In this document: positions 1 to 64,000 of the stretch, one piece after another
Layout of the letters: each line of letters starts with the position of its first letter
How positions within the stretch are numbered: position 1 is the stretch's first letter
NCBI GenBank assembly: GCA_015233895.1
Contig: JADFXG010000005.1
Location: 1 to 64,000 of the forward strand
Direction of reading: 5' to 3'
DNA from: Nitrospirota bacterium
GTDB lineage: Bacteria; Nitrospirota; Thermodesulfovibrionia; Thermodesulfovibrionales; Magnetobacteriaceae
DNA length: 64,000 nucleotides
Translations under genes and position numbers: made by a program
Notes under the pieces: model-generated
Seen by the model: only the letters and a program-made list of their open reading frames with translations
Databases searched by the model: none
What the model was told of the DNA's origin: nothing

Positions 1-51
1 ACTCATTGTGTCATGCCTCCTTTTTGTTATAACTGATAATATAATTCAGTT
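1..51 (-). promoter_or_regulatory. Ribosome binding site and start codon of a gene leaving the window
   Basis: On the minus strand a GGAGG (positions 20-16) is followed nine bases later by ATG at positions 6-4, so another minus-strand gene begins here and only its first two codons are inside the window. Just upstream an exact inverted repeat AACTGA/TCAGTT (31-36 and 46-51) with an AT-only spacer could be an operator or part of a promoter. It lies downstream of the truncated kinase gene, so the outgoing gene may belong to the same operon. Confidence 0.4.
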
Positions 52-93
52 AGGCAGTTTCTGAAAATATACTTTCCAAAAAATGCTCTCTAA

Positions 94-669
94 TTAGACT
101 TCATGACACAGTTTTTTGAACACTCTCGAAATTTCCGACAAATCAGCCCTGTCTTTATTGGTCAGAGGAGGCAGATTTAAGGCTATTCCCGGCAGGTTTA
201 CTCCGGCACGGCTTGTCAGCTTTCCGCCCTTTATGGCCGTACAAATTAACCCATTGTCTGTTATTTCTGAAACTATAAGAGTGATAGCTCCGTCATCAAG
301 TAAAATCCGGCTCCCTGCGGTTACTACTGATGCCATCTGGGGATAATTTACACACACACCGGCACTGCTGCCCATAAATTCTTCTTCTGAGGGAATAAGT
401 TTTACACGGTCTCCGGCACTCAGCGTTAATGGCGTATCAATGGGACCAACTCTGAGTTTTCTGCCCTTGATGTCAGCTCCAATTTTAACAGAGGATGACA
501 CACTCCTGACGGTTTTAACCAACTCCGCCATCTCACCCTGCGCCACATAAGACATGTTCAGGCGAAAGGCCGTAACTCCGGCAGTGATTAACTCTCTGAG
601 CGTGTTTTTGTCTTTACTAACCGGCCCTATGGTAGCATGGATTTGCAAAGTGCTGTTTTTAACTAACAT
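94..669 (-). CDS. Pyruvate-kinase-like protein, N-terminal part only
   Basis: The 191 residues match the start of pyruvate kinase. They include the first barrel strand with ATIGP and FRLN motifs (residues 13-17 and 35-38), a DIKG segment (residues 66-69), a beta-barrel B-domain with LLDDG (near 123) and the return segment GVNLPG...LP.LT (near 155-170). The family is normally about 470-590 residues. Here the reading frame ends just after re-entry into the barrel, so the catalytic lysine, the Mg-binding acids and the C-terminal regulatory domain are all absent. The gene overlaps the end of the NDH-2 gene by 11 bases, which implies co-transcription. It is either a decayed pyruvate kinase or a kept domain with another role; it should not catalyse the standard reaction. 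Confidence 0.75.
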   Translation of the reverse strand: MLVKNSTLQIHATIGPVSKDKNTLRELITAGVTAFRLNMSYVAQGEMAELVKTVRSVSSSVKIGADIKGRKLRVGPIDTPLTLSAGDRVKLIPSEEEFMGSSAGVCVNYPQMASVVTAGSRILLDDGAITLIVSEITDNGLICTAIKGGKLTSRAGVNLPGIALNLPPLTNKDRADLSEISRVFKKLCHEV

Positions 670-1996
670 CCGGCGGGCGCTTTGGCTTAGGAGCAGGGAA
701 AATCAACCGTATTGCTCTCTCAAGGAATAAATAGTCGACTGCCCAGTTAATCAGCACCATTACGCGGTTTCTAAAACCAATAAGATTCATCAGATGAATG
801 ACAAGCCACAGTATCCACGCAATAAAACCGGTAAAGGTCTTTTTGCCGATAAGGGCAACTGCTGAATTACGTCCGATTGTCACCATAGCCCCTCTGTCTT
901 TATAAGTAAACGGCTGCAGAGGCTTATCAGCAATTGAGGCAAGAATATTTTTAGCGGTTAAAACCCCCTGCTGAAGTGCTACCGGGGCTGTCATAGGAAG
1001 CTGCCTTCGCCCCTCATCAATTGAGGATACATCCCCAATGGCAAATACCTCAGGGTATGCCTCAAGAGCAAGCGTGGGCAGCACCCGTACCAGATTGTTG
1101 CGAGTTACGGGAGTTCCCCACTTTTCTGTAATCGGGTCGGCACACACTCCCGCAGTCCAAACCACAGTTTCTGTCGGAATCACCCCTTTGTCTTTCAGGT
1201 GCACGGTCTGTCCGGTAACATGGGAGACAAAGGTCTGAAGCATTATCTCAACCCCCATCCGGCTGAGTTTGTTTTGTGCATAGTCTCTGAGATTTTTAGG
1301 GAAAGTCAGCAGAAGACTGTTTGCTGCCTCAATTAAGATTATATGGACATAGTTAAAGTCTATAGCAGGGTAGTCTTTTTTAAACGGCCCGTGAATCAGC
1401 TCGGCAAGTGCGCCGGAGAATTCCACTCCCGTAGGCCCCCCTCCCACTATCGTAAAGGTAAGCAGACTCTGCTTCTGCGTTTCAGATATTTTCCTTGACG
1501 CAAGCTCAAAACAGTTCAGGATGTGGTTTCTTAACTCAACCCCCTGATGAAGATTTTTAAGTTGAAACGTATGCTGAGCTGCCCCCGGAGTGTCAAAAAA
1601 CTGAGTCACCGTACCGGTTGCCAGCACCAGATAGTCATAGTGAATGGCGTAGCCAGAGCTTTTTACTATTTTATTTGCAAAATCTATTTTTTCAATATCA
1701 GCCATAATAAACTTTACGTTAGAATATTTCCTTAATGTACTCCTTATAGGATAGACAATGTCCTCAGGTTCAAGTTCTGCTGCAGCTACCTGATAAAGAA
1801 GAGGAAAAAACGTGTGATAGTTATTTCTGTCAACAAGCAGAACATCAACATTTTTTTTGTTAGCGAGGGATTTTGCTGCCCAAAGCCCGCCAAAACCCGC
1901 CCCCACGATAACAACACGCTTGCGCCCTTGCTGTTTATCCGCCCCCGCCCCTGCCCCCTGATATATATCCGCTGCTCTGTCCATAGCGCTGTTCAA
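659..1996 (-). CDS. ndh: Type II NADH dehydrogenase (NDH-2 family FAD oxidoreductase)
   Basis: This is a single-subunit, non-proton-pumping NADH:quinone oxidoreductase. The N-terminal FAD-binding Rossmann motif GAGFGG lies near residue 32, the LATG segment near 125 and a second NAD-binding motif GGGPTG near 186. The FAD-contacting AIGD motif is near residue 320. A hydrophobic C-terminal stretch (about 380-430, rich in W, I and L) fits the membrane-anchoring helix of NDH-2. At 445 residues it has family length. The longest frame starts at a TTG, with an in-frame ATG four codons later; neither has a good Shine-Dalgarno sequence. It would feed electrons into the quinone pool and shares a transcript with the truncated pyruvate-kinase-like gene downstream. 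Confidence 0.85.
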   Translation of the reverse strand: MNSAMDRAADIYQGAGAGADKQQGRKRVVIVGAGFGGLWAAKSLANKKNVDVLLVDRNNYHTFFPLLYQVAAAELEPEDIVYPIRSTLRKYSNVKFIMADIEKIDFANKIVKSSGYAIHYDYLVLATGTVTQFFDTPGAAQHTFQLKNLHQGVELRNHILNCFELASRKISETQKQSLLTFTIVGGGPTGVEFSGALAELIHGPFKKDYPAIDFNYVHIILIEAANSLLLTFPKNLRDYAQNKLSRMGVEIMLQTFVSHVTGQTVHLKDKGVIPTETVVWTAGVCADPITEKWGTPVTRNNLVRVLPTLALEAYPEVFAIGDVSSIDEGRRQLPMTAPVALQQGVLTAKNILASIADKPLQPFTYKDRGAMVTIGRNSAVALIGKKTFTGFIAWILWLVIHLMNLIGFRNRVMVLINWAVDYLFLERAIRLIFPAPKPKRPPDVS

Positions 1997-2108
1997 TACA
2001 TAATATATAAAACCTGACGATTATATCAATATGACGTTTTAATTATTTAAAAATTATGTTACAATGATGGAATGTGAGAGTTGACAATATCACAAGAGGC
2101 AGGAACAG

Positions 2109-2495
2109 ATGAGAAGAATAGTGGTAAAAGAAACGTATAAGGATGGGCAGGTGATTTTTAAGGAATCCAGTTACGGCGAAGGTACCTATGTGATTCTTAG
2201 CGGGAAAGTGCACATCGTAAAAAAAATCAATAATGTTGATATAGTTATAGCTACCTTAGAAAAAGGAGATTATTTCGGCGAAATGAGTTATCTCGACAGA
2301 CAACCACGTTCAGCCTCGGCTGTAGCTGTGGGAGAGGTGCAGTGCGGTTTGCTTGATAAGAATTTTCTTGAAGATGAAATCAATAAAACCTCAGAAGAAT
2401 TCAGATTAATATTAAACACTTTGGTTGAAAGGCTAAGACAGACCACATCGCAGCTTGTGTCGCTGACAGCAGAAAATCATCTTTTGAAAAAATAG
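2109..2495 (+). CDS. Stand-alone cyclic nucleotide-binding domain protein
   Basis: The 128-residue protein is essentially one CAP-type cNMP-binding beta-roll (residues 5-110) plus a short helical tail. The phosphate-binding cassette is clear: FGEMS followed by an R-S-A sequence near residues 58-72, with the arginine that holds the cyclic phosphate. There is no helix-turn-helix and no enzyme domain, so it is a sensor or adaptor rather than a Crp-type regulator. An RBS-like GAGGCAGGA lies just before the ATG. It lies 145 bp before a HEAT-repeat class III adenylate cyclase on the same strand, so the two may form a local second-messenger pair; that link is inferred from position only. Confidence 0.85.
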   Translation: MRRIVVKETYKDGQVIFKESSYGEGTYVILSGKVHIVKKINNVDIVIATLEKGDYFGEMSYLDRQPRSASAVAVGEVQCGLLDKNFLEDEINKTSEEFRLILNTLVERLRQTTSQLVSLTAENHLLKK

Positions 2496-2640
2496 AGACA
2501 ATATCCTGTTGCTGCAGCTAAACATGCTGTAGCTGACAGAGTTAGTGCCATGCAGAAGGATAACGGCGCTCGTTTGATTTGAATGACATAAGAGAGGATA
2601 TAGTAATTACAGATCCACTATGGACGTATTGAACTAAGCT

Positions 2641-4695
2641 ATGTTTGAAGGAATAAGAATAAAGAAGATTCTGGTCAGGCTTGAAGATGCAAAGACTGAG
2701 GACGAGCAGAATAAGGCAATAGATGATTTAATATCATTTGGGAGTGCTGCCTTTATTCGTGTTGTTGACATATTCAGGAGCAGGCGTATCAATTATGAGC
2801 GGTTTCACTACATTGTACAAAGGATTTGCGACGAAAGCTGCCTTTATGAGGTGTTACCCCTGATAGGTGACAGACAAAGTGATGTCAGAATGGTAGCTAA
2901 GGAATTGATCCTGAAAAAATGGAAAGAGCAGTCAATCCCTTTTCTTATAGAATACCTTAAGTCTTCTGATATGACTGTTCGGGCTAACGCCACCGAGTTG
3001 CTGGGTGTGATAAAAAGCCAGCAAGCTGTGCCTAAGCTCATTACTATTTTTAACGAATGTGATTCTGAAACAAAGAAAAATATAATCAAAATATTGTCTG
3101 AAACCGGAGGCCCTGCAGCGTCAAAGGTGATAATGGGGGCTCTTAACGACAGTGTACTTTCAGTCAGAGTGGCTGCAGTAAAAGCACTGGGTGCCATGAA
3201 AGACCATGATGCAGTGAAGCTCTTAACAGAGAAACTCTCCGAGGAGGACACACAAATCAGACGAGCCACTTTGGAGGCTCTTGGCTCTATTGGGGACAAA
3301 CGGGCGGCACTCCCCATGCTGTTAATGCTCAGAGACACCGATATGATAATCAGGCAAAAAGCCGTTGAGTATATCCTCCAGGTGGCAGACTCTGAGGTCA
3401 TACCGGATGTTATAGCGTTAATGAGAGACAGGGATGTTAATGTAAGACGTTGTGCTGTGGATGTTTTAAATGGCCTAAAGGATTCAAGAACATCAGAGGT
3501 GCTGCTTAAAGCCATGAAAGACTCCGACTGGTGGGTACGGCAGATTGCCACAGATGCGCTGTCGGAACTTAAGGGAGAAAATATAGTCAGGTTTTTTGTA
3601 ACCATGCTTAAGGATTCTACTGATGAGAGTATGCGGCGGCTGGCGGCTGAGTTTTTTTCAAAGGTGCCGGATGAGTCGGCTCTTGAGCCTTTAATTCATG
3701 CCCTTGATGACACTGACTGGTGGGTTAGAGAGAAAGCTGTGACAGCTCTCGGTGCGTTGAAAAATAAGCGGGCTGTGGAGCCTCTTTCTAAATTAATGGA
3801 AGATGAGGAAATAAAAGGAGTTATACCGGATGCTCTCTTTAAAATTGGAGGCGCTGAGGTTATCCCGCCATTACTTGCTTTAATGAATGACAGGCAGAAA
3901 CGTGTGCGTATTGAGGCCCTTAAAGCGCTGGGGAAACTTAAGAACCCTGATTCAGTACCGCACATCAAGGAGCTTCTCAATGACGACGATGATGATATTA
4001 AGATTGAGGCTGTTGACACCTTAAAAAAAATCACAGGGAAATTATTCAGAATCGGAGATGGTAAGTCACAGGAGACAGGAGCCATTGGAACTAAGACCGT
4101 TGTTGGCCACATGCTTCCTGAAGGCTCCATTCAAACCGAGGCTATCCTTGTCGTTGACTTATGTGATTCAACTGGTATCGCCAACAGATACGGAGATCAG
4201 TTCGCCCTTAACCTTACAAAAACACTCACAGAAACTGCAAAACCCATTTCACGGCGTGAACAGGCTCAATTTTCAAAGAGTACCGGAGACGGCTTTCTTA
4301 TAACGTTTCCCAAAATTAGAAACGCTGTTAACTTTGCTTTAGACCTGCTCAGAGAGATAGCTAAGTATAATGAGGCCACTGAGGATTCGGCACACATAGA
4401 CCTGCGTTTTGCCATTAACTTTGGTGAGACGAGAACTGATGCTAAAGGTGACAGACTTGGGGTTGCCACCAATATGACTTTTCGCGTAGAGGGTGTAAAG
4501 TCTGCCGATTTAAAACCATTAGAGGGTGGAATGAAACCTGAAGACATGCCCCTTGTAAACAGAATATTTGTAACTGAGCACGTAGTTGGCGAGGCAGCTA
4601 AAATGCAAGGAATAAAAGTTCAGCCGGTCGGATTTTTTGAACTAAAAGGAATTGCCGGCCTTCATAAAGTGTTTGAACTTAAATGCACGGGTTAA
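2641..4695 (+). CDS. HEAT-repeat protein with C-terminal class III adenylate cyclase domain
   Basis: Residues 20-465 form a long run of HEAT-like helical repeats of about 31 residues, with recurring patterns such as DWWVR, VR..A..AL and L..L. A class III nucleotide cyclase domain follows at about residues 498-684. Its catalytic residues can be read: metal-binding Asp506 (VVDLCDS) and Asp550 (STGDG), purine-specifying Lys546 and probable Asp604, and transition-state Asn611 and Arg615. The Lys/Asp pair points to ATP as substrate and cAMP as product. There is no transmembrane segment or signal peptide, so the protein is cytoplasmic, and the HEAT array is probably a partner-binding sensor. No strong Shine-Dalgarno sequence precedes the ATG. 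The cNMP-binding protein just upstream is a candidate target. Confidence 0.85.
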   Translation: MFEGIRIKKILVRLEDAKTEDEQNKAIDDLISFGSAAFIRVVDIFRSRRINYERFHYIVQRICDESCLYEVLPLIGDRQSDVRMVAKELILKKWKEQSIPFLIEYLKSSDMTVRANATELLGVIKSQQAVPKLITIFNECDSETKKNIIKILSETGGPAASKVIMGALNDSVLSVRVAAVKALGAMKDHDAVKLLTEKLSEEDTQIRRATLEALGSIGDKRAALPMLLMLRDTDMIIRQKAVEYILQVADSEVIPDVIALMRDRDVNVRRCAVDVLNGLKDSRTSEVLLKAMKDSDWWVRQIATDALSELKGENIVRFFVTMLKDSTDESMRRLAAEFFSKVPDESALEPLIHALDDTDWWVREKAVTALGALKNKRAVEPLSKLMEDEEIKGVIPDALFKIGGAEVIPPLLALMNDRQKRVRIEALKALGKLKNPDSVPHIKELLNDDDDDIKIEAVDTLKKITGKLFRIGDGKSQETGAIGTKTVVGHMLPEGSIQTEAILVVDLCDSTGIANRYGDQFALNLTKTLTETAKPISRREQAQFSKSTGDGFLITFPKIRNAVNFALDLLREIAKYNEATEDSAHIDLRFAINFGETRTDAKGDRLGVATNMTFRVEGVKSADLKPLEGGMKPEDMPLVNRIFVTEHVVGEAAKMQGIKVQPVGFFELKGIAGLHKVFELKCTG

Positions 4696-4849
4696 TGCGG
4701 CAGGCGGATTAGAAACAAAGTGCGCTGCCATAAAAATTTTATGCGGTTATGTAATTAAAAAAAAATATTTGGAATACTACTTTTTTTTTTATATTGTTTT
4801 GATTATAATAGCGTGAGTTAAAAAAATATATGCCAGAGAGGTTATAAAG

Positions 4850-5449
4850 ATGGCTGGTAAACTAGTTTATTTTTTGTTATTAGTAGTAGTGATGGTTGCA
4901 ATGCCTGTTTATTCAGAAGCTCAGGATAACACGACAACAATGGACAATTCAACGGAAAATGATGTTCCCAAATTTGTAACAACAAAGCCACAGTTTACAG
5001 AGGGGATTTTCCCGTGTTCTAATTGTCATGCCGCAATGACACCCAACCGCCAAAGGCGCGAGCTTTCCTTTCACACGGAAATCCAGTTAAATCATGCAAA
5101 AAGACAGCGTTGGTGCCTGGACTGCCACGACGCAGATAATCGTAACGTGCTGAAACTGGCTAATGGCGACCATGTGACTTTTGAAGAATCCTATAATCTT
5201 TGCGGGCAATGCCACGGTAACATTTTCAGGGATTGGAAAACAGGGATTCATGGTAAAAGGATAGGATATTGGAACGGAGATAAGACCTATTATCTGTGCG
5301 TGAACTGCCATAATCCGCACTCGCCGCATTTTAAACCCTTAAAGCCGCTTCCTATGCCTGCTCATCCGCAAGATGTCACAAAAATAAAAAGCACTACATC
5401 AATTGAAGTTGACGGCAGGAAACTCTACATACCTGTGTATGAAAAGTGA
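4850..5449 (+). CDS. Tetrahaem c-type cytochrome, periplasmic
   Basis: A Sec signal peptide (residues 1-24, hydrophobic LVYFLLLVVVMVAM core) is followed by four CxxCH haem-attachment sites: CSNCH, CLDCH, CGQCH and CVNCH, all between about residues 62 and 160. Further histidines could be distal ligands. The protein is an electron carrier on the periplasmic side. The Fe-S subunit gene starts 16 bases after its stop and the NrfD gene follows, so the three should form one membrane redox complex of the cytochrome/Fe-S/NrfD kind, like the DsrJ-DsrO-DsrP part of Dsr complexes. An AT-rich stretch upstream has a TATAAT at 4804-4809 but no well-spaced -35 box. Confidence 0.85.
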   Translation: MAGKLVYFLLLVVVMVAMPVYSEAQDNTTTMDNSTENDVPKFVTTKPQFTEGIFPCSNCHAAMTPNRQRRELSFHTEIQLNHAKRQRWCLDCHDADNRNVLKLANGDHVTFEESYNLCGQCHGNIFRDWKTGIHGKRIGYWNGDKTYYLCVNCHNPHSPHFKPLKPLPMPAHPQDVTKIKSTTSIEVDGRKLYIPVYEK

Positions 5450-5464
5450 AGGACGGAGAAACTT

Positions 5465-6358
5465 ATGAATAGAAGAAATTTTCTAAAAACAGCAGCATTG
5501 GGAGTAGGCGGCATACTGCTTCCGGCAAAAGACAGTCCGGCATCTGTATGGGAGTCTTTTTTTCAGAAGTACTACAGGGAAATGAACGATAAAGAGAAAA
5601 AAGACGTTGTAGCAAGACTTGAGAAGGAATATGAAGAGAAATATAAAAAGCACATAAAAGTTAAAACTAATGCTCCGCTGCCCAAGGTACTTTATGGCTA
5701 CGGTCTTGATTTATCCCGTTGTGTTGGCTGCAGACGGTGCGTTTATGCTTGTGTTACCGAAAATAACCAGTCGCGCAATCCTCAAATTCAATATATAACA
5801 GTGTTACAGTTTGAACAGGGTGAGAAATGGGTCAGCGATCTTGAGGAATCCAATAAGTACTATAACCCGGAGACAGTGCCTGCTCCTGAGCACTTTTATA
5901 TGCCTGTTCAGTGCCAGCAATGTGAGAAGCCGCCTTGTGTGAAGGTATGCCCTACGCAGGCCACGTGGAAAGAGCCGGACGGAATAGTGGTGGTTGACTA
6001 TAACTGGTGCATAGGGTGCCGCTACTGTATGGCGGCGTGTCCGTATAACGCCCGTAAGTTTAATTGGGGAGAGCCGACTATACCAGTAGATGAGATAAAC
6101 ACAGAGACTCATTATCTTGGAAACAGGCCGCGCATTAAGGGCGCTGTTGAGAAGTGCACTTTCTGTATACAAAGAGTTCGGGAAAACCCCGGACGGTACC
6201 CTGCGTGCGTGGAGGTCTGTCCGGTTGGAGCACGGAAATTTGGCAATCTGCTTGACCCGGAAAGTGAGATTCGAGTTTTAATAGAAACTAAGCGTGTGTT
6301 TCGACTTAAAGAGGAGCTTAATACGCAGCCTAAGTTTTACTATTTCTTTAGTTTATAG
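5465..6358 (+). CDS. Tat-exported ferredoxin-like Fe-S subunit (DsrO/NrfC/DmsB type)
   Basis: The protein begins with a twin-arginine signal, NRRNFLKTAALG. Four cysteine clusters of the DmsB/NrfC arrangement follow: CVGCRRCVYAC (near residue 90), CQQCEKPPCVKVC (near 152), CIGCRYCMAAC (near 182) and CTFC...CVEVC (near 232-250). Together they would bind four [4Fe-4S] clusters. It would carry electrons between the tetrahaem cytochrome encoded before it and the quinone-binding NrfD subunit encoded seven to thirteen bases after it. At 297 residues it is slightly long, because about 50 charged residues separate the signal from the first cluster. Confidence 0.9.
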   Translation: MNRRNFLKTAALGVGGILLPAKDSPASVWESFFQKYYREMNDKEKKDVVARLEKEYEEKYKKHIKVKTNAPLPKVLYGYGLDLSRCVGCRRCVYACVTENNQSRNPQIQYITVLQFEQGEKWVSDLEESNKYYNPETVPAPEHFYMPVQCQQCEKPPCVKVCPTQATWKEPDGIVVVDYNWCIGCRYCMAACPYNARKFNWGEPTIPVDEINTETHYLGNRPRIKGAVEKCTFCIQRVRENPGRYPACVEVCPVGARKFGNLLDPESEIRVLIETKRVFRLKEELNTQPKFYYFFSL

Positions 6359-6370
6359 AGGAGAATGAAT

Positions 6371-7615
6371 ATGACATTGCTGCAATTTATCAGAGATTTA
6401 TTCAAAGAAATTACCAAAGGAAACAAAGCATATTTTATTTGGCTTGGCTTACTAAGCATAGTGATGTTAAATGCACTGGTTTCCTATATCATGCAGCTTA
6501 ATAATGGTTTGATAGTTACTCACATGAGAGATCAGGTCTCGTGGGGCTTTTACATATCAAACTTTACATTTTTAGTCGGTGTGGCTGCCGCTGCAGTAAT
6601 ACTGGTAATACCCTCGTATATTTATCATTTTAAACCAATCAAAGAGATAGTGCTTTTTGGTGAGATGATGGCTGTAACGGCAGTGCTGATGTGTTTAATG
6701 TTTATCACCGCGGATCTGGGTAAACCTCTGGTTGCATGGCATTTATTTATAACTCCGAACTTTCCGCGTTCAATACTCATGTGGGACGTAATAGTGTTAA
6801 ACGGCTACCTTATATTGAACACATTAGCCGTCTTTTATGTTCTCTTTAGTGCGGCTCACGGGCGTGAATATAAAATGGTCATTATGTGGCCATTGGTGCT
6901 AATATCAATACCGTGGGCGTTTAGTATTCACACGGTGACCGCTTTCTTATATAACGGTTTATCGTCAAGGCCATTTTGGAACGCCTCAATAACAGCACCT
7001 CGTTTTATCGCATCAGCAATGTGTTCGGGACCTGCACTTATGATACTTGTGTTTCAGGTAGCCAGAAAAGTCTCAGACATTGTGGTTAACGATAAGGCGA
7101 TTTTTAAGATAGCCGAGCTAATAGCATATGCTATGGGCATCAACCTTTTTCTGTATGCCTCTGAGATATTCAAAGAGTTTTACTCACAAAGCATTCATCT
7201 TGCTCCGATGGAGTATCTGTTTTTTGGACTAAAAGGCCACACGCTTTTAGTGCCGTTTACATGGGTTGCAATGGTGTGTAACCTTACAGGTTTTGTAATT
7301 TTTATGTCACCAAAACTTAGAAATCGTTTCTTGTTTTTAAACATAGCTTGTGTGCTTGTTTTTATAGGGGTTTATATTGAAAAGGGTATGGGCTTTGTAA
7401 TCCCCGGATTTGTGCCTGATACGTTAGGAGAGATATATGACTATTTACCATCATACATTGAGTTAAGCTTGAGTGCTGGTATCTGGGCATTTGGCGCCTT
7501 TTTCTACACACTTTTGCTTAAAATAGCTATCCCTATATATAAAGGGGAACTGAGTTTTCTTTCCCACAACATGAGACATAGCCTCAGAGACTTACACAAG
7601 CCAGCAGTTCATTGA
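6371..7615 (+). CDS. nrfD: NrfD/PsrC-family quinone-interacting membrane subunit
   Basis: This is a polytopic protein with about ten hydrophobic helices and the NrfD/PsrC pattern, including WGFYI near residue 57 and repeated aromatic/proline motifs in membrane helices. Members of this family oxidise or reduce quinone and hand electrons to a DmsB-type Fe-S subunit. The start chosen is the second of two nearby ATGs: GAGGAG at 6358-6363 is seven bases from the ATG at 6371 but only one base from the ATG at 6365. The stop overlaps the TTG start of the next gene (TTGA), so translation is coupled to AtpZ. The direction of electron flow cannot be read from the sequence. Confidence 0.85.
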   Translation: MTLLQFIRDLFKEITKGNKAYFIWLGLLSIVMLNALVSYIMQLNNGLIVTHMRDQVSWGFYISNFTFLVGVAAAAVILVIPSYIYHFKPIKEIVLFGEMMAVTAVLMCLMFITADLGKPLVAWHLFITPNFPRSILMWDVIVLNGYLILNTLAVFYVLFSAAHGREYKMVIMWPLVLISIPWAFSIHTVTAFLYNGLSSRPFWNASITAPRFIASAMCSGPALMILVFQVARKVSDIVVNDKAIFKIAELIAYAMGINLFLYASEIFKEFYSQSIHLAPMEYLFFGLKGHTLLVPFTWVAMVCNLTGFVIFMSPKLRNRFLFLNIACVLVFIGVYIEKGMGFVIPGFVPDTLGEIYDYLPSYIELSLSAGIWAFGAFFYTLLLKIAIPIYKGELSFLSHNMRHSLRDLHKPAVH

Positions 7616-7839
7616 CAGATAAAAAAAAATCCGGCCTGTTCAGGCACCTTTTCTTTGCCAGTCAGGTCGGATTAAATATTGTTGTTGCAACAGCAGTTGG
7701 ATATGCAATAGGGCGTGGGCTTGATTACTTATTCGGCACGACTCCTTGGTTAACTATTATTTTTTTGATTTTTGGTATCATTTCCGGCTTTTTTGAAACG
7801 TTTCGCCTTGTTCAAAAAGCGATAAAAGAAGATGATTAA
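7612..7839 (+). CDS. atpZ: AtpZ-like small membrane protein
   Basis: The 75-residue protein has two transmembrane helices (about 17-35 and 43-63) with a G-R-G-L-D-Y-L-F loop, the pattern of AtpZ/AtpI-type proteins (F0F1-ATPase assembly or Mg/Ca transport accessory). It starts at TTG, overlapping the stop codon of the NrfD gene by two bases. Its end overlaps the following atpI-like gene by eight bases. AtpZ normally precedes the ATP synthase genes, but none follow here. The assignment is good at family level, while its role beside a quinone redox complex is open. Confidence 0.7.
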   Translation: MTDKKKSGLFRHLFFASQVGLNIVVATAVGYAIGRGLDYLFGTTPWLTIIFLIFGIISGFFETFRLVQKAIKEDD

Positions 7840-8167
7840 GACCGTAACACTCTGCACCATCGTTTTGTCCATAGTGATATGTACAGTCCTGTACATTATG
7901 GGGTTTAGCGACACTGCCTTTAGTGTATTAATCGGGAGCTCTGTAACTTTAATCAATTTCATCCTTTTGTCATATGGAATTACAAAACTTTTGGACGCTA
8001 AACCAGTTGCGATTTTTTTTAATAGTTTTCGTTTGTTACTATTCATTGCAATATTTTCAACATTGATATATTTACGGCTTGCAAATGTGGTCGGATTATT
8101 TAGCGGTTTTACCATTACTATCGTAACAATCGCAGTTATTGGAATAATACATTCTAAAATAACTTAG
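7832..8167 (+). CDS. atpI: AtpI-like ATP synthase subunit I family protein
   Basis: This is a 111-residue protein with four predicted membrane helices (about 3-20, 26-48, 61-82 and 86-108) and almost no soluble part. Size, topology and position after AtpZ match the AtpI/subunit I family, which helps assemble the c-ring and has been linked to divalent cation transport. The start ATG lies inside the end of atpZ. The gene is followed by a hairpin and then a convergent gene, so the usual atpB-E-F genes are missing from this locus. Confidence 0.65.
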   Translation: MIKTVTLCTIVLSIVICTVLYIMGFSDTAFSVLIGSSVTLINFILLSYGITKLLDAKPVAIFFNSFRLLLFIAIFSTLIYLRLANVVGLFSGFTITIVTIAVIGIIHSKIT

Positions 8168-8181
8168 GTCTCAAATAAATA

Positions 8182-8208
8182 AGGGGGAAAGACAGAATCC
8201 TTCCCCCT
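8182..8208. terminator. Bidirectional hairpin between convergent genes
   Basis: AGGGGGAA and TTCCCCCT arms enclose a short GACAGAATC-type loop, followed by T-rich sequence on each side. It sits between the converging atpI-like and SDR genes and could end both transcripts. The same palindrome in variant form recurs at 18996-19022, again between convergent genes. Confidence 0.6.
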
Positions 8209-8238
8209 AAGTAAGTTCTTTTATGAAATTACTAAAAA

Positions 8239-8982
8239 CTATATTCTCATACCGCCATCAACTTCAAGCACTCTGCCGGTAAAGAAATCATTTTCGATTA
8301 TGAACTTTACAGCTAAAGCAATCTCAGCCATCTCGCCAAGACGTCCGACAGGGATTTGCTGAATTATTTTATCTAAAACATCTTGTCTTATTTTAGCAAC
8401 CATCTCGGTGTTGATGTAGCCGGGTGCTATGGCGCCCACTCTGATGCCATAAGCGGAGAGCTCCTTTGCCCAGGTTACAGTCATTCCGTCAACTGCTGAC
8501 TTTGTTGCTGTGTAGTTTGTCTGTCCCTTGTTACCAGAGCGGCTAATCGAGGAGATATTTACTATTACTCCCTTAACCTTATTCTTGACCATATGATAGG
8601 CTGCTTCTCTTGCGCAAAGAAACACTCCTGTCTGGTTAACTGAAATAACTTTATTCCAGTTAGAAAGCTGAAATTTTTGTGTCTCTTCACCCTTCTGTCT
8701 TACAAAAAGGCCGTCTGCCGTTATCCCGGCATTGTTAACCAATACGTCAGGTGCGCCATATTTTCCTACATAGTCATTGAAAAATGCCTCAACAGATGCT
8801 TCATTGGTAACATCCACAATGGCGCCGTCTATGCCAGTGTCTGCCTTAAGTGAATCAAGGTTTTCCTGAATAACATCTACTGCAAACGGTACTGCTCCGG
8901 CAGCCTTCAGATCAGTTCCAAACTGTCTGCCCATACCACGTCCACCGCCTGTGATTATTACTTTCTTGCCTTTTAAATCCAT
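8239..8982 (-). CDS. fabG: Short-chain dehydrogenase/reductase, FabG-like
   Basis: The 247-residue protein has the classical SDR layout: cofactor motif GGGRGMG at residues 12-18, NNAG near 85, catalytic Ser in the NISSIS segment near 143, and the Y-x-x-x-K active site (YTATK) near 157. A C-terminal VDGGM motif ends the fold. FabG reduces 3-oxoacyl-ACP with NADPH, and acetoacetyl-CoA reductases (PhaB) look the same, so the substrate is not fixed. A GGAGG lies just before the ATG. The gene stands alone, separated from the polyferredoxin gene by about 260 bases. Confidence 0.8.
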   Translation of the reverse strand: MDLKGKKVIITGGGRGMGRQFGTDLKAAGAVPFAVDVIQENLDSLKADTGIDGAIVDVTNEASVEAFFNDYVGKYGAPDVLVNNAGITADGLFVRQKGEETQKFQLSNWNKVISVNQTGVFLCAREAAYHMVKNKVKGVIVNISSISRSGNKGQTNYTATKSAVDGMTVTWAKELSAYGIRVGAIAPGYINTEMVAKIRQDVLDKIIQQIPVGRLGEMAEIALAVKFIIENDFFTGRVLEVDGGMRI

Positions 8983-9120
8983 ATCTACACTACCTCCTTT
9001 GTTTTATTAGTATGATTACAATTACATTGCGTCGATCATATTCTAAAGTAGCCGCACCACGAATTTTATAATAAGTTTTATTAAATAAGCAAGTTATTTT
9101 TTATTCTGTGAATCATCTTA

Positions 9121-9244
9121 TAACGAGTAGCAGTCAGAAGTATAACGAGGCGGCAAGGAGAAAGCGACGTAGGCGTACTTTTAGTACGTTGAGGAGCTTT
9201 TGACGAAGCCAACAAAGTTAGGCGATTGACTGCTGCTTGTATTA
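9121..9244. repeat. Quasi-palindromic dispersed repeat, copy A1
   Basis: Outer arms AGCAGTCA (9129-9136) and TGACTGCT (9227-9234) are exact inverted repeats. The core holds the inner hairpin CGTACTTTTAGTACG near 9173-9188, and its sequence recurs almost unchanged at 50209-50314 and in variant form at 62476-62616. The right end runs into the stop codon of the minus-strand polyferredoxin gene (9242-9244), so the element forms the start of that gene's 3' untranslated region. The rest of 8983-9120 is AT-rich and shows nothing clear. Confidence 0.75.
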
Positions 9245-10729
9245 ATTTGCCTTTAAAATCATCTGATTAGTTTTAGATCTGTGTTCGCCGATAGATGTGA
9301 TATACACGGCAGGACTGTCATGAACCGGGCACTTGTTTTGACATATACCACAGCCAATGCAGTGTTTTGTATCAATAAAGGGGCGTTTTAATATTTTTGT
9401 GCTACCATCTCTCATGGTAAGCTCTGTGTTTTGAAACCATATGGCTTTGGGTGAGGTTGGGCAGACCTCCTCACACACGATACACTCGATGTTCATAGCC
9501 CATGGGAGACATCTGCCGCGGTTATAAAATGCTGTGCCGATTTTTGTCTTTATCTTTTTTTCAACCGTAAGCGGCATGATAGCGCCAGTTGGGCAGACAT
9601 GCCCGCAAAGCACACAGTTATGTTCGCAGTAGCCGATTTTGTTAATTAAAACCGGAGACCACAAGCCTTCAAGCCCTGCCTCAAAGAGGGCAGGTTGAAG
9701 TACGTTGGTAGGACAAACTCGCATACACTCGCCGCATTTTATACAGCGTCTGAGGAAATCTCCCTCAGGGATTGACCCGGGAGGCCGGATTACACTGGCT
9801 GTGTCCAGAGTGCGTGCATTAACAGCGCTTTTCATCATAGGAAATAACACGGTTGTGGCAAGTGCGGTCTCTACTATTCTGCGGCGGTTTACATCAAGAG
9901 GCATTTGGTCAGAACTTTGCTGGTTTTTTAATCCGTAGTGCAGCGCTCCCTCAGGGCACTCCTCAATACAGGTCATACAGAGATGACACTCACTTTGCCT
10001 AAGGGCAGCATGAGGATCGCAGGCGCCATGACAGTACTTCAGACATTTACGGCAATCTGTACATTTTTTTGTATCGCGGCGAATCCGCATTGGCGAAAAG
10101 GCTGATATCACCCCCAATAGCGCACCAAGCGGACACAGTGCCCGGCACCACAGGCGTGTCAAAAACCGGTTTGAAAACATCACAGCTATAAATATCAGAG
10201 TGATAATTATCCCGCCGCTAAATATCGGCTGTTTAAGGTACATTGTGATTGCAGAATGATTTAAGGCAGGCAACATAGAAATGGTAAAAGAGCGAGTTAA
10301 AAAGGAAATCGGATCAAACAGTCCGGTCTGAAGAGAGCCAAAGGCTGCCAGAACTATTAAAAAGGTAAGAAGGTAATATTTAAAAGCAAAAAAACTGCGG
10401 TAGGAATTAATTTTGTTGTGATCAATGTTTTTGCGCTTATTAAAAATATGGCTTACCCACTGATTTAAAATACCCATAGGACATATCCATGAACAGAAGA
10501 AGCGCCCAAGAAAAACAGTTGGTATAATGACAAGAAGCGATAAGATGATTCCTTTATAAACGGTGAAACTGCTAAGCAGTGTGGCAAGAAACGTTAGCGG
10601 ACTCAACTCTAAAAAAAGCGCCGTTTCATAGCCTTTTAAGTGCCTGAAATCTGTAGCAAAGAGAAGTACAAGGAAAAGTACGAAAAAAAACACAGAGTAA
10701 ATCCTGCGTATGGTTGTTAGTTTGCTCAA
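9242..10729 (-). CDS. NapH-like membrane polyferredoxin
   Basis: The N-terminal half (residues 1-200) has about five membrane helices and two NapH/CcoG-type cysteine-proline motifs (CSWICPMG near 81, CRALCPLG near 195). The C-terminal half has a series of [4Fe-4S] motifs: CTDCRKC, CHLCMTCIEEC, CIKCGECMRVC, CEHNCVLCGHVC, CIVCEEVC and CIGCGICQNKC. It therefore passes electrons from a membrane quinol-facing part through a long cluster wire. It starts at TTG, overlapping the stop of the DUF362 gene by four bases, so the two are translationally coupled. The redox partner is unknown; nitrate reductase genes are absent. Confidence 0.85.
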   Translation of the reverse strand: MSKLTTIRRIYSVFFFVLFLVLLFATDFRHLKGYETALFLELSPLTFLATLLSSFTVYKGIILSLLVIIPTVFLGRFFCSWICPMGILNQWVSHIFNKRKNIDHNKINSYRSFFAFKYYLLTFLIVLAAFGSLQTGLFDPISFLTRSFTISMLPALNHSAITMYLKQPIFSGGIIITLIFIAVMFSNRFLTRLWCRALCPLGALLGVISAFSPMRIRRDTKKCTDCRKCLKYCHGACDPHAALRQSECHLCMTCIEECPEGALHYGLKNQQSSDQMPLDVNRRRIVETALATTVLFPMMKSAVNARTLDTASVIRPPGSIPEGDFLRRCIKCGECMRVCPTNVLQPALFEAGLEGLWSPVLINKIGYCEHNCVLCGHVCPTGAIMPLTVEKKIKTKIGTAFYNRGRCLPWAMNIECIVCEEVCPTSPKAIWFQNTELTMRDGSTKILKRPFIDTKHCIGCGICQNKCPVHDSPAVYITSIGEHRSKTNQMILKAN

Positions 10730-11712
10730 ACGGAAAACTCCTCATGACGAAGGGCATTTTTCCAGTCAGAAGTACCAGTGCCTCTTACCTCGGCAATTTT
10801 AAGAAAAGCGACATCCCCGGTTTTTAAATCCAGATATTTCAGGCAGCAGGCATCAATGGCTACCTCATCGGTGCCTGCAATTATTGTGTTTTCAGCCGAT
10901 ACGTCCGCCAGGTTTCCGCCCGTTGGGCCGTTTCTTTTTAGCACCCGTGTGGCATCCATAACGGTCAGAGTGGGCCTTACGGCAGAGGCAAGGTCAGAGA
11001 TAGAGATATTTATCTCCTGATGAAGCCGATTTCTCTTTCCACCCAGAATTCCATACCAGTTTTTCATTGAAAGCGTACATTTGCTTAAAGAGTGGTGTTT
11101 TAAAACTGGAATGTTTATCACTCTGTCGGCCTGATGTAAAAAACTGACAACAGGCCACACTTTTAGTATCTCGCCTTTTAAATCAGTGTAGAGAAAATCG
11201 TTTTCGGTAGGGATTTTTACCTTTCCACCGGCTTTTAACACAGCAGGTTCTATCCCTGAGCGGGCAAAACTCCTGTAAGGGTCATTTATTGACACATCTG
11301 TGACCCAGACCTCTCTTGCTCCGGCTGAAAGACAGAGCGTTACAACTGCCGCAACAACCTCAGGATTGGTATTTGCTGCAATCTCTGGTTGTCTGTCCCA
11401 TCCCACGTTTGGCTTAATGAACACACGCTGTCCTTTTTCCACAAATTTCGACATGCCGCCCAGTTTTTCCACCGCAGCAGTTACCATCTTAAGCACGTCC
11501 TTGCCGTGAACTATACATAGCTTAGGATAAACGTCCGGGATTACGACACGGTGGTCTTTCAGGACATGGATTTTTCCCTCTTGTCTTTTTACCGGTTCCT
11601 TACTATAAAAAACTACCCCAGCGGCTGCCACCCCAAGAGAAAGTGCACACGCTTTCAGAAAATTGCGTCTCTCCGCTGAGACATTCTTTGAGTTTGGATT
11701 ATCCTCTTTCAT
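10726..11712 (-). CDS. Tat-exported DUF362 family protein
   Basis: A twin-arginine signal (RRNFLKACALSLG, about residues 15-40) leads into a DUF362 domain with the typical VFIKPNVGWD segment near 100 and a lysine/histidine-rich region (LKHHSLSKCTLSMKN) near 205. DUF362 proteins are often exported and occur beside Fe-S proteins; their reaction is not established. The stop overlaps the polyferredoxin start, so the two probably act together at the membrane. The upstream DNA (11713-11800) is short and carries no clear gene. Confidence 0.8.
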   Translation of the reverse strand: MKEDNPNSKNVSAERRNFLKACALSLGVAAAGVVFYSKEPVKRQEGKIHVLKDHRVVIPDVYPKLCIVHGKDVLKMVTAAVEKLGGMSKFVEKGQRVFIKPNVGWDRQPEIAANTNPEVVAAVVTLCLSAGAREVWVTDVSINDPYRSFARSGIEPAVLKAGGKVKIPTENDFLYTDLKGEILKVWPVVSFLHQADRVINIPVLKHHSLSKCTLSMKNWYGILGGKRNRLHQEINISISDLASAVRPTLTVMDATRVLKRNGPTGGNLADVSAENTIIAGTDEVAIDACCLKYLDLKTGDVAFLKIAEVRGTGTSDWKNALRHEEFSV

Positions 11713-11831
11713 TTATGCTTTCCGCGAGAAAGTCACTGATAGTATTATTATACCATTTTGCCTATGTGGTAGAATAATTATTATGCACCACGCATCACAA
11801 TTTGCCTTTATACCATGAAGCGGTACAAACA

Positions 11832-12267
11832 ATGAATACACCGCAACGGAAAGAAATACACAGGACTCCGTGGCCAATGGATTTTCCTGATATTGTAATT
11901 CATACGACCGTACAAGAGCGTGACGCGCATCCATGCTATAAGGCCGCCAAAGCTCAGGATGGTAACACCTGCTATATTTACGGGACAGGTGCACAATGGA
12001 GCTGATTATGTTATATTAGATGACCATGAAGCATTGGAGAGAAAATATGGACAAGAACTTGACGAATTTTGGCGTGGCAGCTTCGGACATGGAATCCCAA
12101 CCCTTACCGAGGCCGAAGGGGGCAATCTCTTACGTCAATCATCATTTGACGTCATCCGAACTCGCTTGGCTAAGGCAGCAGATGAAGCACGCGGGCGAGG
12201 TTTTCCGGCAGTTGAAATCAAGAGAAGCGAAGCCGGACAGTATCGGTTGAAGAAAGGAAGAGAATAA
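11832..12267 (+). pseudogene. Remnant of a phosphoribosyltransferase-like protein
   Basis: Two fragments in different frames look like the two ends of one protein. The first (from ATG 11832) reads through ...VQERDAHPCYKAAKA, an N-terminal signature of a family of phosphoribosyltransferase-like proteins. The second (about 11956-12267) reads IFTGQVHNGADYV...ERKYGQELDEFW...LTEAE...IRTRLAKAADEA, which resembles the C-terminal part of the same family. The catalytic middle of about 100 residues is missing and the frame shifts at the join. I therefore call a deletion and frameshift remnant. Recognition is by eye and moderate; the 115-residue frame from 11920 could also be read as a small gene. Confidence 0.5.
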
Positions 12268-12603
12268 GCTCCTTCCGTTTTTAGCAAAGTAGCCAGCAGG
12301 CTGTCACTTTGCGAAAACACCCCAAAAACCTATAAAGAAACAAAAACTGCCACACTGCTTTTTGCCAATATTGGTGGCAATTTTAGTGTACAACTTTTAA
12401 CACTTTGACAAAAGAATCCTTTTTGTCTAGTAAAACAGAGACCCGTACTTTGAAGTTTTACTATCACGGTATTCCTACCGGTGAGGATGTTGGAATCTTT
12501 GATTAGATAATGAAGGAGTCAGGGAAGAGCATCAATTTCAGCTTCCCTCTCGTAACCACGAAAACTCTTCCTGACCATTCCTATCTATAATTTAGGTCGC
12601 AGT
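12268..12603 (+). other. Non-coding stretch with a hairpin
   Basis: No gene is seen. A hairpin at 12284-12312 (GCAAAGT...ACTTTGC with an inner AGCC/GGCT pair) could terminate transcription from the left. The remainder is AT-rich, with several short inverted repeats (for example TTGCCA...TGGCAA at 12361-12379). It may be debris of an old insertion. Confidence 0.4.
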
Positions 12604-13848
12604 TTAATAGACAGTATAAGTAAAATACTTGTACTCGTACTGATTCCAACTTGAATCATAAACTATTTCAAAATAATAATAAGTACCTGTAGAAGCAGTG
12701 TATGGAACATATATATTCAGATTGCTTGCAGAAAATGTCTGTCCTGCTGATATAGTTTGCCCGTTGGTTTGAGCCCACCAGATGCCATTGGCTGTGTAAA
12801 TATAGGCATACGTGTAATAGGTGGAACTTGTGTTGTTGGTAATGGTTGAGGAAAATGGGCCCACGTTACCACCACGAGAGACCGATGTTGTGGTCGGCGC
12901 TGTAAGTGTGTGTGTGAGTGTTGAGGATGAAGTGGAACTATCTACTCCAGTGTATATATAGCCACCGGTATTCGCATCAACAGCCGCAAGTTTAGTGCCG
13001 TCCGATGATGACGCTATTGAGTACCACCATCTGCTACCAGCGCTTGTTTGAGCTGTCCATGTTGCACCTGAATCGGTTGAGGTGTATATATACCCAACAG
13101 AACTACCATAGCTAATATAACTATCCCCGGCAGCAAGTTTAGAACCATCTGATGAAGACGCCATCGAGCACCAACCTTTTATACCAGCGCTTGTTTGCGC
13201 AGTCCATGTAGCACCTGAATTGGTTGAGGTATAAATATAGCTTCCATAAGCCACAGCCGCAAGTTTGGTGCCGTCCGATGATGACGTTATTGACCTCCAA
13301 AATCTGTTGCCAGCACTTGTTTGCGCAGTCCACGTAGCACCTGAATCCGTTGAGGTGTATATATAGCCGCCTGAACCTGAACCATAATAATCACCAGCCG
13401 CAAGTTTAGTGCCGTCCGATGATGACGCTATTGAGTACCAAAGTCTTGCACCAGCGCTTGTTTGCGCTGTCCATGTAGCGCCTGAATCGGTTGAGGTGTA
13501 TATATAGCCACCATAATCATAACCATTATTCCCACTATTCCCAGCCACAAGTTTGGTGCCGTTCGCTGATGACGCTATTGAGTGCCAATATCTGCCGCCA
13601 GCACTTGTTTGCGCTGTCCATGTAGCGCCTGAATCGGTTGAGGTATAAATATAGCTGCCTGAAGTACCATAATTACCAACAGCCACAAGTTTGGTGCCGT
13701 TCGCTGATGACGCTATTGAGGCCCAACCTCCGCTGCCAGCACTTGTTTGCGCAGTCCAAGTGTAATCTGCTTGCGATACTGTTGGTATAATCACTGTTAG
13801 CATTACAGCCATTACTAAAAACCCTTTTAAAATTTGTTTAAATAACAA
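12604..13848 (-). CDS. Secreted beta-propeller repeat protein, copy 1
   Basis: A signal peptide ending VSQA leads into about six repeats of roughly 45 residues with the pattern WTAQTSAG.R.W.SIASS.DGTKLAA...GYIYTSTDSGAT, the layout of BNR/sialidase-like propeller blades. A linker (SSTLTHT) and a beta-rich C-terminal domain of about 110 residues follow. I place the start at a TTG (13848-13846) because GGAGG lies just before it and the aligned codon in the tandem paralogue is an ATG; the longest frame would start 15 codons earlier. It is presumably an extracytoplasmic binding protein. No enzyme residues are recognised. Confidence 0.75.
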   Translation of the reverse strand: MLFKQILKGFLVMAVMLTVIIPTVSQADYTWTAQTSAGSGGWASIASSANGTKLVAVGNYGTSGSYIYTSTDSGATWTAQTSAGGRYWHSIASSANGTKLVAGNSGNNGYDYGGYIYTSTDSGATWTAQTSAGARLWYSIASSSDGTKLAAGDYYGSGSGGYIYTSTDSGATWTAQTSAGNRFWRSITSSSDGTKLAAVAYGSYIYTSTNSGATWTAQTSAGIKGWCSMASSSDGSKLAAGDSYISYGSSVGYIYTSTDSGATWTAQTSAGSRWWYSIASSSDGTKLAAVDANTGGYIYTGVDSSTSSSTLTHTLTAPTTTSVSRGGNVGPFSSTITNNTSSTYYTYAYIYTANGIWWAQTNGQTISAGQTFSASNLNIYVPYTASTGTYYYFEIVYDSSWNQYEYKYFTYTVY

Positions 13849-13970
13849 ACTATACCTCCAAAATAACATATTTGATATGCCCATATATGACAAAATTAAT
13901 TTTTGTGGTGACTAAGCAACACAAACACTATCTGTGTTTGCACTGGCTCACCACCTTTTACCAAACTGTC

Positions 13971-15179
13971 TTAATAGACAGTATAAGTAAAATACTCGTA
14001 ATCGTACTGATTCCAACTTGAATCATAAACTATTTCAAAATAATAATTAGTACCTGTAGAAGCAGTGTATGGAACATATATATTCAGATTGCTTGCAGAA
14101 AATGTCTGTCCTGCTGATATAGTTTGCCCGTTGGTTTGAGCCCACCAGATGCCATTGGCTGTGTAAATATAGGCATACGTGTAATAGGTGGAACTTGTGT
14201 TGTTGGTAATGGTTGAGGAAAATGGGCCCACGTTACCACCACGAGAGACCGATGTTGTTGTCGGCGCTGTAATCGTGTGTGTGAGTGTTGAGGATGACCC
14301 TGATGAAACGCCTGTGTAAATATATCCGCGATAAGCTCCTGCAGCGAGTTTAGTGCCGTCCGATGACGACGCTATTGTCTCCCAATTTCTGCCGCCAGCA
14401 TTTGTTTGTGCAGTCCATGTAGCGCCTGAATCTGTTGAGGTGTATATATAGCCACCTAAATATAAAGGACCATAATAATCAACAGCCGCAAGTTTAGTGC
14501 CGTCTGATGATGACGCTATTGATTCCCAAAATCTGTTGCCAGCACTTGTTTGCGCAGTCCATGTAGCACCTGAATCCGTCGAGGTATATATATAGCCTTC
14601 ATTACCATCAAAAGTCGCAAGTTTAGTGCCATCCGATGATGACGCTATTGAGTACCAAGATCTGCTGCCAGCGCTTGTTTGCTCAGTCCATGTAACGCCT
14701 GAATCGGTTGAGGTATAAATATACCCTTGATTTTCTACAGCAGCAAGTTTAGTGCCGTCCGATGATGACGTTATTGAGATCCACCATGACCATCTGCTGC
14801 CAGCGCTTGTTCGTGCAGTCCATGTAGCGCCTGAATCGGCTGAGGTGTAAATATAGCCTTCAGAGTCACCAGCCGCAAGTTTAGTGCCGTCCGATGATGA
14901 CGCTATTGACCACCACCATCTGCTGCCAGCGCTTGTTTGCGCAGTCCATGTAGCGCCTGAATCCATTGAGGTATATATATAGCCACCCCAATAATCACCA
15001 GCAGCAAGTTTAGTGCCGTCCGATGATGACGCTATTGTCTGCCAATGTCTGCTACCGGCGCTTGTTTGTGCTGTCCAAGTGTAATCAGCATGGGACAGCG
15101 CTGGTATAAGCACTGTTAGCATTACAACCATTACTAAAAACCCTTTTTTTAATTTGTTTGACTTAGAGATAACTACCAT
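13971..15179 (-). CDS. Secreted beta-propeller repeat protein, copy 2
   Basis: This paralogue of the downstream gene has the same order: a signal peptide ending LSHA, about six BNR-like blades and the same C-terminal domain. Its start is the ATG at 15179, six bases after GGAGG; a longer frame begins 12 codons upstream. About 265 bp encoding the C-terminal domain (around 14020-14275) differ from copy 1 by only a few bases, while the blades differ far more. That suggests a recent duplication or gene conversion of the tail, with the propeller free to vary. Spacing to copy 1 is about 120 bp, so the two may be co-transcribed. Confidence 0.75.
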   Translation of the reverse strand: MVVISKSNKLKKGFLVMVVMLTVLIPALSHADYTWTAQTSAGSRHWQTIASSSDGTKLAAGDYWGGYIYTSMDSGATWTAQTSAGSRWWWSIASSSDGTKLAAGDSEGYIYTSADSGATWTARTSAGSRWSWWISITSSSDGTKLAAVENQGYIYTSTDSGVTWTEQTSAGSRSWYSIASSSDGTKLATFDGNEGYIYTSTDSGATWTAQTSAGNRFWESIASSSDGTKLAAVDYYGPLYLGGYIYTSTDSGATWTAQTNAGGRNWETIASSSDGTKLAAGAYRGYIYTGVSSGSSSTLTHTITAPTTTSVSRGGNVGPFSSTITNNTSSTYYTYAYIYTANGIWWAQTNGQTISAGQTFSASNLNIYVPYTASTGTNYYFEIVYDSSWNQYDYEYFTYTVY

Positions 15180-15215
15180 ACTACACCTCCAAAATAGCAT
15201 GTGATGCTCCACCAA

Positions 15216-15543
15216 ATCAGTAGACAGATGATAAGCTACACCATTATTCAGTTTGAAGTCAACGGGAGCTGCTGTCGCATGGCATAATCTGCGTTTTGGT
15301 AAACAAAGACAGAATGATTAAGGCAGAAAAAATTTACATTAGTGTACGTTATTTATAGAGGCATTGATGTTCCATCCGTACGTTATCATAAGCGCAAACT
15401 GGGGTGCGTCGCTACATGGAAATGAGCAGCCGAGCGGATTCATAACAAAAAAGCTTGTAACTTATTCTTAATATATACATACTGATTTCTGTAGAGAGCA
15501 AATTTGTTGCCCTGCTAACTGACTGATTTGTTTACTATGCTAA
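15216..15543. other. Non-coding stretch
   Basis: No gene or clear terminator is seen. A 19-base sequence (15380-15398, starting ACGTTATCATAAG) recurs with one change at 45449-45467 downstream of the acyltransferase fusion, so it may be part of a dispersed repeat. The region forms one edge of the segment that separates the DUF6599 and DUF362 genes. Confidence 0.35.
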
Positions 15544-16455
15544 TCATTGTTTAATAACCTTGCCGATAATCCCGTCATCCACATCTCCGTACAGGGCAAA
15601 CACCCGTTCTCCGTTTGGTATCAGATACCAGGTTCCTTCGTAGGGGTCAGTTATCTTGTAGTACTTAGCGTTGGTGTGTGCTACCTCTTCAAACTTTACC
15701 TTAGACTTATTTAAAAACGATATTGTTTGCTGAATAATTACTGCTGAGTTTTCTTTTGTAGCACTTAACAGAGCAATGGTAACATGCTTGCTGACGATGG
15801 TGTATTCCCGCTCAAGAACATTTTTCATAAAATCAACTCCGCGGTAGCTCTCCTTTATGAAGCGTATGGCGGTCGGAGTGCCGACATCAGGAAATGCGGC
15901 AAAAAGTGGGAACGGTTCAGGATTTGGGTTAACTGAGGCTGCTATTTTACCTGCAATAGTTTTTATATCAAAACCGCCGGAAAAAGACGTGACTTTAACA
16001 AAGTATCGGCCTGTGAAGAAATTTATTCCTTTTGAGGTCATATATCCCATGTTTCCAATTTCAACGGACTCTGCACCCTCGGACAGCTCTCCTGTCAGTA
16101 CGCCAAAGGCCTGAATTGGCAGCGACATGTCATAAACCTCCACAGTGATGTCAGGACTTGCCGGATTTCCATTCGTTTTAATATACTCAACAACGTTGAG
16201 TGATACAAAACCGTTACCGATGAAATAATCAGCGTGGCCATCAATATACTCATAGAGGTTATCCTTAGAAAAAGAGCGCGGATTTGGCAGCTGTTTTAAA
16301 TCATCAATTGAAGCGGGCAGGCTAACGCCTGAACCATGAGACTTAAAGTCAATAACTGCAGGATCATAGTGCTGTCCGGTAAGATAAATTACCGCCGCAA
16401 TTATCGGCAATAGCCCTAACAGCGAATATGAGGCAATGTTTGAAGCAGTTCTCAT
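15544..16455 (-). CDS. DUF6599-like exported protein
   Basis: The 303-residue protein has an N-terminal hydrophobic segment (residues 9-27) that is a signal or anchor. A soluble domain follows with a YEYIDGHADYFIG segment near residue 68, typical of the DUF6599 family. No catalytic motif is recognised. The start overlaps the end of the aldo/keto reductase gene by four bases (ATGA), so they are translationally coupled. Families of this kind sit beside Tat-exported redox proteins; its job could be cofactor handling or a structural role, but the sequence does not say. Confidence 0.65.
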   Translation of the reverse strand: MRTASNIASYSLLGLLPIIAAVIYLTGQHYDPAVIDFKSHGSGVSLPASIDDLKQLPNPRSFSKDNLYEYIDGHADYFIGNGFVSLNVVEYIKTNGNPASPDITVEVYDMSLPIQAFGVLTGELSEGAESVEIGNMGYMTSKGINFFTGRYFVKVTSFSGGFDIKTIAGKIAASVNPNPEPFPLFAAFPDVGTPTAIRFIKESYRGVDFMKNVLEREYTIVSKHVTIALLSATKENSAVIIQQTISFLNKSKVKFEEVAHTNAKYYKITDPYEGTWYLIPNGERVFALYGDVDDGIIGKVIKQ

Positions 16456-17690
16456 ACTATGACAGGGTCTGAGCCGTCTGGGGTCGCTGACCCCTCAAAA
16501 GTTAAAGATCTGTGTGCCTCTAAAAGCATCTCACCTACCGGGAGCCCATACGGACAGGCGCTGGTGCACGATTTAGTCGTACAAGTGCTGCATATATCGG
16601 CTTTGTTTTTAAGTGAGGCATAAGAGGTCATAGCGCGTTTTTCCATCCCGTAATCGTGAAAGTACATTGTGTATCTTAAAGCCGAGGCAATTTCCACTCC
16701 GTACTGGCATGCCGACTGACAGGAGTCACAGCCAGTGCGGCAGTAGCTTGAGCCGTAGAGAGCGGCATATTTCTGTAATATGTGTTCATCGCGTGCCGTA
16801 AAATCCTTTCCTGAGGCAGGGAGGTAGTTATCGAGATCACTTATGCTTTTAATTGTAACAATGAGACCGTTAACCTCCGGGTGTTTCAGTGTCCATTTAA
16901 GCGCAGACTGTGCAAAGTCAGCGCCCTTAAACTCAAGGTTCATATCTTTTGCTCCGGCAAGGGTTTTCATGGCTATGACGCCTACGCTATGTTTTTTAGC
17001 TTCTTTTATTACATCCGGGAGCTGCGGGAATTTCATAAAATTAAAAGATGTCATAATCATATCGAATTTTCCACTTTTAACAGCCTCCATCAGAAGTGAT
17101 TCCATGTTTGATGGGCCGTGAGAGGATACAGCAAGAAACTTTATCTTACCACTTTTTTTAAGAGAGTCCACAGCTGAGAACATATTTTCATCAAAGAGGC
17201 GTTTCATTTCGGCATCTTTCTCTTTGTTCATCTCCCCTATGGCATGTACAAAGCAAAAGTCAAGGTAGTCGGTTTTCATCCGCTTGAGGCTATCCTCTAC
17301 CGACTTAACGTACATCTCTTTTGAAGAGCCTGCCGGAAGATGTGCAGGATAAGGGAGTTGGTTACAAAATTTAGAGGCTATGATAATCTTATCGCGCTTT
17401 ATATTTTTCATTGCCTCGCCAATAAATTCCTCAGAGCGTCCGTAATCGGGAGCGGTGTCAAAGTAGTTTATCCCGCGATCAATTGCGCGAAGTACCATAG
17501 AGGCAGCTGGAATATGCCCACCTCCAAACGATATGTCACTCATTTTAAGACCGGTTTTCCCGATTTCCTGGTAGCGTTTCACTGTGGCTTGAGTATCGTC
17601 TGCTGCCTGAACACCTTTAGCATCAAAAACAGAAGCGGCGGCAAGGGCAGTCAAAGCAGCTCCGCTTTTTAAAAAATCGCGTCTTTCCAT
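16452..17690 (-). CDS. Tat-exported aldo/keto reductase with Fe-S-type C-terminus
   Basis: The protein starts with a twin-arginine signal (ERRDFLKSGAALTALAAAS). The AKR barrel (about residues 38-320) carries the tetrad: Asp/Tyr in YFDTAPDYG, Lys in IIASK and His in FCFVH. The C-terminal part has clustered cysteines (CRTGCDSCQSAC near 320 and CSTCTTKSC...C near 368) like the [4Fe-4S] type of aldo/keto reductase. It would reduce or oxidise a carbonyl or other substrate in the periplasm using Fe-S clusters. It begins the minus-strand set that continues with DUF6599 and, after an apparent insertion, DUF362 and the polyferredoxin. Confidence 0.85.
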   Translation of the reverse strand: MERRDFLKSGAALTALAAASVFDAKGVQAADDTQATVKRYQEIGKTGLKMSDISFGGGHIPAASMVLRAIDRGINYFDTAPDYGRSEEFIGEAMKNIKRDKIIIASKFCNQLPYPAHLPAGSSKEMYVKSVEDSLKRMKTDYLDFCFVHAIGEMNKEKDAEMKRLFDENMFSAVDSLKKSGKIKFLAVSSHGPSNMESLLMEAVKSGKFDMIMTSFNFMKFPQLPDVIKEAKKHSVGVIAMKTLAGAKDMNLEFKGADFAQSALKWTLKHPEVNGLIVTIKSISDLDNYLPASGKDFTARDEHILQKYAALYGSSYCRTGCDSCQSACQYGVEIASALRYTMYFHDYGMEKRAMTSYASLKNKADICSTCTTKSCTSACPYGLPVGEMLLEAHRSLTFEGSATPDGSDPVIV

Positions 17691-17799
17691 TATAATATCC
17701 CCCTATAGTGTTTCAGTTTTACATATTCCTCAGATGTAATTATATCATAAGTTGTAAAAAAGTGTTAAAATGTAGCATCTATTTAACGGGGAGCATTTC

Positions 17800-18921
17800 A
17801 TGACGCAAACAAATGGAAAAGATAAAAATCATTCACCTCAAGACAATCCTGAGAGGAACATTTTGATATACAAAGATGGCGCACTGCGACTTCAGGTTCG
17901 CCTTGCCGGAAATACTGTATGGTTAACCCAACGTGAACTTGCCGAACTCTACCAAACCAGTGTACCAAACGTAAACATTCATATTTCCAGCATTTTTGAG
18001 GAAGGTGAACTCTCACCTGAGGCAACTATTAAGAAATACTTAATAGTTCAAATTGAGGGTAAACGTAAGATTCAGCGTGATGTTAATCATTACAACCTTG
18101 ACATGATTCTTGCTGTCGGGTACAGAGTTCGCTCACAACAAGGCACGAGATTCCGGCAGTGGGCAACTCAGACCCTGAAGGAGTATATTGTTAAGGGATT
18201 TGTTCTTGACGATGAACGGCTGAAAGAAGGCCGCACACCAGTGGATGATTATTTCGATGAGCTCCTTGAGCGAATCCGGTCAATCCGCGCCTCCGAGAGG
18301 CGTTTCTATCAGAAAATAACGGATATATACTCAACTAGCATTGATTATGAACCAAATGTAAAGATTACTCTGACATTTTATGCCACCGTACAGAATAAGC
18401 TACACTGGGCAATTCACGGACAGACTGCCGCCGAGGTTATAAAACACAGAGCAGATGCAAAAATGCCAAATATGGGGCTTACGACATGGAAAAACGCTCC
18501 CCACGGACAGATTCGTAAAACCGACATTACAATAGCTAAGAACTATCTGACTGAGGATGAATTGCGTGAGCTAAACCGGATAGTCAACATGTATCTGGAC
18601 TATGCCGAGCTTCAGGCTAAGAATCGCAAACCCATGCACATGTCCGATTGGGTAAAAAAACTCGATGCCTTTCTTGAATTCAACGAACAAAACATTTTGA
18701 CCCACGCAGGCAAGGTATCACATGAATTGGCGCAAGAGCACTCAGAGCAAGAGTTTGAGAAATTTGAGGCTGAGAGACGGCTAGTTGAGGCTCAGGAGCA
18801 GACCAGCGATTTCGATAGGGTCATAGAGGACATCAAACAATTGAAAAATTCCCCTGATAAAAATTCGGCGGAACGCCGGTTAAAAAAGTCTTTACCTACA
18901 AGAAAACCTACAAAACATTAA
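17800..18921 (+). CDS. rhuM: RhuM family DNA-binding-like protein
   Basis: The 373 residues follow the RhuM family: an N-terminal YKDGALRLQVRL...VWLTQRELAELY helix-turn-helix-like region (residues 24-55), the segment NHYNLDMILAVGYRVRS...FRQWA near 95-125, and a helical C-terminus. RhuM was named as a virulence-associated protein and often travels with genomic islands or restriction loci. Its biochemical role is not known. GGGGAG lies before the ATG. It stands alone here, near a decayed restriction-modification pair, which fits accessory DNA. Confidence 0.8.
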   Translation: MTQTNGKDKNHSPQDNPERNILIYKDGALRLQVRLAGNTVWLTQRELAELYQTSVPNVNIHISSIFEEGELSPEATIKKYLIVQIEGKRKIQRDVNHYNLDMILAVGYRVRSQQGTRFRQWATQTLKEYIVKGFVLDDERLKEGRTPVDDYFDELLERIRSIRASERRFYQKITDIYSTSIDYEPNVKITLTFYATVQNKLHWAIHGQTAAEVIKHRADAKMPNMGLTTWKNAPHGQIRKTDITIAKNYLTEDELRELNRIVNMYLDYAELQAKNRKPMHMSDWVKKLDAFLEFNEQNILTHAGKVSHELAQEHSEQEFEKFEAERRLVEAQEQTSDFDRVIEDIKQLKNSPDKNSAERRLKKSLPTRKPTKH

Positions 18922-18960
18922 ATTAAACCTACCAATCGCTAACATCATAACCGAGGGGTC

Positions 18961-19022
18961 ACGGGGAAATCATTTCCCCGTGCAGGTTAGGGTCTAAGGG
19001 GAAGGACAGAGTCCTTCCCCTT
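18961..19022. terminator. Two adjacent hairpins between convergent genes
   Basis: The first hairpin (18961-18981) has ten-base arms ACGGGGAAAT and ATTTCCCCGT around a single base. The second (18996-19022) has arms AAGGGGAAGGAC and GTCCTTCCCCTT. They separate RhuM from the convergent two-domain oxidoreductase gene and can stop transcription from both sides. The second is a variant of the hairpin at 8182-8208. Confidence 0.6.
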
Positions 19023-19023
19023 A

Positions 19024-21168
19024 TCATGTATTCTTCGCTTTTAATTCCACGGTTACCGGTTTTCCGGTCTTTGAAGACTCAACGGCGGCAAATGAGGACA
19101 GTGTGATTTCAATCAGTTCATCAAAAGGAATAGGGGATTTGTTGCCTGTCTCTACTGCCCTCAAAAACTCAGTAATCTCCCTGACGTGTCCTTTGTCCTG
19201 AGCAAATTGCTTGTGGCTCTTGCCTTTGCCAAAGCAAGTTAGAGATTTGAAATTATCTATCACATACACCCGTCCCTCTGAAAACACCTCTATGCGTTCT
19301 TTGGGATAGGCTTTGCTGCCGTTTGAAAAATAATTAATCGTACCGATTGAACCGTCCGAGCATTTTATAGTTATACACATTTTATCAGTGTCGGTGACGC
19401 TGTGCCCGTGTGTGCTTATAGAGTAAACCTCTGTAATTCCAGATCCAGTAAAATATCTGATTAAATCTATAAAATGACACGCCTCCCCAATTATCCTGCC
19501 GCCTCCGCTCTCAGCGTCATGTACCCAGTGGCTGCCCTCTATTACGCCCGCATTTACCATTATATTGATACACAGAGGGTCGGATTTTGAGCTTAATGAC
19601 TCTTTGAGTTTTTTGCTGAATACTGAAAATCTTCTGTTAAATCCTACAAGTAAAATTCCGTTTGAATTCTTGTGGGCATCAATTATATCTCTTAGTTCAG
19701 CTTCATTTAATGCAAGTGGTTTTTCAACAAAAACATTTTTGCCACTCCGCAGTGCTCTTACCACAAGCTCAGCGTGGCTCCCGTGCCGTGTAGAAATAAA
19801 CACCGTGTTGATACCGCTATCTTCAAATACCCGTGAATACTCTGATGTGGCAACTGCAAAGCCAAATTTCCGTCCCAAAGCTGACACGTTGCCGCCACTT
19901 GCACTTGCTATTGTTTTAAGAGCTTCCCCGGAGTTCCTTAAATTTGGTAAAAGCACCTGTTTTGCAAAATTCCCAACCCCAATGTATCCAATTACGGGTT
20001 TTTCAGACCTGCCGCTTACCGGTTTGCTATCAAGCTCTATACTAAAATCAGGCTTTGGCGTGTCCTTTTCATACTGCAGCACTATGCCAAGGGGATTTTC
20101 AGCCATAAGAAGGTCATAGGCTTTTACGGCATCAGTAAAAGGAAAAGAGTGGCTAATCAGTGGTTTAACATCAATTTTACCGGCAGTCATCATATCTAAA
20201 ACTGCTTCAAAATTTCTCTTAAGTGTCCACCTTACGTATCCAAAGGGATAATCTTTACCAAGCTCCTCATACCCTCTGTCATATCTTCCCGGGCCGTATG
20301 AGCACGACACCTGAAAGGTCAGCTCTTTATCGTAAAACGGTCTTCTTTTAAGCTCAAGTCCGGTTACTCCGGTAAGAACGATTTTTCCACGCTTTTTACT
20401 CATCTCCGCTGCATAGTCAACAGGCTCAGTGCTTTTGGTTGAAGCTGCCACTATAACTCCATCCATCCCCATCCCGCGGCTAAATGCCAGTGCGGCCTCA
20501 ACCGGTGATTCATTCCCAGAAAGCGTAAATCCAACCGCTCCGAAACTCTCCGCGAGTTTCACCTTATCCGCATTTATATCAATCCCAAAAACCCGGCACC
20601 CACAGGCGATAAGAAGTTGTACTGTCAGTTGCCCAACTAATCCAAGACCAATTACACAAATGCTCTCGCCAAGCGCAGGATTTAACAGACGTATCCCCTG
20701 AAGCGCAATTGCGCCCACAACTGTAAACACAGCTGATTCATCAGAAACGTTATCGGGAATTCTGGCAGCAAGGTTTTTTGACACACAGACAAACTCAGCG
20801 TGCCCTCCGTTACAAACCACTCTGTCACCGCGATAAAACCCATCTACATTACGGCCTACGCTAAATACCTCTCCAACAAGAGAGTACCCGGGCACAATGC
20901 CGTCATCGAGTTTTGCCCTTACAGCATCAAGTGTAGGCATAAGGCCGTCTGTTTTAATCTTATTAATAACCTGATTTACTTTCTCAGGCTGACTCTTTAC
21001 CTTTTCTATCAGTGAGCCTCTGCCAAACTCTAAAAGCATACGCTCCGTGCCAGTTGATATCAGACTAAGTGCGCTCTTTACAACAACAGACTCCCTGCCT
21101 ACTTGCGGCACCGGTGTCTCTGTAAAGGAGATCACTCCGTTTTTTAAGTTTTGTGTTAGTGATTTCAT
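19024..21168 (-). CDS. Two-domain oxidoreductase: MDR alcohol-dehydrogenase type plus Gfo/Idh/MocA
   Basis: Residues 1-375 are a zinc-type medium-chain dehydrogenase: substrate-side GHAEF near 125 and a cofactor-binding GLGLVG near 175. Residues 392-714 are a Gfo/Idh/MocA domain with a GVGNFA nucleotide motif and the EKPLAL catalytic-lysine motif near 480. Such fusions occur in surface polysaccharide loci and act on nucleotide sugars or uronates. Here no glycan genes are adjacent; the sugar operon of this window lies 33 kb away. Substrate unknown. The 714-residue length is normal for the fused family, and no frameshift separates the halves. Confidence 0.8.
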   Translation of the reverse strand: MKSLTQNLKNGVISFTETPVPQVGRESVVVKSALSLISTGTERMLLEFGRGSLIEKVKSQPEKVNQVINKIKTDGLMPTLDAVRAKLDDGIVPGYSLVGEVFSVGRNVDGFYRGDRVVCNGGHAEFVCVSKNLAARIPDNVSDESAVFTVVGAIALQGIRLLNPALGESICVIGLGLVGQLTVQLLIACGCRVFGIDINADKVKLAESFGAVGFTLSGNESPVEAALAFSRGMGMDGVIVAASTKSTEPVDYAAEMSKKRGKIVLTGVTGLELKRRPFYDKELTFQVSCSYGPGRYDRGYEELGKDYPFGYVRWTLKRNFEAVLDMMTAGKIDVKPLISHSFPFTDAVKAYDLLMAENPLGIVLQYEKDTPKPDFSIELDSKPVSGRSEKPVIGYIGVGNFAKQVLLPNLRNSGEALKTIASASGGNVSALGRKFGFAVATSEYSRVFEDSGINTVFISTRHGSHAELVVRALRSGKNVFVEKPLALNEAELRDIIDAHKNSNGILLVGFNRRFSVFSKKLKESLSSKSDPLCINIMVNAGVIEGSHWVHDAESGGGRIIGEACHFIDLIRYFTGSGITEVYSISTHGHSVTDTDKMCITIKCSDGSIGTINYFSNGSKAYPKERIEVFSEGRVYVIDNFKSLTCFGKGKSHKQFAQDKGHVREITEFLRAVETGNKSPIPFDELIEITLSSFAAVESSKTGKPVTVELKAKNT

Positions 21169-21205
21169 TTGATTTTTGAAGTCCTTATTTGTTTTTCAGT
21201 CTTCA

Positions 21206-21982
21206 CTAACTATATTTCGCAAAATAATCGTTAATTTCATCCCGCAATTCAATCCCTGTTCTTTCAAAGATATCGAGTAAAACCTGATATGTACCACTAC
21301 CACCAAGAAAATCCCAAAACTCATCGGCTACCTTCAATTCGCTATTAATGTCTAACATCCCGCGCATCATCCAGCGGCTATAGGGTTGAGGTTCATAAGG
21401 ATTATACGGTATCGCAACGAGTGTCTGGACATTTGCGGTTGGGTACACTGCAAGTGTTGCAGCTACCCATTCTAATAGGGTTCGTTTGAACCCCTTAAAT
21501 TCACCGGCGTTTAGTTTTGCTGTTTTAAGATCAATGAAATAAATTGTGCCATCGTGCGAAACGAGTTTAATGTCGGCTTTTGTCAGCTTTACGGTTTTCA
21601 TCTCTCCATGCGTGCAAACCGCTCTGATTGCATTGACTTCCTCTTGTTTACTTGGTGCTATGTTAGCGGTTGCTAATGCGTCAATAATGTTTTGAATAAC
21701 CCTGTGCGCTTCAGTTGAAATTTGTTTTCCCACAGACTGTTGTGATTCTGCAGATACAAAATTTGAGGATGATAGCGCTAATGCAACCGGTTCAAAGATA
21801 CTTGTGCCAAAACTTGTGTTTAAAGAATGTATAAAAGAATATAAGGCGAGTGTGTCTTTACCAAGTAACCTTGTATGAAATGGCATATAGGCTGGTTCTG
21901 GATTATGATTTTGCAATTTCCGTCTTAAGGCATTACGCAGCACGTTTTCAACGTTTATGATTTGTTTCTGAGATAACGTCAA
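21206..21982 (-). CDS. Type II restriction endonuclease, TdeIII family
   Basis: The 258-residue protein resembles TdeIII-type restriction enzymes, including the N-terminal segment with NPEPAYMPFHTRLLGKD and SFIHSLNTSFGTSIFE (residues 28-63). A PD-(D/E)xK-like catalytic core is visible: Asp in the KADIKL segment, then FIDLKTAK near residue 153. The start is TTG and overlaps the TGA stop of an upstream fragment (TTGA), an arrangement expected when a methyltransferase and its endonuclease are coupled. The methyltransferase itself is only a remnant, so the enzyme is either inactive, not expressed, or protected by a methylase elsewhere. Confidence 0.75.
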   Translation of the reverse strand: MTLSQKQIINVENVLRNALRRKLQNHNPEPAYMPFHTRLLGKDTLALYSFIHSLNTSFGTSIFEPVALALSSSNFVSAESQQSVGKQISTEAHRVIQNIIDALATANIAPSKQEEVNAIRAVCTHGEMKTVKLTKADIKLVSHDGTIYFIDLKTAKLNAGEFKGFKRTLLEWVAATLAVYPTANVQTLVAIPYNPYEPQPYSRWMMRGMLDINSELKVADEFWDFLGGSGTYQVLLDIFERTGIELRDEINDYFAKYS

Positions 21983-22236
21983 TAGTTTCTCTTTAGATGG
22001 AATATGGTTTCATAGTATGCACCTTTGTCTTTTTCTGTGCGGTTTAATACAGGACGTTTATATTGATTAACGATGTGCATCCCGCATCCTTTGTGATTTC
22101 ATTAACCGATTTCAAGCTATGTATGTTTCCTCGCTCATATGTTCTCTGATATTGGATTTTAGCGTATTTCCATCAATGTTTTCAACCGGATTAAAAACAA
22201 ACTCATCGAGGGGTGCGTCCTGATTTAAATTTACGG
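21979..22236 (-). pseudogene. Remnant of the partner DNA methyltransferase gene
   Basis: Upstream of the endonuclease are two short minus-strand open stretches. One (21979-22080) reads KRPVLNRTEKDKGAYYETIF, which looks like the extreme C-terminus of a DNA methyltransferase, and its stop overlaps the endonuclease start. A second (about 22110-22236) reads DEFVFNPVENIDGNTLK. Stops and frame changes separate them, and no SAM-binding or catalytic motif remains. The rest up to the tolQ promoter shows nothing else. Family identity is inferred from position and end sequence. Confidence 0.45.
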
Positions 22237-22253
22237 CTTACAAAAAAAGTAAT

Positions 22254-22283
22254 TTGACTTTATAAGATTTAATAGTGTACAAT
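22254..22283 (+). promoter_or_regulatory. Likely promoter of the tol-pal operon
   Basis: TTGACT at 22254-22259 and TACAAT at 22278-22283 are separated by 18 bases and lie 16 bases before the tolQ ATG. This is the closest match to a housekeeping promoter ahead of tolQ. Confidence 0.55.
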
Positions 22284-22298
22284 GTTAATTGATTTGGA

Positions 22299-22943
22299 AT
22301 GGAACAGACAGTAATAAATTTAATTCTGCAAGCAGGTTACGTTGTCAAGTTTGTAATGTTGACACTGTTAGTGTTTTCAGTGGTGTCGTGGGGCATAATA
22401 ATTTATAAGTGGCGTTTCTTTTCAAAGGCCAAGCGGGAATCCAACGATTTTGTAAGATACTTCAGAGCGGGTAAGGAGCCTGGCGGGCTAAATAAATTGG
22501 CCAGGTCATGCACAGTAAGCCCTCTTGCAAATATCTATACCTCAGTCTATGAAGACCGGGATGTGTCAGGGACAGATGGCATAAGAAGAGCGTTAAACAG
22601 ATACGGTGCACTTGAAACCGCTAATCTTGAGAGATATTTGAACTTTCTTGCTACAACAGGTTCAACAACACCATTTATAGGGCTGTTCGGTACAGTTTGG
22701 GGTATTATGAACGCCTTTAAAGGAATAGGGGCAGCCGGTTCGGCATCCCTTGCCGTGGTAGCCCCCGGTATAGCAGAGGCTCTTATTACTACTGCCGCAG
22801 GTCTTGCTACAGCCATACCTGCTGTTATCGGTTATAACTACTATCTCAGCATGGCAAAGAGAATGATTGTTGAGATGGAGGATTTTTCAGAAGACCTGCA
22901 AGCTTTTTTTGAGGGACTGATTATTGAAAGTAGAAAAAAATAG
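22299..22943 (+). CDS. tolQ: TolQ proton-channel subunit
   Basis: The 214-residue protein has the MotA/TolQ/ExbB layout. There is a first membrane helix near residues 15-37, a long cytoplasmic loop, and two helices near 120-150 and 160-185, with the conserved glycine- and threonine-rich STTPFIGLFGTVWGIM and ITTAAGLATAIPA segments. With TolR it uses the proton gradient to energise TolA for outer-membrane constriction during division. Gene order with tolR, tolA, tolB, pal and cpoB confirms TolQ over ExbB. Its end overlaps tolR by 20 bases. Confidence 0.92.
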   Translation: MEQTVINLILQAGYVVKFVMLTLLVFSVVSWGIIIYKWRFFSKAKRESNDFVRYFRAGKEPGGLNKLARSCTVSPLANIYTSVYEDRDVSGTDGIRRALNRYGALETANLERYLNFLATTGSTTPFIGLFGTVWGIMNAFKGIGAAGSASLAVVAPGIAEALITTAAGLATAIPAVIGYNYYLSMAKRMIVEMEDFSEDLQAFFEGLIIESRKK

Positions 22944-23325
22944 GTCTGCCCTCTCGGAGATAAATGTAACCCCACTTGTTGACGTTATGCTGGTCTTGCT
23001 GGTGATTTTTATGGTTACGGCTCCTATGATGAAACAGGGCATGGATATTGAGTTACCAAAAACCAAAGGCACATCACTTCCAAATCAGGAGAGATTCACT
23101 GTCAGTATAAAAAAAGACGGTGTGCTTTACCTCAACACGGAAAAGATGACTGAGGAATCTCTGATTGATAAGCTTAGAAATGTCAGCACAGTAAACCCTG
23201 ATGTGTATCTTGAAGCAGATAAAACCGTCCCCTATGGCCGGGTAGCCGAAATAATGGCTGAAATAAAAGCGGCAGGCATAGAAAAGCTTGGCCTTGTTAC
23301 TGAACCAAAAGTAAATGAAAAATAA
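22924..23325 (+). CDS. tolR: TolR/ExbD-type subunit
   Basis: This 133-residue protein has one N-terminal membrane helix (about 14-36) that carries the essential aspartate of the family (PLVDVML), and a periplasmic domain ending near VTEPK. It starts at TTG inside the tolQ gene. With TolQ it forms the proton channel of the Tol system. The stop shares its last base with the ATG of the next gene (TAATG), so translation is coupled. Confidence 0.92.
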   Translation: MKVEKNRSALSEINVTPLVDVMLVLLVIFMVTAPMMKQGMDIELPKTKGTSLPNQERFTVSIKKDGVLYLNTEKMTEESLIDKLRNVSTVNPDVYLEADKTVPYGRVAEIMAEIKAAGIEKLGLVTEPKVNEK

Positions 23326-24296
23326 TGAAGCAACCGAGTATTCAGTTAGCTGCTGTTGCATCTCTGATTATTCACGCTGCGGCCTTTATGCTGCTGGTTT
23401 ATATAGCTAACAGACATCCGGCTTTTAACATGCCGAAGGCTTATACCGTAAACCTTGTCTCTGTGCCTAAAATGTCACCTGCTAATCTGCCTTCAAAGGG
23501 GGAGCCGCCAAAAGCCCCCAAAGCTGAAAAAAAAGAACAAGAGGCCAAAGAGCTGAAAGAACAGGCTGAGGTCAAGGAGGCTGAGGCAAAACCACCTAAG
23601 GCTGAACCTGAAAAACCCGCCAAAACCGAGCTAAAAGAACCTGTGGCCAAAAAAAAGGTAAAACCGGAAAAGCCCAAAGAAGAGCCTAAGAAACCAGAAA
23701 AACCTAAAGTAGAGGTTAAAAAACCGGAAAAACACGTTGAAAAAGACAAGGGCATAGAACCGCCCAAAGAAAGAGTTAAGGATGAAAGGCCGGAAAAACC
23801 AAAGGAATCGCAAAAACCAAAAGTAAAACCGGAGGAGAAACCCTCAAAGCAAGAAACCTCTAAAGAGGATACCTCTTCTGTTGAGGACAGGATAGCGGCA
23901 CTGAAAGCTAAAAAGAAACTACAACAGCACGCTATGCAAAGGGCGGTTGTAGATGTGGGTGTATCAAAAGCAAAGCCGGGCCAACTTGCCTCAGGCACCG
24001 GTGAAGGGGCAATGCCCTCAACCGGTAACGTCATAACGGATGAGTATGCGTCGGCTGTCAGTGCCCACATTAAAAAGAGATGGGTCTATCCTGAGGCAGG
24101 TAAAAAAGGGCTGCTTGCTGTGGTTACCTTTACAATAAGGAGGAATGGCCAAATCGAAAACGTACAGCTTGAAAAGAAATCAGGAAATACTTTTTATGAT
24201 CGCTCTGCCCTTGCCGCTGTGACAAAATCGGTTCCTTTGCCGCAGCCGCCTTATGATAATTTTGAATTAGGTGTTAACTTTAAGGATGACTTTTAA
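23325..24296 (+). CDS. tolA: TolA/TonB-type energy-transducing protein
   Basis: An N-terminal membrane anchor (residues 8-27) is followed by a long Lys/Glu/Pro-rich stalk (about 55-190) with many PEKP and KPK repeats, and a C-terminal TonB-type domain (about 225-323). This is the TolA layout, with a Pro/Lys stalk closer to TonB than to the helical TolA of Escherichia coli. It bridges the inner-membrane TolQR motor and Pal/TolB at the outer membrane. The strong purine bias of the stalk creates a long spurious frame on the other strand. Confidence 0.88.
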   Translation: MKQPSIQLAAVASLIIHAAAFMLLVYIANRHPAFNMPKAYTVNLVSVPKMSPANLPSKGEPPKAPKAEKKEQEAKELKEQAEVKEAEAKPPKAEPEKPAKTELKEPVAKKKVKPEKPKEEPKKPEKPKVEVKKPEKHVEKDKGIEPPKERVKDERPEKPKESQKPKVKPEEKPSKQETSKEDTSSVEDRIAALKAKKKLQQHAMQRAVVDVGVSKAKPGQLASGTGEGAMPSTGNVITDEYASAVSAHIKKRWVYPEAGKKGLLAVVTFTIRRNGQIENVQLEKKSGNTFYDRSALAAVTKSVPLPQPPYDNFELGVNFKDDF

Positions 24297-24311
24297 CAAT
24301 TTTATGGGGGA

Positions 24312-25583
24312 TTGAGTTTGACTATGAGAAAAATGTTTGTAGGGTTCGTTTTCTTAACCACCGTGTTGTTTTATGCAAGTGCCGATGCACGGCTGTATGT
24401 GGACATAACATCGCCTGGGATGAGGAAGATGCCCGTTGCCGTACAGGACTTTCCAGGCCTTGTGGAGGGTAAAGAGGTCTCAGACACTGTAGAGTCCGAT
24501 TTGGGTTTTACCGGTGTATTTACAATGTTAGAAAAGCCCAGACAAGTAGAGGGTCCGGGTGCGCCATTCAGTCCTAACAACTGGAGACCGCTCGGTGTCG
24601 ATGCAGTTGTAAAAGGTACCCTTGAGATGAGCCCAAACGGGGAGATTAGTGCCACTGTAACCGTATATGATGTTTCAGAGGCGAATGCAATGATGAAAAA
24701 GAAATATGTAACAAGAAAGGATTTAATAAGACCCCTTGCCCACCGCATAGCCGATGACATATATGAGGCAATAACCGGCCAGAAGGGAATTTTCAGCTCA
24801 AAAATCGCCTTTGTAGCCCAGGGCAGTGAGGGCGGCTCAATTTACCTTATGGACTATGACGGACAGAGGATGAAAAGGATAGTAAGCCGCGGCAGTATTA
24901 CGATGAAACCACACTGGGCTCCGGGTGGTAAGAAGTTAGCCTACTCATCACTGAGAAATGGCAAATGGGCGATATTCATGCTGGATTTTGACAGTGCGGC
25001 GGAATCCGTTTTCTTTTCCTCATCGGGAACCAACCTTGCCGGAGATTTTACTCCGGATGGCAAGTACCTTCTGTTGTCATCATCAAGCAAAGGTTCTCCG
25101 GACATTTACATGCTGCATCTTACAACGAAAGTTTTAAGCCGGATTACTTACTCAGACGGCATAGAGGTCTCTCCATCCCCCTCTCCTGACGGCAGCCGGA
25201 TAGCATTTGTATCTGACAAGAGCACGACCCCACAAATATACACTATGTCTTTTGATGGCTCTGATGTAAGGAGAATATCCTATGAAGGTAACTATAGCAC
25301 ATCTCCTGAGTGGTCACCCGCAGGAGATAAGATAGTGTTTGCCTCAATGCGAGGGGGACAGTTCCAGGTATTTACGGTAAATCCTGACGGCACCTCACTG
25401 GCTCAGTTAACCCAGGAGGGGACAAATGACGAACCATCTTTTTCGCCTGACGGCAGATACATAACCTTCACATCCACGCGTGACGGCTCAAAGGGCGTAT
25501 ATATAATGAACTCAGACGGACAACAGCAGCGGAGGATAACTCCAAGAAACATAAGGGCCTTTGGCCCTTCATGGTCACATTAA
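24312..25583 (+). CDS. tolB: TolB periplasmic beta-propeller
   Basis: A signal peptide ending ASADA (near residue 25) is followed by the TolB N-terminal domain and a six-bladed WD40-like propeller (about residues 165-420) with repeated SPDG and WSP motifs. TolB binds Pal and links TolA to the outer membrane. The longest frame starts at TTG 24312; an in-frame ATG at 24324 is the alternative, with GGGGGA just upstream of both. The length is family-typical. Confidence 0.92.
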   Translation: MSLTMRKMFVGFVFLTTVLFYASADARLYVDITSPGMRKMPVAVQDFPGLVEGKEVSDTVESDLGFTGVFTMLEKPRQVEGPGAPFSPNNWRPLGVDAVVKGTLEMSPNGEISATVTVYDVSEANAMMKKKYVTRKDLIRPLAHRIADDIYEAITGQKGIFSSKIAFVAQGSEGGSIYLMDYDGQRMKRIVSRGSITMKPHWAPGGKKLAYSSLRNGKWAIFMLDFDSAAESVFFSSSGTNLAGDFTPDGKYLLLSSSSKGSPDIYMLHLTTKVLSRITYSDGIEVSPSPSPDGSRIAFVSDKSTTPQIYTMSFDGSDVRRISYEGNYSTSPEWSPAGDKIVFASMRGGQFQVFTVNPDGTSLAQLTQEGTNDEPSFSPDGRYITFTSTRDGSKGVYIMNSDGQQQRRITPRNIRAFGPSWSH

Positions 25584-25601
25584 ACCTAAGGGGGAACACT
25601 G

Positions 25602-26126
25602 ATGAAATATTTAGTATTGGTCATGTCGCTTTTGGTATTTGTAGCGGGTTGTGCAAGCGATGCCACAGTGAAAGACGACAGCCAAAAACAGAAAACTGTA
25701 AAGTCGCAAAGAACAGACGATGGCATTTCACTCAACAAAGAGGGGATAAGTGATAAGTCCTTAACAGATGAGCAACTGAAAAATGTAATGAATACAATCT
25801 TTACAGATGTGCATTTTCCCTACAATAAGTACGATATATTGGAGGAGGACAAGGCGTCTTTGAGGTTAAAATCAGACTGGCTGCTGAAACATCCCTCTGT
25901 TACACTTATCATAGAGGGACATTGTGATGACAGAGGGTCAAGCGAATATAACCTCGCACTGGGAGACCAAAGAGCGATGTCAGTTAAAAACTTCATTGTA
26001 TCTCTTGGGGTACCTGCCGAGAGGATAGATACCATGAGTTTAGGTAAAGAAAAACCAATTTGCACTGAAGAAAATGAAAGCTGCTGGGGTATGAACAGAA
26101 GGGCGCACTTCATTTTAAACAGATAG
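25602..26126 (+). CDS. pal: Pal peptidoglycan-associated lipoprotein
   Basis: A lipoprotein signal with lipobox VAGC puts Cys17 as the lipidated residue. The OmpA-like peptidoglycan-binding domain (about residues 65-174) has the typical IEGHCDDRGSSEYN and LGDQRA motifs. It anchors the outer membrane to peptidoglycan and binds TolB. The start ATG is preceded by a GGGGGA sequence 18 bases after tolB ends. Confidence 0.93.
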   Translation: MKYLVLVMSLLVFVAGCASDATVKDDSQKQKTVKSQRTDDGISLNKEGISDKSLTDEQLKNVMNTIFTDVHFPYNKYDILEEDKASLRLKSDWLLKHPSVTLIIEGHCDDRGSSEYNLALGDQRAMSVKNFIVSLGVPAERIDTMSLGKEKPICTEENESCWGMNRRAHFILNR

Positions 26127-26143
26127 CATAGGAGGGCCGCATT

Positions 26144-27208
26144 TTGCGTTTAAAACTTTTGAAACTATGCTCTGTTGCCTCTTTGGCTGTTCTTTGTGCA
26201 TGTGCTCAGGGTGATGACCACAACACAATGAAAAATGAGATTATCGAACTGAGAAAAGCCCAACTGGGGCAAAAGCAGGAGATAACAGAAATTCAAAAAC
26301 GTTTGTCAATGACAGACACATCAAAAACAGGAGCAAAGACCGACGTTCTTTCTGCAATAAGAGAAAATCAGGAGACACTGAATTCAAAAGTGGTACATCT
26401 GACCAGAGAGCTTCAGCAGTTGTCAGGGCGTTTCGATGAAAGAAAATACTATGATGACAGGATGTTTGCTGAGACAAAAACGGATAGAGATGTTCTTAAG
26501 GCGCAACTGGAAGCTCTTGAAAATGAGATAAAGGTGTTTCAGGGAAAGCCTGTTGATACAACCCCGCGGCAGACTCCTGTAGCTCAGCAACCGCTGCCGC
26601 AAGCTCAGTTAAAGCCCCAGAAGCAGGAACCACCGCCTCCTCCTCAACAGCAGCAACAGGCACCAATTGCCGCTAAACCGGAGGAAACGGGCGATACCAA
26701 GACTCTCTATGAAGATGCTTATAAAGACCTCCTCTCCGGTAAACCAAAAGAGGCAAGAGAGAAATTTAACAAAGTCATAAAGGAGTTTCCGGCAAGCCCG
26801 TTTGTCCCAAATTGCCACTTTTGGATAGCTGATTCCTATTTCAAAGAGGGAAACTATGAGGATGCTATATTGGGGTTTGATGTGGTGATAAAAAAATACT
26901 CCAGCAGCACTAAGGTTCCCGCAGCAAAGTTGAAACAAGCAATGGCGTTTAACGAACTTAAGGACGCAAAAACGGCTAAGACTATTCTTCATCAGTTAAT
27001 TGAGGAACATCCTCAGTCAAAGGAGGCTGAGCAGGCCAAACAATTACTTGAAAAAATAGGCGGCACAGATGCCGGTAAAAAAAAAACTGAGGTAAAAAAA
27101 TCGCCGGCAAAAACCGGACAAAAAACTGATAAGAAAAAAGTGGCCGCCAATAAGCAAAAGACAAAGAAAAAGACAGCCGCTGTGAAGAAAAAAGCAGAAG
27201 AGGAGTGA
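26144..27208 (+). CDS. cpoB: CpoB/YbgF-type Tol-associated TPR protein
   Basis: It starts at TTG with GGAGG upstream. A signal with a VLCAC lipobox-like end suggests a lipoprotein. A coiled-coil segment (about 30-120), a Pro/Gln-rich linker (about 140-175) and three TPR units (about 185-300) follow, as in CpoB, which coordinates Tol with peptidoglycan synthesis. The last 40 residues form a Lys-rich tail not seen in standard CpoB, possibly for contact with anionic polymers. It ends the tol operon. Confidence 0.85.
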   Translation: MRLKLLKLCSVASLAVLCACAQGDDHNTMKNEIIELRKAQLGQKQEITEIQKRLSMTDTSKTGAKTDVLSAIRENQETLNSKVVHLTRELQQLSGRFDERKYYDDRMFAETKTDRDVLKAQLEALENEIKVFQGKPVDTTPRQTPVAQQPLPQAQLKPQKQEPPPPPQQQQQAPIAAKPEETGDTKTLYEDAYKDLLSGKPKEAREKFNKVIKEFPASPFVPNCHFWIADSYFKEGNYEDAILGFDVVIKKYSSSTKVPAAKLKQAMAFNELKDAKTAKTILHQLIEEHPQSKEAEQAKQLLEKIGGTDAGKKKTEVKKSPAKTGQKTDKKKVAANKQKTKKKTAAVKKKAEEE

Positions 27209-27285
27209 TTAGCTGCATAATGGTGGCGGTTATAAATTGAACTTGAAAAAAGTAGTTTTATTGTAGTAAAATAACTTTTTGTAAA

Positions 27286-27367
27286 GCCGATGTGGTGGAA
27301 CTGGTAGACACGCACGTTTGAGGGGCGTGTAGGGTAACCTATGGGGGTTCGAGTCCCCCCGTCGGCA
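27286..27367 (+). tRNA. tRNA-Leu (anticodon GAG)
   Basis: The 82-nt sequence folds as a leucine tRNA: the acceptor arm GCCGATG pairs with CGTCGGC, the anticodon loop reads TTGAGGG with GAG in position, there is a short extra arm, and the T-arm is GGGGG-TTCGAGT-CCCCC. The terminal CCA is not encoded; the next bases are a TA repeat. Confidence 0.93.
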
Positions 27368-27408
27368 TATATATATACCCATCCGCTTTATTATTTAAGA
27401 GAGGCACT

Positions 27409-29655
27409 ATGATTACCAGTATTATATATCTGTTATCTATCGGGTTGCAGCTATCAGTCGGATTATATGCTCTGTCTTTGATTCGCTTAACGGGACGAAA
27501 AACAGCATGGATATTAATCTCTGCCGCAATGCTTTTGATGGCTTTTCGCCGTATAGTATTGTTTTTTTATATACTTTCCGCTGGCAGACAAATAAGCATG
27601 GACGTTTCGGAAATAATTGCCTTTACTATCTCCTGCCTAATGCTGTTGGGTGTTCATTTTATAAGGGAATATTTCTTTTCTATTCATGCTGCCAATGCTA
27701 AGCGCAGGCTTGCTGAGGAGGCAGTGATTGCAAGCGAAATGCGCCTGAAGTCTTATATCAACATAACAGGCCAAATTATATGGGTGACTAATGCTGAAGG
27801 AGAGGTTGTAGAGGACATCCCGTCATTCAGGACATTTTGCGGCCTTAGTTATGAAGAGGTTAAGGGTTCAGGATGGGTGAAAGCCCTGCATCCTGATGAT
27901 GTTGAACACACAATGCAGATATGGAAAAAGGCTGTGGCTGAAAGAAACTTCTATGAGACAGAATTCCGCATGCGCAGACATGACGAGGTTTATCGGGATT
28001 TCCTGGCACGTGGATTTCCTGTCTTTAGAAAAGATGGAAGCATTCTGGAGTGGATCGGCTCCTGTACCGACATTACCGAGCGCAAGCAGGCGGAACAAGA
28101 GATCCTTTTAATTACAAAGCGCCTTCAATTTGCAACCAGCTCAGCTAACATTGGGGTATGGGACTGGGACGTTACCAATAACATAATGACCTGGGATGAC
28201 CAGATGCTTCAACTCTACGGTCTTACGTGGGAAACGTTTCCGGGAGGTGTAGAGGCATGGCAAAATGGCCTGCATCCTGATGACCGTGATACGATCGTTG
28301 AAGAGTGCAAAGCGGCTTTAAGGGGCGAAAAAGAGTGGGATACTGAATTCAGAGTACTGCACCCAAACGGGACTGTAAAACATATAAAAGCCAACGGAAT
28401 GGTAATCCGGGACCATGAGGGTACCCCTGTCCGTATGCTTGGAACAAACTATGATATTACAGAGCGCAAGCTCAAAGAGAAAAGGGAACAATACCGCAGC
28501 TATACCATGCTGTCCACCCTTATAGACAATGTGCCGGATCTTGCCTGGATCAAGGACAGGGAGGGCAGGTTTATTATAGACAATGAAGCACACCGTGTGG
28601 CCGCTAATATGCCTGCCAATGCAATTAACGGGAAAACCGATTTCGATATCTGGCCCACGGATTTAGCAGAGAAACATATTGCTGACGATCAAGCCGTGAT
28701 GGCATCAGGTGTGAGAAAGCATATAGAAGAGCCATATGTGGATGCAAATGGACTATTGCATTTTATTGAGACCATCAAGACACCTGTTAAGGATGAAAAT
28801 GGCGAGGTCATCGGCACAGTAGGTATCGCCCACGACATCACTGAGCGTAAACGAATGGAGGAGGAGTTAAAGGAGTTAAACAGGACTCTTGAGGAGCGTG
28901 TAACTTTGGAGACAAACAGACGTTTAACGCAAGAGCATTTGTTAATTCAACAATCCAAGATGGCGTCCATGGGTGAGATGATTGGGCTAATTGCCCACCA
29001 GTGGAAACAACCAATAAACTCTGTAGGAATAACTATACAGGATTTAAAAGATGCTTATTCCTATGGAGAAGTTGATGATAAATATATTGACAATATTGTT
29101 GTGTCCACGATGCGGCAAATTGATTTTATGTCAAAAACTATAGATGATTTCCGAAACTTCTTTATACCGTCAAAGGAAAAAGTTTTGTTTGATGTAAAAG
29201 CTGCAGTAGATGAACTGCTATCTATATTTACGCATATTTTTAGGAAGAGCACTATAGAAATTTCTGTTAAAGCTGGACAGGATGTGTTAACCTCCACATC
29301 AGGTTATCCCAATGAATTTAAGCAGGTGCTGCTTAATATTTTGAATAACTCAAAGGATGCGATAATCATAAGAAGGGAAAATGCTCCTGAAATACAAGGC
29401 ATTATAGAAATTAATATTACCAATACTGAGGATAAATCTAAAGTTATCGTTTCAGTTAGAGACAATGGTGGTGGAATTCCTGATGATGTATTAGAGAAAA
29501 TATTTGAACCGTTTTTCACAACTAAAGGAACTGAAGGCACAGGGATCGGTCTTTACATGTCAAAAACCATAATTGAGACAAATATGGGCGGTAGCCTGAC
29601 AGTGGGAAATGTTGATGGCGGTGCTGAGATTGTGATAACTTTAGGGCTTACATAA
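27409..29655 (+). CDS. Membrane PAS-domain sensor histidine kinase
   Basis: Three N-terminal membrane helices (about 3-25, 33-55 and 67-88) are followed by three PAS/PAC units (about 110-230, 235-355 and 365-480), each ending in the D-I-T-E-R-K-type PAC signature. A coiled coil and a HisKA-like region follow with the phosphoacceptor His530 (IAHQWKQP). The HATPase domain has an N-box (NILNNSKDA near 645) and glycine motifs DNGGGIP and GTGIGL. No response regulator gene is adjacent; the orphan receiver at 59047 is far away. It senses a small ligand or redox state through its PAS domains. Confidence 0.88.
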
Positions 29656-29678
29656 ATAATGATTAAGGGAAAAAAATA

Positions 29679-30221
29679 ATGAGTGACAAACAGCAGAGGA
29701 TTTTAGATAAAGCAAAACCAGTAAAACTTCTCATTTTAGATGTTGACGGGGTGCTGACAGACGGCAAGATTGTGTTTGGCAGCGGCAGTAGCGAGATGAA
29801 AAGTTTTAACGTCAGAGATGGCCACGGAATAGTGGTTTTTAAAGAGCAGGGCTTTCATGTGGCAATAATAACCGGAAGAGACTCTGAGGCAGTTACAAGA
29901 CGTGCCACTGAGCTTGGCATCACTGACGTATATCAAAAGTGCTGGGATAAGGTTAAAGCGTATGAGGAACTAAAAGCCAGATATAATCTGAGCAACACAG
30001 AGTGTGCCTACGTTGGAGATGACATTGTGGATATTCCGCTGCTTCTGCGCGTAGGATTTGGCATAACAGTTGGGGACGGGCACCCTGATGCTAAGGCAGT
30101 TTCCGCCTATGTTACCGAAAACTATGGCGGTAACGGAGCAGTTCGTGAAGTGTGTGAGTTAATACTGAAAACGAAAAACCTCTGGGATAAAATCATAGGT
30201 GATTTGAAAAAAGTCAGTTGA
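29679..30221 (+). CDS. kdsC: KdsC 3-deoxy-D-manno-octulosonate-8-phosphate phosphatase
   Basis: The 180-residue HAD-type phosphatase has motif I LDVDGVLTDG near residue 19, a central ITGRDS and RATELGI region, and motif III/IV GDDIVDIPLL near 115. Size and the lack of a cap domain match KdsC, which dephosphorylates Kdo-8-phosphate in lipopolysaccharide synthesis. The gene follows the kinase by 23 bases, and GGG purine runs precede the ATG. Other Kdo genes are not in the window. Confidence 0.88.
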   Translation: MSDKQQRILDKAKPVKLLILDVDGVLTDGKIVFGSGSSEMKSFNVRDGHGIVVFKEQGFHVAIITGRDSEAVTRRATELGITDVYQKCWDKVKAYEELKARYNLSNTECAYVGDDIVDIPLLLRVGFGITVGDGHPDAKAVSAYVTENYGGNGAVREVCELILKTKNLWDKIIGDLKKVS

Positions 30222-30235
30222 ATACAAAAGCTGTG

Positions 30236-32233
30236 CTATCTGCTAACTGACCTTTCCTTTATCGAATGTTTTATTGAAATAAGAAATGGAATGGCCTCAC
30301 TCTGTAAAATATCCGGAATTAAGTCTGAGTTTTCTACAACACTCAACACCGGCAGATTGACCGACATCAGCACCTTGCCGGCCTCTATTATGGCATCTAT
30401 TTCGCTGCAGCTCTCCTCATGATATGCCGGCTTAAAGTTAGCAGCATCAGTTTTCATCAGATGACGGTTGTCTGCCATTTTAATCAAAATCAACAATAAA
30501 GATATTCGAGCGGCTTTGTGCCACAAGTCAGGATCGTCTATAAAAACAGCCCCATCTATGTGGAAATCACCGTCAATATACATTTTGACAAAAATTTCCG
30601 GCTCAGACCCCGCGATTATAGAACCAGAGAGGCTGGCGCTTTTATCATCCAGCATTTTCCATATTATTTTAAGTAATGTCTGGTTTTCAGTGAATATTGA
30701 GTATGCTAAAAGGCTAAAAATTATTCTTGAAACATAAATGCCTTTTAGCCTTGCCCGTACATTTTCCAATATATCCGTTTTTATTTCATCAATCCGTCTG
30801 AATTTGTCTTTTTTATAGTAAGAGGATACTTTTTGGTGAAAAGCAGCAAACAACTCAGACCATTGTTCAAGCATGTTAATAGTTGTAACCTCTGTGGCTT
30901 TTCTTTGGAGATCTTCAAGTGATGAGTAAACAGAGAGTCCATCGCTCATTTCAATATACTTTTTACGATTCAATTCAATTAGAGTCTGATTATAAATCTC
31001 AACAGAAAAAGGGGCTGGGGCAGGTAACAGCCGAAGTTCGTTGAAAAAAGCAGTGATAATTTCCTGAGAACCCTTTAGTGCTGCATTTTTTAAGGATTTA
31101 GCGAGGGATTCATTTAAAATATCAAGATATTCATAAGCGAAATCCTCTTTCCTGAACACAGAGTCGGTAAACCATAAAAAAACTGTTTCAGGAGTTTGTG
31201 ATTTTTGGGACATTTCAGAAAATATCTCTATACAGCGTTTTATCAGATCCGGGTTATTGCCGTAGCATGAGACGGCAGAAAATATTCCGGCCGCTGACCG
31301 CTCAATAATTGCAGACACCGCAGGGTTGTTGCAAATGGCAGCTTCAGAGTGTATTTTTGCAATTTGTTCCAAGGGTAAAAGGAGGTTTATCTGAAAATTT
31401 GCAGGAGACTTATTGCCCTCTGAGGTTACGGTTTCCTCCGCTGTAAAGACAGCAGATACATCGTCAGTGCTTAACTTTAATAAGTAAGAGGCAAGGTGAT
31501 GCAGCTCAGAGAGAGTTTTTGCGAGGTTTTTACTGTTATGGACTTTTACCTCTTTTGATAACATTTCACCAATGCTTTGGAGAGATTCGGCAAACAGAGC
31601 AAATCTATTGTTCACTCTCTTTTTTAACACACAATCCCATGCCTTGCTGAGCAGCCTGTCAAGTGCAAAACCTGCGTCTGAAACAAAAAGCCTCATCTTG
31701 ATAAGAAAACTAAGGGATGTCCACAGTATAAATGAAAATATTATCAGTGCAGCCCACGCCGACACTGCCCACAGATAACTGTCCGGCAACTCACGAATGA
31801 AAAACTTCAATACAACACTGTACAGCAAACTGAAGGCAAGTAAAAAAGGCAACAGTTTTGCCTCCCATATACTGAAAAATAACTCTGATATCTTAGACGT
31901 CCCGTATTTGTTATCAGCCCTGTCCATTACCATGTAAGAAATCGGAATTAAAAGCGCAAACACGGCGGTATTAAAAATTATTATATCGTTTAAAAAACCG
32001 GCCCCAGGCATTACGAATTTGTTTATGTGCCATGAAAAATCAATCTGGCCCTCAACCCATGGAACGTACAACCTGTTTTGCCGAAGTTTCTGATACTTAG
32101 CGATAAAAGATTCCTTATATTTTAAATAATAGACAGCAGAAGAGACTGTCATCCCAAGGACGAAAAGCCCTAACGAGTATAAAACGTACTTTAAACCCTT
32201 CACAGCAGTGGTATTATACAGCTTATCTGCCAA
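30236..32233 (-). CDS. Large membrane protein of unknown function
   Basis: The 665 residues show about five hydrophobic helices in the first 185 residues (near 15-37, 82-105, 125-145, 150-175) and then a long helical, mostly soluble region with no recognised motif. I do not recognise the family. The gene is convergent with kdsC (15 bases apart) and divergent from the channel-like gene at 32430, from which it is separated by 196 bases that may hold both promoters. Base composition is like its neighbours. Confidence 0.65.
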   Translation of the reverse strand: MADKLYNTTAVKGLKYVLYSLGLFVLGMTVSSAVYYLKYKESFIAKYQKLRQNRLYVPWVEGQIDFSWHINKFVMPGAGFLNDIIIFNTAVFALLIPISYMVMDRADNKYGTSKISELFFSIWEAKLLPFLLAFSLLYSVVLKFFIRELPDSYLWAVSAWAALIIFSFILWTSLSFLIKMRLFVSDAGFALDRLLSKAWDCVLKKRVNNRFALFAESLQSIGEMLSKEVKVHNSKNLAKTLSELHHLASYLLKLSTDDVSAVFTAEETVTSEGNKSPANFQINLLLPLEQIAKIHSEAAICNNPAVSAIIERSAAGIFSAVSCYGNNPDLIKRCIEIFSEMSQKSQTPETVFLWFTDSVFRKEDFAYEYLDILNESLAKSLKNAALKGSQEIITAFFNELRLLPAPAPFSVEIYNQTLIELNRKKYIEMSDGLSVYSSLEDLQRKATEVTTINMLEQWSELFAAFHQKVSSYYKKDKFRRIDEIKTDILENVRARLKGIYVSRIIFSLLAYSIFTENQTLLKIIWKMLDDKSASLSGSIIAGSEPEIFVKMYIDGDFHIDGAVFIDDPDLWHKAARISLLLILIKMADNRHLMKTDAANFKPAYHEESCSEIDAIIEAGKVLMSVNLPVLSVVENSDLIPDILQSEAIPFLISIKHSIKERSVSR

Positions 32234-32301
32234 TAAAGGCTATTGAAATTTTAAATTTTTGCGGAAGCAGACCACTTAACAAAAAGATACCGGCATGCGT
32301 G

Positions 32302-32331
32302 TTGACATTCATTGCGCTGTTAAATTAGTAT
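32302..32331 (+). promoter_or_regulatory. Possible promoter of the channel/radical SAM operon
   Basis: TTGACA (32302-32307) and TAGTAT (32326-32331) lie 18 bases apart, about 100 bases before the start of the channel-like gene. The -35 box is exact and the -10 box weak. Confidence 0.35.
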
Positions 32332-32429
32332 AAGCCACATTTTAGACAACGGAGTGTAAATGGCTCCTTGACTCAAAGTGTTTTTTAAATAATTATACCA
32401 ATTAGAATTAATAGCACTAGGAGGGAGAC

Positions 32430-33536
32430 ATGTTCTTATCAAAACTGCGAAATCTGAGCCATGAAAAAAGGCAGCGAGTTTTCACATATTCGCTTATAAT
32501 TGCAGCTCTGTATACGTTAATCATTGTTTTTTCAGCTTCGATGATGTATCACAATCGCGCGCTTTCAGATGCAAAACATAAACTGAGGATGAGCCCTACC
32601 GGAGCTGAGCCAGGACGAACACCACCGGATCCACTGCCTGCAACAGGCAACTATGCCACGGTTAAAACAGGCACCTACGTTGAAGACGTTGACAACTTGT
32701 CAATTAAAGACAGCATGTGGAGCGTCAATTTTTATATATGGTTTTCATGGCAAGGAGATGCTAAGCTCGACCCCGGAGGTAAACTTGTAGTTGTCGATGG
32801 CGTGGTAAACAAAAAAGAGCTTTTGGAGGATTACCATGGCAAAGACGGCATCAATTACCAGAGATACAGGATTTCTGCAAAGATAATCAAGTTTTTCGAT
32901 ACAGCCCGTGTGCCTATAGAAGACCACATGCTCAATATCTACGTGGAGGATGGCTCAAGGGATGGCACAAAGCTCCGGTATGTGGCCGATGAAACCTCTA
33001 ATATTAGTTCAAGGTTGAATATTCCCGGCTTTAAAATCACAGGCTTCAGCAATGTAGTTAAAACGCATACTTATAAATCAAGTTATGGTGATCCGAGAGT
33101 TTCCTCTGACAGCAAAAAAGTATTCTCACAGTATATAGCTGCGGTCCGGATTAAGCGGATAGATTTCGGATTTTATCTCAAAATCTTTCTCTCTTTGTTT
33201 GCCGCACTGTTGCTTACCCTTTCCAGCTTTTTTATCAAACCCTCCGATGTAGGGCCTCGCTTTGCTTTACCTACGGGCGCATACTTTGGCGCTGTGGCTA
33301 ACACCTACCTTGCTAATTCACTTTTGCCCACCTCTGGTTCATTCGGACTGGTGGACCACGTGGCAGGGATAGGCCTCTTTACTATTTTTATCTCGATAGC
33401 CGTCTCACTGCTTTCCAACTACTACGCCCGCATGGAGGATAAAGAGCTTTCATTAGCTCTGGACAGAATAATGTTTTTGGTGGTGGGTATATGTTGTGTT
33501 GCTGCTAATATTATTATTCCATGGTGTGCCAGATAG
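32430..33536 (+). CDS. Pentameric ligand-gated ion channel homologue (Cys-loop superfamily, prokaryotic type)
   Basis: The residue order matches prokaryotic pLGICs such as GLIC. After an N-terminal hydrophobic helix (18-39), an extracytoplasmic beta-domain (about 85-245) contains FSWQGDAKLDP (loop D-like W/D motif, Trp107/Asp110), VPIEDHMLNIYVED in the place of the FPFD...L.I Pro-loop (161-174) and GFKITGFSNVV (200-210). Four membrane helices follow: M1 247-269, M2 277-297, M3 308-329 and M4 343-365. The M2-M3 turn LLPTSGSFGLVDH matches the LP..SY...D loop of the family. The Cys-loop disulfide is absent, as in other bacterial members. The usual Pro in M1 is missing. A strong GGAGG precedes the ATG. 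The ligand is unknown, and the gene overlaps the next frame. Confidence 0.8.
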   Translation: MFLSKLRNLSHEKRQRVFTYSLIIAALYTLIIVFSASMMYHNRALSDAKHKLRMSPTGAEPGRTPPDPLPATGNYATVKTGTYVEDVDNLSIKDSMWSVNFYIWFSWQGDAKLDPGGKLVVVDGVVNKKELLEDYHGKDGINYQRYRISAKIIKFFDTARVPIEDHMLNIYVEDGSRDGTKLRYVADETSNISSRLNIPGFKITGFSNVVKTHTYKSSYGDPRVSSDSKKVFSQYIAAVRIKRIDFGFYLKIFLSLFAALLLTLSSFFIKPSDVGPRFALPTGAYFGAVANTYLANSLLPTSGSFGLVDHVAGIGLFTIFISIAVSLLSNYYARMEDKELSLALDRIMFLVVGICCVAANIIIPWCAR

Positions 33537-34461
33537 AATGCCCTTAACGCCTGTCCCAAACTCAGAAGCACACAACATATTTATACTCACATCACTGATT
33601 TGGATATTTTTAGCAGCCTATTGGATATTTAAGTACAGTAAAATCTCCTATGGCTATCCGGCTGACAAATCTCAACCCGTTCCGTATGAAGCGGCTTATA
33701 TGAAAAAAGGCAGAAATCATGCCGTCACGGTTTGTTTGTTTGATTTAATACAAAGAGGCTATATTGTTGTTGATGAGGCAAAAGATTTGACAGCTACGGG
33801 AAACACTGAGGGCTTAAACACAGCTGAGAATGCGTTAATAGATACAGTCCGTGTAAAGTCCTCAATTGCTGGAATATTTGCTCAGCGTGATCAGCTAAAA
33901 CGCTTTGAATATTATACACTCCGCTCTCTTACAGTAAAGGGTTTGATAAAAGATTCAAAAGAGACAAACCGCTTTTGCAAAAACCTGCGGATGTTTGCCA
34001 TCATTTCGGCTATTGCCCTTACGGCAGTTAACCTGTATCTGGAGTTTCCTGCTGGCGAAGGGATGATGTTGTTTTCACTCTTAGTGCCGGCAATTGCTTT
34101 TATATCTTCATATGTAATGCAAAGGACAACAATAAAGACAAATAGAGGTAAGGCATATTTAACCCATCTGGAGAATAAAATAGCAGCTTCTAACCACGTA
34201 TCAGGTTCAGATGGACATTATGACCCAACCCTAAGTTATGCTGTAGCAGTGCTGGGTATGGCTGTGTTAGCGGGTACGGTATTTAGCGGCATATCGGAGG
34301 CAATTTATTATCACGGAGGGGCTGCAGGGAGCAGCGGCGGGTGTAGTGGCTGTTCTTCAGGCGACATTGGCTCTGGCAGCAGCTGTAGTGGCTGCTCCTC
34401 TGGTGATAGCGGCGGAGACAGTGGCGGATGCAGCGGCTGTGGCGGCGGTGGTGGAGATTAG
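33496..34461 (+). CDS. TIGR04222-type membrane protein with a Gly/Ser/Cys tail
   Basis: The protein has an N-terminal helix (about 25-47), a soluble domain rich in helices (about 55-165), three helices (about 166-184, 189-208 and 248-266) and a low-complexity tail (274-321) of Gly, Ser, Asp and Cys. All six tail cysteines lie in three CSGC motifs at 283-286, 297-300 and 312-315. The longest frame overlaps the channel gene by 41 bases; an ATG at 33538, two bases after that gene's stop, is the likelier start. The next gene is a radical SAM/SPASM enzyme, so the tail could be its substrate. The family assignment rests on this layout and tail type. Confidence 0.7.
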   Translation: MLLLILLFHGVPDRMPLTPVPNSEAHNIFILTSLIWIFLAAYWIFKYSKISYGYPADKSQPVPYEAAYMKKGRNHAVTVCLFDLIQRGYIVVDEAKDLTATGNTEGLNTAENALIDTVRVKSSIAGIFAQRDQLKRFEYYTLRSLTVKGLIKDSKETNRFCKNLRMFAIISAIALTAVNLYLEFPAGEGMMLFSLLVPAIAFISSYVMQRTTIKTNRGKAYLTHLENKIAASNHVSGSDGHYDPTLSYAVAVLGMAVLAGTVFSGISEAIYYHGGAAGSSGGCSGCSSGDIGSGSSCSGCSSGDSGGDSGGCSGCGGGGGD

Positions 34462-35480
34462 ATTCCCCTGTGCTTAAAGTGTGGGGATTTGACGGGCCTT
34501 TTTATCTGCAGTGGCACATCACTGAGCATTGTAACCTTAACTGCATACACTGCTACAGGGAGGGAAACGCTGCTGAACCAGAGATATCCGCTTTGATGGG
34601 TGTACTAAAAAACTTTAACCGGTTTTTAAAGTCAATCCACAAAAGGGGTAGAATTCAGATAAGCGGCGGCGAGCCTTTCTTGTCAGAGCATTTATTTTCA
34701 ATACTTATGGAGGCTAAAAAGAGCGGCTATCCAATCCGGGTGCTTTCAAACGGGACTGTAATGTCTAAAGATTTAGCAAAACGACTGAATGAGTCAGGGT
34801 GCCGTATTGTTCAGGTGTCTTTTGAGGGCTCTGAGGAAATTCATGATAAAATCAGAGGGATTGGTTCCTTTAAAAAGGCTCTTGACGGCACAAAGATACT
34901 GTGTGAGGAAAATGTCGAGGTGACTGCCATGATGACCGTATCAGACATTAATTATAAGGCATTAACAGAAACAATTAAACTTACCACTCCGTATATACGA
35001 CGTTTTGCTTTTTCGCGGCTTGTGCCGTGGGGGAGGGCTTTGACACTTGCTGATTCTATGTTGACAACAAAACAGGTAAAAAGTCTGTTCAGGGAATTTC
35101 ATAAATTAAACTTAAATACTGAAAATCAAAAAGGTGCGGAGGTATCAAAGACGTATCGGGACCCTTTGTGGCAGGGGTTTTTTGGAAAAGTAAACCCGCT
35201 CCTTTTAGGCGGCTGTTCAATTGGCTACAATGGAATATGCGTTGACACCGATGGCACAGTGTATCCGTGCAGGCGGCTTCCGGTCTCTCTTGGCAATGTG
35301 CACGATACGGATTTAACTGAGATATGGAAATCTGAGATTTTACGGGAACTCAGAAACCGGGACTTATTAAAAGGTAAATGCAGAGGGTGTAAACTTAGGT
35401 GGCAGTGCGGAGGATGCAGAGCCATAGCGTATGCCAAGACGGGTGATTATCTATCTGAAGACCCGCAGTGCTTTAATTAA
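34428..35480 (+). CDS. Radical SAM/SPASM domain protein
   Basis: The radical SAM cluster motif CxxxCxxC (CNLNCIHC, Cys35, 39 and 42) is followed by the SAM-binding GGEP motif (near 75). The C-terminal SPASM domain has cysteines GGCSIGYNGIC, YPC, a CxxCxxxxxC group (CRGCKLRWQC), GGC and a last Cys near 349, enough for two extra [4Fe-4S] clusters. SPASM enzymes typically modify peptides at Cys or other residues. The longest frame overlaps the Cys-tail gene by 34 bases; a GTG at 34470 is an alternative start. No separate short precursor peptide is seen, which points to the CSGC tail as candidate substrate. Confidence 0.88.
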   Translation: MQRLWRRWWRLDSPVLKVWGFDGPFYLQWHITEHCNLNCIHCYREGNAAEPEISALMGVLKNFNRFLKSIHKRGRIQISGGEPFLSEHLFSILMEAKKSGYPIRVLSNGTVMSKDLAKRLNESGCRIVQVSFEGSEEIHDKIRGIGSFKKALDGTKILCEENVEVTAMMTVSDINYKALTETIKLTTPYIRRFAFSRLVPWGRALTLADSMLTTKQVKSLFREFHKLNLNTENQKGAEVSKTYRDPLWQGFFGKVNPLLLGGCSIGYNGICVDTDGTVYPCRRLPVSLGNVHDTDLTEIWKSEILRELRNRDLLKGKCRGCKLRWQCGGCRAIAYAKTGDYLSEDPQCFN

Positions 35481-35503
35481 ACTCAATATGGTTAAATAGA
35501 AAA

Positions 35504-37126
35504 ATGAAAGATTTTTTAAAAAAGATAACAACCGGTAGCTCCGGAGATATTATCACAGCAGCTATTTTTATAATTGTTTTAACTGTGTTTGTTTTCATAG
35601 AAGTCAGGGGTTTTGATTTTGTTAATTTAGACGATACCAAGTACATATTCGAGAATCAACGGGTAATTCACGGTTTAACACTTGATAATGTGCTCTGGGC
35701 ATTTAAAACGACTTATTCTTTTTACTGGCAGCCACTTACGTGGCTTACCCATATGCTGGATATAGAAATGTACGGGCTTAACGCTGGCGGCCATCATATA
35801 ACAAATCTCATTATTCACATTCTTAACTCAATCCTGCTGTTTTACGCCTTCTACCTGATAAACGCTGATATGCTAAGAAGCGGAGCGCTTGCCGCCTTGT
35901 TTGCTCTCCACCCCATGCACGTGGAATCTGTTGCATGGATAGCTGAACGAAAGGATGTGCTGACGGCATTTTTCTATATCGCTGCGGTTGCCCTGTATTT
36001 TAGTTATGCTAAAAAACCGTCACTGAGAAAATACATATACGTGGCAATAGCCTTTGTTTTAAGCATAATGTCAAAACCAATGGCCGTGACTCTTCCTGTT
36101 TCTCTCCTTTTGCTTGACGTATGGCCATGTGGCAGATTTAAGTTTGAAGGCAGTATCGCACAGTTTTTAAAATTTAACAAGGCTTTGTTTTATGAGAAAA
36201 TCCCATTTTTTGTAATATCGGTGATTACTGCAATTGTCACATTTTTTGCTCAAAAAGAGGTAGGAGCTGTTGCCTCTCTGGAAAATCTCCCTGTGTCTTT
36301 AAGACTTGAAAACGCACTGGTGTCGTATGTTAAATATGTTTATAAGCTGTTCTATCCGGTTGAGCTGGCTTGCCTGTATCCCCTTCCCCGCACGATACCC
36401 CTATTGCAACCGGTGTTGGCTTTATTGGCACTTGTGGTGGTGTCAGCCATTGCCGTTTTAACTATTAAGAAGGCGCCATACATTTTTGCCGGATGGTTTT
36501 GGTTTGTTATCACTATGCTGCCTGTAATCGGGCTTGTACAGGTTGGGAATCAGTCAATGGCTGACAGATTTACATATATTCCCTATATAGGACTGTTTGC
36601 TATTGTGGTAACGGCAATACCTGAGCCAAAAACCAACGCTAAAAAAGCTCTGGCCTCTGCCTTAGCGTTTATTGTGCTTTTGTTTTGCGTAGTGCTTTCC
36701 AAAAAACAGGTTTCCTTCTGGCAAAACTCTGTTACGCTATTTAAACATACCTTAGCAGTAACAAAAGATAATGTTGTGATTTTAAATAATCTCGGAGCTA
36801 GTCTTATCTCGATGGGTAGGTCAGATGAGGCCGTCGGATATTTTAAACAAGCAGTGGAAATTAATCCTATCTATGTAGAAGCCAACGTAAACTATGCAAA
36901 TGCACTGGTACGGCTCAGACAGGCTGATAATAGTATTTTATACTATAATATAGCTCTCAAACTAAAACCTAATATACCCGAGGCGTATAACGGCCTTGGC
37001 ACTGCTATGATTGTTAAAGGAAACAAAGATGAGGCCGCAAGATACTTCAAAAAGGCCATCCAACTACGCCCAGGATATGAAGATGCCCTGTTTAATCTGA
37101 GGCTTATTGAAAGAGGTGTAAAATAA
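35504..37126 (+). CDS. TMTC-like GT-C membrane glycosyltransferase with TPRs
   Basis: The N-terminal membrane region (residues 15-400, about ten helices) has the GT-C signature NLDDTKYI near residue 44 and conserved SFYWQPLTWLTHMLD and HPMHVESVAW segments, as in TMTC/O-mannosyltransferase-like proteins. The C-terminal part (about 425-535) has three TPR units. Relatives transfer a sugar from a polyprenyl-phosphate donor to proteins on the outer face. It follows the radical SAM gene by 23 bases, so it may share the operon, although a shared function is only a guess. Confidence 0.8.
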   Translation: MKDFLKKITTGSSGDIITAAIFIIVLTVFVFIEVRGFDFVNLDDTKYIFENQRVIHGLTLDNVLWAFKTTYSFYWQPLTWLTHMLDIEMYGLNAGGHHITNLIIHILNSILLFYAFYLINADMLRSGALAALFALHPMHVESVAWIAERKDVLTAFFYIAAVALYFSYAKKPSLRKYIYVAIAFVLSIMSKPMAVTLPVSLLLLDVWPCGRFKFEGSIAQFLKFNKALFYEKIPFFVISVITAIVTFFAQKEVGAVASLENLPVSLRLENALVSYVKYVYKLFYPVELACLYPLPRTIPLLQPVLALLALVVVSAIAVLTIKKAPYIFAGWFWFVITMLPVIGLVQVGNQSMADRFTYIPYIGLFAIVVTAIPEPKTNAKKALASALAFIVLLFCVVLSKKQVSFWQNSVTLFKHTLAVTKDNVVILNNLGASLISMGRSDEAVGYFKQAVEINPIYVEANVNYANALVRLRQADNSILYYNIALKLKPNIPEAYNGLGTAMIVKGNKDEAARYFKKAIQLRPGYEDALFNLRLIERGVK

Positions 37127-37143
37127 TGAAGCTCCACATTATT

Positions 37144-38070
37144 TTATAGAGAATTGGTGGTAAGTGTGTCAGCAGGCTTTATCCAATAATCCGGATATTT
37201 TTTGCACAGTAACTCCTGAGCCTGCTCTCTTTTGTGTTTGCTATCGAAAGCGCCAAAAATCGTTGAACCGCTGCCGCTTAGAAGTGACGCACGGGCTCCG
37301 GTATCACTCAGCTGTCCTTTGATTTCATTAATCCACGGGAAATCAGCGCTTATTGCGTCCTCGATGTCGTTTTTCATTAATTTTCCCATTGTCTTAAAAT
37401 CACGGATGCTTAGTGTCTTAATAAATTGAGTGGCAAGTGCGGGAATATTTAATAGTCTGTTTTCAGCCATGAATTTTCTATCAAGCCTCTTGTCAACCAT
37501 TTTATATGCCCAAGGGGTGGGAGTAGAAACAGGCGGTTTTACAAGCAGTAAAGCAACGGAGGCATCTGAAATAAGAGGAGTAACAATCTCCCCTCTGCCC
37601 GTAACCATTGCAACAGAGCCTTTGATAAAAAAAGGTACATCCGATCCGGCCTTTGCCGCCAATTCTGTAAGTTCATCAACACTAAGTCTGAGGTCTAAAA
37701 GCCTGTTTAGACCCATCAACGCAGTAGCGCAATCTGAGCTGCCTCCGCCAAGCCCTGCCTCTGCCGGTATTTCTTTTGTTAACTTTATCGTGATTTCACC
37801 TGTGGTCTCTTCACTCAGTGTGTGCGATTTCATATGTGAGGCTAAAATATTTAAAGCCTTTGATACAAGATTATCCTTAGCGGGGATATTTAAATCGCTT
37901 TCCAGCATAAGGGGTGAAAACACTGTGGCGTCACCGGTCTTTTTAAACTCCAGAGTGTCATAAACACTGATGGATTGAAACAGCGAGGCTATATCGTGGA
38001 AACCGTCTGCGCGTACTCCGGTGACAAACAAAAACCAGTTGATCTTTGCCGGGGCTAAGAGTTTAAGCAT
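37144..38070 (-). CDS. ispE: IspE 4-diphosphocytidyl-2-C-methyl-D-erythritol kinase
   Basis: The 308-residue GHMP kinase has the N-terminal PAKINWFL motif (residues 7-14) with the catalytic lysine, the ATP-binding motif P-x-x-A-G-L-G-G-G-S-S-D near 95-106, and a C-terminal LLSGSGSTIFGAF motif near 259-271. These are the IspE signatures of the MEP isoprenoid pathway. It follows the TPR gene on the minus strand with 18 bases between. The rest of the pathway is not in the window. Confidence 0.93.
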   Translation of the reverse strand: MLKLLAPAKINWFLFVTGVRADGFHDIASLFQSISVYDTLEFKKTGDATVFSPLMLESDLNIPAKDNLVSKALNILASHMKSHTLSEETTGEITIKLTKEIPAEAGLGGGSSDCATALMGLNRLLDLRLSVDELTELAAKAGSDVPFFIKGSVAMVTGRGEIVTPLISDASVALLLVKPPVSTPTPWAYKMVDKRLDRKFMAENRLLNIPALATQFIKTLSIRDFKTMGKLMKNDIEDAISADFPWINEIKGQLSDTGARASLLSGSGSTIFGAFDSKHKREQAQELLCKKYPDYWIKPADTLTTNSL

Positions 38071-38088
38071 GTATTGTGATTTGTTTAG

Positions 38089-39810
38089 TTACTCATGTTT
38101 GGGTAAATTTTTTAATTTCTCTTCAACCCTGTCCTTAAGGCCTGACTCGTCTTTATAGTGTTTAAGGGAATTTTCCCATGCTGCCACAGCCTTACCGTAA
38201 TTTTCCAGTTTAAAATATATATCCCCAAGGTGTTCAAATATAGTTGCATCATCGTTAACAAGACTTATGGCCTTTTCCTGCTCTTTCAGTGCATCCTTGT
38301 ATTTTCCCTTTTGATAATAAATCCATGCACGGCTATCTATAATGTAACCGTTATCGGGTTTAAGTTTAAGGGCTTTATTGACAAGTTCAAGTGCCTCATC
38401 CAGCCGCTCCCCTCTGTCCGCATACGAGTAGGCAAGATAATTTAAGGCATCTGAGTTATCAGGATCTATCTCCAGCACCTTTCTTATATAGCGCTCCATA
38501 GTCACAAAGTCATCCATTTTCTCATAAACATTTGCAATATTCAGGTAGATTTCCTCGTTATCAGGGTAGATTTTAAGAGCGTTTGTCAGCAACTCAATTG
38601 CCCTGTTATAATTTTTCATATTATTGTAAACAAGTGCAGCGTATAGGAAATACTCCGGCTTTGAGGTATCAAAAGAAAGGAGCTCCTCGTAATAATGTGC
38701 AGCCTCTTCGTAGTTTTTGGTTTCCTTGTAAAGATAGGCCAATCTGAGAAATGCTTTAACATTTTTAGGCGCTATGTTGATGGCCTGTTTTAACTCATCT
38801 ATAGCCAAATCAATTTTTTTCATAGCCTCGTACGCTAAAGACAGGTAGTATTTAACAAGGACGTTATTGGGAGCAGCCGTTTTGACAAGCATAAACTCAT
38901 CTACTGCTTTGTCAAAGACCTCCTCCTCAAGATACAGAAGCCCAATTCTTAAATGTATATCTATGTTTTCCGGCAGTTCTTTGCTTAGTGTCTCCAGCTC
39001 CTCAATCGCCTTTGGGATTTCCTTGTTTGTCATATAGAGCCGTGAGAGCAACTCTCTGGCTTTCAGATTTTGGGAATTTATCTCAAGTGCACCCTTATAG
39101 TACTTTGCAGCTTCATCTTTATTGCCCTTCATTTCGCTTATCATGCCCATATAGACGAGTGCCGGGTCAAAGGAGGGATTGAGGATGAGGGCGGTTTTTA
39201 AGTATTTGGTAGCGTTATCAAGGTCATTGGTTTCCAGAAATATTATACCCAGATAGTAATTCCCCATGACATTAGAGGGATCCTTGTCAACAAACACTCT
39301 AAGTACTCTGCCGGCATTTTCATAATCCTTTTTCGATAAGTACAGGGCACCTAAGAAAACTATTGCTCCTGTGTCGTCAGGGTCTAAGCTTATAATTTTC
39401 TCATACAGTTTAATAGATTCATCCAACCCATGGTTTGCATTATATAATTCCCCTAAGAGCTTCATTGCAGGGATATAGTTTGGATTTTTCTTTAACACAT
39501 CCTCAACCACCTTCTGTGAATCAGCTGGCCTGTCCTCCCTCAGCAATACATATGCTATTTGAACCTTCAGATATGATGAATCAGGGTCATCTTTCAGAGC
39601 TGCTCTAAATTCCTTTAGCGCTTTAACCCAATCGTTCTGTTCCTCAGCTATAGCTCCCAGCATGTAGTGGTAATAAGCCAACTCCTCGCTGCTTTGAGAA
39701 GTGTTTGGATTAGGGCTGGTAGCTGAATTTGCAGCGAATGCGCCGGTAAAACAAACAAATGTGAATAAAAAAATCATTTGTAAAAAAAGGAAGGTTTTTC
39801 TTCTTTTCAT
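38089..39810 (-). CDS. Exported TPR-repeat protein
   Basis: A signal peptide (residues 1-26, ending GAFA) leads into about 14 TPR units that fill the protein to residue 565, recognisable by the repeated W/Y..LG..Y...A...Y and P.N spacing. Such proteins serve as scaffolds for envelope complexes. The gene is the upstream partner of ispE. No enzyme domain is seen, and the function is unknown. Confidence 0.8.
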   Translation of the reverse strand: MKRRKTFLFLQMIFLFTFVCFTGAFAANSATSPNPNTSQSSEELAYYHYMLGAIAEEQNDWVKALKEFRAALKDDPDSSYLKVQIAYVLLREDRPADSQKVVEDVLKKNPNYIPAMKLLGELYNANHGLDESIKLYEKIISLDPDDTGAIVFLGALYLSKKDYENAGRVLRVFVDKDPSNVMGNYYLGIIFLETNDLDNATKYLKTALILNPSFDPALVYMGMISEMKGNKDEAAKYYKGALEINSQNLKARELLSRLYMTNKEIPKAIEELETLSKELPENIDIHLRIGLLYLEEEVFDKAVDEFMLVKTAAPNNVLVKYYLSLAYEAMKKIDLAIDELKQAINIAPKNVKAFLRLAYLYKETKNYEEAAHYYEELLSFDTSKPEYFLYAALVYNNMKNYNRAIELLTNALKIYPDNEEIYLNIANVYEKMDDFVTMERYIRKVLEIDPDNSDALNYLAYSYADRGERLDEALELVNKALKLKPDNGYIIDSRAWIYYQKGKYKDALKEQEKAISLVNDDATIFEHLGDIYFKLENYGKAVAAWENSLKHYKDESGLKDRVEEKLKNLPKHE

Positions 39811-40179
39811 TTTACTCCATAATGTATGTTAGTACACATCTAGAACCGAGGAAAGCACCCATGTACGAGGTTCTCTCCCGTCTCCTCTGGCAACCCGCCC
39901 CGGAGCCTTTCCCACCAACCGTACTTCTTATTCAACATCTCTATCAACAATATATTATAACATAAAAAATTTTAAACTTAAAGTATGCAGTTGATCAAGA
40001 AATCCGAGATAGGAAATGTAGTTTCCAGATAAAAGGGATTTTTGAGAAAAAATTTCAGGTTACAGCAGACCTATCCCTTGTTTTTAGTCCTAAAACATTA
40101 TTAATTACAGCTCCGACACATTTTTGTTAGATATATATATTTGTCTTCTGTAAATCAAATTACTGAGAAAGGAATCACA
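39811..40179. other. Intergenic region with a GC-rich structured block
   Basis: Between 39841 and 39931 the sequence is much richer in G+C than the flanks and holds nested inverted pairs: AGAACC/GGTTCT (39841-39846 with 39870-39875), GTACG/CGTAC (around 39864 and 39926), and CTCC/GGAG (around 39887 and 39902). It could be a structured RNA on either strand, or the 5' untranslated region of the minus-strand TPR gene. I could not match it to a named RNA family. 39940-40179 is AT-rich and carries only the start of the antitoxin gene at its right edge. Confidence 0.35.
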
Positions 40180-40395
40180 ATGGACGTGACCTTGAGCAAC
40201 GAAAAGATAAAAGAACTTTTAAAAGAGGTTTTAATTGAGCTTATTCAAACTAAAAGAGAAGTTTTATATGAAATTATTTTGGAGGCCATGGAGGGGGTTG
40301 GTATGGCAAATGCCATATCAAATGGCAGAAAAAACGAATTTGTTGAAGAGGACGAAGTATTTTTGGCTCTGGATTGCAGTGAATATAAAATATGA
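40180..40395 (+). CDS. RelB-like antitoxin of a type II pair
   Basis: The 71-residue protein from ATG 40180 (GAGAAAGGA upstream) is helical, rich in Lys and Glu (KIKELLKEVLIELIQTK) and ends in an acidic region with VEEDEVFLAL. Size, charge and position before a RelE-like frame fit a small antitoxin. A longer frame begins further upstream without a good ribosome binding site. It overlaps the toxin frame by 17 bases. Confidence 0.6.
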   Translation: MDVTLSNEKIKELLKEVLIELIQTKREVLYEIILEAMEGVGMANAISNGRKNEFVEEDEVFLALDCSEYKI

Positions 40396-40606
40396 GCTAT
40401 CGTTTATTAAGGATTTGAAGAAGATCAAAGATATGAAAGCCTTACTAAGCGTGAAAGATGTAATTGTTCAATGTCAGGAGGCTGCCAATATTAGCAAAAT
40501 AAAGAATCTGTTGAAATTAACTGGATATGATAATTTTTATCGTATTCGTATAGGTGAGTATCGGCTTGGACTTGAAGTAAAATCAACGTTTTCTACCCAT
40601 AAATGA
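40379..40606 (+). CDS. RelE-like toxin with an altered C-terminus
   Basis: From GTG 40379 the 75-residue frame reads KYELSFIKDLKKIKD, then NISKIKNLLKL and FYRIRIGEYRLGLEV, the RelE/HigB-type mRNA interferase core. Typical relatives continue with a strand containing V-R-F-L-H-R and a terminal helix. Here the frame ends in KSTFSTHK, while RFLPINEF appears in another frame just after. The end looks lost through a small deletion and frameshift, which would remove residues near the active site. The toxin is therefore probably inactive. Confidence 0.55.
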   Translation: MNIKYELSFIKDLKKIKDMKALLSVKDVIVQCQEAANISKIKNLLKLTGYDNFYRIRIGEYRLGLEVKSTFSTHK

Positions 40607-40629
40607 ATTTCGGTCAGATAAGAAATAGG

Positions 40630-41952
40630 TTAAGGGATATTTCCAAGCATTTTTACAAATTTGAGAAATATGTCTGCATCAAAGTCTTCAATCTGGTTTC
40701 TTATAATAGAGAGAGCCTCAAAGGAGCTATAAGCCGGCTTATAGGGCCTTGCTGTGGTAAGAGCGTCATAGACGTCAACCAGAGAGACAATGCGTCCTGC
40801 CATGTGGATGTCATTGGCGGCTAATCCTCTTGGATAACCTGTGCCGCTGAGTTTTTCATGATGTTCCAATATGGGGACAAATGCATCCTTTGGGCAAGTT
40901 TTCTGTTCATGTAAAATCTTAACGCCAAGTCCCACATGCTGCTTGATAACGGCATATTCCTTTTCGGTAAGCCGTGAAGGTTTATTCAAAATGCTGTTTG
41001 GAATGGCGCTCTTTCCAATATCATGAAGAATTGCACCCATGCCAAGCATTTGTAGTTCACTGTTTTTTAATGTTCCCAGAGCTACCGCTAAGCCAACAGA
41101 GAGTACCCCTACGTTTATGGAATGGGTATAGGTATAGTAATCATATTTATTTATCGTAAGCAGCTCGGACAGTACACTTCCGGTTTTTTGTATTGTTTCT
41201 ACAATCTCCTCAATAGATTGCTTACACCTTTTGATCTTTTCACCGCTGCGCGGGTCATCCAGAAGTTCCATCATCAGAAACTTTGCATTCTCTCTGATAA
41301 TAGTATTTTTTATTTTTCTGATTTCCTCAGGGGTCCCAGACGCTTTAAATGACTCAAGGTCTTTCAGATATTTTTTATATCTCTCGTTTGCGCTACGTTC
41401 TATCATGAAATTGTTTTGTAGCGAAAGAATTTTATCGGTTATTTCTATTGGCTTATCTTTATATTTTAAAAAGGGAAGTATTTCAAGGTTTTTCTTGAAG
41501 TAAATAGAAAAATCTATTAAACTACCACGTATAAGAGTCTCTTTATCTATCGGGGTGTAGTTGTTAAGATCGGAAAAATATTTATCAAGTTCCATTTTAG
41601 TGTAAGTCGGTTGGGATGATAAGGGCTGCACCCAGTCCTCCGGCACCTCAGGGGTGATCTCATTCAACTCTACGAATTCTGAATGTGCTGCCACAACCTC
41701 TTCTTTTTTTAGAAACTTTATTTGCTCCAGCTCTTTTGGTGTCTCATTTACGTGCTTTTGTCCTTTGTCCATATCAACATAAACGGTTTTTATCCCTGAG
41801 TCTGTTAGCTTACGGATTTGGTCAGAGTCTTTTATTAAAAAATGATGGGTTAAAAACGGTGTCTTTTCCCAGTTTTCGTCCAGACCGGCAAGGTACATAC
41901 CTACTTTCAACTCTTCTATTGGTATTTTTTCTTTCATTAATTTAAAGGTCAA
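40630..41952 (-). CDS. HD-GYP cyclic-di-GMP phosphodiesterase with DUF3391
   Basis: Residues 8-130 match the DUF3391 N-terminal domain (IPIEELKVGMYLAGLDENW). Residues about 235-435 form an HD-GYP domain with HDIGKSAIP near 310, QHVGLGVKIL and the HHEKLSGTGYP signature near 360. HD-GYP enzymes hydrolyse cyclic-di-GMP to GMP. There is no receiver domain, so control may come through DUF3391. The gene is convergent with the toxin frame and preceded by about 190 bases of AT-rich DNA. Confidence 0.88.
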   Translation of the reverse strand: MTFKLMKEKIPIEELKVGMYLAGLDENWEKTPFLTHHFLIKDSDQIRKLTDSGIKTVYVDMDKGQKHVNETPKELEQIKFLKKEEVVAAHSEFVELNEITPEVPEDWVQPLSSQPTYTKMELDKYFSDLNNYTPIDKETLIRGSLIDFSIYFKKNLEILPFLKYKDKPIEITDKILSLQNNFMIERSANERYKKYLKDLESFKASGTPEEIRKIKNTIIRENAKFLMMELLDDPRSGEKIKRCKQSIEEIVETIQKTGSVLSELLTINKYDYYTYTHSINVGVLSVGLAVALGTLKNSELQMLGMGAILHDIGKSAIPNSILNKPSRLTEKEYAVIKQHVGLGVKILHEQKTCPKDAFVPILEHHEKLSGTGYPRGLAANDIHMAGRIVSLVDVYDALTTARPYKPAYSSFEALSIIRNQIEDFDADIFLKFVKMLGNIP

Positions 41953-42139
41953 TTTCCGTTTTTATAATTTTTTTCGCCTATTAAACAGTCAAAATATTTC
42001 TCACACCTAAACAAAACCCTATTGTAAAAAGCATAGCACAGACGGACTTACAGATGACTTACAGATCAACCTAATAATGATTAGAAGGTTATAATTATGT
42101 CCTGATTTACTTTATTGCTTTACTATTATAAAATAACTG

Positions 42140-42739
42140 ATGATACCGAGCGAGGATAAATGCTGGGCAACACTTAGCGGCTTAAGCGTTACGGATGTCT
42201 GTAAACGATGCAACGTTTCTTACAACCAAAGCGAAGAGTACTATGTGGTTAAGTCATTTGGGGCAGAGTTTTCAGTGTCTCCCAAAACAAGAAAGATTGC
42301 TCCGCTTTCTGAACAAGGCAAAATAATAACAGAACGGTTTTTGGATTTTTATACTCTCTCTGCTTTGTTTTACTTAAATGAGACAAAGGACATCCCGGAA
42401 AGCGGCAGAATTGTCTCCCCGCTTGAAATTAAGGGCGGCGATATGTTCTTTAGAGGCGGACATACGCTTCCTCTCAATAAGGTTGCTCTAAAGTATGACA
42501 ACAAGAGAGATGATTTTCTTAACAGAGGATTTTCTATGGGTGCTGCGTTATCCACTTATGGTGACGTTTCCTTCAAGGTTTATCCGTTTCCGCGTCTTCC
42601 TGTTGTATTAATCCTGTGGCACTCAGATGATGAATTTCCCCCAAGAGCCGACTTATTGCTTGATTCAAGCTGTGACTTTCACCTTCCCACTGACGTTATC
42701 TGGTCTGTGTGTATGCTTTGTACGCTTATGATGCTTTAA
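42140..42739 (+). CDS. DUF3786 family protein
   Basis: The 199 residues follow the DUF3786 pattern: GLSVTDVCKRCNVSY near the start, RGGHTLPLNKV near 110, and a C-terminal FPRLPVVLILWHSDDEFPPRADLLLDSS segment (split here as FPRLPVVLILW and DDEFPPRADLLLDS). The family is frequent in anaerobes with corrinoid or C1 metabolism, but its function is unknown. The gene is convergent with the fusion gene downstream, three bases apart. Confidence 0.75.
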   Translation: MIPSEDKCWATLSGLSVTDVCKRCNVSYNQSEEYYVVKSFGAEFSVSPKTRKIAPLSEQGKIITERFLDFYTLSALFYLNETKDIPESGRIVSPLEIKGGDMFFRGGHTLPLNKVALKYDNKRDDFLNRGFSMGAALSTYGDVSFKVYPFPRLPVVLILWHSDDEFPPRADLLLDSSCDFHLPTDVIWSVCMLCTLMML

Positions 42740-42742
42740 CCG

Positions 42743-45445
42743 TTATCGCTTAATATTCATCAATGTGAGAATTTGACTTTTTACCTCATCGGCAAGTTTT
42801 TGGTAGTTTTTATCGGCAGCTTTTTCAGGATAAACCGGTTTGCCAAAAATTACAGTTACCGTGTGTAGTTTTGGTAAAAATGCGCCTCGCGGCAGCACAT
42901 CATAAGCCCCTCTGATGAGTACCGGCATAAGCGGAACACCACACTCATAAGCTAAAATTCCAACCCCCTTTTTAAACTCCTGAAGTGTGCCGTCAACAGA
43001 ACGCCCTCCCTCAGGAAATATGCAGAGCGACTGACAGTGGTTTAGCAGGTACGCAGATGTGGTAAGAGCGCGCATCAGATGCTCCCCCGGATCTATCGGA
43101 ATTACATGAGCGTAGCGTGCAAACCGGCTTGAAAGATACCCTGTAAAAAATCCACTGTCACCTTGAAAAAACAGATTTTTAAACACCTCATGCGGCACAC
43201 AAGCAGATACGAAAAATGCATCCATGTAGCTACAGTGGTTTGGGCAAAGAATATAGGCCGTATCAGGCAGATTTTCAATGCCTTGTAATTTTGCCTTAAA
43301 AAATATTCTGAATGCGGTTTTTAAAACATAATTCATGATTTTAGCTATAAAATCCTCGTGCTTTTTGTTTAAAAATCCCGATTGTATAAGATCGCTTTTG
43401 TCGGGTGTTCCCTTCAACATCTCCGAATAACCTGTTTTCGCTGCTCTTGTCTCCGATTGGTCTTGTAGTACTTCATCTGTAGCAACTTTAGATACCGCCT
43501 CTATGACACTATCAACCGATTGCAGCTCTGACATCACAGATTCAGGGAGGCGGATTTTAAGCCTCTTCTCAATTGCGGCAATTAGCTCTATTTTCCTTAA
43601 AGAATCAAATCCCAGATCTAATTCAAGATTATCGCTGCCTCCTATTGGAGTATTAATCTCAGTGATTTCGCGGATTAGCTTAAGCACAACTAAAGCATAC
43701 TGGCCGGTAGGTTCCTCTTTGTGTTGTAAAGCAGAGCTGCGGTCAACTGTCTCTGTCTTTACCATCTCTTTGATTATATATCTTTGGAGTTTTCCTAATC
43801 TGGTCTTTGGAAGCTCATCCGACCAGAGTTGAAAACCCTTTAGTCGCATATACGGCGGCAGTGTGGTGGATATCCTGTTTATTGACCATTTAACTGATTC
43901 ATGAATGGACGGGATTTTCATTTTCTTAGCATAATCCGTATCACAAACAATAAGTGCATAAAGTGAGGCTGCCCCCCTTTCGTCATTTCCCTCATAAACG
44001 CAGATTTCTTTGATAAGGGGTTCCTCCAGATATTTTGCCTCCACATCCTCAGGGTAAACATTCTTGCCGGAGCTCAGCACTATAACCTCTTTAGCGCGTC
44101 CTGTAATAAATAAATACCCGTCAGAATCAATGTAGCCAATATCTCCGGTATGAAAGAACCCGTCTTTAATGACAGAGTCAGTCTCACTCTGTGCAGTACC
44201 GAAATAACCTTTCATGACCATTGGGCCTTTTATTAATATCTCAGCGCTGTCAGCTGCTTTGCCAGGAGTCTTAAGTGTTTTTATAGTAACCCCGTTTAAT
44301 GGAATTCCGGCTGAGCCCGCTTTCCGTTTTTTTAACGGATTAAAGGTAACAATCGGAGAGGTTTCAGTTAACCCGTAACCCTCGATAACGGTAAAGCCAA
44401 AAGCCTCAAGACGACGCATCGTTTCCGGTTTAAGTTTAGCGCCTCCTGAGGTTATAAACCTGAACTGCTCTCCAAAAGCCTCCAAAACTTCTTTAAAAAA
44501 AACCGCTCCGGAATTTATATCAACAGTCCTCCGTAAAAAATCTGACAACGATAGCAACCGTTTTGTAAGAAATCTGATGTGCGCAGGACGTGCCGTAATC
44601 TTAGTTTCTATAGCATTTAGAAACATCTCAAGAAGGCGCGGCACACCAATTAAGCCTGTAACACGGCAATCACGAATTGTCTTAACAAGGTCAGCTCCCT
44701 TAAGCCCCGGCGGATACGTAACAGTTGCGCCAACAAGCATCGGAACAAAAAAGGCACACATAAACGGATATGTGTGATGCGCAGGAAGCACAGAGAGCAC
44801 GTTGTCGCTGCCGCAGATTATAAGTTGTTCCATTGCAGCCTTAGCGTCTGAGCAGAGATTCGTATGAGTTAGAAAAACACCCTTGGGTTTAGACGTGGTG
44901 CCGGAGGTAAATATGATTGACGCACCGTCTTCGTTTGATGGCAGATGTTTAAAATCAAACTCAGGAGCGGTTTTAGATTCCCAGGCATTCATAAAATCAG
45001 GGCTGTCAAATGGGATGATTGTTTTGTTTAAGCCGTTTAGAGCACTTTGTACCTTCTCCTTAACAGTAGTACCGGTAAAAAATACTATGGCTCCTGAGGC
45101 CTCAGTGAGGTTTTTAATTTCACTTTCGCCAAGCTCTGAATCTATTGGTACGCACACAGCGCCAAGAGCTGATGCCGCAAGATATGCGGCAAACCACTTA
45201 GGCATACTCTCTGAGCAGATTGCAACCTTGTCGCCAAACTTAACTCCCAATGTTTTGGAAAGGAGTTGTGATATGTTCAGAGTTTTGGTAAGAAACTCAC
45301 CGTACGATATTTCTATCTTAGAATAGGACTCTGATTCCTGAGCGTTGATTTTAACATATTGAATAAAGGCGATTTTTTCGGAGTACTTTTTTGCAGCCTC
45401 AAAAACCCACCCAGGGACTGAATATGAAAGATTTTCAGTTAACAT
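42743..45445 (-). CDS. Adenylation-ACP-PlsC acyltransferase fusion protein
   Basis: Three domains are clear in 900 residues. Residues 1-560 form an acyl-AMP ligase with the P-loop-like IIFTSGTTSKPKG (near 178) and GYGLTETSP (near 358) motifs. Residues about 585-665 form an acyl carrier domain with the phosphopantetheine serine in GFDSL (near 614). Residues about 690-900 form a 1-acylglycerol-phosphate acyltransferase with NHCSYMD (near 735) and FPEGGRS motifs. The protein would activate a free fatty acid, hold it on its own carrier domain and transfer it to a lysophospholipid. Domain order differs from Escherichia coli Aas, where the acyltransferase comes first and there is no carrier domain. 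Confidence 0.88.
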   Translation of the reverse strand: MLTENLSYSVPGWVFEAAKKYSEKIAFIQYVKINAQESESYSKIEISYGEFLTKTLNISQLLSKTLGVKFGDKVAICSESMPKWFAAYLAASALGAVCVPIDSELGESEIKNLTEASGAIVFFTGTTVKEKVQSALNGLNKTIIPFDSPDFMNAWESKTAPEFDFKHLPSNEDGASIIFTSGTTSKPKGVFLTHTNLCSDAKAAMEQLIICGSDNVLSVLPAHHTYPFMCAFFVPMLVGATVTYPPGLKGADLVKTIRDCRVTGLIGVPRLLEMFLNAIETKITARPAHIRFLTKRLLSLSDFLRRTVDINSGAVFFKEVLEAFGEQFRFITSGGAKLKPETMRRLEAFGFTVIEGYGLTETSPIVTFNPLKKRKAGSAGIPLNGVTIKTLKTPGKAADSAEILIKGPMVMKGYFGTAQSETDSVIKDGFFHTGDIGYIDSDGYLFITGRAKEVIVLSSGKNVYPEDVEAKYLEEPLIKEICVYEGNDERGAASLYALIVCDTDYAKKMKIPSIHESVKWSINRISTTLPPYMRLKGFQLWSDELPKTRLGKLQRYIIKEMVKTETVDRSSALQHKEEPTGQYALVVLKLIREITEINTPIGGSDNLELDLGFDSLRKIELIAAIEKRLKIRLPESVMSELQSVDSVIEAVSKVATDEVLQDQSETRAAKTGYSEMLKGTPDKSDLIQSGFLNKKHEDFIAKIMNYVLKTAFRIFFKAKLQGIENLPDTAYILCPNHCSYMDAFFVSACVPHEVFKNLFFQGDSGFFTGYLSSRFARYAHVIPIDPGEHLMRALTTSAYLLNHCQSLCIFPEGGRSVDGTLQEFKKGVGILAYECGVPLMPVLIRGAYDVLPRGAFLPKLHTVTVIFGKPVYPEKAADKNYQKLADEVKSQILTLMNIKR

Positions 45446-45492
45446 TATACGTTATCATAAGTGCAAATAAACTAAGAGTAATATGCTGAACT

Positions 45493-45756
45493 TTACGTCT
45501 CATAGACGTCCTTTCTCATACCGACACGAGCGACAACAATTGTATGGTCTTTTTCATTGATAGCAAAGATAATTCGTATTTTTCCTATGCGATAGCTGTA
45601 AAGACCGCTAAATATTCCTTTTAACGGTTTACTCAGAAGCAGCGGTTTATCTGACAAATAAAACTCTACCTTGTCCATGACCTTTGTCTTAGTCTTAACG
45701 TCAAGGTCCGAAAGCACATCCAATGCCGGAGCGCTCCAGATTACATCATATGCCAA
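45493..45756 (-). CDS. RelE/ParE-family toxin
   Basis: This intact 87-residue toxin of the RelE/ParE fold has Y-D-V-I-W-S at the N-terminus, a helical middle with LSKPLKGIFSGLYSYRIGKIRIIFAI and a C-terminal VARVGMRKDVY with basic residues. It is preceded by, and overlaps by 11 bases, an RHH-like antitoxin gene. It would cleave ribosome-bound mRNA or poison gyrase, depending on subtype; the sequence alone does not decide. Confidence 0.8.
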   Translation of the reverse strand: MAYDVIWSAPALDVLSDLDVKTKTKVMDKVEFYLSDKPLLLSKPLKGIFSGLYSYRIGKIRIIFAINEKDHTIVVARVGMRKDVYET

Positions 45757-45964
45757 GTTTTTTCCTTGCCTCGCTGGATGTATAATACTTTGTATTAGCG
45801 TCGTTTAGAGTTTCCCATGCTAAATATGCATCTTCAAATTCATCTATATAGTTTTGTAGCATTTCATTTAAATAAAAACTTTTTGGCCTCATGGTCTTCT
45901 TTGAAAGACTATTAAGTCTGTCGTATACGCTGTCTGAAACCCTAACGCTCAATGTTTTAGCCAT
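45746..45964 (-). CDS. Ribbon-helix-helix antitoxin
   Basis: The 72-residue protein starts at the ATG preceded by a strong AAGGAGG (in the reverse strand, near 45974); the longest frame would add 19 residues. The N-terminus AKTLSVRVSDSVYDRLNSLS is a ribbon-helix-helix DNA-binding segment, and the acidic C-terminus with KKLGI binds the toxin. It would repress its own promoter and neutralise the toxin encoded just after it. Confidence 0.8.
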   Translation of the reverse strand: MAKTLSVRVSDSVYDRLNSLSKKTMRPKSFYLNEMLQNYIDEFEDAYLAWETLNDANTKYYTSSEARKKLGI

Positions 45965-46065
45965 TCTAACCTCCTTACAGGTATTACATGTATTATAACC
46001 AAATCCAGTTGATAAAAACAAGCAATGACTTTCTATGTCACGTAATTAAAGTGAGTTTAGATATA

Positions 46066-46383
46066 GCAAATTGAGACCGTTGCAAAATTCCCAAAATGGG
46101 GGAAAAGTATTTCCCAATTAATACCGAGTAGCAGCCTAAAATATAATAATGATGAGATTACCACGTCGCTATCGCTCCTCGTAATGACGGATAGGTACGC
46201 CCACGCACAGCCCACGTCGCTATCGCTCCTCGTAATGACGGATAGGTACGCCCACGCACAGCCCACGCCGTCATTGCGAACCCCCGCAGGGGGTGTGGCA
46301 ATCTCATCCTTTTTCTATAACATTTTGTTATATTTTTGAACTCAACTTGGTGTTATAATATTTTTGCAACGGTCTCAATTTGC
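46066..46383. repeat. MITE-like element B1 with a 51-bp internal tandem repeat
   Basis: Exact 22-base inverted ends (GCAAATTGAGACCGTTGCAA... at 46066-46087 and its complement at 46362-46383) bound 318 bp. Inside lie ACCGAGTAGC-type sequence near 46123, a GAGATTACCACG...GTGGCAATCTC inverted pair (about 46154-46308) and two copies plus a start of a third of a 51-base unit (46161-46211, 46212-46262). No transposase gene is inside. A second element with the same ends is at 49905-50202. Confidence 0.8.
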
Positions 46384-46472
46384 AATTCCAGGCTGAATAA
46401 TGCGTAGAATTACCGGTAAACAATATGTTACAATCCGCTGGATTATAAGAATATTACTCTGGAGGGTTAGAT

Positions 46473-48686
46473 GTGTTAAGTAATGCAGGGGTGCATGGAA
46501 ACGGCGAGGGAAAAACGCCGTCAGGCCCGATAAAAAGTGTAACGTTAATGATAACCGAATTTACCAGCACTTACATACCAGGCAGACATATGGAAAGACC
46601 CTCCATATCGGTTATTATTGATAAGCTAAACGACATACTTCTTACTAAAAACTTAGGTGTTAAGATAAAAAGTGTCGGTACTAAGACATATTATACTTTT
46701 AACGACAGCAGCAACGCCCTGCACACTGCTTTTAATATAAAAGGAATAGTGGATAAGTATAACCTTCTGACTCAGAGCAATACCCCTGTACTTTTTAAAA
46801 TAGCCATTCACACTGGTCCTATGGAAAATGATGACTTAAAGCCGGTAACCAGTACGGCATCTTTACTCATATCAAAAACCGATTCAGACTGTATTTATTT
46901 AACAGAAGAGGCCTACAACGCCCTGCCGGAAAAAGACAAAGAAAACTGCAAAGAAGAGAAAACCATCCAAAGTATGAGCAGGGGCGTCTTAAAGATATAC
47001 AAAGTAGGCTTTATTGCGGATATCTTGAAAACACAAGAGAAACCTCCTGAGCATGTGAAACCTCAGGAACAAGAAAAACGCCCCGATATGATTTTATATG
47101 GAAAACCAGTAGGTGCTTTTTCCAAAAAACTCACTACAGTTGAAGCAATTAAGGAAAAAACTAGTAAAGACGGATTTCCCGTTATGTCACACACGATAGA
47201 TCTGCTGTTGAAATTACCGGAAAATCTTAAAGTTGACGAAATATCGGTTACTCAGTTGACAAACGTTATTTTAGATGATTTCTCGTTGACCAACAAGCTT
47301 CTGTCCCTTGTTAATACTGCTTACTACACTCAATACGACGGTAAAATCAACACAATGTCAAGAGCGATAATGCTTTTGGGATTTGTTCAGATAAGAAGCA
47401 CAGCGCTGTCTCTTTTGCTGTTTGAAGACATTGCGGATAAGCACCTTGCCTATGAACTTAAAATTTTAATTATAAACTCAATAATGAGTTCTATGATTTC
47501 AAAAAACATAGCATTAAACGGTACACAAATAAACGCAGAAGAGGCCTTCATCTGTTCCATGCTTCATGATCTCGGTAAAATCCTGGTTGCTTACTTTTTA
47601 CCGGAGGACTATGGTTTGGTTACTGAGAAGATAAAAAAACAGCAGTACAGCGAGGATATGGCATCGCGCTCTGTCCTTGGCATGTCGTATGAAGAGCTTG
47701 GCATAAGTATTTCCACCGAATGGAAACTACCCAAACAAGCCATCCACTGTATGCATAAGCTTGACAACGAACGGGTTATTAAACCTGAGACCAACGATGA
47801 CAGACTCAGAGGTGCAGTGGCTTTTTCCGCAGAACTTTGCTCTCTCATGCTGGATGACTCTATAGCCATCACTGATAAACAAATGTCTCTCAAAAAGATA
47901 ACAAAACGATATGGCGAATGCTTTACACTGTCGCAAGATCAGATGTCAGCTATCTTTAATTCAACGTTAAAAGAGATGAACCACTATTTTGGCGTTTACG
48001 ACATTAAATCCGAAGAGATAGAGCTTTTTAGAAAGATAAGCGACTTCTACGCTGCCTTTGAAGCTGTAAGACCCATCGAGGTTAAAACCGCTGTCCCAGT
48101 TCCTGAGGAAAACAAACTCGGTGATACTGAGTTTCTTGGCGGAACGTTGCCAGCCGGAAACGAAAAACAGGAAAGTGTTGTATTCCAGAGAGCCATCTAC
48201 GATATCACCACTGCTCTTTTAGAGGATTATTCTTTAAACGACACGCTGCGCATGATTTTAGAGATTATTTATAACACCATGGGGTTTTCGCATGTGTTGA
48301 TTTGCCGGAAAAACTCCAAGCAAGACAGAATGGTTGGATGGTTTGGTTTTGGAGCTGATATAGATGTTATTGTAAGCAAATTTAATTTCCCAATCGTTGA
48401 CTCTGACGATGTGTTTAGTTTTGCGCTCAAAAACGGTTCTGACATGGTCGTTGCCGACTCCAAAGCGCCCGACGTAAAGGAACGGATACCACTGTGGTAC
48501 GCTAATGTATTAAACTCAGATACCTTTGTCGTGTTACCAATAATAGTTTCAGACAAACCTATTGCAGTTATCTATGCCGACAATGCCGGCACCGAACGGA
48601 AATCTTTTTCCCAACACCAAATATGGTGTCTGAAAGCTCTGAGAAAACAAGTTAATATGGTATTTAAACAGAAATTGAAAACCTAA
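46473..48686 (+). CDS. HDOD/GAF signalling protein with a degenerate cyclase-like N-terminus, copy 1
   Basis: It starts at GTG 46473 with GGAGG seven bases upstream. Residues 20-190 have the fold pattern of a class III cyclase (VTLMITEF at the first strand, HTGPMEND and IYLTEEAYNALPE later), but the metal-binding Asp residues of the active enzyme are missing, so it should be inactive. Residues about 225-500 form an HDOD domain with MLHDLGK near 363, and residues about 590-735 form a GAF domain. HDOD proteins act as signalling adaptors. It is a paralogue of the minus-strand gene at 52029-54326. Confidence 0.8.
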   Translation: MLSNAGVHGNGEGKTPSGPIKSVTLMITEFTSTYIPGRHMERPSISVIIDKLNDILLTKNLGVKIKSVGTKTYYTFNDSSNALHTAFNIKGIVDKYNLLTQSNTPVLFKIAIHTGPMENDDLKPVTSTASLLISKTDSDCIYLTEEAYNALPEKDKENCKEEKTIQSMSRGVLKIYKVGFIADILKTQEKPPEHVKPQEQEKRPDMILYGKPVGAFSKKLTTVEAIKEKTSKDGFPVMSHTIDLLLKLPENLKVDEISVTQLTNVILDDFSLTNKLLSLVNTAYYTQYDGKINTMSRAIMLLGFVQIRSTALSLLLFEDIADKHLAYELKILIINSIMSSMISKNIALNGTQINAEEAFICSMLHDLGKILVAYFLPEDYGLVTEKIKKQQYSEDMASRSVLGMSYEELGISISTEWKLPKQAIHCMHKLDNERVIKPETNDDRLRGAVAFSAELCSLMLDDSIAITDKQMSLKKITKRYGECFTLSQDQMSAIFNSTLKEMNHYFGVYDIKSEEIELFRKISDFYAAFEAVRPIEVKTAVPVPEENKLGDTEFLGGTLPAGNEKQESVVFQRAIYDITTALLEDYSLNDTLRMILEIIYNTMGFSHVLICRKNSKQDRMVGWFGFGADIDVIVSKFNFPIVDSDDVFSFALKNGSDMVVADSKAPDVKERIPLWYANVLNSDTFVVLPIIVSDKPIAVIYADNAGTERKSFSQHQIWCLKALRKQVNMVFKQKLKT

Positions 48687-48732
48687 GTTGAGGATTAAGG
48701 AAAGAAATTTTTTCCGCAGATTGCGCAGATTT

Positions 48733-49674
48733 TCACAGATGGGTTTTTACTATATCTTCAGGCACAAAGTGTTTACCCTGATAAATGTCCCTTCCTGTAA
48801 ACATAAGCTCTATATCGCGGATGATTTGCTGTCTGGTCTTATTCCACAGAGGGGCAATCAGGATGTCATCAGGGGCGGTGGCAAAAAGCCTTTGAAGGAC
48901 AAGATGCGGCGATAGTTTTTGTATAAACTCCCGGATGAATTCGAGATATTCCTCATACGAAAAAACGTAAAACGGATTCTTTTCGTAAGCTAGAGCTAAA
49001 GCTGTGGATTTTATAACCTGAAGCTGATGGATTTTAAGAAAATTTACAGGCATTGCCGATATAACCCCTGCCATGTCCATCATCTCCGAGCGCGACTCGG
49101 TGGGAAACCCTACGATAAGATGAGCTCCTAAATTCTTAAGCCCCATTTTAGCAGACAGCTCTATGGTATTTAAGAAACAGTCATAATTATGCCCTCTGTT
49201 TATAAAGTTCAGGCTTTTGTCGTAGATAGACTGTAGGCCGTACTCAATTAATACAAAATAATCTCTGGAAATATCTTTCAATAACTGCAACTTTTCCTCG
49301 TCAACCGAGTCAGGACGCGTGCCTATGGCTAAACCGATTATGCTTGGATTAGACAGTGCCTGGTAGTACAACCGCCTTAGCTCATCAACTGGTGCGTAGG
49401 TATTAGTGTAGGGCTGAAAGTATGCAATAAACTTTTTAGCCTTGTAGCGTTTAGATAGATAGCCGATGCCGTTTTCAATCTGTTTATCAACACCGAGTGC
49501 GGGTTCACAGGGCCCCGGCCTGAAGCTGTCGTTATTACAATAGATACACCCTCCGTACCCAACAGTGCCGTCCCTGTTTGGACACGTAAAGCCGGCATCT
49601 ACATTTACCTTATACACGGATTCACCATAGAGTGACTTCATATAAGAACCAAAGGAGTTAAAACCGGCCTTCAT
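48733..49674 (-). CDS. yhcC: YhcC/TIGR01212-type radical SAM protein
   Basis: The 313-residue protein starts MKAGFNSFGSYMK and has the unusual cluster motif C-P-N-R-D-G-T-V-G-Y-G-G-C-I-Y-C (near residues 30-45), in which the first Cys is far from the CxxC pair. This is the YhcC family of the radical SAM superfamily. FYQP-like and PDSVDEEKL segments follow. Its reaction is unknown. It lies between the two HDOD genes. The 3' end overlaps a CCGCAGATT/GCGCAGATTTTCACAGAT sequence (48710-48742) of a kind repeated in many genomes. Confidence 0.85.
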   Translation of the reverse strand: MKAGFNSFGSYMKSLYGESVYKVNVDAGFTCPNRDGTVGYGGCIYCNNDSFRPGPCEPALGVDKQIENGIGYLSKRYKAKKFIAYFQPYTNTYAPVDELRRLYYQALSNPSIIGLAIGTRPDSVDEEKLQLLKDISRDYFVLIEYGLQSIYDKSLNFINRGHNYDCFLNTIELSAKMGLKNLGAHLIVGFPTESRSEMMDMAGVISAMPVNFLKIHQLQVIKSTALALAYEKNPFYVFSYEEYLEFIREFIQKLSPHLVLQRLFATAPDDILIAPLWNKTRQQIIRDIELMFTGRDIYQGKHFVPEDIVKTHL

Positions 49675-49724
49675 ACTTAATTATCCATTTTTGGCTGTCT
49701 TTGTGTCAAACGAGAGATTTGATA

Positions 49725-50211
49725 TTATTCTAATTTTAATTCAGAAGTATAATACCAAGTAGCTTCCCAAAAGGTAAACTAATTGTGATGAAAAAGACTG
49801 GATCCCGCATCAAGTGCGGGATGACAAAGAGGCGCAATCCCTTTATCAGTCATTCCTGCGAAGGCAGGAATCCAGTATTTTATTTATATCTTTGAACGCA
49901 ACTCGAGACCGTTGCAAAAATCATTTTTCAGCCAAAACTTTACAAAAAACACAATTGTAAATATACCAAAATTCAAAAAGATATTCATATTGATTATTTA
50001 AAAGGATGAGATTGCCACGCCCCCTGCGGGGGCTCGCAATGACGATAAATAATAGTTTTTACTGTGTTTTTTATTCGTCATTGCGAGGAGCGATAGCGAC
50101 GTGGCAATCTCAGCCTTTAAAAATAATTAACGTAATTATGCATATCGCTATAAGAGTTTTTTTATTGTGAAAATTCAAAATATCGAATTATGCAACGGTC
50201 TCAACTCGGTA
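49725..50211. repeat. Nested intergenic repeats (palindrome D, element B2, inside element A2)
   Basis: This 637-base gap (49675-50311) contains no gene. 49725-49752 resembles the left arm of element A2. An insert bounded by TACCAAGT (49753-49760) and ACTCGGTA (50204-50211), with TATAA on both sides, holds palindrome D (CTGGATCCCGCA...AGGAATCCAG, 49798-49875). It also holds element B2 (GAGACCGTTGCA 49905-49916 to TGCAACGGTCTC 50191-50202), which itself encloses a GAGATTGCCACG/CGTGGCAATCTC pair at 50006-50019 and 50100-50113. Confidence 0.7.
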
Positions 50212-50314
50212 TAACAAGGCGGCAAGGAGAAAGCGACGCAGGCGTACTTTTAGTACGTTGAGGAGCTTGTGACGAAGCCAACAAAGTTAGACGATTGAAT
50301 TAGAATTAGTATTA
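50209..50314. repeat. Quasi-palindromic dispersed repeat, copy A2
   Basis: The core from AACAAGGCGGCAAGG to AAGTTAGACGATTGAATTAG is nearly the same as copy A1, including the hairpin CGTACTTTTAGTACG at 50243-50257. The right end reaches the stop codon of argS (50312-50314). The left arm appears to lie at 49725-49752, displaced by the nested insert. Confidence 0.75.
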
Positions 50315-51985
50315 CATTCTTTCAGGGGCGGTAATACCGAGAATATTAAGTCCGGCCTCAATTATGGTCTTAATTGATTCACACAGGATTAGCCGCGCTT
50401 GTGTCAGCATGAGCGTCTCAGCGGTCTCCTCTGTCCCCTCTACGCTCAGTATTCTGTACTTATTGTAGTAAGGGTGAAACATTCCGGATAGCTCCTGAAG
50501 ATAAAAGGTAATTCTGTGTGGCTCACGGGCACGGGCTGCGTTTTCAAATATCAATGGATATAGGATAAGCTTTTTTATGATTTGAAGCTCCTCCAGTTTA
50601 TCCAAAAGTGAAAGATTCATCTCAATACCCTGAAAGGACGTTTGAATGCCCCTTTCATGAGCTTTGCTGAATATGCTGTTTATTCTTGCGTAGGCATACT
50701 GAACATAAAAGACAGGATTTTCCGCCGATTGCGCCTTTGCCGCATCGAGGTCAAACTCCAGTTGGCTGTCCGGTCTTCTTGTAAGAAATATAAATCTGGC
50801 AGTGTCTGCGCCTATCTCATCCATTAAATCGCTCAACGTGATAAACTCACCGGCACGCTTAGACATCTGAACCGGCACCCCGCCTCTTAGAAGTGATACC
50901 ATCTGCACCAGTAGCACTGTCAGCCTTGAGTCATCAACCCCTGCCGCTTTAATTGCAGCCTTTACGCGCGGTATGTAGCCATGGTGGTCTGCCCCCCATA
51001 TATTAATACATTCGTCAAATCCCCGCTGAAATTTCCGTATGTGATATGAAATATCAGAGGCAAAGTATGTGTAACTGCCGTCGCTTTTTATTATTACCCT
51101 GTCCTTTTCATCTCCAAACGCTGTTGCCCTAAACCACACGGCTCCGTCCTCATCGTAGATATATCCCTGTTGTCTCAGTAAATCAATGGAGCCTCTGACT
51201 GTGCCGCTGTCAAAAAGTTCCCGCTCACTTTGCCATCTGTCAAAAGTTACGCTGAACGCACTTAAATCGTCCTCTATCCACTTGAGCATTTTCTTATAAG
51301 AGTAGTCTGTAAATATCGTTGAAACGTCATTAAAGTCACGGTTTAGGAGAGAATCTCCATAAGTTTCGTCTATGTCTTTTGCTATCACCTCAACATAATC
51401 GCCTCTGTAACCATCCTCCGGCATGGGATATTTGTCAGAGTTAAACAGATGGTGGTAAGCCGAAAAAACCGATTTACCAAGAAGCGAGACCTGCCGTCCG
51501 GCGTCATTTATGTAAAACTCTTTCTCAACCGTAAAGCCTGCTGCCGTTAGAAGATTAGCAAGGGCTGCTCCTAAGGCTGCACCTCGGCCATGCCCAAGGT
51601 GCAATGGGCCGGTTGGGTTAGCGCTCACAAATTCTATCTGTACTTTCTTTCCAAACCCAAGCTCCACCCGTAAGAATTCTTCCCTGTTGTTATAAAGCAT
51701 GTTTAACTGCTCATACAGAAAGCTGCTCTTAAGGTGAAAGTTAATAAACCCCGGCCCAAGGATTTCTATTTTTTCAAACATTGTTTTAATCTCAGGCCGG
51801 CTGTTAAGTGCTAAGGTGAGAGCCTCCGCTATTTTTCTGGGTTGAGTCTTTAACTTTCCCGATAAACTCATCGCCACCGGCGTTGAAATATCCCCCTGCC
51901 CTGCCCGCTTTGGAATTTCCACCTCTGCATAGTCCACTTTAACGCCCAAACTTTCAACTGCATCAAGAATAAATTTTTCTATCAT
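50312..51985 (-). CDS. argS: Arginyl-tRNA synthetase
   Basis: The 557-residue class I synthetase has an N-terminal recognition domain, the HIGH-type motif HLGHGRG near residue 132 within a NPTGPLHLGH segment, the QMSKRAG signature near 370 and a C-terminal anticodon-binding DALR domain ending LNILGIT. Its length is typical. It charges tRNA-Arg; a tRNA-Arg gene lies at 54778. A GGG-rich purine run is not obvious upstream, but the ATG is at 51985. Confidence 0.95.
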   Translation of the reverse strand: MIEKFILDAVESLGVKVDYAEVEIPKRAGQGDISTPVAMSLSGKLKTQPRKIAEALTLALNSRPEIKTMFEKIEILGPGFINFHLKSSFLYEQLNMLYNNREEFLRVELGFGKKVQIEFVSANPTGPLHLGHGRGAALGAALANLLTAAGFTVEKEFYINDAGRQVSLLGKSVFSAYHHLFNSDKYPMPEDGYRGDYVEVIAKDIDETYGDSLLNRDFNDVSTIFTDYSYKKMLKWIEDDLSAFSVTFDRWQSERELFDSGTVRGSIDLLRQQGYIYDEDGAVWFRATAFGDEKDRVIIKSDGSYTYFASDISYHIRKFQRGFDECINIWGADHHGYIPRVKAAIKAAGVDDSRLTVLLVQMVSLLRGGVPVQMSKRAGEFITLSDLMDEIGADTARFIFLTRRPDSQLEFDLDAAKAQSAENPVFYVQYAYARINSIFSKAHERGIQTSFQGIEMNLSLLDKLEELQIIKKLILYPLIFENAARAREPHRITFYLQELSGMFHPYYNKYRILSVEGTEETAETLMLTQARLILCESIKTIIEAGLNILGITAPERM

Positions 51986-52028
51986 CGAAATTATTTTCCC
52001 TTTCTTTGCTGTAACTTATAAGGAGGAG

Positions 52029-54326
52029 TTAGCCCTGTAGTTTTTGTTTAAATGCTAATAGAGCAAGCTTTCTCATGATTTTAAGGTTCCAGATCATATC
52101 TGCCTTAAGTGAGGCATTTCCTCCGTAGATAACATCGCCGTATATCATTCCTATTGGTTTATCATTTAATACAATCGGCAACGCTGTAAATGAATGAGCA
52201 TTTATTGTGTTTAAGTACCAGTCGGGAATGCGGCTGCGTGCGTCTTTGAGAGTTGAATCCGCTACCAGCATGTCTGTGTTGTTGGTAAGTGATGAGTTAA
52301 ATACGTCTTCTGAATTATTTAACGAAAACTTAAAAATCCGTATTACTTTTTCCACCTCTGAACCAAACCCAAACCTTGCCTCCATCGTATTGGTCTTAGG
52401 GTTTCTTATGCAAATAAAAACGCGTGAAAACCCCATCGTGCGATACATTATTTCAAGTATTATCCTCAACACATCATTTACGGTGTATTCTCCTGTTAGT
52501 GCTCCAACTATGTCTGAAAGCCCCTTGTTGAGGCTCTCTCCGTCAGCGTTAAGCTTTGCCTCAGCTTTGGATAACCCCAGAATTTCAGTCTCCACAATTT
52601 CTATAGAATCAACCCGCTCGGTCTTTTCACCTACCACAAACTCGGACGCTTTGGCAGCCTTTAAAAAGCTGTTGATTTTCTCTATGATAGGCTCTTTTTT
52701 TGCCTTTGATTCATATACCTTAAGGAAGACATTGATTTCCTTAAGAAGATTGTCATATAGCCCTCTGATTTGCTGTTCGGTTATGTTAAAGCACACGCTG
52801 TAGTGAGCAGTCAAGTCACTTATGGAATTTCGTTTTTGTGTGTTTGTCAGCGCCTGGTCCAGTATCACAGAGCCTAAGTCGGTCGAATAGGACACCAGCA
52901 TGTGGCTCTTATCTATGCTTGTTATAGGCTTAAAGAGATTTGCTTTATCAACGTGTTTCATGCTGTGGATGATGTGTTCCGGCAGTGACCATCCCTTTGC
53001 TATGCTTACGCTGAGGTCCTCGTACGACGTACCCAAAACGGCTGTGGATGCTGAGTTTTCACTGAGATCCTCACTTTTCATTTTTTCTGTTATCGCAACG
53101 TGTTCTTCAGGAAGAAAGTATGCCACCATGATTTTCCCAAGATCGTGTAACATGGCACAAATAAAGGCCTCCTCAGGGTCGGCTGTTATAATTTTCCCTG
53201 CCAGAGACTTTGCTATGTTGGCCTTCATAAGTGAGCCGACTATCAACTGCTTAAGCTCGCTTGCCATTGACTTATCCACAATCCCCTCAAACAGAATCAG
53301 TGAAAGAGCCGCATTTCTTACCTGAATAAACCCAAGCAGCATCAGAGCCCTCGATATAGTGCCTACCTTACCGCCATACTGGCTATAGTAAGATGTGTTT
53401 ACAAGAGCAAGAATTTTACTGGTCAAACCATAATCGGTAAGTATCGAATTTGTAACATTTGCTATATGAGTGTCATCCTGCAAGACATTAACCGGTAGCT
53501 TCATTAAAATATCCACGGTTTTACTCATTATTGGAAATCCTCCGCTTGAAGTAAACTTGCCCTGCAGTGTGTCAATAGTGCTTCTGCTCTTAACCTCCGG
53601 TTCAGGCGCTTGCACATAATAGGTTTGATCAATAGGAGTTGAAGGCACTTTCTGTATAATTTCTTGCTTTTCTGATACCGCTTGTGCAATTTCCTGCTTT
53701 TCGGGCAGCACTTGTGCGTTTTCCTGTTTTTCAGGTACAGGCGGTGCTGTTTCTTGTTTTTCGGATACCGGCTGTGGTGTTTCTTGCTTTTCAGGTAACG
53801 CTTGAACAACCTCCTGTTTTTCAGGCGACACTTTATATACCTTTACCTGTCCCAGTCCTTTTATGTCCATGCTGCTTTCAAGCCGGCAAAGCTCCCTGTC
53901 TTCAACGTCTATCATGCCATATGTTTCCTCGGTGAGATATATGCCGGTGGCTTTTATGGATGACAGAATAACCATTGCCACAACTGAAAGCCCTGAGGAT
54001 TCAACATCGGCATAGAGAGTGCCTAATCCTGAGTGAAGCACTATCCTGGTTGTTACAGACTTAGAGTTTATTTTCAGATTATTATACTTATCCATTAACT
54101 CCAATATTTTGTGGGCTGTTCCGAGGGCACTGCCGCAGTCCTCAAAGGAATACACTGTACGGTTTTTGTAGTCCTTTATCATTATACCACGGTTTTTCTG
54201 AAGCAGCACATCATTCAACCTCTTTATAATATGACTGGCGGATGACTTTGTTGAGCTATCCTCATCAAAGCCAAACTCTGTCACCATTACGGTTACCACA
54301 CTCACTTCTGTTGCCGTTGCGTTCAT
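52029..54326 (-). CDS. HDOD/GAF signalling protein with degenerate cyclase-like N-terminus, copy 2
   Basis: It has the same order as the gene at 46473: a cyclase-like domain without catalytic acids (residues 5-167), a spacer, an HDOD domain (about 250-520, MLHDLGK near 390) and a GAF domain (about 615-760). The spacer (residues 168-227) is six ten-residue repeats of the form PEKQExxxxV, encoded by a 180-bp tandem array at 53646-53825, absent from copy 1. A GGAG sequence precedes the ATG. Both copies flank the radical SAM and argS genes in opposite orientation. Confidence 0.8.
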   Translation of the reverse strand: MNATATEVSVVTVMVTEFGFDEDSSTKSSASHIIKRLNDVLLQKNRGIMIKDYKNRTVYSFEDCGSALGTAHKILELMDKYNNLKINSKSVTTRIVLHSGLGTLYADVESSGLSVVAMVILSSIKATGIYLTEETYGMIDVEDRELCRLESSMDIKGLGQVKVYKVSPEKQEVVQALPEKQETPQPVSEKQETAPPVPEKQENAQVLPEKQEIAQAVSEKQEIIQKVPSTPIDQTYYVQAPEPEVKSRSTIDTLQGKFTSSGGFPIMSKTVDILMKLPVNVLQDDTHIANVTNSILTDYGLTSKILALVNTSYYSQYGGKVGTISRALMLLGFIQVRNAALSLILFEGIVDKSMASELKQLIVGSLMKANIAKSLAGKIITADPEEAFICAMLHDLGKIMVAYFLPEEHVAITEKMKSEDLSENSASTAVLGTSYEDLSVSIAKGWSLPEHIIHSMKHVDKANLFKPITSIDKSHMLVSYSTDLGSVILDQALTNTQKRNSISDLTAHYSVCFNITEQQIRGLYDNLLKEINVFLKVYESKAKKEPIIEKINSFLKAAKASEFVVGEKTERVDSIEIVETEILGLSKAEAKLNADGESLNKGLSDIVGALTGEYTVNDVLRIILEIMYRTMGFSRVFICIRNPKTNTMEARFGFGSEVEKVIRIFKFSLNNSEDVFNSSLTNNTDMLVADSTLKDARSRIPDWYLNTINAHSFTALPIVLNDKPIGMIYGDVIYGGNASLKADMIWNLKIMRKLALLAFKQKLQG
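53646..53825 (-). repeat. In-frame 30-bp tandem repeats encoding a PEKQE linker
   Basis: Six units of 30 bp encode PEKQE or SEKQE followed by five variable residues. The array joins the cyclase-like and HDOD domains of the copy 2 protein. Such arrays change copy number readily, so linker length may vary between strains. Confidence 0.8.
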
Positions 54327-54491
54327 CTGTCTGCTCCTGCATCCACTGCGTTAGTTACTAATCATATATTATAATATTACAAATTGTACTCATTAATCCA
54401 TGATTTTCTTGATAAATCTATAGTATATTAAAGCACTTTGAAATGTTTGAATAAAATAAGATGTACGGTTATACCGAGTTTCTAAACAGAG

Positions 54492-54764
54492 ATGGATTTT
54501 GCGGTAAGCCCCAAAAAAAACCAATGGTTAAAAGATCAGATGGTTGCCCTTAATATAAAAGAAGATGACCTACTTGAAAAATTTATAAGGTCCTCGGGAA
54601 AAGGCGGCCAAAAGGTCAATAAGTCCTCAACGTGTGTTTACATAAAGCACCTGCCCACAGGCATAGAGGTTAAGTGCATGAAAGACAGAAGCCAGTCGAT
54701 AAACCGATTTTTGGCCAGACGCACTATTGTTGAAAAGTTGACAAATATGCTAAAAGACCGTTAG
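54492..54764 (+). CDS. Short class I release-factor-like protein (GGQ domain)
   Basis: The 90-residue protein is a single RF-1 catalytic domain with the GGQ motif (residues 38-40, in SGKGGQKVNKSS) and a basic C-terminal helix. It has no codon-recognition domain. Relatives include ArfB and other ribosome-rescue peptidyl-tRNA hydrolases, but the tail here lacks the long disordered basic extension of ArfB, so it is nearer to the short release-factor-like group. It lies 13 bases before tRNA-Arg. Confidence 0.8.
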   Translation: MDFAVSPKKNQWLKDQMVALNIKEDDLLEKFIRSSGKGGQKVNKSSTCVYIKHLPTGIEVKCMKDRSQSINRFLARRTIVEKLTNMLKDR

Positions 54765-54777
54765 AATCAAACATAAG

Positions 54778-54850
54778 CGCCCATGGCTCAACTGGACAGA
54801 GTGTCGGACTACGGATCCGAAGGTTGGGGGTTCGACTCCCTCTGGGCGCG
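54778..54850 (+). tRNA. tRNA-Arg (anticodon ACG)
   Basis: The 73-nt sequence has acceptor arms GCGCCCA and TGGGCGC, an anticodon stem TCGGA/TCCGA with loop CTACGGA and anticodon ACG at its centre, and a T-arm GGGGGTTCGACTCCCTC. The CCA end is not encoded. The A34 of the anticodon would be edited to inosine by TadA. Confidence 0.94.
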
Positions 54851-54909
54851 CTTATACTGCCATACGGAAAAAAATGAAAGCCCAGTTACCGGATAAGGAG
54901 CCTTAAACT

Positions 54910-55995
54910 ATGTTAAACCGGGTTGTTTCCGAGGATATGTCCAATATATTATCCAGCCTTGACAGTAAGGAAAAACTAAGAGGTTCTAAGGTTTTAATAA
55001 CTGGTTGTGCAGGGTTTCTTGGATACTATTTTCTTACATTTTTTTCTCAGTTTACCGAGCTTCTTGGAATAGAACAGGTCGTATGTATTGACAATTTTCT
55101 GCTTGGCAAACCTCTCTGGTTTGAAAAAACTGTTGGCAAAATTGGCAGCAAACTAAAGAAGGTAACATTCGATATAGCAAAAGATAAATTCAATGAGCTT
55201 GGGGAAATTGCAGATGCTGATTTCATAATCCACATGGCCTCAGTAGCCTCTCCGACATTCTACAGAAAATATCCGATTGAAACAGTTGATGCCAATGTGT
55301 GGGGATTAAGACAACTGCTTGAATACTACAAAGACAAGCCTATAAAAGGTTTTCTGTATTTTTCCAGTAGCGAAATATACGGTGACCCGTCAGTAGAGCA
55401 TGTTCCTATTCAGGAGGATTATCGGGGAAACGTAAGCTGTATTGGCCCAAGAGCGTGCTATGACGAGTCAAAAAGATTCAGTGAAACTCTATGTTATCTC
55501 TATGCTAAGCAATACAGTATGCCGATAACTATAGTGCGTCCTTTTAATAATTATGGCCCGGGGATGAAGCTTGATGATAAACGTGTCCCGTCTGATTTTG
55601 CCAATGCCATAATGAATGGAAGCGATATTGTGTTGTATTCGGATGGCTCTCCAACCAGAACTTTTTGTTATGTTTCTGATGCAGTAACCGGTTATCTGAA
55701 AGCACTTTTATACGGGAAATTTGACTATTTCAACATAGGAATTGATAAACCTGAAATATCTGTGCGTGCTCTTGCCGAAATATATGTTGAAAAAGGAAAA
55801 CTCATAACGGGATATAAAGGAGCCATAAAGTATGAAAAACACCCGGACACCGATTACTTAACCCATAATCCAACCAGAAGGTGTCCACAGATAGAAAAAG
55901 CAAAACAATTGTTACACTACACTCCAACAGTAGAGGTGGATGAGGGTGTGGGACGATTTTTGGAATATTTAATAACAGAAAAAAACATACCGTAG
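54910..55995 (+). CDS. UDP-glucuronate-decarboxylase-like nucleotide-sugar SDR
   Basis: The 361-residue extended SDR has the NAD motif GCAGFLG (near residue 37), DNFLLGKP, SSSEIYG (near 155) and the catalytic Y-x-x-x-K in GPRACYDESKRFSETL (near 186-201). The GPRxxYDExKR sequence is typical of UDP-glucuronate decarboxylases, which make UDP-xylose from the product of the next enzyme. Related 4,6-dehydratases and epimerases are possible. It opens the nucleotide-sugar operon with a start codon well placed after AAGGAGCC. Confidence 0.75.
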   Translation: MLNRVVSEDMSNILSSLDSKEKLRGSKVLITGCAGFLGYYFLTFFSQFTELLGIEQVVCIDNFLLGKPLWFEKTVGKIGSKLKKVTFDIAKDKFNELGEIADADFIIHMASVASPTFYRKYPIETVDANVWGLRQLLEYYKDKPIKGFLYFSSSEIYGDPSVEHVPIQEDYRGNVSCIGPRACYDESKRFSETLCYLYAKQYSMPITIVRPFNNYGPGMKLDDKRVPSDFANAIMNGSDIVLYSDGSPTRTFCYVSDAVTGYLKALLYGKFDYFNIGIDKPEISVRALAEIYVEKGKLITGYKGAIKYEKHPDTDYLTHNPTRRCPQIEKAKQLLHYTPTVEVDEGVGRFLEYLITEKNIP

Positions 55996-55999
55996 TATA

Positions 56000-57268
56000 A
56001 TGATACCGATTGGTATAACTGTAATAGGGCTGGGGTTTGTAGGGCTAACTACATCGCTGGGTTTTAGCCATAGGGGGCGCACTGTTTATGGTTTTGATAT
56101 CAATCAGAAAAAAACAGAGGCTCTCAGGCAGTGTGAAATTCCTTTTTTTGAGCCGGGATTATCTGAGGCACTGAAAGAACATAAGGACAAACTGTTTTTT
56201 CTCCCTGAGGCTTTGAGTGAAGCTATTGATAACAGTAAAATAATATTCCTTTGTGTTGGAACACCCTCAGACAAAACAGGGCAGGCTGACCTGTCACAGT
56301 TATTAAATGCTATTAATGACATTTTAAAACACATTAAAAAAGGGCAATATAAGGTGATAGCTATAAAATCAACAATACCACCATCCACTACAAATAAAGT
56401 CATCAAACCATATATTGAAAGCCTGGGATTTGAAGTTGGTAAAGACATCGGGCTTTCAAATAACCCGGAGTTTCTGAGAGAGGGGACATCGTGGATGGAT
56501 TTTCTCTGTCCTGACAGAGTGGTCATAGGCACGGATGATGATGAGGTTTTCTCTGTACTCAGTGAATTGTATGAACCTTTTGGCGCTCCGATATATAAGG
56601 TTTCATATAACACGGCAGAATTCATCAAATATCTTTCAAACACACTTCTTGCAACCATGATAAGTTTTTCAAATGAAATGTCTATGGTTGCACACACTTA
56701 TGGAGATATAGACATAAGCAAATCCTTTAAAATTCTGTCCCAGGACAGAAGATGGTTTGGAACTCCTGCCGCTATGACAAGTTATGTGTATCCGGGGTGT
56801 GGATTTGGAGGGTACTGTCTGCCTAAAGATACGCTTGCCCTGTATGCCGCAGCAAAAAGCAAAGGCTATGAGGCATCGCTTTTAAAAACCGTGCTACAAA
56901 TTAACGATAATATAAAACACTTTTTGGTGGACAGGCTTTCTAAGGAAACAGATCCGAAAAGCAGGATTGGAATTTTGGGACTATCCTTTAAGCCCGGTAC
57001 CACTGATGTAAGGGATACACCTGCTGCCTCCCTTATCGAACACCTTATACGGAAAGGCTACACACAAATCACCGTGTATGATCCTATGGCAATGGAGGAG
57101 TTCAGGAAAACGTTTAATCAGAATGTGGAATATGCCGATAACATTGAAGATTTGTTAAGCAAGTGTGATTGCTTTATAATAGTTACGTGGTGGAAAGAGT
57201 TTGAGGCTAAAAAGGAGATTTTGCTCCAAAAAAAGGTATATGATTTCAGATACGCAATAGAGTTGTAA
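56000..57268 (+). CDS. ugd: UDP-glucose/GDP-mannose dehydrogenase family protein
   Basis: The 422 residues have the GLGFVG cofactor motif (residues 9-14), the substrate-domain KSTIPPST segment near 122 and the catalytic cysteine in GCGFGGYCLPKDT near 263. The C-terminal domain ends with a GLSFKPGTTDVRDTPA segment near 325. The enzyme oxidises a nucleotide sugar at C6 to a uronate. It follows the decarboxylase-like gene by four bases, which supports UDP-glucuronate as product. Confidence 0.85.
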   Translation: MIPIGITVIGLGFVGLTTSLGFSHRGRTVYGFDINQKKTEALRQCEIPFFEPGLSEALKEHKDKLFFLPEALSEAIDNSKIIFLCVGTPSDKTGQADLSQLLNAINDILKHIKKGQYKVIAIKSTIPPSTTNKVIKPYIESLGFEVGKDIGLSNNPEFLREGTSWMDFLCPDRVVIGTDDDEVFSVLSELYEPFGAPIYKVSYNTAEFIKYLSNTLLATMISFSNEMSMVAHTYGDIDISKSFKILSQDRRWFGTPAAMTSYVYPGCGFGGYCLPKDTLALYAAAKSKGYEASLLKTVLQINDNIKHFLVDRLSKETDPKSRIGILGLSFKPGTTDVRDTPAASLIEHLIRKGYTQITVYDPMAMEEFRKTFNQNVEYADNIEDLLSKCDCFIIVTWWKEFEAKKEILLQKKVYDFRYAIEL

Positions 57269-57284
57269 CAAGAGGAACCGGTAA

Positions 57285-58928
57285 ATGAAACAGCAAAAAC
57301 ACATTGGCAATATATACGAGGTAAAATCCACTGAGCCGTGTTACGACATCCTGTATGTGATTGCCGTAACCGATACAGATGAAAGCGGAGACACAGAGTG
57401 TTACGCTATAAAATTTACATCGTCTGAGAGTAAAAATTTAATCGCCCTGCCTCCTGATACATTATCATCAGACACATCCATTGATATAAGGAGAAAGTAT
57501 CTGATAAAAGAGTCAGACATTGTGAAAAAAATCTGTACTGTCAGCAAAAAGTTTCTCGAAAATGTTCTGAAAGAAATCATATTTAAAGAGGTTGGAAATT
57601 ACTATGAAGCCATACATAGCAGTCTGAGGACTGAAGAATTCATAGAAAACAAAACGAAAATTAATTATGCCGGCAGAATTTTTAATAAAGACGAGATGGT
57701 AAATGTGGTTGATGCAGCACTTGAATTTTATTTGACTGCAAGCCGCTATGACAAAGCGTTTTGTAATAAGCTGTCTGAATTTTTAACTATGGGGCACAAT
57801 AAACCAAAGCGTGTTTTAACGGCGAATTCCGGCTCCTCTGCCAATTTGCTTGCCATTACGGCTCTTACTTCATACAAACTCGGAAAATTCAGGCTTCATA
57901 AAGGTGATGAGGTCATAACTGTTGCAGCCGGCTTTCCTACCACAATAACACCGATAATTCAAAACAATTTGGTTCCAGTCTTTGTAGATATTAAACTTTC
58001 GACTTATAATATAGACCCAGAGCTGATAGAAGATGCAATTTCAGAAAAAACCAAGGCTATTTTTATCTCCCATACACTTGGTATTCCATTTGACGTTGAG
58101 CAGATTGCCACAATAGCTCAAAAACATGGACTATGGCTTATCGAGGATAACTGTGACGCCATTGGCGCTCAATATACTCTCACAGGGCAGTATAATCTCA
58201 TAGCGGGTAAAACTTTATCCGGAACTATGAAAACCGGCACGTTTGGACACATCGGGACATCCAGCTTCTATCCGGCGCACCATATCACAATGGGTGAAGG
58301 CGGAGCGGTTTACACCTCGGATGATAATTTGTACAGAATTATGCTTTCCCTGAGAGACTGGGGACGGGATTGTTGGTGTGAACCCGGCAGTGACAACACC
58401 TGCGGCAGAAGGTTTCAGTGGAATATGGGAGACCTGCCTGACGGATATGACCATAAGTATATATATTCACATCTGGGTTATAACCTTAAGATAACGGAAA
58501 TGCAGGCAGCTATAGGACTGGCTCAACTTGACAAGCTGCCGGCTTTTGTTAAAAGCAGAAGGGAAAACTGGCTTGCTTTGTATGAGGGGCTAAAAGACCT
58601 TGAGGATTCTTTCATTTTGCCCTCATATCCCGAAAACTCTGTGCCCTCACCTTTTGGCTTTGCTCTTACGATAAGAGAAAACTCCGTTCTTAAGCGGAAA
58701 GAGCTGACGTCATTTCTTGAGAAGAATTTGATACAAACCAGAACAATCTTTGCCGGAAACATGTTAAAGCAGCCAGCTTTTACAAACGGTGATTTTCAGT
58801 ACAGGGTTTATGGAGAGCTTAAAAACACTGACATTGTCATGGATAACACCTTTTGGGTCGGAGTATATCCGGGAATTAACAAAGAAATGCTTGATTTTAT
58901 GATTAGCAAAATAAGACAAATGAACTAA
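57285..58928 (+). CDS. rfbH: RfbH-like PLP/Fe-S dehydrase with a PemK-like N-terminal extension
   Basis: Residues about 100-547 match the RfbH/E1 family of the DegT superfamily. The SSFYPAHHITMGEGG segment has His332 where aminotransferases have the PLP lysine, which directs dehydration. The CWCEP...NTC cysteines (near 364-374) suit a [2Fe-2S] cluster. The family makes 3-deoxy sugars from CDP-4-keto-6-deoxyglucose with a separate reductase, which is not encoded here. The first 97 residues are extra: HIGNIYEVKS, ILYVIAV and KYLIKESDIVKK resemble a PemK/MazF beta-barrel. Total length is about 110 more than normal. Confidence 0.8.
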   Translation: MKQQKHIGNIYEVKSTEPCYDILYVIAVTDTDESGDTECYAIKFTSSESKNLIALPPDTLSSDTSIDIRRKYLIKESDIVKKICTVSKKFLENVLKEIIFKEVGNYYEAIHSSLRTEEFIENKTKINYAGRIFNKDEMVNVVDAALEFYLTASRYDKAFCNKLSEFLTMGHNKPKRVLTANSGSSANLLAITALTSYKLGKFRLHKGDEVITVAAGFPTTITPIIQNNLVPVFVDIKLSTYNIDPELIEDAISEKTKAIFISHTLGIPFDVEQIATIAQKHGLWLIEDNCDAIGAQYTLTGQYNLIAGKTLSGTMKTGTFGHIGTSSFYPAHHITMGEGGAVYTSDDNLYRIMLSLRDWGRDCWCEPGSDNTCGRRFQWNMGDLPDGYDHKYIYSHLGYNLKITEMQAAIGLAQLDKLPAFVKSRRENWLALYEGLKDLEDSFILPSYPENSVPSPFGFALTIRENSVLKRKELTSFLEKNLIQTRTIFAGNMLKQPAFTNGDFQYRVYGELKNTDIVMDNTFWVGVYPGINKEMLDFMISKIRQMN

Positions 58929-59046
58929 ATACAAAGTAGTAGAAAATAAGTTTGCATTTTTGATATGGTTTGTGTTCTAATAGGCTAAATAGTAAGACAT
59001 ATAAGTTAGGCTGTGCTAAGGCAATTTAAGGCTGGGGGGCGGCATC

Positions 59047-59475
59047 ATGCGGAAGAGTATCTTAATCGTTGAGGATGAATACATAATAGCTGCGGATTTA
59101 AAGATGACTGTTATGTCGTTAGGTTATGCAGTAGCGGGTATGGCAAATAACGGTCAGGATGCTGTCGCTATAGTTAAAACCACACCCATAGATGTTGTTT
59201 TAATGGATATAATGTTGTCAGGTGAACTCAGTGGAATTGATGCGGCAAAGGAAATCTACAGCAATTATGGCATACCTGTGATTTTTGTGACAGCATACAC
59301 TGGTAATGATATAATAGAGAAGGCTATAGAAACTGAACCCTTTGGTTATCTTATTAAACCATATACAGATAAGGAACTCTATTCGGCTATAGAAATAGCA
59401 TTAGATAAATATGAAAAGATAAAACAGCTGACAAAAATCAACAAATGGTATGAAAATAATTATACCTCTTATTAG
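59047..59475 (+). CDS. Single-domain response regulator
   Basis: The 142 residues are one receiver domain with acidic residues VEDEYII near 8-14, phosphoacceptor Asp54 (VLMDIML), the TAY signal residue near 85 and Lys near 106 (LIKPY). There is no output domain, so it works by protein contact, as CheY-like proteins do. No kinase is adjacent. Its stop codon overlaps that of the convergent fabF gene by four bases. Confidence 0.88.
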   Translation: MRKSILIVEDEYIIAADLKMTVMSLGYAVAGMANNGQDAVAIVKTTPIDVVLMDIMLSGELSGIDAAKEIYSNYGIPVIFVTAYTGNDIIEKAIETEPFGYLIKPYTDKELYSAIEIALDKYEKIKQLTKINKWYENNYTSY

Positions 59476-60686
59476 TTTAGCGCGTCTAATACTAAAACTG
59501 TATTAACACCGCCAAAGCCGAAGCTATTAGTTAAACCGTAGCGAAATGAGCCTTTTAATTGTGACCTTGTGAGATTAACGTGGCAGTTTTCGTCCTGTTG
59601 GTTAACGTTAATTGTAGGCGGCAGAATTCCTTTACTTAAAGCCATTGCGGTAACTGCTGCCTCAAATGCGCCTGAGGCTCCGAGCATATGCCCTGTTATG
59701 GATTTATTTGCTGTGACGGGTATTGGCCTTTTACCGAATACTTTGTTAATTGCCATTGCCTCTGCATAATCACCCTCACGGGTGCCGGTTGCATGCACAT
59801 TTATAAAGTCTATATCATCAGTGGTTATATTAGCATCCTTAATAGCCAGTTCCATAGCCTTAGCCTCCCCATCAGGATTTGGCTTTACAATATGAAAGGC
59901 GTCAGAGACATTTCCGTAGCCGATGATTTCAGCATACATATACGCTCTTCGGGCTATAGCCCTTTCGTATGATTCTATGACCATAACGGTAGCTCCCTCA
60001 GAAAGTACAAAGCCGTGCCGGGTTTTACCAAATGGCATTGAAGCGTTTGGCAGAGCTGATTTTGAAAGCGCTCCGGATGAGGCATATCCCATAAAACATA
60101 ACCTGCAAAGCGGCGCCTCTGTGCCTCCTGCTAATGCAATATCTGTATAACCATGGCGTACCAGCCGAAATGCCTCGCCAATAGCCGTTGCCCCGGATGA
60201 GCAGGCATTAGAGATACCCAGAGTCTGTCCTGACATTTTAAATCTTTCTGAAATGCAGGATGCTGCCATACTCACAGTTGTTTTTGCCATCAGGTATGGG
60301 GATAATTTTTTTGCGCTGCCAGCGTGAAGTTTGCTCAAAGCCTGATCCAAAGTCGTTATCCCGCCACGGCTTGAGCCTATTACAACTCCGCAATTTTCAA
60401 GAGATCCATCACTTATGTTGCCGTTTAATCCGGCATCATTAATAGCCATCCCTGCCGAGGCCAAAGCATAATGAATAAAAGGATCAAGACGCAGCATTTC
60501 CCTCTCAGTTAAATACGCAGAGGGCGAAAATCCCCGTAGTTTACCCGCTGCATTTACAGTACCTGTAAAATCGTCACGGAAAAAACTTATTCCACTCACT
60601 CCGGATAATAAATTCCCCCATGACTCACAAAATGTGCTCCCAATGGGGGTTACCGCCCCAATACCGGTTATAACCACACGTGTCAT
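59472..60686 (-). CDS. fabF: Beta-ketoacyl-ACP synthase II
   Basis: The 404-residue condensing enzyme has catalytic Cys in SNACSSGATA (near 162), His in HATGTREGD (near 300) and His in KSITGHMLGASGAFEA (near 337), the Cys-His-His triad of FabF. It elongates acyl-ACP with malonyl-ACP. It lies alone between a response regulator and a glutaredoxin gene; other fab genes are not near, so a role in a specialised lipid is possible. Confidence 0.9.
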   Translation of the reverse strand: MTRVVITGIGAVTPIGSTFCESWGNLLSGVSGISFFRDDFTGTVNAAGKLRGFSPSAYLTEREMLRLDPFIHYALASAGMAINDAGLNGNISDGSLENCGVVIGSSRGGITTLDQALSKLHAGSAKKLSPYLMAKTTVSMAASCISERFKMSGQTLGISNACSSGATAIGEAFRLVRHGYTDIALAGGTEAPLCRLCFMGYASSGALSKSALPNASMPFGKTRHGFVLSEGATVMVIESYERAIARRAYMYAEIIGYGNVSDAFHIVKPNPDGEAKAMELAIKDANITTDDIDFINVHATGTREGDYAEAMAINKVFGKRPIPVTANKSITGHMLGASGAFEAAVTAMALSKGILPPTINVNQQDENCHVNLTRSQLKGSFRYGLTNSFGFGGVNTVLVLDALN

Positions 60687-60732
60687 TGCCTAAAACCTGT
60701 GCAGGATATCACATTCAAAATATCGCCTGATT

Positions 60733-60999
60733 CTACAGTTGGTTGAAAAAGCCGTTTATTACCTGTTCATCATATCCAACCATTACCTTGGCCCCTCCAT
60801 CCACTACCACTGTTGGAAAGGTTTCTCTTGGATTGTACTTTCTTAATTCTTTTAACAGTTTCTCTCTTGAGTCAGTATCAACCGTGTCCAGTTCAACCAG
60901 TATATATTCTAACCCTTTATCGTTTAAGTACGTCTTAGTTTTTTTGCAAGCCTGACATGTGCTTAGTGCAAAGAGAACTATTTTGCTCTTCTGTTCCAT
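60733..60999 (-). CDS. Glutaredoxin family protein
   Basis: The 88 residues form a thioredoxin-fold with an N-terminal FALSTCQACKKTKTYL, giving the redox pair Cys15-x-x-Cys18, and a conserved TFPTVVVDG cis-proline region near 60. It would reduce disulfides or glutathione-type adducts. The gene is followed by fabF and preceded at 29 bases by an iron-sulfur flavoprotein gene on the same strand. Confidence 0.85.
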   Translation of the reverse strand: MEQKSKIVLFALSTCQACKKTKTYLNDKGLEYILVELDTVDTDSREKLLKELRKYNPRETFPTVVVDGGAKVMVGYDEQVINGFFNQL

Positions 61000-61028
61000 A
61001 GTAGCATCATCCTTTGAAGTTTTTATTA

Positions 61029-61604
61029 TTAATCTGCGGCAATCAGGCGCACTGCAGCCTCATAGACTTCGCTTAATGCCGTTGTATGCTCTTTTATTGC
61101 ACCCTTTTTATCAATGCCGTCAAAATAAATTGTTTCATGGACTGGTACGCTTATCGTTCTAAAAAAAGCTTTGGCTGTGGCCTCACCACTTTTGAAACCG
61201 ATCTCTTTTTTCATGCCTCCGACCATAATCAAAAGCCCTTTCCTGCCAGGAGGCCCGCTCACTATTGGTTGGTTAAGCAGATACTTTTCACACCACAGCG
61301 CTTGTGCTCTGTCAATTAAGGCTTTAATCTGAGCCGTCAAACTAAAAAAGAAAATCGGTGAGGCAAGTATAAACCTCTCCGATTCATATATGGCTTTGTA
61401 AACGTCCGCCATGTCATCTAATATGACACACTGTCCGGTTTGATCACATCCGCCGCAATTTATGCACGGCGATATGTTCATCTCCGAGGGGCGAAACAGT
61501 GTCACAGTGTGTCCTCTGTCCTTTATCGCACGTAATGCCTCATCCAGAAGAATCTCCGTGTTGCCCCCAAATCGTGGACTGCCTAAAAACGCTGTTACTT
61601 TCAT
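61029..61604 (-). CDS. Iron-sulfur flavoprotein, NADPH-dependent FMN reductase family
   Basis: The 191 residues have a flavodoxin-like fold with the phosphate-binding GSPRFGGNTE (residues 8-17) and a compact cysteine motif CINCGGCDQTGQC (near 47-59) for a [4Fe-4S] cluster. The LASPIFFF and A-L-W-C-E-K-Y segments follow. Such proteins are found in anaerobes and take part in electron transfer to oxygen or peroxide defences. The gene lies with glutaredoxin on the same strand. Confidence 0.85.
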   Translation of the reverse strand: MKVTAFLGSPRFGGNTEILLDEALRAIKDRGHTVTLFRPSEMNISPCINCGGCDQTGQCVILDDMADVYKAIYESERFILASPIFFFSLTAQIKALIDRAQALWCEKYLLNQPIVSGPPGRKGLLIMVGGMKKEIGFKSGEATAKAFFRTISVPVHETIYFDGIDKKGAIKEHTTALSEVYEAAVRLIAAD

Positions 61605-61673
61605 TTTCTTCTTCTCTTACAGTGTAACCGCTTATAAGTATTAACATTATCCTCGGCAGCTGTAGTTTTTTAA

Positions 61674-61706
61674 GGGGCGGCAGTTTTTTTCAACTACCAC
61701 CGCCCC
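61674..61706 (-). terminator. Hairpin after the peroxiredoxin gene
   Basis: On the minus strand GGGGCGG and CCGCCCC arms enclose a TGGTAGTTGAAAAAAACTG loop, then a T/A-rich run follows. It lies 28 bases after the peroxiredoxin stop and would end that transcript. Confidence 0.6.
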
Positions 61707-61733
61707 TCAATGGATTTATACATTAACTACTTA

Positions 61734-62363
61734 TCAGCTTAACGCTTCAAACACCTTGCCTACTAAGGCAGCGCCTGGCTTTAGAGTCTTATCTCCCTCT
61801 TTTTTCCACTTAGACGGACACGTTTCCGCTCCGTGTTTGGACAGGTATATGTTGGCTTTGAGTTTCCTTAAAAGCTCATCCATGTTCCTGCCAAGATTGT
61901 AGAAGTTTATCTCTGAATTTAAAAGCGTACCCTCCGGGCTTATTATGAAGCTGCCCCTGAGATCAAGTCCGTTTTCCTCGTTATAGACGCCAAATAATCT
62001 TGATATATTACCGGTTGGGTCAGAACCCATCGGGTATTTAACATTGGCCAGGGATTTTTCGTCTCTTTGCCACGCCAGATGCACAAATTTAGTGTCAGTG
62101 CTGACAGTGATAACCTCTGCCCCCTCCTTTTTAAACTCTTCATAAAGGTCGGCAAGCGCCGCAAACTCGGTAGCGCATACAAAAGTGAAATCCGCAGGGT
62201 AAAACACTATCACTGTCCACTTACCGGCAGCTTTGAGTTTTTCCAGAGATACCTCGCCAAAATCGCCCTTTGACGGCTCAAATGTCTCCACCGTAAAATC
62301 CGGCACAAGCTGTCCTGTTTTTAATCCGCAACACACCGCATCCAATATATCCTCTTGCGTCAT
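61734..62363 (-). CDS. ahpC: AhpC-type peroxiredoxin
   Basis: The 209-residue protein has the peroxidatic cysteine in FYPADFTFVCATEF (near 60) and the resolving cysteine in ETCPSKW (near 182), the typical 2-Cys AhpC layout, with the C-terminal KPGAAL segment. It reduces hydrogen peroxide and organic peroxides. No AhpF is adjacent; glutaredoxin or the flavoprotein nearby could regenerate it. A GGAGG precedes the ATG. Confidence 0.92.
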   Translation of the reverse strand: MTQEDILDAVCCGLKTGQLVPDFTVETFEPSKGDFGEVSLEKLKAAGKWTVIVFYPADFTFVCATEFAALADLYEEFKKEGAEVITVSTDTKFVHLAWQRDEKSLANVKYPMGSDPTGNISRLFGVYNEENGLDLRGSFIISPEGTLLNSEINFYNLGRNMDELLRKLKANIYLSKHGAETCPSKWKKEGDKTLKPGAALVGKVFEALS

Positions 62364-62475
62364 AGTTAAACCCTCCTTTTGAAAAATGTTTTTAACCTAC
62401 TTATCGGCTGAAAGCCAACGGCTTCCTGCCTTTACTATAATTGTTTCACCAAAAGATATTTTTCCCACACATATC

Positions 62476-62616
62476 ATACCAAGTTGCGTTCAGATGCATA
62501 ACGAGGCGGCGAGAAGCAAGCGACGTTTCCCCTTATAGGGGATTCCCCTTTAGGGGAGACGTTGAGGAGCTTGCGACAAAGCCAACAAAGTTAGGCGATT
62601 GAAGGCAGCTTGGTAT
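62476..62616. repeat. Quasi-palindromic dispersed repeat, copy A3
   Basis: The outer ends ATACCAAG (62476-62483) and CTTGGTAT (62609-62616) are exact inverted repeats. The flanks of the core (AACGAGGCGGC and GCCAACAAAGTTAGGCGATTG) match copies A1 and A2, but the middle is replaced by a different palindrome with paired TCCCC/GGGGA arms near 62528-62560. The right end touches the rubredoxin stop codon. Confidence 0.7.
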
Positions 62617-62744
62617 CAGACCTCTTCAAAAGCCTCCTTCGGTGCATTACACACCGGACAGGTATAGTCATCCGGCTGCTTGTCAAAAGGGGTGCCCTCT
62701 TTTTCATCATCATAAATCCAACCGCACACCGTGCATCTGTGCAT
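62616..62744 (-). CDS. Rubredoxin
   Basis: This 42-residue protein has two CxxC knuckles, CTVCG (residues 4-8) and CPVCN (residues 30-34), with the YTCPVC context and acidic surface of rubredoxin. A strong GGAGG (62752-62756) precedes the ATG. It lies 26 bases after the flavodiiron gene on the same strand and should pass electrons to that protein for oxygen or nitric oxide reduction. The N-terminus starts directly at the first knuckle, so it is a short form. Confidence 0.88.
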
Positions 62745-62770
62745 AAACGTTCCTCCTTTGTTTATTTATA

Positions 62771-64000
62771 CTACTTCATGCAAGCCGAATTAGCTGCACT
62801 GTAGTTTTTTTCGTGAAACTCTCTGACTGCTTTGGCAAAAGTACGGCCATATTCGTAACATTTTTCATGTTCTTCATTTTTTAGCCGGTACTGAATCTGT
62901 ATGCCTGGCTCTATTACAGGAAGTTTCATGCTCTTAAAGGTATCATAGAGCCATTTAACGGCACCGCCTCCCCATCCGTAACTGCCAAAAGCGCCCATTA
63001 ATCTGTCCGATGGCCTTAATCCCTTAAGGTGCACCATAAACTCCGCCACAGAGGGAAACACCTCGTTATTTAACGTGGGGGAGCCTACCAGACAAGCCCT
63101 CGATTTCCAAAACTCCTTAATGGCCACACTCATAGGGGTTGCCCGCAGCTTTATTACCTTACACTGCACTCCCTCATCTATTATTCCGCGCATGATGGGA
63201 AGCGTCATGTGCTCAGTGCTGTGCCACATGGTATCATATATTATAGCAATCTGAAGCCTTGCCTTACCCTCTGCCATATCTAAGTACATGTCGAGGACTT
63301 TGCCGGGGTCTTTACGCCATATAATTCCGTGGTCGGGAGCTATCATGTCAATATCCAGCCCCATGTCCTTTACTTCAGATATCTTGGATTTTATTAATTT
63401 GCCAAAGGGCATTAGAATATTGGCATAGTAGTCAACCACTGAGTCCTCAAGTTCGGTTTGCGAAGCTGAGGCTATAAACTCATCGTCAAACCGCGTTGTA
63501 GAGGCAAGGTGCTGGCCAAATGCGTCCTGCGAAATCAGCAGTTTTGCTCCGTCAACGTAAGTCATCATGGAATCAGGCCAGTGTATCATTGGAGTTTCAA
63601 CAAACCTCAGGGTATATTTACCGGTCTTTAGGGTATCACCGGTTTTGACCTCTTTAATGTTCCATGAGGCAATATCGAAAAACCTGTCCATACCCTGCTT
63701 GCCCCTTTTTGTAGTATAAATTGTGGCAGAAGGGGCAAGCTCCATGATTCTGTCCAAAGAGCCGAGGTGATCATTTTCGATGTGGTTAATCACGATATTT
63801 TTTATCCTGGACGGATCAACAAGGCTTCTGATGTTTGATACCCCAACCTCTACAAAATCGTGCTTAACAGTGTCAACAAGTGTCAGTTCGTCATCCATAA
63901 TGAGATAGTTATTATAGGTTGTTCCGCTTGGGGTAACGTAACCGTGAAAATCTCTGACTGCCCAGTCAACGGCACCAGTCCAGAATATGCGGGGCTTTAT
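62771..64000 (-). CDS. fprA: Flavodiiron protein (FprA), partial
   Basis: The reading frame continues to the window end, so at least 34 residues lie upstream of the first in-window ATG (63898) and the real start is outside. Those residues read FWTGAVDW...TPSGTTYNNYLI, as expected for the start of FprA. The diiron site has HIENDHLGS and later His/Asp ligands, and the C-terminal flavodoxin domain has LVGSPTLNNEVFP and GSYGWGGGAV. It reduces oxygen to water or NO to N2O using rubredoxin, encoded next. Confidence 0.92.
   Translation of the reverse strand: MKPRIFWTGAVDWAVRDFHGYVTPSGTTYNNYLIMDDELTLVDTVKHDFVEVGVSNIRSLVDPSRIKNIVINHIENDHLGSLDRIMELAPSATIYTTKRGKQGMDRFFDIASWNIKEVKTGDTLKTGKYTLRFVETPMIHWPDSMMTYVDGAKLLISQDAFGQHLASTTRFDDEFIASASQTELEDSVVDYYANILMPFGKLIKSKISEVKDMGLDIDMIAPDHGIIWRKDPGKVLDMYLDMAEGKARLQIAIIYDTMWHSTEHMTLPIMRGIIDEGVQCKVIKLRATPMSVAIKEFWKSRACLVGSPTLNNEVFPSVAEFMVHLKGLRPSDRLMGAFGSYGWGGGAVKWLYDTFKSMKLPVIEPGIQIQYRLKNEEHEKCYEYGRTFAKAVREFHEKNYSAANSACMK

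Follow-up and report, generated by a model that had tools for sequence, protein, structure and literature searches.

Gene organisation of the locus

The window, that is, the whole 64,000-nucleotide stretch of DNA that was analysed, carries a gene for a TIGR04222-type membrane protein, referred to here as the carrier, followed directly by a gene for a radical SAM/SPASM enzyme (Table 1). An earlier note, prepared from the DNA sequence alone, had claimed both identities, and both were borne out. The carrier scores 52.7 bits against the TIGR04222 profile, above the NCBIfam cut-off of 43 (DUF2207_C scores 32.9 bits, with a cut-off of 33), and has the Ser/Gly-rich, cysteine-containing C-terminal region that is a trait of TIGR04222 membrane proteins; in the enzyme, the Radical_SAM (PF04055) and SPASM (PF13186) domains are both above cut-off.

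Table 1. Positions of the features at the carrier-enzyme locus, in nucleotides of the window unless given as carrier residues.
Feature	Position	Strand	Basis or remark
TIGR04222-type membrane protein (carrier), 307 aa	33538..34461	+	TIGR04222 profile, DUF2207_C, alignments
Site of ~650 nt deletion relative to G001	33540-33597		same short carrier form in G003
Carrier membrane and cytoplasmic part	33574..34296	+	hydropathy, AF2 model
Transmembrane (TM) segment	residues 13-31		
Helix-helix-hairpin domain	residues 49-133		
TM segment	residues 150-168		
TM segment	residues 176-194		
Weak hydrophobic segment	residues 235-253		hydropathy
C-terminal Cys/Gly/Ser tail with three CSGC motifs, proposed modified segment	34324..34458	+	sequence, codon constraint
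Radical SAM/SPASM enzyme, 336 aa, proposed tail modifier	34470..35480	+	PF04055, PF13186

The AF2 model of the carrier (pLDDT 79) comprises helices at residues 49-57, 59-73, 140-168 and 174-196 and strands at 76-78 and 84-86, with residues 230-256 modelled as short broken helices and the tail as disordered. A Foldseek search with this model returned no significant match, so the suggestion that the carrier's cytoplasmic helix-helix-hairpin domain resembles RiPP recognition elements is purely speculative. Alignment revealed that the window carrier is without the N-terminal DUF2207-type domain that is present in relatives: compared with G001, some 650 nt encoding a signal peptide and this domain have been lost in the window and in G003. 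Since the tail and the enzyme were kept despite the deletion, the N-terminal domain is dispensable for the pairing. Directly 5' of the carrier, at 32430-33536, lies a gene for a membrane protein of 368 aa that weakly resembles ligand-gated ion channels (TIGR00860, 19.9 bits); of four genomes examined from the same genus, three have this gene in the same position.

The radical SAM CxxxCxxC cysteines of the enzyme (C21, C25 and C28) and its SPASM cysteines (249, 267, 304, 307, 313 and 334) are invariant in 32 relatives. The two genes had been described in the earlier note as overlapping, which is probably not the case. Relatives of the enzyme start with the sequence V/M/I-L-[KR]-[VI]-x-GF, corresponding to GTG 34470 in the window, and an in-frame stop in G002 rules out an earlier start; the supposed overlap probably arose because the first ATG (34428) was chosen as the start. 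With the conserved start located 8 nt after the carrier stop, the genes abut rather than overlap.

The enzyme matches no named equivalog, the nearest types being SbtM (TIGR04082; 174 bits, cut-off 350), rSAM_ACGX (TIGR04340; 175.8 bits, cut-off 400) and the heme b synthase AhbD (TIGR04545; 171.4 bits, cut-off 500). As AhbD is among these nearest named relatives, a peptide substrate is not fixed by sequence alone. The AF2 model of the enzyme (pLDDT 91) has SkfB, SuiB, anSME and CteB as its nearest folds, with SkfB being the closest solved structure. That these closest solved folds belong to enzymes modifying peptides or proteins counts for a tail substrate, whereas the lack, in the model, of a separate N-terminal domain fit for peptide recognition counts against it.

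The Cys/Gly/Ser tail

The carrier open reading frame ends in ...GGCSGCSSGDIGSGSSCSGCSSGDSGGDSGGCSGCGGGGGD. As the earlier note had stated, its tail holds six cysteines, all of them in three CSGC motifs; these fall within the last 45 residues, amid Gly, Ser and Asp. Cysteine is strongly concentrated here, with six in the last 50 residues against two in the other 257 (Fisher p = 3e-4). Comparison of the window with its nearest relative, G003, revealed eight synonymous differences and one nonsynonymous difference in 40 tail codons, as against 29 synonymous and 31 nonsynonymous in 267 body codons. Among 28 carriers from several phyla, with identities down to 20%, only C298, C301 and G302 of the final CxxCG are invariant, although part of this invariance stems from the choice of sequences, since most had been picked up with the TIGR04222 profile or as neighbours of the enzyme and the tail-less protein of G015 was left out. 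Judged from the codon differences and the invariant CxxCG, the tail is conserved and under constraint.

The tails are otherwise diverse. They contain between two and nine cysteines, with spacings of 2, 4, 5, 6, or 18-23 between pairs, and are of the types CGGCGGCGG, CSSCSSCSSC, or Gly-rich with spaced cysteines. The smallest in the window's family have four cysteines arranged as two pairs, and those of a second enzyme group are often Cys-x4-Cys, with L160 and L179-L181 as exceptions. The co-variation between CxxC motif number and enzyme for which the earlier note had proposed a search was not seen as any simple tracking; a single enzyme clade spans a wide range of both cysteine numbers and spacings.

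No Cys-rich small open reading frame adjoins the pair (the gaps are 8 nt within it and 23 nt to the following gene), which agrees with the note's claim that a separate precursor peptide is absent. The separate small precursor peptide gene by which RiPP systems are recognised is therefore missing from this locus.

Co-occurrence of tail and enzyme within the Nitrospirota

The association of tail and enzyme was examined in a sample of 396 genomes of the phylum; Candidatus Magnetobacterium casense and Ca. Magnetominusculus are among its named records. Every Cys-tailed TIGR04222 locus in this sample has an adjacent radical SAM/SPASM gene, so that homologous tails without the enzyme, a finding that would have spoken against the tail as substrate, were not seen. 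Three gene orders occur: carrier-enzyme, enzyme-nucleotidyltransferase-carrier and nucleotidyltransferase-carrier-enzyme. In the window's own family (f1, 19 genomes) the Cys tail is present in 12 genomes and the enzyme in the same 12, where it scores at least 529 bits; in the remaining seven no enzyme hit exceeds about 200 bits, individual absences being weakened by the incompleteness of some of these genomes (G012 88%, G017 75%). One relative (G015) has lost the Cys tail of its TIGR04222 protein and has no enzyme either, and in G030 only the 3' part of the carrier remains, behind the enzyme. Conversely, DUF2207-type proteins with a visible Cys-free, Gly-rich tail (G090 and G381) have no radical SAM/SPASM neighbour, in a negative set that is small (G090 is near a contig end, and the tail of G400 is cut off by one).

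Several other features of these neighbourhoods were observed. In one Nitrospirota family (L024:9092-9856 and L025:9779-10540) the nucleotidyltransferase-like gene separates the enzyme from the carrier, and in another (L046) it precedes the carrier. The loss of the tail in G015 (L031:7684-10169) lies beside an inserted two-gene module resembling a toxin-antitoxin pair. Magnetominusculus-type genomes (L021:5673-6743 and L023:12003-13169) encode, 5' of the carrier, a second protein whose N-terminal cysteines are SPASM-like, in some cases with a sigma factor-like gene in between.

Distribution beyond the phylum

The earlier note had also proposed that the same gene pair be sought in other genomes. 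When species genomes were scanned for the enzyme first and the hits then searched for tails, the pair was found in about ten phyla, bacterial and archaeal, and on at least two unrelated carrier families, most of the loci being from MAGs, some of them incomplete. Pairs were found in Auribacterota, Planctomycetota, Lentisphaerae, Elusimicrobia, Riflebacteria, Zixiibacteriota, Thorarchaeota, Clostridia and Bacteroidia. The carriers are TIGR04222/DUF2207-like, contain a TPM domain, or are of no known family, and all end in Cys/Gly/Ser tails. The TPM domain was identified in clostridial carriers L140, L156 and L163, whose architecture L136 shares; the carriers of L102 and L104 matched no Pfam family. 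Pairing of the enzyme with an unrelated peptide, the other outcome that would have told against the proposal, was not seen; the other carriers, including those with a TPM domain, bear the same kind of tail. A later profile search of Clostridia with the enzyme only, conducted after the family had been defined, yielded three further enzymes above 330 bits, all three with a CSSC/CGGC-tailed neighbour.

Mapped onto a tree of 104 enzymes, the state of being paired requires four changes, against about 31 when labels are shuffled, with none of 500 shuffles as low. The clade of the window's enzyme is paired in all of its 23 rows (support 77), a second group in 12 of 13, and a third (f26), which branches with SbtM-type enzymes, in three of three; the tree is the product of a quick search, and its deep branching is uncertain. 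One second-group enzyme, on a MAG contig (L132), has no adjacent tail gene.

Two further loci were recorded during this work. At L118:1999-2220, a small open reading frame after an ACGX-like radical SAM gene has nine cysteines in its last 50 residues (CDLCGCGGGCSCSIGC...) and looks like a classical precursor peptide. In a Paceibacterota MAG (L143:1855-2301), a 149 aa open reading frame with a Ser/His/Cys-rich end adjoins a related radical SAM gene.

Membrane side of the tail

In the TPM carriers a signal-like segment is followed by the TPM domain, a single TM segment and a basic stretch, an architecture that would place their tails in the cytosol, and the strongly basic segment before the tail of L104 suggests a cytosolic location there also. 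Some carriers (L096-L103) have one clear TM segment immediately before the tail. In the window carrier, residues 235-253 are ambiguous by hydropathy; the AF2 model, which breaks this segment into short helices, favours a cytosolic tail. If the segment does span the membrane, the tail would be periplasmic and away from a cytosolic enzyme unless modified before insertion, which counts against the proposal developed below.

A proposed two-gene system for tail modification

Since the same pairing of tail and enzyme recurs across about ten phyla and on unrelated carriers, the enzyme very probably modifies the tail. The earlier suggestion that a membrane-protein tail serves as the substrate is strongly supported by comparative genomics, in the form of co-occurrence, co-loss and recurrence on unrelated carriers. 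The whole can probably be explained as a minimal two-gene system, in which the enzyme modifies the tail and the product is retained on the membrane carrier. The TIGR04222-type protein would be a resident of the inner membrane, and its disordered tail, with CxxC motifs set in Gly and Ser, would be the substrate of the enzyme encoded directly downstream, which would act on the tail cysteines and/or their Gly/Ser neighbours. The modified tail would then remain on the carrier with no release of a peptide, and may have a metal-binding or redox role, as we infer.

The tails also constrain the likely chemistry. Those such as that of L104 have only Cys and Gly near the end, and a reaction on them must use Cys and/or Gly, which makes a Cys to C-alpha thioether or a Cys-derived heterocycle more plausible than cross-links of the type found in freyrasin, which join Cys to Asp. 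Thioethers from Cys to Gly/Ser or Cys-derived heterocycles would fit the tail sequences best, the likeliest product being a thioether between the Cys sulphur and the C-alpha of Gly or Ser, with the heterocycle as second choice.

It is conceivable that the CxxC tail is instead an unmodified metal- or Fe-S-binding or redox module, serving the enzyme as a partner (a donor of electrons or clusters, or a means of membrane recruitment) while the enzyme acts on another substrate. CxxC pairs are classic ligands for metals and Fe-S clusters, the minimal four cysteines in two pairs would suffice for one cluster or zinc site, and the gene pairing would appear identical. Nevertheless, the cysteines vary too much in number (2-9) and spacing to form a fixed site, the pair has no other conserved neighbour that might be a substrate gene, and TIGR04222 tails are elsewhere tied to a different family of peptide-modifying enzymes (PMC12452194), so this explanation is considered unlikely. 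Less likely still is a released RiPP, for which the carrier would act as a large membrane-bound leader from which a protease frees the modified Cys peptide; the tail is indeed a disordered, core-like C-terminal segment in the model, as in RiPP precursors, but neither a protease nor a peptide exporter is a conserved neighbour of the pair, and the carrier itself is a multi-pass protein of full length, with a tail that is short and C-terminal in every lineage.

An incidental linkage of the tail to an enzyme of heme or tetrapyrrole synthesis (AhbD/NirJ-like), or to some other metabolic radical SAM enzyme, seems very improbable. Although the TIGR04545 (AhbD) and NirJ models score 130-171 bits with the enzyme, this is far under curated cut-offs of about 500; moreover, the enzyme family is missing wherever the tail is missing, and the linkage is kept in about ten phyla, in several gene orders and with different carriers. 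With tail modification preferred over these alternatives, a broader proposition is considered to have a somewhat better than even chance of being correct, namely that this is a widespread two-gene system for permanent radical SAM modification of tails on resident membrane proteins, that it is an alternative to MNIO on the same carrier family, and that the tail module has moved among unrelated carriers (TIGR04222/DUF2207, TPM and others) in bacteria and archaea. If so, radical SAM peptide chemistry would reach from small secreted peptides to membrane-protein tails, TIGR04222 proteins without MNIO would gain a partner enzyme, and, the system having just two genes, an obscure low-complexity tail would become accessible to mass spectrometry.

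Comparison with known systems

That TIGR04222 tails are enzyme substrates is a proposal already published for MNIO (DUF692) enzymes, in which a Cys/Ser/Gly-rich tail is paired with a neighbouring enzyme, the tail of MNIO-associated members being predicted to be periplasmic (PMC12452194). This was the only paper that a literature search for pairing of the tail with radical SAM enzymes turned up, and its text makes no mention of such a pairing (PMC12452194). The present system shares with it the carrier family and a Cys/Ser/Gly-rich tail as the proposed substrate of a neighbouring enzyme, but differs in that the enzyme is of the radical SAM/SPASM type and MNIO is missing from the genome. MNIO (PF05114) was absent from 39 of the 40 genomes tested, G000 included (24 of 25 Nitrospirota and 15 of 15 others), the sole hit being a borderline one of 25.1 bits on a separate contig in G003. 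MNIO is thereby ruled out as the modifying enzyme in the tested genomes, and the radical SAM enzyme appears to be an alternative partner for the TIGR04222 carrier family.

With respect to enzymes, the maturases SbtM (TIGR04082) and rSAM_ACGX (TIGR04340) are the nearest named SPASM families, although SbtM has a long N-terminal extension that the window enzyme lacks. QhpD, a radical SAM enzyme that makes thioethers inside a full-size protein, provides a precedent for a protein substrate (PMC8172795); its substrate is a dehydrogenase subunit with Asp/Glu acceptors, whereas several of the tails described here are without any acidic residue. The sactipeptide and ranthipeptide maturases SkfB, CteB and PapB share both the radical SAM/SPASM fold and a Cys-rich substrate with the proposed system, but they act on small precursor peptides, whereas in the present system a membrane protein bears the Cys segment as its tail.
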